Virus record (IMG/VR): IMGVR_UViG_3300028553_000134
Coordinates: 1 to 28,128 of that record
Direction: 5' to 3' (one strand)
DNA from: a virus
Length of the DNA: 28,128 nt
The stretch's first letter is position 1. Each line of letters starts with the position of its first letter. Below the pieces are notes generated by a model. It ran no database searches, had not been told where the DNA came from, and worked only from the letters and a program-made list of their open reading frames with translations. Below, piece by piece: positions 1 to 28,128 of the stretch. The translations under genes and the position numbers were made by a program.

Positions 1-317
1 ATCATCATGTCATTAAGAGATACTGTGTCTCCATTAATATATACCCAGCCTAAAATGCGACCATACTTTTCAGATGAGTTCATCTTCTCAGTCTTAATTA
101 CAACTGACTTGGCATCTTTTAGAGCCTTCTTTAGGTATTCTTTAGACTCAATTCCAAGAGCCTTTTCCATTAAATCTTTTGTACGAGACTCAGGGGTATC
201 AATACCAGCCAATCTCACACGGGATTGAAACAAAATATCAAACCCTAAATCAATAAGAACATCAATGGTATCTCCATCTACTACATTTTCTACTTTTCTT
301 ACATAGTATTCATACAT
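1..317 (-). CDS. Staphylococcal-type thermonuclease (SNase family), 3' end cut by window
   Basis: The gene runs off the low edge, so only the first 105 residues are visible. They match the SNase fold: a V-D-G-D-T motif (residues 13-17), then R-L-A-G-I-D-T-P-E (35-43), then Y-G-R (85-87). Counting from the first Met, Arg35, Asp40, Thr41, Glu43 and Arg87 carry the same numbers as the catalytic and calcium-binding residues of Staphylococcus aureus nuclease; Asp16 stands for its Asp21. The family cuts DNA and RNA with calcium. No signal peptide is seen, so it probably acts inside the cell, perhaps in host DNA breakdown (inference). The start ATG overlaps the stop of the luciferase-like gene by 8 bases, so the two are translationally coupled. 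Confidence 0.88.
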   Translation of the reverse strand, partial: MYEYYVRKVENVVDGDTIDVLIDLGFDILFQSRVRLAGIDTPESRTKDLMEKALGIESKEYLKKALKDAKSVVIKTEKMNSSEKYGRILGWVYINGDTVSLNDMM

Positions 318-1101
318 TTTGTTCCTCTACCATTTCTTTTATTAAATAATGTATTGATGAGACATCTTTGTCTTCTGGATGTGAGCTGATCAATACATCA
401 GTTGCACCCAAATCTGTTAAGCTATTGATTTGCTCTTTAACGCTTTCTTTGTTTCCAAATATTGTCCACTGCTCTGACCCTTTGTTGGTATGTAAAAGTC
501 TATCAATTTCTTTTTTAGAATTATTTATAATAACACTTAAGGACAGCATCTGTTTAGAGTTTTTTATAAAATCAGGTTTGTTGTACATCTGTTTGTGCAT
601 ATTAAGCATAGAAAGGTGAGTAGCCCCATATTTTTCAGCCATAGCCTTGGTCTTGCTAGAATGACCGCCCATGACTATTTGAGATACTGTGCCATTAGAC
701 ATCTTAATAAATTTATTTAGCCATTCATCTGTATACTCAAGCCTTTTTTCTGCAGTATCTAGTTTGTCATTAATCCATACCAAATCATCTATTGATGTTT
801 CTTCTTGATGTATATCACCAGAAACAATATTTAGCATAAGCCTACTAGGTGATATATCATGAAAAGATTTAGCCATCATAGCACAGTATTCAGGACTTAT
901 TGCGTATGTTCTAATAGCTGGCATATATTTAAATTTATGGTTAGTATCTAAAACACGTGCTGCCTTAATCCAATTATCATCTATTTTAGAATGATAGACA
1001 AGAAGAATAGATTCGTAACCAAACTCATCAACTACTGCAGAAATTGTTTTTAGATGACGGGTACTAGTATCTTTACCCCTTTCCATCCAGTGAAATCTCA
1101 T
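310..1101 (-). CDS. Luciferase-like flavin-dependent monooxygenase (LLM/SsuD-like)
   Basis: A 263-residue protein of the bacterial luciferase/alkanesulfonate monooxygenase superfamily, a TIM barrel using reduced flavin and oxygen. Visible family signs are the early barrel strand around residues 25-35, the segment with S-P-S-R-L-M-L-N-I-V-S-G-D (about 85-97), which matches the SsuD G-R-x-x-x-N-x-V-x-G motif, and R-L-E-Y-T-D-E-W-L (about 120-128). It is shorter than full SsuD (roughly 380 residues). I chose the ATG at 1101, since M-R-F-H-W is the usual start of such proteins; a TTG two codons upstream is also open. The substrate cannot be read: sulfonate desulfonation is one option, F420 or another flavin oxidation others. 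It is an unusual metabolic gene for a phage. Confidence 0.75.
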   Translation of the reverse strand: MRFHWMERGKDTSTRHLKTISAVVDEFGYESILLVYHSKIDDNWIKAARVLDTNHKFKYMPAIRTYAISPEYCAMMAKSFHDISPSRLMLNIVSGDIHQEETSIDDLVWINDKLDTAEKRLEYTDEWLNKFIKMSNGTVSQIVMGGHSSKTKAMAEKYGATHLSMLNMHKQMYNKPDFIKNSKQMLSLSVIINNSKKEIDRLLHTNKGSEQWTIFGNKESVKEQINSLTDLGATDVLISSHPEDKDVSSIHYLIKEMVEEQNV

Positions 1102-1135
1102 ACACAAATATCTTTCTTAATTTTATTATTTTGCA

Positions 1136-1390
1136 TTAGTAGTCTTTACCTTTTGCTTTATTTTCAATTAATTTATCACGTTCATCAACTACGCTAATCA
1201 TAAAGGACATCATCTTATTGTATCCTTCTGGATTATCCATAATCTTATTATAGTGATGACCGCAGAACATAAGATCACCATTAAGGCCAGTGACCTTAAC
1301 TAGGGCTTCTGCTGCACACGAATCACAGCGATCTGTTGCTTTAAGTATCCACTCTTTTTCTACAACTTCGTCTGTAATCATTGTACTCAT
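1136..1390 (-). CDS. DUF7455-like zinc-binding protein
   Basis: An 84-residue protein with D-R-C-D-S-C at residues 20-25 and M-F-C-G-H-H at 41-46, probably a zinc site made by Cys22, Cys25, Cys43 and His45/46. This arrangement, followed by a short helix, is the pattern of the small DUF7455 family common in Actinobacteria and their phages; its function is unknown. It sits 9 bases after the FmdB-like gene in the same operon. The start ATG has an AAAGG ribosome site a few bases upstream. Its actinobacterial flavour is one of the host clues in this window. Confidence 0.7.
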   Translation of the reverse strand: MSTMITDEVVEKEWILKATDRCDSCAAEALVKVTGLNGDLMFCGHHYNKIMDNPEGYNKMMSFMISVVDERDKLIENKAKGKDY

Positions 1391-1399
1391 AGTATACCT

Positions 1400-1582
1400 T
1401 TACTTTCTGTTATCTGTAGAATAGTAGCCAGAGCCATTGAATACAACTCCTACATTAGAGTATACACGAACTAACGTATGATTACAAGTCTCACATGCAT
1501 ACCCTGGGTCAGAATCATTAATTGATCTTTCCTTAACAACTCTGACACCACAGGGCATACAATCATATTCGTATAAAGCCAT
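1400..1582 (-). CDS. FmdB-family zinc ribbon protein
   Basis: A 60-residue protein beginning M-A-L-Y-E-Y-D-C, with paired cysteines at 8/11 and 30/33, and ending G-S-G-Y-Y-S-T-D. This is the CxxC...CxxC ribbon of the FmdB/'putative regulatory protein' family, whose C-terminus typically reads G-F-Y-S-T-D. The family is thought to be regulatory, but its biochemical role is not established. The stop of the neighbouring DUF2061 gene lies one base upstream of its start, so the pair is co-translated. Confidence 0.8.
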   Translation of the reverse strand: MALYEYDCMPCGVRVVKERSINDSDPGYACETCNHTLVRVYSNVGVVFNGSGYYSTDNRK

Positions 1583-1583
1583 A

Positions 1584-1784
1584 TTACTTTATTTTCTTTC
1601 CAAATTTAGCCCATACTCTTTCGTGAAGAAAATATCCAATAGCTTCCCAACCAATGTATAACAATGCGCCAAGGCTGGCGTATTCCCATTCACCAGTAAA
1701 CAAATAAATAACTCCAGCAACACCAACAAGATGGAATGTCTCCCAGCTTAATGTTTTGAGAAGTGTTTTCTTTGTTGATTCCAT
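1584..1784 (-). CDS. DUF2061-like small membrane protein
   Basis: A 66-residue protein with two predicted membrane segments (about residues 17-31 and 36-52), starting with a basic K-K-T-L-L-K-T-L-S-W and ending L-H-E-R-V-W-A-K-F-G. The S-W motif before the first helix and H-E-R-x-W after the second are the hallmarks of DUF2061. In bacteria this domain is, as far as I recall, often beside or fused to adenylylsulfate kinase, a loose sulfur link that is interesting next to the SsuD-like gene. It follows the endolysin by one base, so a lysis role as a small membrane partner is the alternative. Function unknown. Confidence 0.75.
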   Translation of the reverse strand: MESTKKTLLKTLSWETFHLVGVAGVIYLFTGEWEYASLGALLYIGWEAIGYFLHERVWAKFGKKIK

Positions 1785-1785
1785 A

Positions 1786-2577
1786 TTACTTTCCTCTTAA
1801 TGCTTTTAGAGTTGCCTGATCTACTATTCCTGTTACTGGAAGACCAGACTTCTTCTGAAATGCCTTGACTGCCTTTTCAGTTCCTGGACCAAAATCACCA
1901 TCTGCATTTAGACTAAGAAGCTCTTGAACTTTCTTTACTGCTTCTCCTTTTGAGCCAACCTTAAATGGCTTAAACTCTTTCTTTGCTGCAGGTGCTGCAG
2001 GCTGAGATGTAGTTGTTGCAGGCTGTGATACTGATCCACCCTTTGACAGAAGTGGGACATTCTCTTCACCAGCATAAACTGGACGACCCCAACCAACTAC
2101 TGCATTTATAATTCCCTTTTTATTCTTTACGTATGCACGAGTCTTTTCTACGCACATTCCGCCATTACGCTGGTCTCCCTTTGCAGTTCCTGAAGTATTT
2201 CCTTCAATAACTTGAATTGTTCCATCGCCATTGTTCTTGATGCATATACCAACATGTGAAATTCTATTTACACCATCATCTGGGAAATCAAAATAAATCC
2301 AATCACCTGGTGTTGGATCATCATTACGAGCATCTGCCCAACGATTATTTTTCTTAAACCAATCTGCTGCTGCAACTGTTGAAGCAGTCTTTGGGTATTT
2401 ATTTGGATTTAATCCTGCTGTAAATGCTGACCAAGAAACAAATGACTGGCACCATGGAAGGAAGTTTGCACCACTCCACTTTCCATACTTTGTTTCATTA
2501 TCTTTAGGACCTTCAATGGTTCCTACTTCTTTCTTTGCAACCTCAATGATTGCTTCTAAACTACCTTTTACCGCCAT
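1786..2577 (-). CDS. Endolysin: CHAP peptidase plus peptidoglycan-binding domain
   Basis: 263 residues. The N-terminal half is a CHAP amidase/endopeptidase: the nucleophile Cys43 lies in P-W-C-Q-S-F-V-S-W, the general base His108 in S-H-V-G-I, and the acidic partner is near Glu125 in V-I-E-G-N. A Ser/Pro/Ala-rich linker (about 175-205) leads to a PG_binding_1 domain (about 206-261) with G-S-K-G-E-A-V-K-K-V-Q and D-G-D-F-G-P-G-T. No signal peptide is seen, so release would need a holin. A strong AGGAGG ribosome site precedes the ATG, and an extended -10 promoter lies directly upstream (2606-2614), so it can be expressed apart from the HNH gene. It cleaves host cell-wall peptide cross-links. 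Confidence 0.92.
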   Translation of the reverse strand: MAVKGSLEAIIEVAKKEVGTIEGPKDNETKYGKWSGANFLPWCQSFVSWSAFTAGLNPNKYPKTASTVAAADWFKKNNRWADARNDDPTPGDWIYFDFPDDGVNRISHVGICIKNNGDGTIQVIEGNTSGTAKGDQRNGGMCVEKTRAYVKNKKGIINAVVGWGRPVYAGEENVPLLSKGGSVSQPATTTSQPAAPAAKKEFKPFKVGSKGEAVKKVQELLSLNADGDFGPGTEKAVKAFQKKSGLPVTGIVDQATLKALRGK

Positions 2578-2605
2578 TTGTTCCTCCTGTTAAGTACGAC
2601 ATTCT

Positions 2606-2614
2606 AGTATATCA
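2606..2614 (-). promoter_or_regulatory. Extended -10 promoter of the endolysin operon
   Basis: Read on the minus strand the site is TGA-TATACT, a TGN extended -10, directly after the HNH stop codon. No good -35 is visible 16-18 bases upstream. Transcription would start near 2599, about 20 bases before the endolysin ATG and just ahead of its AGGAGG site. It shares its form with six other candidate promoters in this window. Confidence 0.55.
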
Positions 2615-2908
2615 CTATGAAGCTTTTTCTGTCAAACGATTATGAGTTCTTATTCTATGACAGTTGGCACAGACTACTTCACATTTTGCTATTTCTTTTT
2701 TTATTGCTGCCCAAGAAAACCCATCGTGGATCATTCTTGAAATATTATATTTTTTATCTCTAATGTGATCAAAGTCTAAAACTATATGATTACATTCTCC
2801 ACAGTCAACACATCCACTTGCCTCCTTAATTGCCTTAAGGCGCATCTTGAATTGCTGTTTATTATAAACTGCCAATTCTTTTTCTGACATGGTTTTATAA
2901 TTATACAC
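2615..2908 (-). CDS. HNH endonuclease-like protein
   Basis: 97 residues with a CxxC pair (Cys33, Cys36), then L-D-F-D-H-I-R with the HNH histidine His48, and V-V-C-A-N-C-H-R (Cys80, Cys83, His84). That is the zinc-bound beta-beta-alpha metal HNH nuclease core; the final H comes from the C-terminal C-H-R segment. It is a free-standing small HNH of the type scattered through actinophage genomes. Its role may be homing or packaging-associated nicking; the sequence does not decide. The start ATG lies inside the string TTATACACC...ACATGG reading and the first in-frame Met is used; Met7 is an alternative. An unusual structured element (2922-3001) lies just upstream in the presumed transcript. Confidence 0.82.
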   Translation of the reverse strand: MYNYKTMSEKELAVYNKQQFKMRLKAIKEASGCVDCGECNHIVLDFDHIRDKKYNISRMIHDGFSWAAIKKEIAKCEVVCANCHRIRTHNRLTEKAS

Positions 2909-2921
2909 CTAATGTTAAAAG

Positions 2922-3001
2922 CCCCACACAGGTAATTCAGGCACGAAGGCCAGGTTATATATAAATGGGTAACTAATCCATCTCTAAGGTCCTGTGTGGG
3001 G
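2922..3001 (-). ncRNA. Candidate structured RNA closed by an 11-bp stem
   Basis: The two ends, CCCCACACAGG at 2922-2932 and CCTGTGTGGGG at 2991-3001, are a perfect 11-bp inverted repeat around a 58-base interior. Inside, ATGG (2965-2968) pairs with CCAT (2978-2981), and GGC (2940-2942) with GCC (2949-2951), giving a three-way-junction shape. On the minus strand the 3' side is followed by CTTTT. It starts 14 bases after the hsp20 stop and ends 13 bases before the HNH start. It may be a leader or riboswitch-like element of the HNH gene, a stable RNA, or a large-loop terminator of hsp20. It is not a tRNA: there is no D or T arm. I do not recognise a known family. Confidence 0.5.
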
Positions 3002-3015
3002 ACTTCTATATTGTA

Positions 3016-3432
3016 CTACTTGATTTTAATTGTCTTGGGTTTCTTTTCTTCAGGAACGATACGATCAACATTAATATGTAGCATACCATCCTTTAGATCA
3101 GCCCCTGTTACTTCCATGTATTCTCCAAGTGCAAATGATCTTACAAATTTACGAGCTGCGATACCTTTGTGAACAACTTCAGCATCTGTTACTTCAACAA
3201 TCTCACCCTTAATAATTAATGTACCATTATCTACTGATACATCAATATCTTCTTTTGTAAAACCTGCAACTGCAAGTGATAGTCTATATGTATCTTCATC
3301 TAGCTTAATAAGATCATATGGAGGATATGACTGTGAATTTGTTTTATATGCACCATTAAGGCGACTTAGCTCCCTGCCAAAGCCAATAAAAAAAGGATCA
3401 TTGAATAGATCCATAGCGTACTTTGTTACCAT
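3016..3432 (-). CDS. hsp20: Small heat-shock protein Hsp20 (alpha-crystallin chaperone)
   Basis: 138 residues. A short N-terminal arm with D-P-F-F is followed by the alpha-crystallin domain (about 37-125), which contains the V-A-G-F-x-x-E-D-I-D-V strand (55-65) and the A-D-L-K-D-G-M-L-H-I-N-V motif (111-122). A C-terminal I-K-I (135-137) serves as the IxI anchor that joins dimers into oligomers. Such chaperones bind unfolding proteins without ATP; phage versions are common in cyanophages and are thought to assist capsid assembly or keep the host proteome soluble. It has its own extended -10 promoter (3488-3496) and a leader that seems able to mask its ribosome site (3434-3482). It sits between tRNA-Gly and the structured element. 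Confidence 0.95.
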   Translation of the reverse strand: MVTKYAMDLFNDPFFIGFGRELSRLNGAYKTNSQSYPPYDLIKLDEDTYRLSLAVAGFTKEDIDVSVDNGTLIIKGEIVEVTDAEVVHKGIAARKFVRSFALGEYMEVTGADLKDGMLHINVDRIVPEEKKPKTIKIK

Positions 3433-3433
3433 G

Positions 3434-3482
3434 TTATTCCCCTTTCAAGCGAATAAGTTAATGTATCCCCGTAGGCAATACA
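3434..3482 (-). promoter_or_regulatory. Candidate ROSE-like RNA thermometer in the hsp20 leader
   Basis: Minus-strand RNA. Hairpin 1 spans 3482-3462 (UGUAU pairing with AUACA, plus a C-C/G-G inner step). Hairpin 2 spans 3456-3434: UUAUUC pairs with GAAUAA, a bulged G3450 follows, then C-G, U-G and U-G pairs close a GAAA tetraloop. The whole AAAGGGGAAU Shine-Dalgarno region is in the stem or loop of hairpin 2, one base before the ATG. The 5' arm contains UCGCU, matching the U-Y-G-C-U motif of ROSE thermometers, where a bulged G and weak pairs let heat open the site. The predicted transcript start (about 3481-3482) falls at the foot of hairpin 1. Pairing was read by eye, not folded. Confidence 0.6.
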
Positions 3483-3487
3483 ATACT

Positions 3488-3496
3488 ATTATATCA
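3488..3496 (-). promoter_or_regulatory. Extended -10 promoter of hsp20
   Basis: Minus-strand TGA-TATAAT, a perfect -10 with the TGN extension. No good -35 is present; that region lies in the 3' end of tRNA-Gly. The start point would be 6-7 bases downstream, about 3481-3482, leaving a 5' leader of about 50 bases that is almost entirely the two hairpins described above. Confidence 0.6.
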
Positions 3497-3503
3497 AACT
3501 TTT

Positions 3504-3577
3504 TGGAGCGGATAGCGGGAATCAAACCCGCACATTAACCTTGGCAAGGTTACGCACTATCACTATGCAATATCCGC
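3504..3577 (-). tRNA. tRNA-Gly (GCC)
   Basis: Minus strand. The acceptor GCGGATA pairs with TATCCGC, the D arm GCAT/GTGC is present, the anticodon stem is TAACC/GGTTA with loop TTGCCAA (anticodon GCC), and the T arm is GCGGG-TTTGATT-CCCGC. The discriminator is T and CCA is encoded, so 74 bases. All stems are complete. It lies 4 bases after tRNA-Asn and directly ahead of the hsp20 promoter. Confidence 0.93.
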
Positions 3578-3581
3578 ATTG

Positions 3582-3653
3582 CTGGGGTACCTGGTTACGA
3601 TCCAAGTATTGAACGTTAACAGCGTTCCGTGATAGCCATTTCACTATACCCCA
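3582..3653 (-). tRNA. tRNA-Asn (GTT)
   Basis: Minus strand. The acceptor TGGGGTA pairs with TACCCCA, the D arm is GTGA/TCAC, the anticodon stem GAACG/CGTTC encloses CTGTTAA (anticodon GTT at 3620-3618), and the T arm CTTGG/CCAGG is closed with one U-G pair. The discriminator is G, as is usual for Asn. CCA is not encoded (the bases after it are CAA), unlike the neighbouring tRNA-Gly, so the 3' end must be added by the host. Confidence 0.92.
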
Positions 3654-3675
3654 TTGGTCTGAATCTACAGACCAA
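3654..3675 (-). other. 8-bp hairpin between subtilase gene and tRNA-Asn
   Basis: TTGGTCTG (3654-3661) and CAGACCAA (3668-3675) form a perfect 8-bp inverted repeat with a 6-base loop, abutting the 5' end of tRNA-Asn and starting 7 bases after the subtilase stop. No T run follows on the minus strand, so it is not a standard terminator. It may protect the mRNA 3' end or guide tRNA 5' processing. Confidence 0.5.
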
Positions 3676-3681
3676 AACCTC

Positions 3682-4548
3682 TTACTTTGATAGGTATGGA
3701 TAGTTGCCTGACTTAGGCAATGTTGCCAAGAACTGATCAAAGTTTGACAGACTATTCTTGCTAATAGATAGTGTTGCAGCAAGCACTGTAGCCGTAGATG
3801 TTCCAACGATTGGGCGCATAACCCCAAAGTAGTCTCTTGTTTCTACGCATGCATCTTTATTAAAACTAAAGCATGTAGAGGCAAGCAGGCTTGTTGTTGC
3901 ATTGACATTGCTTGATCTAACAATATTATTCTTAGCATCTGTACCTGCAACTGAGTATACTCCAGAAACACATGCTGGGAATCCAATTTGATTCTTTTTA
4001 CTATCATTGCCAGTTGCTACAAATGTAGGAACATTCTGTACTTTTAGCTTCTTTACAGATTCCTCAAAAAGCGTATCAGATGGGCATGTTCCAGCAGCAA
4101 AGTTGCTTCTTGACTGACTAATAGATACAGCCTTGATGTTAAATCGTGATGCATTATTAGATACCCAGTCAATAGCACGTGCGATTGATCCACCATCATT
4201 ACGAATCATTGAAAATGTATCGTATACCTTTTCATCAGAAATTCTGATAAAGACAATCTTTACATTTGGATTTGCTTGGACTGCAACCTGTGCCATACTA
4301 AATCCGTGAAGAGCACCCTTAATCTTCCAGTTATTAATTCTTGCAGATCCTGGACCCTCATCATACCCAGCTTTATTGTTGCATGTATTATTGTATGTAA
4401 AACATACTTCATGGATTACATTTGTCATTCTTGATGAGTCAATTGCTGTGTCAATGATAGCCAAGACCTTTTGATCTTCTGCATGTGCTGGCTGAATTGC
4501 CATAAATGACATTACTACTGATACTAGAACTACGATTACTTTCTTCAT
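3682..4548 (-). CDS. Secreted subtilisin-like serine protease (S8 family)
   Basis: 288 residues. A signal peptide (residues 1-23, basic start, hydrophobic core, A-H-A cleavage site) precedes a subtilase domain. The catalytic Asp33 lies in A-I-I-D-T-A-I-D, His81 in L-H-G-F-S-M-A, the oxyanion Asn181 in V-A-T-G-N-D, and the nucleophile Ser251 in V-G-T-S-T-A-T. All four S8 landmarks are therefore present and ordered. There is no obvious long propeptide. Six or more cysteines (49, 56, 155, 193, 226, 234) suggest disulfides outside the cell. It would be exported by the host Sec route; possible roles are surface-protein trimming, superinfection exclusion or nutrient release. AAGGGG precedes the ATG. 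It lies downstream of the 73-residue gene and the proteasome-like gene. Confidence 0.88.
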   Translation of the reverse strand: MKKVIVVLVSVVMSFMAIQPAHAEDQKVLAIIDTAIDSSRMTNVIHEVCFTYNNTCNNKAGYDEGPGSARINNWKIKGALHGFSMAQVAVQANPNVKIVFIRISDEKVYDTFSMIRNDGGSIARAIDWVSNNASRFNIKAVSISQSRSNFAAGTCPSDTLFEESVKKLKVQNVPTFVATGNDSKKNQIGFPACVSGVYSVAGTDAKNNIVRSSNVNATTSLLASTCFSFNKDACVETRDYFGVMRPIVGTSTATVLAATLSISKNSLSNFDQFLATLPKSGNYPYLSK

Positions 4549-4571
4549 TTTATTACCCCTTGTTTTTGTTG

Positions 4572-4793
4572 TTATGATTCTTTTATTTTAAATACTACTT
4601 GGCATGGATCTCCACCATCTGACCACTCTTGCATTTCTTCTTCTGTCATGTATGGATCTCCATCATGAGTATTGCAGAAAGGCTCTGTAATCCAGCCTCT
4701 ATCAATACCGTTATTTAACCAAATCTCAAACTCTTTGTAGTCTGAGTCATTGTTTTGCATTTGATTTAATACTTCTTCAAACTCTTCTTCCAT
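4572..4793 (-). CDS. Conserved small acidic protein, unknown function
   Basis: 73 residues, very acidic at the N-terminus (M-E-E-E-F-E-E), with the core G-W-I-T-E-P-F-C-N-T-H-D-G and G-D-P-C-Q-V-V-F. The W-I-x-x-P-F-C-x-T-H-D ... E-E ... G-D-P-C pattern is one I recognise from small uncharacterised proteins of actinobacterial phages. The two Cys and one His might bind a metal, but this is not shown. It lies 15 bases after the proteasome-like gene and 23 bases before the subtilase, in the same transcript. Confidence 0.65.
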   Translation of the reverse strand: MEEEFEEVLNQMQNNDSDYKEFEIWLNNGIDRGWITEPFCNTHDGDPYMTEEEMQEWSDGGDPCQVVFKIKES

Positions 4794-4808
4794 ATATTAA
4801 GTATACCC

Positions 4809-5333
4809 TTAAAGGCTAACGATGTCAACTGGTCCCATGCATGATGGGCTAAATTTAATTGCAGCAGATACTGCAGACATCACTCTATTTCTTGCATTTT
4901 TTTGTTTATCTGTTGCATAGAGAACTCCATAAGCATACTCAGCTCCAGATCCCATAGCTAAATATGGAAGGGTATACTTAGATAAAGACATATCGGCAGA
5001 ACTATGTTCATAAATTTCACCACGCACACACACTATTAAACCAAGATCACCATCTTTAGATGTATCAACCCAGAACTCATTATAGAATTCACGAAGCTCT
5101 TTGATAAATCTAGTTTGCATAAACTTATCAGTATCTTTAATGTTTGGAGGTGTTGGTTTAAAGTTGTAACGGATTCTTTCTCCATCCATTGCACCTGCAT
5201 ATCCAATAAGGTATGGACCTATCTTCCAAACCTTTGGTGCATCAAGTGCTAGAATTGTTCCATCATCTGAAGCACCACGATCTCCAGCCATGTAGATTTT
5301 ATCTTCATGTTTTACCACTGCAATACAAGTCAT
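4809..5333 (-). CDS. Proteasome beta-like Ntn hydrolase (20S/HslV fold)
   Basis: 174 residues beginning M-T-C-I-A-V-V. If the Met is removed, Thr is residue 1, the Asp of A-G-D-R-G-A-S becomes residue 17 and the Lys of A-P-K-V-W-K-I-G becomes 33: exactly the Thr1/Asp17/Lys33 catalytic set of 20S proteasome beta subunits. M-G-S-G-A-E-Y-A-Y-G (127-136) matches the conserved G-S-G and helix start. It needs no propeptide cleavage, like HslV. Shorter than true beta subunits, it may form a simple peptidase ring. No ATPase partner is seen here. It has the best promoter in the window just upstream (5363-5391). Role in the phage unknown: capsid maturation or host protein turnover are possible. Confidence 0.85.
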   Translation of the reverse strand: MTCIAVVKHEDKIYMAGDRGASDDGTILALDAPKVWKIGPYLIGYAGAMDGERIRYNFKPTPPNIKDTDKFMQTRFIKELREFYNEFWVDTSKDGDLGLIVCVRGEIYEHSSADMSLSKYTLPYLAMGSGAEYAYGVLYATDKQKNARNRVMSAVSAAIKFSPSCMGPVDIVSL

Positions 5334-5362
5334 GCCCCAACCCCTTTAGATGTGTATATTAA

Positions 5363-5391
5363 AGTATACCATCTGCCCTAGATGGTGTCAA
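5363..5391 (-). promoter_or_regulatory. Strong sigma70-type promoter with palindromic spacer
   Basis: Minus strand: -35 TTGACA (5391-5386), a 17-base spacer, and -10 TATACT (5368-5363) with a TGG extension. The spacer itself is an inverted repeat, CCATCT-AGGGC-AGATGG, a plausible operator placed under the polymerase. Transcription would start near 5356, about 23 bases before the proteasome-like gene, whose AAAGGGG site lies between. Confidence 0.75.
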
Positions 5392-5402
5392 GAATTGATT
5401 AT

Positions 5403-5759
5403 TTATTCAATAAAATCATCAAGATCATCAAGTTCATCTACTGCTTGTGTTGCAGTAGGCTTAGATGTCTGAATAGACTGTTGCTCATATGGCTGAGAAG
5501 TTTGTGTAACTTCTGAGCTTCCACCATTTTTACCAATCAAAATACCAGCCAGTGTACCTGTGATAAATGTTGCCACAGATGACAAGACATTAAAGAACAT
5601 CTTATCATTTTCTGACTGCTCACCTATTGGCTGTGTTACAAAAACAAGGGCATAAAGAATACCCATTGTTGTAAACAATAAAATTGTTCCTAGTGTCATT
5701 CCAAGGAAAAACTTTAGTCTTGCATCTAATTCATCTGATGAATATCTTTTTCTACTCAT
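5403..5759 (-). CDS. Two-helix membrane protein, possible holin
   Basis: 118 residues. A basic N-terminus (S-R-K-R) is followed by hydrophobic segments at about 18-42 and 54-76, a G-K-N-G-G turn, and a polar Gln/Thr/Ser tail ending in an acidic D-E-L-D-D-L-D-D-F-I-E. The two-helix layout fits small phage membrane proteins and some holins, but no family motif decides it. It overlaps the lipoprotein gene by 8 bases and is last in the PA14-59aa-lipoprotein-membrane operon, which argues for an envelope role. The proteasome-like promoter begins only 12 bases beyond its stop. Confidence 0.6.
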   Translation of the reverse strand: MSRKRYSSDELDARLKFFLGMTLGTILLFTTMGILYALVFVTQPIGEQSENDKMFFNVLSSVATFITGTLAGILIGKNGGSSEVTQTSQPYEQQSIQTSKPTATQAVDELDDLDDFIE

Positions 5760-5961
5760 TTACTCCACCCTCCGCAGGATCAAAACCAAGTATATCTTTT
5801 GTACATAATCCATCTGCTAAGCAGACTGGAACAGTGCACTCTTTATTATACCAGTTCTCTGGGTCATGGCACTCATAACGGTATCTGTTTTCTAGCATAC
5901 CGCAAGAAGTCAAAGAGACAGATAGTATTAATACAGATATGGTGGATAATATTTTTCTCAT
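5752..5961 (-). CDS. Small lipoprotein, unknown function
   Basis: 69 residues with a classic lipoprotein signal: M-R-K start, hydrophobic core and an L-T-S-C lipobox, so the mature protein begins at lipid-bound Cys20. The mature part has Y-E-C-H-D-P-E-N-W-Y-N-K-E-C and V-P-V-C-L-A-D-G-L-C-T-K-D-I, four cysteines likely in disulfides. I associate the C-x-D-P-x-N-W ... C-T-x-D pattern with small lipoproteins in aquatic phages, function unknown. A lysis-accessory or superinfection-exclusion role is possible. It overlaps the next gene by 8 bases. Confidence 0.7.
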   Translation of the reverse strand: MRKILSTISVLILSVSLTSCGMLENRYRYECHDPENWYNKECTVPVCLADGLCTKDILGFDPAEGGVNE

Positions 5962-5974
5962 ATTTAGTATTATA

Positions 5975-6154
5975 CTACTCTTCTTTATTTCTAGCAGGAC
6001 TAGTTAATATCCATAGTGCTGTGGTTGCTATAATTCCATAGCCAACTATTGTTTTTGCACTACCATCTAAAACCACCCAAGCAATAAACATTCCAAGAAG
6101 AGTCCATGCCTGATCTATTAGGTCTTTGATTATATTTTTTAGTATTCTTACCAT
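5975..6154 (-). CDS. 59-residue membrane protein, holin-like
   Basis: A small gene that a length cut-off would miss. It reads M-V-R-I-L-K-N-I-I-K-D-L-I-D, then hydrophobic stretches around residues 17-29 (W-T-L-L-G-M-F-I-A-W) and 35-50 (T-I-V-G-Y-G-I-I-A-T-T-A-L-W-I-L), and ends in a charged tail P-A-R-N-K-E-E. Its start overlaps the PA14 gene's stop by 7 bases, and its stop is 13 bases from the lipoprotein start, so it belongs to that operon. Size and topology fit a small holin or a membrane anchor. There is no specific family match. Confidence 0.7.
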   Translation of the reverse strand: MVRILKNIIKDLIDQAWTLLGMFIAWVVLDGSAKTIVGYGIIATTALWILTSPARNKEE

Positions 6155-8427
6155 TTTCTTCCTCCTCTTGAACCTGGTGAATTAGCACCTGAAGCACCAC
6201 CTCCACCAGAACTTCCTCCACCTGTGCTTCCACCTGCAGCTCCGCCTGTGGCTACGGCTGCTGCATTAATTGCTGCTCCTGCTGCTACTACTGTTGCTAT
6301 AACCATGTCTGTTGCTTCTTCTCTTTCGCCTTCAGTCATGTCTGCACCTATGCTTCCAAAGGCTGCTAGCGCTGCTCCTGGATCACTGAATACTGCTTCA
6401 AGTAGCGCACCTGGATCTTGTACAAGTTCAACATTTGCTGCTAATTCTGCTGTAATTACAAGAGCATTTCCATTTTTATCTGCTCTAACTTCAATTGGTG
6501 TAGATGGTGGAAGGTCTGCATAAGAGACTCCAGATGCTTGTACTTGTTCTGCTGAAATTGACTCTCCTGGTTTTAAATTTTCTACCAATGCTGTTACAAC
6601 TGCTGCAACTTCTTCTTTAGATAACTCTATTCCTTTTTTAGCATCTTCTGCAATCTTTGCTAATCTTTCTTCTTCAGCCTTTTTAGCATCTGCTTCTGCC
6701 TTTAATCTATCTGATTCTGCTTTAGCCTTTGCTTCCTCTGCTGCTTTTTCTTCCGCTAATCTTTTGGCTTCTTCTTCAGCCTTAATCTTTGCATCTAACT
6801 CAGCCTTTGCTTTCGCTTCTTTTTCTGCTTTGGCTTTTGCCTCTGCTTCTAATCTATCAGACTCAGCCTTTTCTTCTTCCGCCTTGGCTTTGGCTGCTGC
6901 TTCTTCTGCAGCAATTCTTTCTTGTTCTGCTTTCTTTGCAGCCTCTTCTGCTGCTATACGATCTGCTTCAGCCTTTGCTACTGCCTCCGCAGCCGCTTTT
7001 GCTTCTTCTTCTGCTTTAATTCTTGCTTCTTCTGCTGCCTTCGCCTCTGCCTCTGCCTTTGCTCGTGCTGCTTCTGCTGCAATTCTAGACTGCTCTGCTT
7101 CATATGCTTGTTGTGCAGCAACCCTTGCTGCTTCTGCTGCTAGTGCTGCTTGCCTAGCAATTTCTGCTTGTCTTGCTTCCTCAGCAATTCTTGCTCGCTC
7201 TGCCTCTTCAGCAGCGAGTGTTGATACAACAATATTTTGTGCTGCTGCAACATTATTGTTCATTACTTCTACTGCAACCTGAACTGCAACAACAGCATTT
7301 GTTAGGTTTTCCTGAGCACTTGTTAGGTTTGACTGAGCAGTTGTTAGGTTTTCTTGTGAGGTTTCTAAATCGCTATTAAGTATCTCTAGAGTTTCTTCTG
7401 CAACCTCAAGATTTGTTTGTGCTGCTTGAAGTGTTTGAATTTGTTCTTGTGATGCACTAGATGTGCTAAATTCAGATCCTGGAATTAATTCCCAGCCATT
7501 GCCTGTATTTTTATATAAAGAAACACCTGCACCGCCACCATTTTCATAAAACCACAATATAAAGTCTTTCCCTGTTCCTGCTGTAGTTTGAACACCTACA
7601 ACAGATCCTCCGCCACCTTTGTCGTACCAGTCATTAATCACAAGTTGATTATCTAAGTATAGTTGAACTCCATCATCGGCTGGAGCATGAAGATATGTTG
7701 TACCTGTATGGGTTGGTGTCCAAATCCCTTCCCACTTAACCTGAAAGTCTTCAGGGTACGTATTTGCTGGGCCTGATCCGCCCCATTGCTCATTAATTCC
7801 ATTTGTATCAGTAGTCGTAGAAACTACCTGACCTGCACCCAATGGTGGTGCATTGTTGTATCCAATATTTTGGTAAACTGTTGTAGTTAATCCAGGGCTT
7901 GTGTTTTCATTTACTACTGCTGTAGCAGATTCAACTACCTGAGTTTTATCTTCAACAACTGCTATCTGTGCCTCTACTGCTATCTCTGCAATCTCAACAT
8001 CTTCTTCAGCCTCTTCAACTAAAACGGTAGCAGAATCAACTTGTGCAATAGCCACAGTAGCACTATCTACTACTGTCTGAGCCTGGGTAATAAAGTTCTG
8101 AGCCTGTGTGATGGTGGCTGTAATAGTCTCTGTAGGGCTTGTAATGGCTGTTGCTTGGGTTTGTATGACTGCCGTGACAGTTTCGGCCTGAGTAATTACA
8201 GCAGTTGCTGACTCAATAATGGCTGTTGCGCTTTCAATTGTTACTGTTGCAGACTCTGTTAACTGTATTGTCCCAGTAGAAGTTGCTGTTGCTGTATCTA
8301 CCTGTACAGTTAAAACCTCATCTGCATGTGCAGGTTCTCCAGATGCAAAGAATAGCCAAAGCAATACAAAAAATCCCACCAAACAACTTTTTAGTAGGAA
8401 GTTTCTGATAGAGGGCCATCCTTTCAA
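6148..8427 (-). CDS. Secreted PA14-domain protein with TolA-like helical rod
   Basis: 759 residues. A signal peptide (1-35, ending P-A-H-A) is followed by a Thr/Val/Ala-rich region with repeated E-S-A-T-A-V-I units (about 45-172), then a PA14 domain (about 178-320; P-E-D-F-x-V-x-W-E-G and D-D-G-V-Q-L-Y-L-D are its typical strands). A very long Ala/Glu/Lys-rich coiled coil like TolA spans about 325-615, then a small globular part, and a Gly/Ser-rich end. PA14 domains often bind sugars. The product may be a surface adhesin or a cell-wall-spanning rod. The only start giving the signal peptide is TTG at 8427; an in-frame stop lies three codons upstream. There is no clear ribosome site, and the predicted leader is about 11 bases. 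Confidence 0.8.
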   Translation of the reverse strand: MKGWPSIRNFLLKSCLVGFFVLLWLFFASGEPAHADEVLTVQVDTATATSTGTIQLTESATVTIESATAIIESATAVITQAETVTAVIQTQATAITSPTETITATITQAQNFITQAQTVVDSATVAIAQVDSATVLVEEAEEDVEIAEIAVEAQIAVVEDKTQVVESATAVVNENTSPGLTTTVYQNIGYNNAPPLGAGQVVSTTTDTNGINEQWGGSGPANTYPEDFQVKWEGIWTPTHTGTTYLHAPADDGVQLYLDNQLVINDWYDKGGGGSVVGVQTTAGTGKDFILWFYENGGGAGVSLYKNTGNGWELIPGSEFSTSSASQEQIQTLQAAQTNLEVAEETLEILNSDLETSQENLTTAQSNLTSAQENLTNAVVAVQVAVEVMNNNVAAAQNIVVSTLAAEEAERARIAEEARQAEIARQAALAAEAARVAAQQAYEAEQSRIAAEAARAKAEAEAKAAEEARIKAEEEAKAAAEAVAKAEADRIAAEEAAKKAEQERIAAEEAAAKAKAEEEKAESDRLEAEAKAKAEKEAKAKAELDAKIKAEEEAKRLAEEKAAEEAKAKAESDRLKAEADAKKAEEERLAKIAEDAKKGIELSKEEVAAVVTALVENLKPGESISAEQVQASGVSYADLPPSTPIEVRADKNGNALVITAELAANVELVQDPGALLEAVFSDPGAALAAFGSIGADMTEGEREEATDMVIATVVAAGAAINAAAVATGGAAGGSTGGGSSGGGGASGANSPGSRGGRKW

Positions 8428-8444
8428 AGATGTTTAATAGCCTT

Positions 8445-8453
8445 ATTATACCA
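8445..8453 (-). promoter_or_regulatory. Extended -10 promoter of the PA14 operon
   Basis: Minus-strand TGG-TATAAT with no clear -35. It lies between the terminator of the upstream gene and the PA14 gene, exactly where a new transcript is needed. The start would be near 8438, leaving a leader of about 11 bases before the TTG codon, nearly leaderless. Confidence 0.6.
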
Positions 8454-8464
8454 TTTTATGCAAC

Positions 8465-8492
8465 AAAAAAGGGAGCCAGTTGCCTGACTCCC
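8465..8492 (-). terminator. Rho-independent terminator after the S-layer-like gene
   Basis: On the minus strand GGGAGTCAG (8492-8484) pairs with CTGGCTCCC (8479-8471), a 9-bp stem with one T-G wobble and a 4-base loop, followed by six T (8470-8465). It begins 16 bases after the stop of the 568-residue gene. This is the only textbook intrinsic terminator I see in the window. Confidence 0.88.
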
Positions 8493-8508
8493 CTAATTGT
8501 TTTGCTTA

Positions 8509-10215
8509 TTAAGCCTTTACCTTCTTAGCAATCTTTGCAACTACTGCTGCAAGTGACTTGATCTGAGCCTGTAGGCCTGCGATCAACTTGGTTACAGACT
8601 CTGAAAGAGCTGCAACTGCATCAGATGCTTCCTGAGCTGCTGTTGTAGCAGCATCTGCTGCCTCAGCTGCAGCAAGAGCTGCATCTGTTGCTGCATTTGC
8701 TGCATCTGTTGCCTCGTTAGCTGCATCTGTTGCTGCTTTCTGTGCAGAATCTTCAACAAGTGCCTCTGCAGAAACTACAACCTGACCTGCTACTGGAAGA
8801 GATGATCCACCAGTTGCTGTGATCTTGACTGTATTTTGTACAAGTGGCATAAAGACCTTATATGTCTTAACGGTTGCTGTGTCTGTTGTTACAGAAGTCG
8901 CTGTTAATACATCAGATGCTGATCCAAATGCATAGTTAGAAACAATTCCACCTGTAGCAAATAGATTAGCGTGTGTCTTACCAGATACTGGAAGACCTGC
9001 TGCATCTAGAACCTGAACTGTAATAGTTGCTGCTTCTCCTGGAAGGTACTGAGCCTTATCAAAAGACAACTTAACTGTTGCTGCTGCACCTTCTACACGA
9101 GTAGCAACTGGAGCAGATGATACTGTACCTGACTTAACAGTTACAGCGACTCCGCCTGTCTTAACTCCTGTAAGAGTAAACACTGCTTCACCGTTTACGA
9201 TTGTTGCTGCAGTTCCTGAATCGGATACCACTGAAACATCGCTTGAGAAAGCGTTAATTGTTCCTGCTCCAACTGTTACTCCAGCAGCATCGTAGGCCAC
9301 TGCCTTAATTGTTGAAACATTTGATCCTACTGGGATAACAGGCTTAACTGTTGTTGCTACGATAGATGCGATATCTCCGTAGAATGTTACCTTCTCAGTT
9401 GCAAGAACTACACCTGTAAGTGTTGTAAGAGTAATTGTTGATACTCCTGCTGTACCGTCAGCAAATACACCAATGTGGTTTCCTGAAGGAATTACCAATG
9501 AGCGACCCTGTGCTGAAATTGATGTAGCGTTTGATCCACTACCAATCATTCCTGAACCTGAAACTGTTGCAAGGATTGACTCAGTTGCTGATCCACCTGC
9601 TGCATTCTTAGGTGTAACAACAATTACTGCTGCTGCATCTGTTGAAGTAGCCTTTGGAGCATAAACTGTAGCATCTGCTGTTGCAGTTGTTACTTCACCA
9701 GCATTGAGGATAGATGTAGTAGTTGAAGCAGATGGAGTTAGATCCGCTGCCTTAACTGTTACTGTCCATGAAACTGATGGGCCATTGATTGGGCTTGTTG
9801 TTAGAATCTTTGCATCATATGTACCTGCAACTGTTGGTGCATTCAAAGTTACCAAGAACTTTGCCGTTACATATGTTGGTGTGTTAACTGTTGAGTTAAT
9901 GTTTGCTGAAACATTATTTCCTGCAATAACTACTGAGGATGTTGATGTTTCTAGAAGTGATAGGGTTGCAGATTTTGCTGCCCCTGCTGGCTGAGAAAAC
10001 ATAGCAGAAATAATTGTTGCTGTATCTGCTGATGTTTCTGAAATAAATGACAATGTTACGACTGCTGTAGCAGACTCTCCAGATGTCACAGCGTCTGTTG
10101 CTGAGTCAATGGCTAGAGTTGGTGCGTTTACAGCAGCACTTGTCGGAAGTGCTGATAGTACGCCAAAAGACATTGCTGCAGCTAGTCCCAAAGCGATTTT
10201 CTTAAATGAATTCAC
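8509..10215 (-). CDS. Secreted S-layer-like surface protein, host-type C-terminus
   Basis: 568 residues. A signal peptide (1-27; K-K start, A-L-P-T-S-A-A end) is followed by about 440 residues of Thr/Ser/Val/Ala-rich beta-sandwich-like repeats with bacterial Ig-like traits (L-P-G-E-A-A-T-I-T-V-Q-V near 395). A helical C-terminus contains A-A-T-D-A-A-N type heptad-like repeats (about 490-530) and a basic end K-I-A-K-K-V-K-A. From memory, this tail closely resembles abundant secreted proteins of acI/Nanopelagicales actinobacteria, so it may be a captured host surface protein, or a phage protein using the same anchor. It starts with GTG, supported by an AAGGAG site. Its codons are richer in GCT/GTT than its neighbours'. 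A dedicated terminator follows, which suggests high expression. Confidence 0.75.
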   Translation of the reverse strand: MNSFKKIALGLAAAMSFGVLSALPTSAAVNAPTLAIDSATDAVTSGESATAVVTLSFISETSADTATIISAMFSQPAGAAKSATLSLLETSTSSVVIAGNNVSANINSTVNTPTYVTAKFLVTLNAPTVAGTYDAKILTTSPINGPSVSWTVTVKAADLTPSASTTTSILNAGEVTTATADATVYAPKATSTDAAAVIVVTPKNAAGGSATESILATVSGSGMIGSGSNATSISAQGRSLVIPSGNHIGVFADGTAGVSTITLTTLTGVVLATEKVTFYGDIASIVATTVKPVIPVGSNVSTIKAVAYDAAGVTVGAGTINAFSSDVSVVSDSGTAATIVNGEAVFTLTGVKTGGVAVTVKSGTVSSAPVATRVEGAAATVKLSFDKAQYLPGEAATITVQVLDAAGLPVSGKTHANLFATGGIVSNYAFGSASDVLTATSVTTDTATVKTYKVFMPLVQNTVKITATGGSSLPVAGQVVVSAEALVEDSAQKAATDAANEATDAANAATDAALAAAEAADAATTAAQEASDAVAALSESVTKLIAGLQAQIKSLAAVVAKIAKKVKA

Positions 10216-10228
10216 TTACTTCTCCTTA

Positions 10229-12010
10229 TTATATTAGTTTTAAATTATCAAGAAAACTCTTGACATCTTCAGGCATTTGCCTGTCTTCCAATTCTACCAT
10301 AGCTCTCTGCTGTCTTGCAAGTTTATCACTTGTTCCCCATGTATGAATCTCTATTTCAATATTCATTTCTTTTGGAGTATGAGAAATAGCACCAAAAACG
10401 GCACCACAAACAGCATCTGCTAAGTCTTTAGACTTCTTTCTAGGGTGATCAACACGATTACCCTTCATGATCTTCAACTCAGACATTTCTTCAAGAAGCA
10501 ATGGAATCATTGGCATAGCAATGCGCTCTTCGTAGACCATCATTGCTAAATCTTCGTAGTGTTTTTTGGCAACAGAAACAGTATCAGTTCTTATTCCAAC
10601 AGCCTTAAGCTCTTGCTGAATATCAAATGACTGCCAACGGTCAAAAGATACTAATCCTATATTAAAACCTTGTCTTCTTAGGTTTTGAATCCACTGTTTT
10701 ACCTCAGATAGATTAACTGGCCCCTCTGCTTTTGGTTCCCACCATGCTACTGCATCTACTATAACGATAGGTGCTACCTGTTCATAATCTTTAATTACCT
10801 GGATATTTACCCACTTGTCTACATGTGCAATTGCAACAGCACACTTATCATGCTTTTGTGCAAGGTCAGCATGTACATAATAAATCTTGTCTGGGTCTGG
10901 CTTAAAATTTTCTGCAAACCTTCTAAAGCTATCCACAGGATTACTTAGTGTCATGCAGCTAATAAGTTTATCTTTTTGCTTGAAGAAAGCATCTGATGAG
11001 TATGTTGGTGTACATAGGAAACGCATCATCGCATCTCCTAGATCTGTTAAGAATGCAATCTTAAAATCATCAATATTGCGAGTAGGGTTTACTTCCCAAG
11101 TTGGTCGCTTAAGTGCAAATATTCTAGGTATCTTGTATGAAAGTATATGATCTTCATCCCATGAGATATCAAAAGTATTGTCTGGATTGTCATGAGGAAG
11201 GTCTTCATTAATAATAAACTTGTGTGTTCTTTCTACTACTTCTTTATCAGCTATTACTGAATCATACCGTTGAGAAATAAAGTCACCTTGATAACGAGGG
11301 AATGAAAGAAGAACAACTTTTCCAAGGTCAGGGAAGCGAGAATCTACAGTACCACGGAAAGCTTTATAAATATTATCAGCGGTCTTTCCTTGTTCGTTTC
11401 CTGTTGCTACCTCTGATGCAAAACCAGAAATTTCATCAAGTACTGCCATAAATAAGTTCAAGCCTTCATGTGACTCACGCTCAGAGTGACCAGAGTAAAC
11501 AGTAATTGATTTATCAAATTCAATTGAGTCTGCCTTTGGATTATACTTTCCTGCAAACCATGGTGATCTTTCAATCTTTGACTTAAACCCTTTAAAGAAA
11601 ACATTCTTTGCCTGTTGAGCATTTACAGCTACGTTAATAATATCAATAGCATCTCCTGCTGGTTTTCCATAATATATTGCTGGGTCTTTAAGGCATAGCA
11701 TCTTATATACTACATATGCACATGATACTGTTGATACAAAGTCTTTTCCAGATCCCTTGCCAAGTTGCAGGATAAGCTCATTCTTTGTATATTTTTTATA
11801 ATATTCTTCACCTGCATCTCCCATGATATCAACAACATCTTCTTTGCGATAAATCTGGCTCATTGCTTCTACAATTGTATATTGAATATCAGATAATGGT
11901 GGTTGTCCAAGATAGTCTGGGGACTCAACAAATGTCTTTGCGTCAACAGGCTTTTCAACAAAATGATTTTCTTTTAGAACTTCTAAGAAATCATTAAACG
12001 TCGTGGACAA
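10229..12010 (-). CDS. terL: Terminase large subunit
   Basis: 593 residues. The N-terminal packaging ATPase shows a Walker A-like G-K-G-S-G-K-D (84-90) and Walker B L-F-M-A-V-L-D-E (185-192, Asp191/Glu192). The C-terminal RNase H-fold nuclease shows Asp381 in Y-V-H-A-D-L-A-Q, Asp456 in V-S-F-D-R-W and Asp528/Asp531 in K-D-L-A-D-A-V. These match the three metal-binding acids of TerL nucleases. It cuts concatemeric DNA and drives it into the prohead. It overlaps the probable small subunit by 17 bases. Length is typical. Confidence 0.95.
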   Translation of the reverse strand: MSTTFNDFLEVLKENHFVEKPVDAKTFVESPDYLGQPPLSDIQYTIVEAMSQIYRKEDVVDIMGDAGEEYYKKYTKNELILQLGKGSGKDFVSTVSCAYVVYKMLCLKDPAIYYGKPAGDAIDIINVAVNAQQAKNVFFKGFKSKIERSPWFAGKYNPKADSIEFDKSITVYSGHSERESHEGLNLFMAVLDEISGFASEVATGNEQGKTADNIYKAFRGTVDSRFPDLGKVVLLSFPRYQGDFISQRYDSVIADKEVVERTHKFIINEDLPHDNPDNTFDISWDEDHILSYKIPRIFALKRPTWEVNPTRNIDDFKIAFLTDLGDAMMRFLCTPTYSSDAFFKQKDKLISCMTLSNPVDSFRRFAENFKPDPDKIYYVHADLAQKHDKCAVAIAHVDKWVNIQVIKDYEQVAPIVIVDAVAWWEPKAEGPVNLSEVKQWIQNLRRQGFNIGLVSFDRWQSFDIQQELKAVGIRTDTVSVAKKHYEDLAMMVYEERIAMPMIPLLLEEMSELKIMKGNRVDHPRKKSKDLADAVCGAVFGAISHTPKEMNIEIEIHTWGTSDKLARQQRAMVELEDRQMPEDVKSFLDNLKLI

Positions 12011-12527
12011 CTGTAATCACTTCTCCTTCTTTAGCAATAGACGATAGTCTTTGCATAATAAGATCTCTAATATCTGGATGCTCTGATGCAATATCTCTAA
12101 GAATTCCTACAAGTACTTCTTGTCTACGCTCAATCTCAACCATTTCTTCTGCAAGTTCTTTATTCTCAAGAAGGCCAGCCTTTTGTAGCATGTCAATACG
12201 CTTAGACTCAATGTCCATTACAAGCTTAATGGCAGCAGTTTTTGCACTAAGGTTATTAGTTAGTGAGGCTTCATCAATAACTTCATAAGATTTAGAAATC
12301 AGCTTGCTGTAGTGTGTGTCAGCACCAACCAATGCCTCTTTTGCACGGGCACGAATTGCAGCATTGTCGGAAGCCATTGTCTTCCACTCATTAATAAGAG
12401 AGACAACACGTGTACGTGGGATATCTAACTCTTTTGAGATGACTGTAGGATCATTGCCTTTTAAGTATTCACTGACAACATTATTTACTTGGTCAAGATG
12501 CTTAACTAAATCTTCTTCAGTTGACAT
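11994..12527 (-). CDS. Probable terminase small subunit
   Basis: 177 residues, strongly helical and charged. An N-terminal helix-turn-helix (about 15-48: V-S-E-Y-L-K-G-N-D-P-T-V-I-S-K-E-L-D-I) resembles the DNA-recognition part of small terminases; the middle and end form long helices suited to ring assembly. The assignment rests on position directly upstream of and overlapping terL, and on the HTH; no diagnostic motif proves it. It overlaps the DUF3310 gene by 11 bases. Confidence 0.65.
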   Translation of the reverse strand: MSTEEDLVKHLDQVNNVVSEYLKGNDPTVISKELDIPRTRVVSLINEWKTMASDNAAIRARAKEALVGADTHYSKLISKSYEVIDEASLTNNLSAKTAAIKLVMDIESKRIDMLQKAGLLENKELAEEMVEIERRQEVLVGILRDIASEHPDIRDLIMQRLSSIAKEGEVITVVHDV

Positions 12528-12765
12528 ACTTTCCTTCTAGTCTATTAATTTCATCCTTGATATAAAAAATTGCTTTTTTTAAATCTTGAATTGTTTTTGA
12601 CTCATCTTTAAGTCCTGCTCTCCAAAGATACTTAAATGCATTACCAATATTAAAGTTACGATGACGAGTAATTTCTATACACTCAACGCCAGAAGGGTCT
12701 GTTGTATAATGTTTGGGATGGTTAACTTGATCAACCGTGATATTTAGGTTTTCACTCATATTCAT
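12517..12765 (-). CDS. DUF3310 phage protein
   Basis: About 82 residues with the family's fixed landmarks: V-N-H-P-K-H-Y near the start, G-V-E-C-I-E-I, G-N-A-F-K-Y-L-W-R-A-G, then D-L-K-K-A-I-F-Y-I. DUF3310 proteins are common in phages and have been called putative nucleotide kinases without proof. I chose the ATG at 12765, preceded by GGGAAG; an ATG at 12759 and a TTG at 12780 are also in frame. It overlaps the 41-residue gene upstream. Confidence 0.85.
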   Translation of the reverse strand: MNMSENLNITVDQVNHPKHYTTDPSGVECIEITRHRNFNIGNAFKYLWRAGLKDESKTIQDLKKAIFYIKDEINRLEGKYVN

Positions 12766-12877
12766 CTTCTTCCCACTCAAAAGCTTCTGGCAATCCCTTT
12801 AGTGCTGTTATTACATAGGTTAATCCTACTGCACCAGCAACCCCTAAACCAATAAGAACTTTTTGTGTTTTATTCAT
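12752..12877 (-). CDS. 41-residue membrane protein with acidic tail
   Basis: A small gene recovered by reading the gap. M-N-K-T-Q-K-V is followed by one hydrophobic helix (about 8-26; L-I-G-L-G-V-A-G-A-V-G-L), then L-P-E-A-F-E-W-E-E-D-E-Y-E. One membrane pass with an acidic cytoplasmic end is likely. Its ATG overlaps the stop of the HTH gene (ATGA-type junction), and its stop overlaps the DUF3310 start, so it fits the operon's tiling exactly, which is the main support for its reality. Function unknown. Confidence 0.65.
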   Translation of the reverse strand: MNKTQKVLIGLGVAGAVGLTYVITALKGLPEAFEWEEDEYE

Positions 12878-13029
12878 CTTTTACTCTTTCTCAAATTAAA
12901 TTTAGCTAAGTAAACATAGATAGTCTCTACGCTTGCCCCACACTCTTTTGCAATTTCTTCTGGAGACTTCCTATCAATAAGAAATCTCTTTTTTAGCCAT
13001 ACCTCTGAAGTATATAGTTTAGCAGACAT
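12874..13029 (-). CDS. 51-residue helix-turn-helix protein
   Basis: M-S-A-K-L-Y-T-S-E-V-W-L-K-K-R-F, then K-S-P-E-E-I-A-K-E-C-G-A-S-V-E-T-I-Y-V-Y-L, a clear HTH of the resolvase/sigma-like type, and a basic end R-K-S-K-R. Short proteins with this start (Y-x-x-x-x-W-L) and one HTH are frequent in actinophages; they probably bind DNA as regulators. ATG at 13029 is used; an ATG one codon upstream (13032) would give an ATGA overlap with the previous stop. Confidence 0.75.
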   Translation of the reverse strand: MSAKLYTSEVWLKKRFLIDRKSPEEIAKECGASVETIYVYLAKFNLRKSKR

Positions 13030-13211
13030 CATACCTCTTTGTCAACCTTTATAATAGGATCAAGTCTATCCCAGTATCCTTTTGGGCTACCCTGATACAT
13101 TTGACCAGTTTCACGGTCCATCAATAGCCATTTTGTTGGAGCAAGAGTTCTTACAGTTAGTGTAACATCAGACTCTTCTTCTTTAAATAAAAAAATATCT
13201 CTATCGCTCAT
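13029..13211 (-). CDS. Conserved small phage protein, unknown function
   Basis: 60 residues; the C-terminal half W-L-L-M-D-R-E-T-G-Q-M-Y-Q-G and Y-W-D-R-L-D-P-I-I-K has the look of a conserved small beta-strand protein that I associate with aquatic phages. There is no catalytic motif. It overlaps the 214-residue gene upstream by 4 bases (ATGA) and the HTH gene downstream, so it is translationally coupled. Confidence 0.65.
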   Translation of the reverse strand: MSDRDIFLFKEEESDVTLTVRTLAPTKWLLMDRETGQMYQGSPKGYWDRLDPIIKVDKEV

Positions 13212-13852
13212 AATTCACCATTAGATTCCAACACATCATAATTATAGGCATCTGAGTCCTCAAGAATCCACTTGTCATAGCTTTCAACATCCCATTTATT
13301 TGTATTAATAAGTCTTTGTATTAGTAGATCTTTCTTTGTTACAAAGGATGGTTCTTTTATTCTTACCCTGTTATTTGGCTGTACCGCAAAATTTCCATCA
13401 TCTCTTTGAATTACATGACCGCACTTATGCTGACCTGGATTTTCAGAGTATCCATCATCTAAAATATTGGTTTCTGGACTATGCCAATCAAGTGTAAACA
13501 AGTATGTACCTGGCACCGTTGTATGAGTTCTATCCATGTATGACATTCTCATATTGCTTAATGCTTGAAACTTTGTAACAGAAACATGAGAGCTAAAAGA
13601 GTTCCACAAGACAAGGTTGTGAATTGGCTCTTCTGGAACTCCTGGCTTAGTACAAAATGCATTAATTGGCATTCTCCACCAAATCCCACCATCCTCCATC
13701 ATAAAGTGAAACAATGGGCTTCTTGCTTTAATACTTGAAACACCAAATATTACACATGGAAAATACTGATCATGACTATCTAGTTGATCTCTTAAAAAAT
13801 TTCCACGCACATAGCATTCTATTGGTGGAATATTTGCATTTAACTCAGGCAT
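13208..13852 (-). CDS. Conserved phage protein of unknown function
   Basis: 214 residues. Distinctive segments are Y-V-R-G-N-F-L-R-D-Q, F-H-F-M-M-E-D-G-G-I-W-W-R-M-P-I, L-F-T-L-D-W, and H-K-C-G-H-V-I with F-A-V-Q-P-N-N-R-V. I recognise this set from conserved hypothetical proteins of marine and freshwater phages, next to replication or packaging genes; no function is assigned. Tryptophan, histidine and proline richness suggests a compact enzyme-like or structural fold. Its start shares one base with the stop of the resolvase gene. Confidence 0.7.
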   Translation of the reverse strand: MPELNANIPPIECYVRGNFLRDQLDSHDQYFPCVIFGVSSIKARSPLFHFMMEDGGIWWRMPINAFCTKPGVPEEPIHNLVLWNSFSSHVSVTKFQALSNMRMSYMDRTHTTVPGTYLFTLDWHSPETNILDDGYSENPGQHKCGHVIQRDDGNFAVQPNNRVRIKEPSFVTKKDLLIQRLINTNKWDVESYDKWILEDSDAYNYDVLESNGEL

Positions 13853-14454
13853 TATTTATCAACTCCTATCGCCTTTCCCCAATTTTTTATAGCCCAATGA
13901 CCAATACCGCAGGCATCAGCTACATCATTATCATCTATTTTTCTATTGTACTGAAACTCAATAAAATCAATTGTTCTTTGCTTTCTTAGATTACGCTCAT
14001 AAGTTTTATACCATGACTCAGATTTGCCAGGATTTCTTGCAACAATGATTGCCTTTTCTTCTTTAGATATCTTTTTATTGCCTATATAGTTTTGCCAAGT
14101 AATTGGAGATACCTTGCCAATAACCTTTGTTCCAGTCTGACCTGCAGAACCAAGAATTGCTCCTTGCACAAGAGCAAGATCTGCAGCGGTCTTTGGGCTA
14201 TTCATAAATACTGTATGCTCAATTACTATTACTTCAAATCCATCGTAAATATCTAGGAAAGCCTTTACTTTTTTACCAGCATCCATAACTTTTTCATAAG
14301 TATCTTTGCCTTCAAAATTAATTTTACCTACACTAACAATGTCTTTTGTAAAGGTATCAAAAATAGCAAAGGCAAGACTATTAGTGCTGGCATCAATAGC
14401 ACATATTCTTTTTGGAATAAGTTCCAATCCCCATTTATTCTTGCTCATACTCAA
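13852..14454 (-). CDS. RuvC-like Holliday junction resolvase
   Basis: 200 residues with an RNase H/RuvC fold: the first strand R-I-C-A-I-D-A-S-T-N-S-L-A (Asp21), the second acid in V-I-V-I-E-H (Glu79), and the C-terminal D-D-N-D-V-A-D-A-C-G-I-G (Asp177, Asp180). These supply the metal-binding acids. It probably resolves branched DNA made during recombination-dependent replication and before packaging. It fits next to RecA/UvsX and the Cas4-like nuclease. It overlaps the upstream zinc protein by 20 bases. Confidence 0.85.
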   Translation of the reverse strand: MSMSKNKWGLELIPKRICAIDASTNSLAFAIFDTFTKDIVSVGKINFEGKDTYEKVMDAGKKVKAFLDIYDGFEVIVIEHTVFMNSPKTAADLALVQGAILGSAGQTGTKVIGKVSPITWQNYIGNKKISKEEKAIIVARNPGKSESWYKTYERNLRKQRTIDFIEFQYNRKIDDNDVADACGIGHWAIKNWGKAIGVDK

Positions 14455-14725
14455 TAAATCCTTTTAACTCTTTTAACATTTTATTAACTGCTTTTTCACT
14501 TACATTACAATTTGCACAAAAACCAGAATCATTATAGATAGAAAGAGAAGTTCCGCATCCACCTAAGCATCTACGGTCCTTCCCCTTTCTTTTTTGTCTA
14601 CGATTTATCTGATATCTTTCCTGAATTTTATCTTTTGTAGCAAGGTCTCTGCACTCAAGGCTACAGTAAATTTGATAACTGACCTTTGGGCTAAACCTGA
14701 TATCACATCTGCTACAAAGCTTCAC
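14435..14725 (-). CDS. Double zinc-finger protein, unknown function
   Basis: 96 residues. The first cluster is Cys4, Cys7, Cys21 and Cys25; a basic segment (R-R-Q-K-R-K-G-K-D-R-R, about 42-52) follows, then a second cluster Cys53, Cys57, Cys70 and Cys73, and a helical end. The first finger resembles the C-x-x-C ... Y-C-S-x-x-C form often seen at nuclease termini. Nucleic-acid binding is likely. It overlaps both neighbours, between the Cas4-like nuclease and the RuvC-like resolvase, so a role in the same recombination step is a fair guess. Confidence 0.7.
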   Translation of the reverse strand: MKLCSRCDIRFSPKVSYQIYCSLECRDLATKDKIQERYQINRRQKRKGKDRRCLGGCGTSLSIYNDSGFCANCNVSEKAVNKMLKELKGFIEYEQE

Positions 14726-15497
14726 TCAGTTCCTCCAGCGATGCTATCTTAACAACGCCTGTTCCTGCCTCATCACATGCTTTTCTGATTGGACAGTTTT
14801 TACAAACCTTAGAGTTTGATCTGTAGTTCTTGGTTGGAAGCTCTTTAACTTCCCAAGACTTACGAACAACCCTCATCCACTCAAAAGCTTCATCAATCCA
14901 TTTACGATAATGATCATTTACCTCTACTGGAATAACAAGAAGTTCGTGGTTATTCTTATTCTCATAAATAAGAACACCCTTAGCTTTCTTAAGAATCTTC
15001 ATGTAGATAAGTATCTGCACAACGTGACCCATCTTAGGCTTGCCTGTGCGCTTACGATACTCAAACACTTCGTTATTGGTTGTCTTTACTTCAACAACTA
15101 CTTCTTCACCATTCCAATTAATAAAGTTATCTACATAACCAAAAATTGGAGGATCATCATTGAAAATCTTAAACTCTGAATCAATTGAAATTCCAGAGTT
15201 CTTAAACGCTGTCTCAATTCTTCCATGAGCAAGTGTTCCATTAGTCATATTTGCTACTGCGTATGGGTCAGAGTTATCTTCAAACACTGCTCCTTCAAAT
15301 GCAAGGTACCAGTATCTTGGGCATTCTCCATGTCCATAGGCAATAGTAGAAGGTCCAAACGTCTTCTTCTGTGTATGCTTAGGCTCACGCCCAACAAGAT
15401 ATCCAGCCTCAATAGCCTTTACAAGTTCTTTAGCATCAATCTGTGCGCTGGTCTCAACATCTTTTATCATAATCTGCTTTAGTAAATTTTTTGTCAT
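14712..15497 (-). CDS. Cas4/RecB-like PD-(D/E)xK exonuclease with Fe-S cluster
   Basis: 261 residues. The nuclease core shows G-T-L-A-H-G (His91), G-Y-V-D (Asp123), V-E-V-K (Glu136, Lys138) and a Q at 161 in V-V-Q-I-L-I-Y. Cys59 together with Cys232, Cys235 and Cys241 (C-K-N-C-P-I-R-K-A-C) is the split four-cysteine set that holds a 4Fe-4S cluster in Cas4 and AddB. It likely resects DNA ends to load the phage recombinase. There is no cas1/cas2 or repeat array here, so a CRISPR role is not supported. An extended -10 promoter lies just upstream. Confidence 0.9.
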   Translation of the reverse strand: MTKNLLKQIMIKDVETSAQIDAKELVKAIEAGYLVGREPKHTQKKTFGPSTIAYGHGECPRYWYLAFEGAVFEDNSDPYAVANMTNGTLAHGRIETAFKNSGISIDSEFKIFNDDPPIFGYVDNFINWNGEEVVVEVKTTNNEVFEYRKRTGKPKMGHVVQILIYMKILKKAKGVLIYENKNNHELLVIPVEVNDHYRKWIDEAFEWMRVVRKSWEVKELPTKNYRSNSKVCKNCPIRKACDEAGTGVVKIASLEELSEAL

Positions 15498-15518
15498 GTT
15501 ATCTCTTTTCTTTATATA

Positions 15519-15527
15519 AGTATAGCA
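15519..15527 (-). promoter_or_regulatory. Extended -10 promoter before the Cas4-like gene
   Basis: Minus-strand TGC-TATACT in the 32-base gap between two genes. No clear -35. Transcription would start near 15512, about 15 bases before the ATG. It may boost the nuclease-resolvase-terminase segment independently of the upstream replication operon. Confidence 0.5.
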
Positions 15528-15529
15528 TG

Positions 15530-15835
15530 TTAGCGCATGATATATTTGAGTGCTGACACTAAATTGTTGATTGATTCTGCTGCTGTGTAGTATATGTTCT
15601 TCTTTGCCCTGTCATTTTTGTCAACATTGGCCATCCATGTTGCCTTGAAAGCCATCTTTGCAGCAATAGCCTGCAGCCTTACAATCTCAATACTGGCTAC
15701 TTGTGCTGGAATATCTGGCTTAATAATTACCTTGGCTATGAATGTTAAAGCTTGTGTTAGCTCTTCATCTTGCATATAGTCTGCTATTTCAGACAGACCG
15801 TTTACCATATCTAGCGTTGTTTGTTCACTCATCAT
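15530..15835 (-). CDS. Conserved helical phage protein, unknown function
   Basis: 101 residues, all-helical in look, with I-E-I-V-R-L-Q-A-I-A-A-K-M-A-F-K-A and R-A-K-K-N-I-Y-Y-T-A-A-E-S-I-N. I associate the E-I-V-R-L-Q-A ... K-K-N-x-Y-x-T-A pattern with small conserved proteins near replication genes of aquatic phages; no activity is known to me. It overlaps the upstream gene by 11 bases. The start could be Met1 or Met2. Confidence 0.6.
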   Translation of the reverse strand: MMSEQTTLDMVNGLSEIADYMQDEELTQALTFIAKVIIKPDIPAQVASIEIVRLQAIAAKMAFKATWMANVDKNDRAKKNIYYTAAESINNLVSALKYIMR

Positions 15836-16115
15836 CTTCTCCTATTATCTGTTCCATTATTTCAAATTCAGTTATCATTAGCCGTACCTTTGAATTGCCG
15901 TCACCAAGGACTACTAGGATTGCTGGATCATTGCCATTTCTGATTGCATCTGTTACTGCTTTAGCCCAAACATCTTTATTTAAGGTAAAAGATTTTGAGC
16001 ATTCTTTAAAATCTACAGTAAAATTTTTCCAAGTAGCATCACCTTTATGAGTGTTACGTCCAGAATTTTTATGCTGCTTAGCACCTATTCTTTTGCTCTC
16101 AGCTCTTTCGCTCAT
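15825..16115 (-). CDS. Possible small PD-(D/E)xK-type nuclease
   Basis: 96 residues. The basic N-terminus with K-R-I-G-A-K-Q-H-K-N-S-G-R-N-T-H-K-G-D-A, then V-D-F-K-E-C-S-K-S-F-T-L, then W-A-K-A-V-T-D-A and D-P-A-I-L-V-V-L resembles the layout of small phage/archaeal resolvase-like nucleases: G-S-G-R loop, D, E-x-K-like strand, then a helix and a P-A-I/L strand. The key strand reads K-E-C-S-K instead of a clean E-x-K, so catalysis is uncertain. It overlaps the 58-residue zinc gene by 17 bases. Confidence 0.45.
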   Translation of the reverse strand: MSERAESKRIGAKQHKNSGRNTHKGDATWKNFTVDFKECSKSFTLNKDVWAKAVTDAIRNGNDPAILVVLGDGNSKVRLMITEFEIMEQIIGEDDE

Positions 16116-16275
16116 AATCTTTCCTTGTAAGTATTAGTGGGACCCTTGATATGTGTTTTTGACTACACATCCATGTTACGTCTGCAGTCTCAAGCCATAG
16201 TCTTAAAGCATTAACTTCTTCATTGCATTTTTTGCATGCAAACTTTCCTGGAAAAATCTTAAACTTTTCAGACAT
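16099..16275 (-). CDS. 58-residue zinc-ribbon-like protein
   Basis: A small gene between recA and the possible nuclease. M-S-E-K-F-K-I-F-P-G-K-F-A-C-K-K-C (Cys14, Cys17), then T-W-M-C-S-Q-K-H (Cys37, His41): a C-x-x-C ... C-x-x-x-H zinc site. The P-G-K-F-x-C-K-x-C and T-W-M-C-S-x-K-H wording is one I recognise from small phage proteins next to recombinase genes. Its ATG overlaps the recA stop by 8 bases and its stop overlaps the next start, so it tiles the operon. Function unknown; nucleic-acid binding is likely. Confidence 0.75.
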   Translation of the reverse strand: MSEKFKIFPGKFACKKCNEEVNALRLWLETADVTWMCSQKHISRVPLILTRKDYERKS

Positions 16276-17281
16276 TTAGTATTTTATTCTTAATAGAGTC
16301 TTGTAGATCTAAATCTTCTCTAACCCTATTAACAAACCCTTCTCTTCCTTGTACCTTAGTACCGTCAGGTAATACATACCATGCTCCTGTGCGCTCAACA
16401 ATACCCATCATTTCAGCCGTATCAACAAGATCACCAATGCTATCAATACCAACATTATCTCCCCTGAAATAAAAGTCATACTCGCCAGACTGAAAGCCAG
16501 GAGAAGTCTTAGAGAACTGTAGTTCCCAACGAATTTTGCGACCAATCTTTTCTTCAATAAGTTTATCTCCAACATGAATCTTGCCCTTAATCGCTTGATT
16601 GTCTGACTCTGACGAAAATAACTTAATAACTGTTGAGGAATAAAACTTAGTAGCTTGACCACCAGTAGGCTGCTGACTAGTATACATAGCACTAATATTA
16701 TTGCGAGACTGGCTAATAAGCACAAGCATAGTAGGCTTAACTTTATTATTAGCGTAATTAAGCATCTTCCATGCATTGCTAAAGTCTCTAGACTCTGCAC
16801 CAATTTGCTTGGTATTTTCAAGTTGCTTAAGTTCATCAGAATCCTTTTCAAAGTATATTGCTGGCAGCAATGACGTAATAGAGTCAATAACTATTATATC
16901 AACTCCAGCCTGCATTAGGTTTGTGCCAACGTCAACCATCTCATTAATTGTACGACACTGAGAAACAATAAGCTTTGATGAGTCAACCCCAAGACTTTCG
17001 GCCCACTTCTTATCGTATGACATTTCAGCATCAATCCATGCACAAACCTTGCCTTCCTTCTGTGCTAGACCTATCATCTGAAGGCATAGAGAGGACTTTG
17101 CAGAGGACTTTGAGCCCCAAACTAGTACTTGTCTTCCATATGGCAAGCCACCATTCAGAGCACGGTTTAAACCGAAGCTAGGTGTTGCTGCATATTCTGT
17201 TGCTGGAATAGTGTCTCCAGCCATTACAGTCTTTCTTAGCTTTGGGCTAAGCTGAGCCAATACTTCTTCTACCGTTATCAT
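16268..17281 (-). CDS. recA: RecA/UvsX-type recombinase
   Basis: 337 residues of the RecA core: an N-terminal P-S-F-G-L-N-R-A-L-N-G-G-L-P-Y-G-R step, Walker A G-S-K-S-S-A-K-S (56-63), catalytic Glu in I-D-A-E, Walker B I-I-V-I-D-S-I, and L-I-S-Q-S-R-N-N (RecA L1 region) followed by G-G-x-A-x-K-F-Y. The Walker A has Ala where cellular RecA has Gly (G-x-x-S-S-G-K-T) and is closer in form to phage UvsX. It forms filaments on ssDNA for strand exchange, recombination-dependent replication and repair. Its start abuts the mazG stop with a 1-base overlap. Confidence 0.9.
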   Translation of the reverse strand: MITVEEVLAQLSPKLRKTVMAGDTIPATEYAATPSFGLNRALNGGLPYGRQVLVWGSKSSAKSSLCLQMIGLAQKEGKVCAWIDAEMSYDKKWAESLGVDSSKLIVSQCRTINEMVDVGTNLMQAGVDIIVIDSITSLLPAIYFEKDSDELKQLENTKQIGAESRDFSNAWKMLNYANNKVKPTMLVLISQSRNNISAMYTSQQPTGGQATKFYSSTVIKLFSSESDNQAIKGKIHVGDKLIEEKIGRKIRWELQFSKTSPGFQSGEYDFYFRGDNVGIDSIGDLVDTAEMMGIVERTGAWYVLPDGTKVQGREGFVNRVREDLDLQDSIKNKILNV

Positions 17282-17610
17282 TAAAATCGTACCCCGTGTT
17301 TTTCTGGTCTAGTTTTATTAAAGTTAGTTTTTTCTTCCATTGCATAATCTAGTGACATCTTAGTATACCCTGCTTCAACCATTCCTGCATAGAGATCTAG
17401 TGTACGAATCAAAATGTCTGCAACTTCCTTAGCAATTTCTTCTTCGCCTTTATCTTTGCGTACTGCTTCCATAACCTCAGTTACTTCAGATACGATCATC
17501 ATACATTGCTTAGCAATAAAAATGTCATCAACATCTTCAGGCCAAAAACCTTTTTCTACTGCTACTTCATGTAATGCAATTGCTAAATCATCAAACACTT
17601 TCCACCTCAT
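17281..17610 (-). CDS. mazG: MazG-like nucleoside triphosphate pyrophosphohydrolase
   Basis: 109 residues with the all-alpha NTP-PPase signature S-E-V-T-E-V-M-E-A (Glu42, Glu45) and E-I-A-K-E-V-A-D-I-L-I-R (Glu62, Asp65), i.e. E-x-x-E ... E-x-x-D binding magnesium. Family members hydrolyse (d)NTPs or ppGpp-like molecules to monophosphates; phage versions are suggested to adjust nucleotide pools or alarmone signals during infection. It overlaps dnaE by 20 bases and recA by 1, placing it in the replication operon. Confidence 0.85.
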   Translation of the reverse strand: MRWKVFDDLAIALHEVAVEKGFWPEDVDDIFIAKQCMMIVSEVTEVMEAVRKDKGEEEIAKEVADILIRTLDLYAGMVEAGYTKMSLDYAMEEKTNFNKTRPEKHGVRF

Positions 17611-20600
17611 TCATAGTCACGGTACCATCTTTTGTTTTTCCAAAATCAAACTTATAAACATTTCCTTCTTCAATCTTCATATAAGCTTTTGCAAATTGCA
17701 TTGGAAATACAACAACTGAATGCATTTCTCTGCCAGCATCTGCCAATACTAATGACGCCATCTTTTTCCCAGCCTTCGTTACTCTAGGTTTAAAAGAAAC
17801 AACAAAGTGTTCACCCTCTTTATATGGAAGCATCTTATAGTTTAAAAACTTTACTAAAGAGCTTTTAGACCCTTTTATCTCATCAGCAGGTACTGCAGAA
17901 ACAATCCTATTGTCACTTGCAAGAATGAGATAAGTACGACCACTCTCAATAGACGGAGACTCCTCATCAAATATACCAACACTGCCAGTCTTGTCCAAAA
18001 CTTCAACTCTTGACCATCCTGTTCCTCTTTTAATTGATTTTACCATGCCAAGCAATACAAATGATCCAGTCTCTTCATATTCCTCAATATCATTTATGTA
18101 TGCATAGTAATGTTGTGGAATAGAAGTATTAAACTCAGGAAGGTTTAGATACTCATACAGATTTTCTTTAACTTCCTGCGGATTTGCTGGATTATCTGGA
18201 AATGTAAGTGCTCCTACGCATCTCATTGCCTGTAGTGCACGACTATTAACTCCATTACCCTTGGTAAAAGTAAACTCTTCTACTTGCTTATATGATGTGA
18301 ACGGACGGCCTGCGATATATTTTTCTGCAATTTTGTCAGAGATATATTTAATACCCGTAAGCCCAAATCTAATTCCCTTACCTTCAATCTTAAAATCAAT
18401 TTCCGAATCATTAAGATGCGGAAGTTTAACAGGGATACCCATACGTTTTGCTTCAATCAAATACTCCGTTCTTCCATCTTTGTCTTTTTCATTCTTCAAT
18501 AGTGCAAACATAAATTCTAGTGGATAGTGGTACTTTAACCATGCTGTCCAGTAGGATAGTGTTGAGTATGCTACTGCGTGAGACTTATTAAATGAGTACC
18601 CTGCGTGAGCCTCAAAGTCATGCCATAGGTCTAGCGCATCATTCGGCGAAAGGTATTGAGAAGCACCCTTAACAAATTGATCCTTGAAGACATCAAACTC
18701 TTTAGCATCCTTTTTCTTTCCAATGATCTTTCTAACTTTATCCGCTTCCGACATGGACATACCGCCAAGCTGTACGCATGCTTGCATAACTTGTTCTTGG
18801 TAAAGAATACAACCATATGTTTCCTCCGTAAATGATTTCATAACCTGATGTTTATAATCAATATTTTCACGACCATGCTTACGAGCAATATAAGATTTAC
18901 CAATTGTATTCATGGCACCTGGACGAACCAGAGCATTTGAAGCTGCAAGTTCTGCAAGGTTTTTTACACGCATCTTAACTAGAAGGTTCGTGTATGGTGC
19001 TGCTTCACACTGAAAGACACCTTTAGTATAACCATCAGACAACATAGTGTAAACATTTGCATCATCCATATCAATTTTGAGAAGGTCAATCTTTGTTCCT
19101 TCACGCTCTTTAATTATATCAATGCAGTCTTTAAGAACACTAAGTGTCTTTAGACCAAGAGCATCAATCTTAATCAAACCAATGTTTTCTGCCTCACCCA
19201 TATCTACTGCTACCACAGGAATGCGTTCATCTTGTCCAGTTACTGAACGTGTTTCTAATGGAGCATATCTAAAGATTGGGTCCTTGCTTGTTACAACTCC
19301 TGCTGCGTGGATTCCAGTACCACGAATTCTTCCACGAAGCTGATCTCCATAGCGCTCTACTTCTGGGTACTTCTCTCTAAACCAATAAGTATTCTTTGAA
19401 TTACAGAAGTCATCCCATGTATCAACAACCTTTAGTACCTTGTTTACATCAGGCAAAGGAATATTTAGGCATCTTGCAACATCTCGCACCACACCCTTAT
19501 CTTTAAACTGTAAGAATGTAGCAATAGAAGCAACATGGCGATACTGACGAACTAGATAATCTTTGACTTCATCACGACGAGTATCCTGAATATCTGAGTC
19601 AATATCAGGGAAGTCATTACGATCTGGATTAATAAAACGGAAAAACAGAAGACCATGCTTGATTGGATCAATGTCAGTAATTCCAAGTGCGTAACAAAGC
19701 AAAGAGCCTGCAGCAGATCCACGACCTGGACCTACCATAATGCCTTCACTCTTTGCCCAGTTAAGCATGTTACGAACTACTAGAAAGTATGGTCCAAAGT
19801 TTTTCTGACCAATAATCTCTAACTCTTCATCAAGTCGTGATAAATACTCTTCATTCTTTTCTAGATTTCTTTCTTTTAATCCTTCAATTGCAAGATTCTT
19901 AAGTTCATCCATTGGCTTTTTGTATTGAACTGGAAGCAAGTCTAGGTGTTCTTTAATGTCATAGTCTTCTACCTTATTAGCAATCTCTATAGTTGACGTA
20001 AACATATCTTCACGATCAATGCCCTGCTTGAGCATTGCGTCTTTCATTTCTTCATATGAAAGCAAGTGTATATCAAACTTATTAAAACTCATCATACGGT
20101 CTGCACCGTATAGATAGTCAAGACGATCCATAAATGATTCGTGCTTCTTAGACTTATCATAGGTTACATCTTTCTGCAACTTAGCATGTGTGTTCAGAAG
20201 AAGCATTAGTTCTTGAACTTCTTTTTGACTTGTGTCTGAGTGATGGCAGTCTGGAGTTACAACAATCTTAACCTTAGCTGCATCAGCCAGATCAATAATT
20301 CCCTTGTTAACTTCAGGTGGGTTGTGTGGCATTACTTCAATGTAGTAATCATCACCAAATTCTTTTTTAAACCACTGAATGTGCTTCTTTGCTGTTGCTA
20401 GTTCTCCTAGTTCAACAGCTTTTGCTATCCATCCACTTAAACATGCAGATGTAACAATAATTCCTTCTTTATACTTAGCAAGTGTTTCAAAATCAAATCT
20501 TGGCTTGCTAAAGAATCCTTCTGTCCATGCAATCTCATTGATCTTGTTTAAGTTTTCAAGACCAATTTGGTTCTTAGCGAGAAGGACTATATGATGATAG

Positions 20601-20866
20601 TTTTGGTCAAGAGGGTCTGTGCGATCTGCCTTCGCCCTCTTGTCTTCCATACTTGTCGTCATATAGCCTTCTACACCAAGTATTGGCTTAATTCCATTTG
20701 CTTTTGCAATACGGTGCAGTTCCCTATGCCCAGATAAAGTACCGTGGTCAGTAATTGCCAATGCTGGCATCCCCAACTCAACTGCACGGTTCACGTATTC
20801 TTCTGGAGTAGCAACACCATCCATTAAGGAGTAGTGAGTATGGACATGTAAGCCAACGTAATTCAT
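17591..20866 (-). CDS. dnaE: DNA polymerase III alpha subunit (DnaE-type)
   Basis: 1091 residues, near the usual cellular length. The N-terminal PHP domain has H-V-H-T-H-Y-S (7-13) and I-T-D-H-G-T-L-S; the polymerase core has G-P-G-R-G-S-A-A-G-S (379-388) and the catalytic D-I-D-S-D (421-425); the helix-hairpin-helix region and a C-terminal OB domain follow (about 940-1010). A family C replicase in a phage replaces the host enzyme; it needs helicase, primase and SSB, all in this operon. A sliding clamp and clamp loader are not in the window. It lies 4 bases after the ssDNA-binding gene. Confidence 0.95.
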   Translation of the reverse strand: MNYVGLHVHTHYSLMDGVATPEEYVNRAVELGMPALAITDHGTLSGHRELHRIAKANGIKPILGVEGYMTTSMEDKRAKADRTDPLDQNYHHIVLLAKNQIGLENLNKINEIAWTEGFFSKPRFDFETLAKYKEGIIVTSACLSGWIAKAVELGELATAKKHIQWFKKEFGDDYYIEVMPHNPPEVNKGIIDLADAAKVKIVVTPDCHHSDTSQKEVQELMLLLNTHAKLQKDVTYDKSKKHESFMDRLDYLYGADRMMSFNKFDIHLLSYEEMKDAMLKQGIDREDMFTSTIEIANKVEDYDIKEHLDLLPVQYKKPMDELKNLAIEGLKERNLEKNEEYLSRLDEELEIIGQKNFGPYFLVVRNMLNWAKSEGIMVGPGRGSAAGSLLCYALGITDIDPIKHGLLFFRFINPDRNDFPDIDSDIQDTRRDEVKDYLVRQYRHVASIATFLQFKDKGVVRDVARCLNIPLPDVNKVLKVVDTWDDFCNSKNTYWFREKYPEVERYGDQLRGRIRGTGIHAAGVVTSKDPIFRYAPLETRSVTGQDERIPVVAVDMGEAENIGLIKIDALGLKTLSVLKDCIDIIKEREGTKIDLLKIDMDDANVYTMLSDGYTKGVFQCEAAPYTNLLVKMRVKNLAELAASNALVRPGAMNTIGKSYIARKHGRENIDYKHQVMKSFTEETYGCILYQEQVMQACVQLGGMSMSEADKVRKIIGKKKDAKEFDVFKDQFVKGASQYLSPNDALDLWHDFEAHAGYSFNKSHAVAYSTLSYWTAWLKYHYPLEFMFALLKNEKDKDGRTEYLIEAKRMGIPVKLPHLNDSEIDFKIEGKGIRFGLTGIKYISDKIAEKYIAGRPFTSYKQVEEFTFTKGNGVNSRALQAMRCVGALTFPDNPANPQEVKENLYEYLNLPEFNTSIPQHYYAYINDIEEYEETGSFVLLGMVKSIKRGTGWSRVEVLDKTGSVGIFDEESPSIESGRTYLILASDNRIVSAVPADEIKGSKSSLVKFLNYKMLPYKEGEHFVVSFKPRVTKAGKKMASLVLADAGREMHSVVVFPMQFAKAYMKIEEGNVYKFDFGKTKDGTVTMNEVESV

Positions 20867-20870
20867 CTAA

Positions 20871-21527
20871 TTACCAGTCAATATTTGATGATGAAGAAGA
20901 TGAAGGAGTATCAAAGCCTAGATAAAAGGCTTCTTGTTCCGCATATGGAACCTTGTTTAGAGCCTTCTCCAATGGATAAGGTTCAATTCCTGACCAATCA
21001 AATGGTGCAGAATCTGGGGTACTTGGAATAAGTGTATAGCTTGTCTCAGTTCCCTGGCCATTACGCTTTACCTTCCAAGTAAGATTTGAAATGCTACCTG
21101 TCTCAAGTGCATATTCACGGATAGTATTAAATGCTGACTGCTTGCTAACACCCATGTTCCAAATTGCAACATATGGTGCTTCAATTCCATCGTCAACAAG
21201 AACGTTGCAGTAGAAGCGAAGACGAGCTCTCCAGCCAGCCTTTGGGTCCTTACGATGCATCTCTTCTGCCCAGTCACGTCCTTCTGATTCCATTGTATCT
21301 ACAGCCTTGCGCTTATAGTCCTTTGGATTTGTGTGTTCTGATACTACTAGAGCCAGTCCACGATCTACATTGTAGTTGGCTGAGTCTTCATCAAGTTCCT
21401 CAATAAAGCGGATCTTAACTGCTTGTCCGTCAGCGATCTTAAACCAACGAACCTTAGTTCCAGTTCCTTCAAACTTTGGCTTATCTACTAGTGCGTTAAT
21501 GTTTTTTAGTCCTTTTACAATTGCCAT
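20871..21527 (-). CDS. Probable single-stranded DNA-binding protein
   Basis: 218 residues. Placed between primase and polymerase, with a soluble N-terminal part (V-R-W-F-K-I-A-D-G-Q-A-V-K-I-R-F) like the OB strands of phage gp32/gp2.5-type proteins, and a disordered Ser-rich tail ending N-I-D-W. An acidic or aromatic C-terminal tip is the usual partner-docking element of SSBs, although this one has only one acidic residue. An R-R-K type zinc site is not visible, so it differs from T4 gp32. A strong AAGGAG site suggests high expression, as expected. No typical cellular SSB motif is present, so the call rests largely on context. Confidence 0.65.
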   Translation of the reverse strand: MAIVKGLKNINALVDKPKFEGTGTKVRWFKIADGQAVKIRFIEELDEDSANYNVDRGLALVVSEHTNPKDYKRKAVDTMESEGRDWAEEMHRKDPKAGWRARLRFYCNVLVDDGIEAPYVAIWNMGVSKQSAFNTIREYALETGSISNLTWKVKRNGQGTETSYTLIPSTPDSAPFDWSGIEPYPLEKALNKVPYAEQEAFYLGFDTPSSSSSSNIDW

Positions 21528-21553
21528 TTTTTATTTCTCCTTGTTTATTGTTT

Positions 21554-22480
21554 TTATTTTAGCATAGAAATGATTGAATTATCAAACTGGAACTCCAGCT
21601 TTTTAATGTCATCATCTTCCATGTCTCCTATGTCTTTATATTTTTTGTCTAGGCTAATAACAGTTACAAGATGACCTAGTTTTTCAACTAACTTATCTTT
21701 CATAATGCTACCAGCTTCATCGTTATCTGCAATTAGTACAACATTATTGAAGTACTTTTCTAATAGTCTGATCTGAGATACAGACACATTAGCACCCAGC
21801 GTTGCAACTGCTGGAAAACCTACTTGATCTAAGCGGATTGCATCAAATGATGATTCCACTACATATACTATACTAGAACTCTTGACTCTATGTAAGTTAA
21901 ATAGCACCTTACTTTTTGGAAGCCCTGGAGTATTTTTAAAATCTTTACCTTCAATAGTTCTTGCAACAAACCCTATGCACATTCCGTCAGGAGAATGAAC
22001 TGGTATAGTTACAGACCCCTGCTTTTCAGAATATCCTAGATCAAACTTAATAACAGAATCCTTGTTGATTCTACGACCATTGAAGTAGTTCATTGCTTTT
22101 GGCGCATCAAGTGCTTGCTTATTTAATCTTTTAATAAGAAGCTCATCATATTGAACAAAATCAGGTGGTGCGTACAATGCTTTTCCAACTATCTCTTGAA
22201 TATCTGATTGCTGCTCTTTACTTTTAATATAGCGAACAGTTTCAAAATATGATCTGCTAGAAGTAAACATAATTAGCTCAACAATATTTTTTGTTGTTTG
22301 GCATCCAAAGCAAAAGAACAAGCCACTATCTTTAGCTACTTCTCCAGCTGGTGTTCTAGTGTTATTGTGATAAGGACAGTATATAATAAAGTCATTTCCA
22401 AACTCAGCCTCAATGTCTAAGCCTGCACCATTAAGAACACGACGTATCTGCTCTTCTGTATAAATCTCTTTACTTGCCAT
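21554..22480 (-). CDS. DNA primase (zinc finger plus TOPRIM, DnaG-like)
   Basis: 308 residues from the ATG at 22480. The N-terminal zinc-binding part is C-P-Y-H ... F-F-C-F-G-C (Cys35, His38, Cys57, Cys60); the TOPRIM core has V-V-E-S-S-F-D-A (Glu209) and I-A-D-N-D-E-A-G (Asp252, Asp254). It makes RNA primers on ssDNA ahead of the DnaE polymerase. It is shorter than cellular DnaG and lacks a helicase-binding tail of normal size. I rejected the upstream start at 22522, which lies well inside the helicase gene; the chosen ATG overlaps the helicase stop by 11 bases. Confidence 0.9.
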   Translation of the reverse strand: MASKEIYTEEQIRRVLNGAGLDIEAEFGNDFIIYCPYHNNTRTPAGEVAKDSGLFFCFGCQTTKNIVELIMFTSSRSYFETVRYIKSKEQQSDIQEIVGKALYAPPDFVQYDELLIKRLNKQALDAPKAMNYFNGRRINKDSVIKFDLGYSEKQGSVTIPVHSPDGMCIGFVARTIEGKDFKNTPGLPKSKVLFNLHRVKSSSIVYVVESSFDAIRLDQVGFPAVATLGANVSVSQIRLLEKYFNNVVLIADNDEAGSIMKDKLVEKLGHLVTVISLDKKYKDIGDMEDDDIKKLEFQFDNSIISMLK

Positions 22481-23693
22481 CTTCAAAATCCTTATAACGA
22501 TAATACCCCTTGTCAAAGTCACATTGAACTAGGAAGTCTCCCATAAAACCATTACGGTTTTTTCTGAATGCACACTCAATAATGTCACTATTGCTAGAAC
22601 GACCAAGTGCCATAACCCAGTCAGCATCGTAGGCAATCTGTCTTGACCATGCTGTCTGTGCAAGGGTAGGTACAGTGGACATATCCTTGACATCATCAGG
22701 TGTAGCAGATGAGATAGCAATAATAGGAACTTCTTCACTAATAGCCATTAGCTTAAGCTCTCTTGATAGATTTTTCATCTTTACCGTTTCATTATCAGCC
22801 TTCTGGTTTGGACTCATAAGTTGAAGATAATCAACCACAACAAAGTCTGGTTTATACTGATCTAGCTTTCCACGAATAACAGATGGTGTAACCTCTCCAC
22901 CAGAGTCGTTAGATATAATATGGAATGGTGGACGACCTTCAATCTTACTGGTGTGCCACTTCTTCATCATATCAATTTCTACTTCACCATTTGATAGTTT
23001 TCTATGTGACCAAAGACCTTCGCCCATAATTGTAAATACACGGTTACGAACTTCTGTCTCACTCATTTCAAGAGAAATAATTAGTGGTGTCTTGCCTTGC
23101 TTCCATGCCTGCACAGCAAAGTACAATGCCATCCATGACTTACCAATTCCAGGATAGGCAAGGAATACCCCAAGCTGTCCTGGCATAATTCCAGATGGCA
23201 GGTAATTATCAAATCCTGGCAAGCCTGTTTTAATTCCACGCTGACCTAGTGCTTGCTGTTCTTTAACATTTTCAAAGTATGCAATTGCAGAATCAATATC
23301 TGTTGCATCAATATCACGAATAGAAGATGTATTTTTCTTTAGTGCAGATGTCTTAGTGATTAGCTCTTCAAGTGCTTGTGCACCTTGACCACTTTGAACT
23401 TCAGTTGCAGCAGACCTTAATATGTCCTTCATACTATCATTAACATACTCAACCTTTAGCTCTTCAAGGTGGTGCTTGGTTGCACCAACATCCTTGACAA
23501 TATCAAAGTCTCTAAACTTTTCTACCACAAGAGATGAAGGTGGCACTGTTCCATTATTTTCAGCATACAGACGAATAAAGTTCCATACATCATTATGTGT
23601 TCTTAGCAGTGTCTCTACATTGGCTTGCAGTAGTACATGGAGTTGTTTATCTTGCAATACCGCTGAAATTACTTTAGCCTCAGTGTTATTCAT
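22470..23693 (-). CDS. dnaB: Replicative DNA helicase (DnaB-type)
   Basis: 407 residues. A helical N-terminal domain (about 1-120) is followed by a RecA-like motor: Walker A A-Y-P-G-I-G-K-S (179-186), S-L-E-M-S (207-211, the H1a region), and Walker B F-V-V-V-D-Y-L-Q-L-M (284-293). F-R-K-N-R-N-G near the end is the arginine-finger region. It is a hexameric 5'-3' helicase that opens the fork and recruits primase, whose gene overlaps it. Slightly shorter than bacterial DnaB. No loader is identified with certainty; the upstream 102-residue gene is a candidate. Confidence 0.93.
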   Translation of the reverse strand: MNNTEAKVISAVLQDKQLHVLLQANVETLLRTHNDVWNFIRLYAENNGTVPPSSLVVEKFRDFDIVKDVGATKHHLEELKVEYVNDSMKDILRSAATEVQSGQGAQALEELITKTSALKKNTSSIRDIDATDIDSAIAYFENVKEQQALGQRGIKTGLPGFDNYLPSGIMPGQLGVFLAYPGIGKSWMALYFAVQAWKQGKTPLIISLEMSETEVRNRVFTIMGEGLWSHRKLSNGEVEIDMMKKWHTSKIEGRPPFHIISNDSGGEVTPSVIRGKLDQYKPDFVVVDYLQLMSPNQKADNETVKMKNLSRELKLMAISEEVPIIAISSATPDDVKDMSTVPTLAQTAWSRQIAYDADWVMALGRSSNSDIIECAFRKNRNGFMGDFLVQCDFDKGYYRYKDFEDGK

Positions 23694-23994
23694 TTAGCCA
23701 CTCCCTTGCTTTAGCCCTGCGTTGTTGTCTCTCTTTTATATCTTGTTCTACATCTAGTTTACCATTAAGAATTTTTTCTGCGTTATATGCAAAGTAGTTC
23801 CAAGTTGGATCTTGTGCAACAGAAAAGTAATACTCAAGTAAGTCATAGCATTGAGAAATACCGTATGACTCAATAAGACCATCTGAGGCCCACTGTTCAA
23901 CATTTAAATTTAGAGATGGCTTTTGTTCATATCTTGCAGTATGCAATTTTGAGTATCTGCTAAGCAAAGCCATTCGGTCTTTGCGCTCAGCCAT
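23686..23994 (-). CDS. Hypothetical protein before dnaB, possible helicase accessory
   Basis: 102 residues, helical and charged, with D-G-L-I-E-S-Y-G-I-S-Q-C-Y-D-L-L-E-Y-Y-F and a basic C-terminal R-Q-Q-R-R-A-K-A-R-E-W-L. I do not recognise the family. Its 8-base overlap with the helicase and the size of the product would fit a helicase loader or adaptor, but there is no motif for it. One base is shared with the 68-residue gene upstream. Confidence 0.55.
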   Translation of the reverse strand: MAERKDRMALLSRYSKLHTARYEQKPSLNLNVEQWASDGLIESYGISQCYDLLEYYFSVAQDPTWNYFAYNAEKILNGKLDVEQDIKERQQRRAKAREWLNE

Positions 23995-24200
23995 TACTCT
24001 GAGATTTCAGACTTTGCTTCTTGAATCTTCTCAGTTAGCTTATCTTCTACAAACTTATATACACGCTCAAAAGCTTCGTTTGTAGTCTCTCCATCACGCT
24101 TGCTATCTACGATACCTAGATCAAGTCTAAGTGATTGAAAGTTACCTAGATTAAGGGTATAACCAAGTGTTACATTAATCTTTGTTGTATTGTTTTCCAT
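23994..24200 (-). CDS. Small conserved phage protein, unknown function
   Basis: 68 residues. An N-terminal two-strand sheet (I-N-V-T-L-G-Y-T-L-N-L-G-N-F-Q-S-L-R-L-D-L-G-I) is followed by an amphipathic C-terminal helix rich in Glu and Lys. The N-L-G-x-F-x-S-x-R-x-D-x-G layout is familiar from small proteins near helicase genes in phages. It starts just downstream of the promoter at 24279-24307 and the end of the HTH gene. No activity can be stated. Confidence 0.6.
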   Translation of the reverse strand: MENNTTKINVTLGYTLNLGNFQSLRLDLGIVDSKRDGETTNEAFERVYKFVEDKLTEKIQEAKSEISE

Positions 24201-24220
24201 TATCCACCCATTTCATAGTT

Positions 24221-24763
24221 TTAAATATTTTCTGACCAAACAGGAATGAACCTGCCATCTTCTGTCTTCGTATATGTAAGTATACCATCTCCCATCCTGC
24301 GAGTCAATTCTTGAGTTGTTGGTGTCATGTTATTTGTAATAAGTTTATCTTTTCTTGGTTGACCAATATGTATGCTTGCTAAAATTGAACGGATCTCTCT
24401 TACCTGTGACTCAGAGTAATAAGATCTAATTGTAAAACCTCTTTCACCATTAAGCTTTGCACCAATAGGCGGAGGAATAACTCCTCGTTTAATTAAACTT
24501 GGCATATACTTTCTATGTCTATTGACAAGCTTAGCAGTCTCTGCTACACTGTATGCTCTTTCTCTGCCTTTTTTGAAATCAGAAAGTAAGCATGTCTCTA
24601 AACGATCTTTAGTTATATTGTAAAACGTAACCATTCCAGTTGAACGGGAGTTATGATATACCCTGACCAGATCACCATTCAAAAACCATACTTTAACTTT
24701 ACCCTTAATTACAGGTTCGTTATTGTATGCTTGGCTCTGAATCTTTCCTTTTGAAGTATCCAT
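24221..24763 (-). CDS. Winged-helix/MerR-like DNA-binding protein
   Basis: 180 residues. A small beta domain (V-K-V-W-F-L-N-G-D-L-V-R-V-Y) leads to a helix-turn-helix of MerR/excisionase type (about 70-95: A-Y-S-V-A-E-T-A-K-L-V-N-R-H, then I-K-R-G-V-I-P-P-P) with the typical G-V-I-P-P wing. It is probably a regulator or an organiser of DNA structure for the phage. Its start, supported by GAGGG, lies 55 bases inside the zinc-ribbon gene, a rather long overlap; there is no other in-frame ATG before the conserved part. Its 3' end carries a good promoter for the helicase genes. Confidence 0.65.
   Translation of the reverse strand: MDTSKGKIQSQAYNNEPVIKGKVKVWFLNGDLVRVYHNSRSTGMVTFYNITKDRLETCLLSDFKKGRERAYSVAETAKLVNRHRKYMPSLIKRGVIPPPIGAKLNGERGFTIRSYYSESQVREIRSILASIHIGQPRKDKLITNNMTPTTQELTRRMGDGILTYTKTEDGRFIPVWSENI
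24279..24307 (-). promoter_or_regulatory. Internal promoter for the helicase-primase-polymerase operon
   Basis: Minus strand: -35 TTGACT (24307-24302), a 17-base spacer, and -10 TATACT (24284-24279) with a TGG extension. The string GATGG-TATACTT is shared with the promoter at 5363. It lies in the 3' end of the HTH gene; transcription would start near 24272, about 70 bases before the 68-residue gene. Confidence 0.6.
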
Positions 24764-24900
24764 TGTCCCTCTGTTGTCGCCCCTACTGGGTGATAAAACT
24801 TTCTATTGCCACATGTAAGACAAGATGTTTCTATATGGTCAACACTTGTATATTGTCTATCAACAAATACACGTCCATCACACTTGCTGCATTTTAACAT
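24709..24900 (-). CDS. Small zinc-ribbon protein
   Basis: 63 residues beginning M-L-K-C-S-K-C-D-G-R-V-F-V-D-R, with a second pair in S-C-L-T-C-G-N-R (Cys4, Cys7, Cys27, Cys30), a rubredoxin-like zinc ribbon, and a basic tail after G-Q-W-I-L-Q-K-E. This M-L-K-C-x-K-C-x-G-R-x-F-x-D start is widespread in aquatic phage genomes; nucleic-acid binding is assumed, function unknown. It lies 8 bases after the 44-residue gene. Confidence 0.75.
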   Translation of the reverse strand: MLKCSKCDGRVFVDRQYTSVDHIETSCLTCGNRKFYHPVGATTEGQWILQKERFRAKHTITNL

Positions 24901-24908
24901 TAAGTATC

Positions 24909-25043
24909 CTAATCTTCTTCTTTTTCACCAGCCAGCATTGTAATATCTGCTCTAAGAATAGCCATTTGTGTTTCATAGTGAGTTACTAGCTCGCCTATTC
25001 TTTGCTGTAGTGCAGTTATCACAAGATCATGTTTTGTAGTCAT
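24909..25043 (-). CDS. 44-residue helical protein, first gene of the replication operon
   Basis: M-T-T-K-H-D-L-V-I-T-A-L-Q-Q-R-I-G-E-L-V and on to an acidic end G-E-K-E-E-D. A single amphipathic helix with heptad-like hydrophobic spacing suggests a coiled coil. Strong AAGGGG site and an extended -10 promoter upstream; it tiles with the zinc gene at an 8-base gap. I recall similar short K-H-D-L-V ... L-Q-Q-R-I-G-E-L proteins in other phages, without function. Confidence 0.65.
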   Translation of the reverse strand: MTTKHDLVITALQQRIGELVTHYETQMAILRADITMLAGEKEED

Positions 25044-25066
25044 TTTTCCCCTTTTGCTTTATTATA

Positions 25067-25075
25067 AGTATATCA
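25067..25075 (-). promoter_or_regulatory. Extended -10 promoter at the head of the replication operon
   Basis: Minus-strand TGA-TATACT, with a second TATAAT immediately after it. No standard -35; that region is occupied by the palindrome at 25083-25098. Transcription would start near 25060, leaving about 17 bases that hold the AAGGGG ribosome site of the 44-residue gene. Confidence 0.55.
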
Positions 25076-25082
25076 CACGCTT

Positions 25083-25098
25083 GCAATACGAGTATTGC
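25083..25098. promoter_or_regulatory. Palindromic operator candidate upstream of the replication promoter
   Basis: GCAATAC-GA-GTATTGC is a perfect 7-bp inverted repeat with a 2-base centre. It fills the -35 region of the promoter at 25067, directly after the glycosyltransferase stop codon. A two-base loop and the lack of a T run argue against a terminator, so a protein-binding operator is the better reading. Confidence 0.5.
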
Positions 25099-26028
25099 TT
25101 AGTTTTTATAAATTGGCTTTATATAATCTTTTGATTCAAAGTCAAGACCCATTTCTGTTTGCAAAGCTCTATACTCTTCAACGTGATCTTGTAATCCATA
25201 CATTCCCAAATCTTGTAGAGTAAATAGTTTTGTCAGTCTTTCTCTTGCGCTTTTATCTCTTAATCCCCAGTTTGAATTATCATTCCAATGAAACCCACCC
25301 CTTTTTCCATTATCTCTATCGTAATTTGTATATATTGCATTGATTGCTGGGGCAACTAGATTTACCCCTTGTACTGAAAGACGAACTCCAAGGCTTATTT
25401 CTTCTCCTAGAAAATATAAATATGGATCATATGGGGCCTTCATAAATGCCTTTACAGAACCAAAAGCAAAGTTAGCAGCAAAGCCATAAACTTTATCGCC
25501 AAACTCTAAGTCCTCAAGGTCTCTCCATCTTAACAAATAAACATTCTCTATTTCATCCCACTCTGGAACTACCTTATGTAAACTTTCGTTATTTAGATTT
25601 ATTTTGTCAGTGCCGTTTCCATTTTCATCCCACTCTTTTAAAAATCCATGGGGGTATTTAGTAAATATATAATCTGTTCCCCATTTTGAAGAACACTTAG
25701 TATATTCATCAATAAGCATTCTATCCCATTCTACTTTTGCTCTTGAGTGAGAGTCTGTATGCAAAAAATATTTATATTGATCAGATAGTAGGGAGTTAGC
25801 TAAATGTCTTCCAGAGCATGCTCCATCTGCTAATTTATAGTCAATCTTTTGATAAGATATTTGTTCTTTTGGTATAAATGAAAAATCAAAATTTGTTTCT
25901 GGTCCTTCATGTGAGACTAAAGAAAAAAACAGATTATCTTTATTTTTTGCATTTTCGTAAAAACTTCTAACTGTATTAATTAAATCTGGATCTCTATACC
26001 CAGCAAGACTTACAAAAATTTTATCCAT
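25099..26028 (-). CDS. GlcNAc-type glycosyltransferase (Skp1-Hyp GlcNAc transferase-like)
   Basis: 309 residues matching the PF11397 (CAZy GT60-like) layout: I-F-V-S-L-A-G-Y-R-D-P-D-L (4-16), A-C-S-G-R-H-L-A-N (70-78), the metal/sugar-nucleotide motif H-T-D-S-H-S-R (90-96) with W-D (101-102), A-A-N-F-A-F-G (184-190), and P-Y-D-P-Y-L-Y-F-L-G-E-E (199-210). In protists the founding enzyme adds GlcNAc to hydroxyproline of Skp1 in the cytoplasm. No signal peptide or membrane segment, so also cytoplasmic here. It lies 17 bases downstream of a prolyl-hydroxylase-like gene, and the Thr-Pro protein is in the same run of genes. The exact sugar and acceptor are inferred; other hydroxyl acceptors are possible. 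Confidence 0.82.
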   Translation of the reverse strand: MDKIFVSLAGYRDPDLINTVRSFYENAKNKDNLFFSLVSHEGPETNFDFSFIPKEQISYQKIDYKLADGACSGRHLANSLLSDQYKYFLHTDSHSRAKVEWDRMLIDEYTKCSSKWGTDYIFTKYPHGFLKEWDENGNGTDKINLNNESLHKVVPEWDEIENVYLLRWRDLEDLEFGDKVYGFAANFAFGSVKAFMKAPYDPYLYFLGEEISLGVRLSVQGVNLVAPAINAIYTNYDRDNGKRGGFHWNDNSNWGLRDKSARERLTKLFTLQDLGMYGLQDHVEEYRALQTEMGLDFESKDYIKPIYKN

Positions 26029-26045
26029 ACTTATATTGTATCAGA

Positions 26046-26645
26046 CTACTTCATCCATGAAACCACAGCATATCTTTCTCCTTCAATAACTGGAGACACT
26101 GAGTGGTTATAGACATAGGTTGATGGAAATAAAATCATTTGATTAGCTTTTGGTTTAAAAGTAATATTAAAACGAGGAAAATTAATTTCTCCACCTGTAT
26201 AGTTATCATTTAAATAGTATAGAGTAGAAATTCTTCTATGATATGTAGGGTGGTCATCTATATGGTTACTGAAAAACTGACCAGATCCATATTTTAAAAT
26301 GCCATAGGTGTCGTGCCACTCTGAATATACCCCGTATGTTTGCATATAATCTTTTTCTATTGGATCAAAATTTTTAAAAAACATATTATTAGTGTTTATA
26401 AGAAAGGTCTCAGACTTACTTTCTGTTGATATATCTTTAAGACCACCCATGTAAGGAATACCAATAGCGCTTGTATCTCTTGTTTTAGTATTTACCATTG
26501 GATCTGAAGATTCTTTTACTTCTGCTTCTATCCATTTTAATCCCGCAGAAATTATACCTTCTTCAATATCTTTGTATAGATTTTCGCTATCTGGAATTAC
26601 ATTATTATATACAACTATACCTGGTGCAACTTCTTCTTTTATCAT
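26046..26645 (-). CDS. 2-oxoglutarate/Fe(II) oxygenase, prolyl 4-hydroxylase-like
   Basis: 199 residues. The iron ligands are complete: H-I-D (His128, Asp130) and His181 in Y-N-H-S-V; Arg191 in E-G-E-R-Y binds 2-oxoglutarate. L-Y-Y-L-N-D ... G-G-E-I-N-F-P (142-157) and F-K-P-K-A-N-Q-M-I-L-F-P-S (163-175) are the usual double-stranded beta-helix strands of P4H-like enzymes. It splits 2-oxoglutarate to succinate and CO2 while hydroxylating a substrate, most plausibly a peptidyl proline. Such oxygenases are common in aquatic phages, but their substrates are mostly unknown. Here a GlcNAc transferase follows directly, and a Thr-Pro repeat protein precedes it by two genes. Confidence 0.88.
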   Translation of the reverse strand: MIKEEVAPGIVVYNNVIPDSENLYKDIEEGIISAGLKWIEAEVKESSDPMVNTKTRDTSAIGIPYMGGLKDISTESKSETFLINTNNMFFKNFDPIEKDYMQTYGVYSEWHDTYGILKYGSGQFFSNHIDDHPTYHRRISTLYYLNDNYTGGEINFPRFNITFKPKANQMILFPSTYVYNHSVSPVIEGERYAVVSWMK

Positions 26646-26648
26646 TTT

Positions 26649-26888
26649 TTACCATTTTCCTATTGGACAAGTTGCTTTTTCTAACTTTGTTTTAAATTTC
26701 ATTACACAACCACATTTTTTACATTGAGTTGTTAGAGATATAAACTCTGGACAAGCCTTGCATATATTAAGTCTATCAGAATGTAAGTCATCACTAACAT
26801 ATTCTGTGTTCGGATTTAATAAATCCCAAGGTCTTGTATCTCCAAGATTTTGTTTATACTTTTGCCAAGGAGTTAATTCGTCTTTCAT
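26649..26888 (-). CDS. Cysteine-rich small phage protein (DUF6171-like)
   Basis: 79 residues. A variable front (T-P-W-Q-K-Y-K-Q-N-L-G) is followed by a conserved zinc-type block: R-L-N-I-C-K-A-C-P-E-F, Q-C-K-K-C-G-C-V-M, K-T-K-L, and A-T-C-P-I-G-K-W at the end (cysteines 43, 46, 56, 59, 61, 74). This R-L-x-x-C-x-x-C-P ... C-x-x-C-G-C ... C-P-x-G-K-W pattern is typical of small proteins in aquatic phage structural regions; function unknown. It sits 3 bases ahead of the oxygenase, so they are co-expressed. Confidence 0.72.
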   Translation of the reverse strand: MKDELTPWQKYKQNLGDTRPWDLLNPNTEYVSDDLHSDRLNICKACPEFISLTTQCKKCGCVMKFKTKLEKATCPIGKW

Positions 26889-26909
26889 AAAATTCCACCC
26901 ATTCTATTA

Positions 26910-27305
26910 TTAAGATTCTACAATCTCAAATGTTATTGTTGGATTGCTTGATAATGCAGCAATAAGCATATCATTATGTGCCACTCCAATACAATATCCG
27001 TTCATTCCATAATACGTATTATTTTTTAAAAACGCAAAAGATATACATCCATCTATGCAATCTCTTATACAAGGCAGCCTGTGCTCTAGCCCTTCTGGAG
27101 CAATAAACTCTGATCCATCCCAAACACTAAGTTTGGCTGGAACATAATTCAAATGTGTAATATTTAATATTTCTGGACTATTAGATAAAGCATAATCTTT
27201 ATTGTGCTTATTATCATCTAAAACAGAGCCATCATCTTTAAGTTCTATTGAATAAAAGATGATTTTATCATCCTCTACATTTAAATAGAAATTTTTTCTT
27301 TTCAT
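26910..27305 (-). CDS. Unknown protein in the Thr-Pro/glycosylation cluster
   Basis: 131 residues, acidic, mostly beta-strand by look. The segment P-A-K-L-S-V-W-D-G-S-E-F-I-A-P-E is reminiscent of short tail or fibre-associated proteins, and L-P-C-I-R-D-C-I-D-G-C-I-S carries three close cysteines. I do not recognise a family. A strong AAGGAG site precedes the ATG. It lies between the Thr-Pro gene (33-base gap) and the cysteine-rich gene (21-base gap), so it may be part of the same particle component. Confidence 0.6.
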   Translation of the reverse strand: MKRKNFYLNVEDDKIIFYSIELKDDGSVLDDNKHNKDYALSNSPEILNITHLNYVPAKLSVWDGSEFIAPEGLEHRLPCIRDCIDGCISFAFLKNNTYYGMNGYCIGVAHNDMLIAALSSNPTITFEIVES

Positions 27306-27338
27306 TTTTTCTCCTTTTTATTATAAAATTCTACCATA

Positions 27339-28128
27339 CTAGTCATCACACCAAACCGAACCGCATGGTGCACACATATATTCACATGGTCCGTACAGGC
27401 AGCAAATGCCGCATTCTAGGCATTCAGTTGGTGTAGGGGTTGGGGTTGGTGTTGGTTCAGGAGTTGGCGTTGGAGTTGCTGTTGCTGTATAAGAACAGCA
27501 AACATATTGCTCACTACTAGTTCCATTTGAATAATAAACAGTATCTAGTCTCTCTCCACCTTCTGGGCAATAAACATATGATATACAGGTTCCAACTGTT
27601 CTACTTGTTTCTGTTACTGGTGTTGGCGTAGGTGTTGGCGTTGGAGTTGGCGTAGGTGTTGGTGTAGGTGTTGGTGTAGGTGTTGGCGTAGGTGTTGGAG
27701 TAGGTGTTGGAGTTGGAGCACAACCAGGAATTGGTGTTAGTGATACTCCTCCAGCTACATTATTTGTAAGTCCTGGATCTGCATTATCTTGACAATATGC
27801 GTTTCCAAGTGCAACTGCTTCAAGAGCGGATGAGGCAAGTACTGAACCACATTGTGTATCGTCACAAACAAAGTAATAGGTGCTTTGTACTGGAGTAGGT
27901 GTTGGCGTAGGTGTTGGCGTAGGTGTTGGCGTAGGAGTAGGGGTTGGAGTTGGTGTAGGTGTTGGCGTAGGTGTTGGCGTTGGAGTTGGCGTTGGCGTTG
28001 GAGTAGGTGTTGGCGTTGGAGTAGGGGCTGTACCAGTAATGGCTACGTATGTTGCGACTACCTCTCTCCATTTAGGGTCTGGATTGGTTCCTGTAGTTTT
28101 ATAAACAATCAGCATGTCACCCTTAATT
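27339..28128 (-). CDS. (Thr-Pro)n, cysteine-rich stalk protein, 5' end open
   Basis: The frame stays open to the window edge (I-K-G-D before the first Met at 28115), so the true start is probably outside; the Met at 28115 with AAGG upstream is the alternative (258 residues). Counted from that Met: a beta-like segment L-I-V-Y-K-T-T-G (2-9), a Pro-Thr tract 31-75, a Cys module 76-132 (C-D-D-T-Q-C), a second Pro-Thr tract 134-166, a second Cys module (V-C-C-S-Y), a short third tract with one Glu, and a C-terminal tail with eight cysteines in about 28 residues. Stiff Pro-Thr linkers joining disulfide or metal-bound heads suit a fibre or stalk. The tracts are natural targets for the nearby hydroxylase and glycosyltransferase. 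Confidence 0.72.
27429..27473 (-). repeat. Third Pro-Thr coding tract
   Basis: Codes for a short alternating Pro-Thr run interrupted once by Pro-Glu-Pro, directly before the eight-cysteine tail. Codons for Pro (CCA, CCT, CCC-type) and Thr vary along it. Confidence 0.7.
27618..27716 (-). repeat. Second Pro-Thr coding tract
   Basis: 99 bases coding for 33 alternating residues (17 Pro, 16 Thr) without interruption. On the plus strand it reads as diverged copies of GGTGTTGGCGTA. Synonymous changes are scattered through it. Confidence 0.85.
27891..28025 (-). repeat. First Pro-Thr coding tract
   Basis: 135 bases coding for 45 alternating residues (23 Pro, 22 Thr) without interruption. The DNA unit is about 12 bases with many third-position differences, so the protein pattern is kept more strictly than the DNA. 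Confidence 0.88.

Follow-up and report, generated by a model that had tools for sequence, protein, structure and literature searches.

What do an oxygenase and a glycosyltransferase act on when a phage encodes them side by side, close behind a gene whose product carries long threonine-proline repeats? Proline hydroxylation combined with sugar attachment occurs in the cell walls of plants and in some protists, and glycoproteins rich in hydroxyproline are seen as a speciality of plants, algae and protists. Phages very often encode 2OG oxygenases, for most of which, to our knowledge, no substrate has been established. The stretch of viral DNA in which the arrangement occurs (28,128 nucleotides, hereafter the window) had been described in an earlier note, which proposed that the phage hydroxylates and then glycosylates its own Thr-Pro protein. 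Our analysis makes it likely that the genes form a tail-fibre modification cassette, in which the oxygenase (OXY1) would hydroxylate and the GT60-type transferase would glycosylate the Thr-Pro tracts, most probably in parallel.

All cassette elements called in the note were confirmed, and all lie on the minus strand of the window. The 258-aa “protein” with which the gene run had been said to begin does contain three Thr-Pro tracts, but it is merely the C-terminal part of a minor tail/fibre gene: the open reading frame (27339..28128, C-terminal 262 codons) is open at the window end, where the end of the contig interrupts the gene, and the full gene encodes 1088 aa (L002:5424-8690) on a contig of 76.7 kb with 99.9% identity over 13 kb. 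The fibre protein matches the minor tail protein family phrog_11445 (E=4e-15), and fn3 was also found. Translation and a tandem-repeat scan placed 22 and 16 uninterrupted Thr-Pro units at 27891..28022 and 27618..27713, respectively, and a third, imperfect tract at 27426..27484, preceding the Cys-rich C-terminus. Thr and Pro codons are mixed within the tracts, which indicates that the protein sequence is kept and that simple DNA slippage is not at work; together with the conserved cassette, this led us to reject a chance low-complexity or slippage origin. In the X-Pro repeats, proline is preceded by Thr (60–71%), Ala (12–31%), and then Val, Ser and Phe, and the fibre thus shows the clustered X-Pro repeats (X = Ala/Ser/Thr) by which AGP-type sequences are defined (PMC7769824).

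The run of genes behind the fibre is tight, as described, although two further genes lie between the fibre and the enzymes. The order is a 131-aa gene (26910..27305), a 79-aa Cys-rich, DUF6171-like Zn-ribbon gene (26649..26888; PF19668 E=4e-7, phrog_13558 E=9e-17, alignment), the 199-aa prolyl-hydroxylase-type 2OG/Fe(II) oxygenase OXY1 (26046..26645; PF13640 E=2.2e-18) and, after a gap of 17 bases that agrees with the original description, the 309-aa PF11397/GT60-type glycosyltransferase (25099..26028; PF11397 E=1.9e-36, phrog_24687 E=2e-28, tree). The fibre gene is preceded by genes for a 2853-aa protein of tape-measure size and for a further minor tail protein; the fibre gene closes the tail module, and the cassette comes directly after this last tail gene. 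Promoter matches in a promoter/terminator scan of the cassette region were at chance level. Further glycosyltransferases and an FkbM methyltransferase are clustered elsewhere in the same genome.

The reading of OXY1 as a P4H-like enzyme with intact iron ligands held up, since H128/D130/H181, as well as the 2OG-binding R191, are invariant across 25 relatives. Profile matches to a Bacillus P4H (E=3e-9) and to PHD2 align the ligand residues with both, and the AlphaFold model (pLDDT 92) is a double-stranded beta-helix nearest to prolyl hydroxylases, which made up 49 of the 50 PDB matches listed (E down to 1.6e-11, TM about 0.7). Among these matches the best was a Dictyostelium prolyl hydroxylase (6t8m, ~20% identity), and others were an algal P4H with (Ser-Pro)5 (3gze), the P. 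putida P4H and PBCV-1 vCPH (5c5t). Sequence and predicted fold together therefore support OXY1 being prolyl-hydroxylase-like. A scan of bacterial genomes gave no cellular relatives of OXY1. In some cassettes the oxygenase slot is taken by a second 2OG family, OXY2, as in L009, which nevertheless retains a (TP)n fibre and the window-type transferase. In several related phages, up to 12 PF13640 genes stand in arrays at other places, so the superfamily taken as a whole has no exclusive tie to proline tracts; it was rejected as too broad a marker, and only the OXY1 and OXY2 clades were counted. The 2OG-Fe(II) oxygenases of cyanophages (phrog_61) belong to the same superfamily (about 30% identity to OXY1) but are treated as metabolic genes and do not stand beside X-Pro fibres, no X-Pro tract being found within 8 kb of these relatives in cultured cyanophages.

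The PF11397 match of the transferase reaches 126.7 bits against a cut-off of 21, and spans profile positions 95–316 of 352, and the enzyme has a DSH motif in LHTDSHSRAKVEWD; a search by sequence for a relative with a solved structure found none. OXY1 and GT60 are retained as a pair in related loci (L002-L008, L012), and in the window’s GT clade a 2OG gene stands just before the transferase in every complete cassette, even where OXY1 has been replaced by OXY2.

The target of these enzymes is best approached by comparing related phages, drawn here from metagenomic contigs. Loci picked by the fibre N-terminal domain only were dereplicated to 50, with 41 X-Pro fibres and 9 Thr-rich fibres (mucin-like repeats). 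With repeat classes and the OXY2 family defined after examples had been inspected, 39/41 X-Pro fibres were followed by a core 2OG gene (OXY1 or OXY2), as against 0/9 of the Thr-rich ones (Fisher 2.2e-8); counting distant PF13640 genes changes the latter to 3/9 (Fisher 4.5e-5). Near the X-Pro fibre of locus L176 there is no 2OG gene, and L145 has a distant PF13640 gene only. GT60 showed the converse distribution, being present in 9/9 Thr-rich and 9/41 X-Pro fibres (Fisher 1.9e-5), and those X-Pro fibres that have it are richer in Thr (median 0.73 vs 0.42, p=3e-4). The fibre tree has at least four switches of repeat type on supported branches, and the oxygenase followed in 3.8 of 4 independent pairs, with no pair running counter; with only 4–6 independent switches the phylogeny-aware sign test (p 0.125) cannot reach significance. 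Within the window’s own phage clade (loci picked by DnaB, dereplicated), three loci have both X-Pro repeats and a 2OG gene, none has either alone and 29 have neither, fibres whose repeats are FFPP only being without a cassette. The earlier note had held that its proposal would be refuted if homologous enzyme pairs regularly lacked a Pro-rich neighbour; the present enzyme clade shows no such pattern, as a Pro-tract protein, under a loose tract definition, lies within 7 kb in all 77 distinct loci whose upstream sequence is long enough. No match came from a DnaB scan of bacterial genomes for a clue to the host, and the same cassette was not found in the cultured phages searched.

These data support the view that both enzymes belong to a modification set whose makeup varies with the kind of repeat in the neighboring tail fibre. 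Because of this co-variation, and because the oxygenase resembles prolyl hydroxylases, the tail fibre is well supported as the substrate. We hold it quite probable that the oxygenase acts on the fibre prolines, and to the same degree that GT60 acts on the fibre. OXY1 would turn prolines of the Thr-Pro tracts into hydroxyproline and, alongside, GT60 would add a sugar (HexNAc by family precedent) to the same tracts, with threonine becoming glycosyl-threonine; threonine is a somewhat better candidate for the acceptor than hydroxyproline. Other transferases, for example those of the GT/FkbM-methyltransferase cluster, could extend the glycan or cap the hydroxyproline. Between its Cys-rich modules the fibre would then form a stiff stalk bearing hydroxyl groups and O-linked glycans; such a stalk may benefit the phage through stiffness, shielding from proteases or host lectins, or adsorption.

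The order of the two steps is where we depart from the original proposal, in which, as for Skp1, OXY1 would make 4-hydroxyproline and GT60 would then add GlcNAc to that hydroxyl. The GT60 family does include the Dictyostelium Skp1 Hyp-GlcNAc transferase, yet protist GT60 also contains mucin-type, Thr-directed enzymes (PMC8724618). Likewise, the top fold match of OXY1 among those listed is from Dictyostelium and the window’s GT clade always has a 2OG gene before the transferase in complete cassettes, but GT60 relatives accompany all nine Thr-rich fibres without a core oxygenase and the presence of GT60 goes with Thr content. Since GT60 follows threonine, and since X-Pro fibres almost devoid of Thr still keep their oxygenases, parallel action is more likely, and an obligatory Skp1-style sequence appears rather unlikely. 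Hydroxyproline is often structural, as in collagen, and one branch of the parallel explanation would have OXY1 serve only the stiffness or stability of a collagen-like stalk, the hydroxyl never being glycosylated and GT60 modifying Thr independently. The retention of the oxygenase in most X-Pro cassettes, although 32/41 are without GT60, is consistent with this branch. Many GT60-less X-Pro cassettes nonetheless have other sugar genes (epimerase, O-FucT-like GT), and nearly Thr-less fibres (L169, L046), which retain OXY1+OXY2 and a different kind of GT, offer hardly any acceptor except hydroxyproline. We regard this branch as rather unlikely.

More distant from our preferred reading of a fibre-directed cassette is the view that the enzymes target host cell-surface glycans, a small metabolite, DNA or the Zn-ribbon protein, the site behind the fibre being a mere insertion spot. 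Phage 2OG genes are usually taken as auxiliary metabolic genes (PMC9602691), PF13640 arrays exist elsewhere in related phages, and DUF6171 is more constant than OXY1 or GT60. A hot-spot alone, however, leaves unexplained why, on one and the same fibre backbone, X-Pro repeats come with 2OG and Thr-rich ones with GT60, and OXY1 is closer to prolyl hydroxylases than to oxygenases of nucleic acids or amino acids, which makes this view improbable. Extending the fibre-directed reading, one may tentatively, with chances slightly short of even, envisage a prokaryotic hydroxyproline O-glycosylation system: phages with plant-like, Hyp-rich (AGP-like) tail stalks, whose enzyme sets can be exchanged to suit the repeat (2OG plus an O-FucT-like or another GT on Val/Ala-Pro repeats, GT60 on Thr-rich ones and both on Thr-Pro).

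The cassette is likened to the Skp1 pathway of protists (PhyA and Gnt1, the latter of GT60) only in how it would work and is not counted as a member of it: the same two enzyme families are encoded side by side, but co-variation points to a repeat-rich phage fibre rather than Skp1 as substrate, nothing indicates that GT60 needs hydroxyproline, no O2-sensing role is implied, and the enzymes are very divergent (about 20% identity between OXY1 and 6t8m). Plant and algal AGPs and other Hyp-rich glycoproteins share the X-Pro dipeptide repeats (Thr-Pro, Ala-Pro, Ser-Pro; in phages also Val-Pro), and an algal P4H with (Ser-Pro)5 is among the top OXY1 fold matches, but here the protein belongs to the virion of a prokaryotic virus and no arabinogalactan machinery was identified. 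The prolyl hydroxylase vCPH of PBCV-1, again among the listed fold matches, is likewise virus-encoded, and Mimivirus is known for collagen glycosylation and lysine hydroxylation; both viruses are eukaryotic giant viruses with Gly-X-Y collagen and not GT60. Mycobacteriophages are reported to glycosylate their structural proteins with phage-encoded glycosyltransferases, the targets being capsid and tail tube C-termini (Freeman et al. 2023, as cited in PMC12619734). The present case shares the phage-encoded GT and its linkage to a putative structural target, as the cassette follows the last tail gene and GT60 tracks the repeat type. We know of no proline hydroxylation or X-Pro repeat stalk in the mycobacteriophage system.

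Our search of the open-access literature found no description of phage proline hydroxylation, and as far as we found, proline hydroxylation combined with sugar attachment is undescribed for virions of bacterial viruses. Gene neighborhood assigns one phage 2OG oxygenase a concrete, testable candidate substrate and, if the assignment is true, Hyp-rich glycoprotein chemistry would extend to prokaryotic viruses. The natural swaps of repeat type and enzyme set amount to a ready-made experiment on how specific GT60 and prolyl hydroxylases are for their acceptors, and they might also provide a simple system for producing Hyp-rich glycoproteins in bacteria.

The DUF6171-like Zn ribbon is the most constant member of the cassette, a constancy that our best explanation leaves unaccounted for; it was rejected as a specific marker of proline modification, as fibres lacking such repeats (L064, L065, L109) are followed by it too, and unrelated cultured phages also encode it. 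The 131-aa protein, which gave no match in Pfam or PHROG, has homologues at the same position in L034, L039 and L043, while other cassettes have other small proteins there.

The window is the terminal part of a virus contig and, read along the minus strand, begins within a long ORF (27339-28128) that contains three Thr-Pro tracts and is followed on the same strand by a 131-aa ORF, a 79-aa Zn-ribbon-like ORF (26649-26888; PF19668/DUF6171, phrog_13558), a 199-aa 2OG oxygenase (PF13640) and, last of the cassette, a 309-aa glycosyltransferase (PF11397), with intergenic gaps from fibre to glycosyltransferase of 33, 21, 3 and 17 bases. A 76.7-kb contig has 13 kb in common with the window (99.9% identical) and shows that the window ORF is the tail end of a 1088-aa protein. 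Given its fn3 domain, its match to minor tail proteins and the genes that precede it, which encode a 180-aa protein, a 1663-aa minor tail protein and a 2853-aa tape-measure-sized protein, this protein most likely forms a distal tail fibre, with the modification cassette as the probable end of the tail module. Its Thr-Pro tracts use a mixture of Thr and Pro codons, which points to selection acting at the level of their protein sequence. Also in the window is a gene for a 759-aa secreted-looking protein (6148-8427), which combines a PA14 domain with a long stretch rich in Ala, Lys and Glu and may form a further surface structure. In related viral loci (L182, L208, L209, L170-L175), the fibre C-termini resemble a Hint/intein-like domain recognized only by eye (..CEPYDWFFVSGILIHN), which suggests self-processing of the tail fibre.

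The window's oxygenase (OXY1) family has the invariant residues H128, D130, H181 and R191, and also W197, and among PDB entries its profile picked out the prolyl 4-hydroxylase of Bacillus (3e-9) and also PHD2. For its predicted model (pLDDT 92), prolyl hydroxylases made up 49 of the 50 listed PDB matches, including Dictyostelium PHD (6t8m), algal P4H both by itself and in complex with (Ser-Pro)5, P. putida P4H with EF-Tu, PHD2 and the chlorella-virus enzyme. The predicted fold of a second family, OXY2 (pLDDT 89), matched prolyl hydroxylases and AlkB alike, and together with its invariant HxD...H residues supports its assignment as a 2OG enzyme. At locus L009, the slot that separates the Zn ribbon from a window-type glycosyltransferase is taken by OXY2 instead of OXY1, and the (TP)n fibre is retained. 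Since related phages have many other PF13640 genes elsewhere (arrays of 7-12 genes in L197, L104, L078, L187, L063 and L064), the substrate argument is confined to the fibre-adjacent clades and does not cover the PF13640 superfamily.

The glycosyltransferase, the oxygenase, DnaB and the fibre N-terminal domain served as baits and yielded more than 200 viral loci. With the oxygenase as bait, a Pro-repeat fibre lay directly upstream almost everywhere, with units varying among (TP)n, (VAPTP)n, (VTPTP)n, (VTPAP)n and (VTPP)n. The earlier note had named homologous enzyme pairs that regularly lack a Pro-rich neighbour as evidence against its proposal; under a loose tract definition, a Pro-tract protein was found within 7 kb in 77/77 distinct loci with either oxygenase family and enough upstream sequence, and the five oxygenase loci without one are contigs beginning right beside the oxygenase. 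Owing to that loose definition, the two tests based on DnaB and the fibre domain weigh more. Among dereplicated loci of the window's own clade picked by DnaB, a choice independent of the cassette, X-Pro repeats and oxygenase occurred together in 3, either one alone in 0 and neither in 29, several of these 29 having FFPP-type repeats and no cassette. The (FFPP)n fibres of L071, L074, L075, L082 and L085 are not accompanied by a modification cassette.

Fibres picked by their N-terminal domain were dereplicated to 50, comprising 41 with X-Pro repeats and 9 with Thr-rich, mucin-like repeats (e.g., TTTTAAP). Core oxygenases (OXY1 or OXY2) lay behind 39/41 X-Pro fibres vs 0/9 Thr-rich fibres (p=2.2e-8), the former count being partly post hoc as OXY2 was discovered by inspecting X-Pro loci without OXY1; a looser earlier count that included distant PF13640 genes gave 3/9 for the Thr-rich class (p=4.5e-5). 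The fibre-domain tree has at least four repeat-class changes on supported branches, and the oxygenase tracked the change in 3.8/4 independent pairs and never in the opposite direction, four pairs being too few for significance. The juxtaposition of oxygenase, glycosyltransferase and Thr-Pro protein described in the earlier note is thus confirmed and extends to related loci, and its proposal that the fibre repeats are the substrate of the cassette enzymes is well supported by the co-variation of enzymes and repeats, as judged from genes and predicted structures of uncultured phages.

The order of events proposed there fared less well. The window's glycosyltransferase is a clear PF11397 (GT60) member, and the protist enzymes of this family comprise mucin-type ones that act on Thr as well as one directed at hydroxyproline (Skp1) (PMC8724618). 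In a strict Skp1-like order, Pro would be hydroxylated and GT60 would then act on the hydroxyproline; an oxygenase adjoins the glycosyltransferase in every complete cassette of the window enzyme's clade, so hydroxyproline is a possible acceptor for this particular enzyme. However, GT60 lay behind 9/9 Thr-rich fibres, the class with core oxygenases in 0/9, vs 9/41 X-Pro fibres (p=1.9e-5), so the strict order is probably not needed. Threonine is the favoured GT60 acceptor for this reason, and also because X-Pro tracts contain more Thr where GT60 is present (median 0.73 vs 0.42 without GT60, p=3e-4) and because the nearly Thr-less fibres of L169 ((VAPAP)n) and L046 (a similar repeat) retain both OXY1 and OXY2, with GT60 replaced by an O-FucT-like glycosyltransferase (weak Pfam match). 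Parallel modification of Pro and Thr in the fibre tracts therefore appears more likely than the Skp1-like order. Where the fibre is nearly Thr-less, its repeat would offer almost no O-acceptor apart from hydroxyproline, which opens a possible reading of plant-like, hydroxyproline-O-glycosylated phage stalks.

We regard plant arabinogalactan-protein glycomodules (PMC7769824) as counterparts of the phage X-Pro repeats, and the Skp1 pathway as that of the oxygenase/GT60 pair, without claiming membership in either. Mycobacteriophages are a known case of virion glycosylation (Freeman et al. 2023, as cited in PMC12619734). Most descriptions treat phage 2OG oxygenases as auxiliary metabolic genes, with function untested (PMC9602691), and a recent survey found them structurally similar to human EGLN3, naming no substrate (PMC12774648). 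Prolyl hydroxylases for collagen domains have been described as absent from bacteria and viruses (PMC3368898), and the open-access literature searched here yielded no account of a phage protein with hydroxylated prolines.

Outside the window, the same phage carries a gene cluster (contig about 56-60 kb; L225:11965-16066) that comprises an FkbM-type methyltransferase and at least three further genes resembling glycosyltransferases, and that could extend the fibre glycan. A radical SAM-SPASM protein precedes GT60 in Thr-rich-fibre cassettes and one X-Pro glycosyltransferase clade (L152, L153, L157, L161, L187, L208; also L017, L019, L020, L025, L037, L059, L195), possibly as a further fibre-modifying step. 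X-Pro cassettes of L149, L154, L155, L159, L200 and others contain an NAD-dependent epimerase (GDP-sugar type) and an O-FucT-like glycosyltransferase, which suggests that some of these phages make the fibre's sugar nucleotide themselves. Nearly every cassette includes the DUF6171-like protein, which was also seen behind fibres lacking X-Pro repeats, and our guess is a role in fibre assembly or recruitment. No other neighbour of the Cys-rich, repeat-bearing fibres recurs as constantly as this Zn ribbon, whether modification enzymes are present or not, and it is duplicated jointly with OXY1 in L045 and L047. Cassettes of the same kind, with GT60 and no 2OG gene, also accompany (YYAPPV)n repeats (L087:1-1275) and poly-Thr repeats (L067:2-196).
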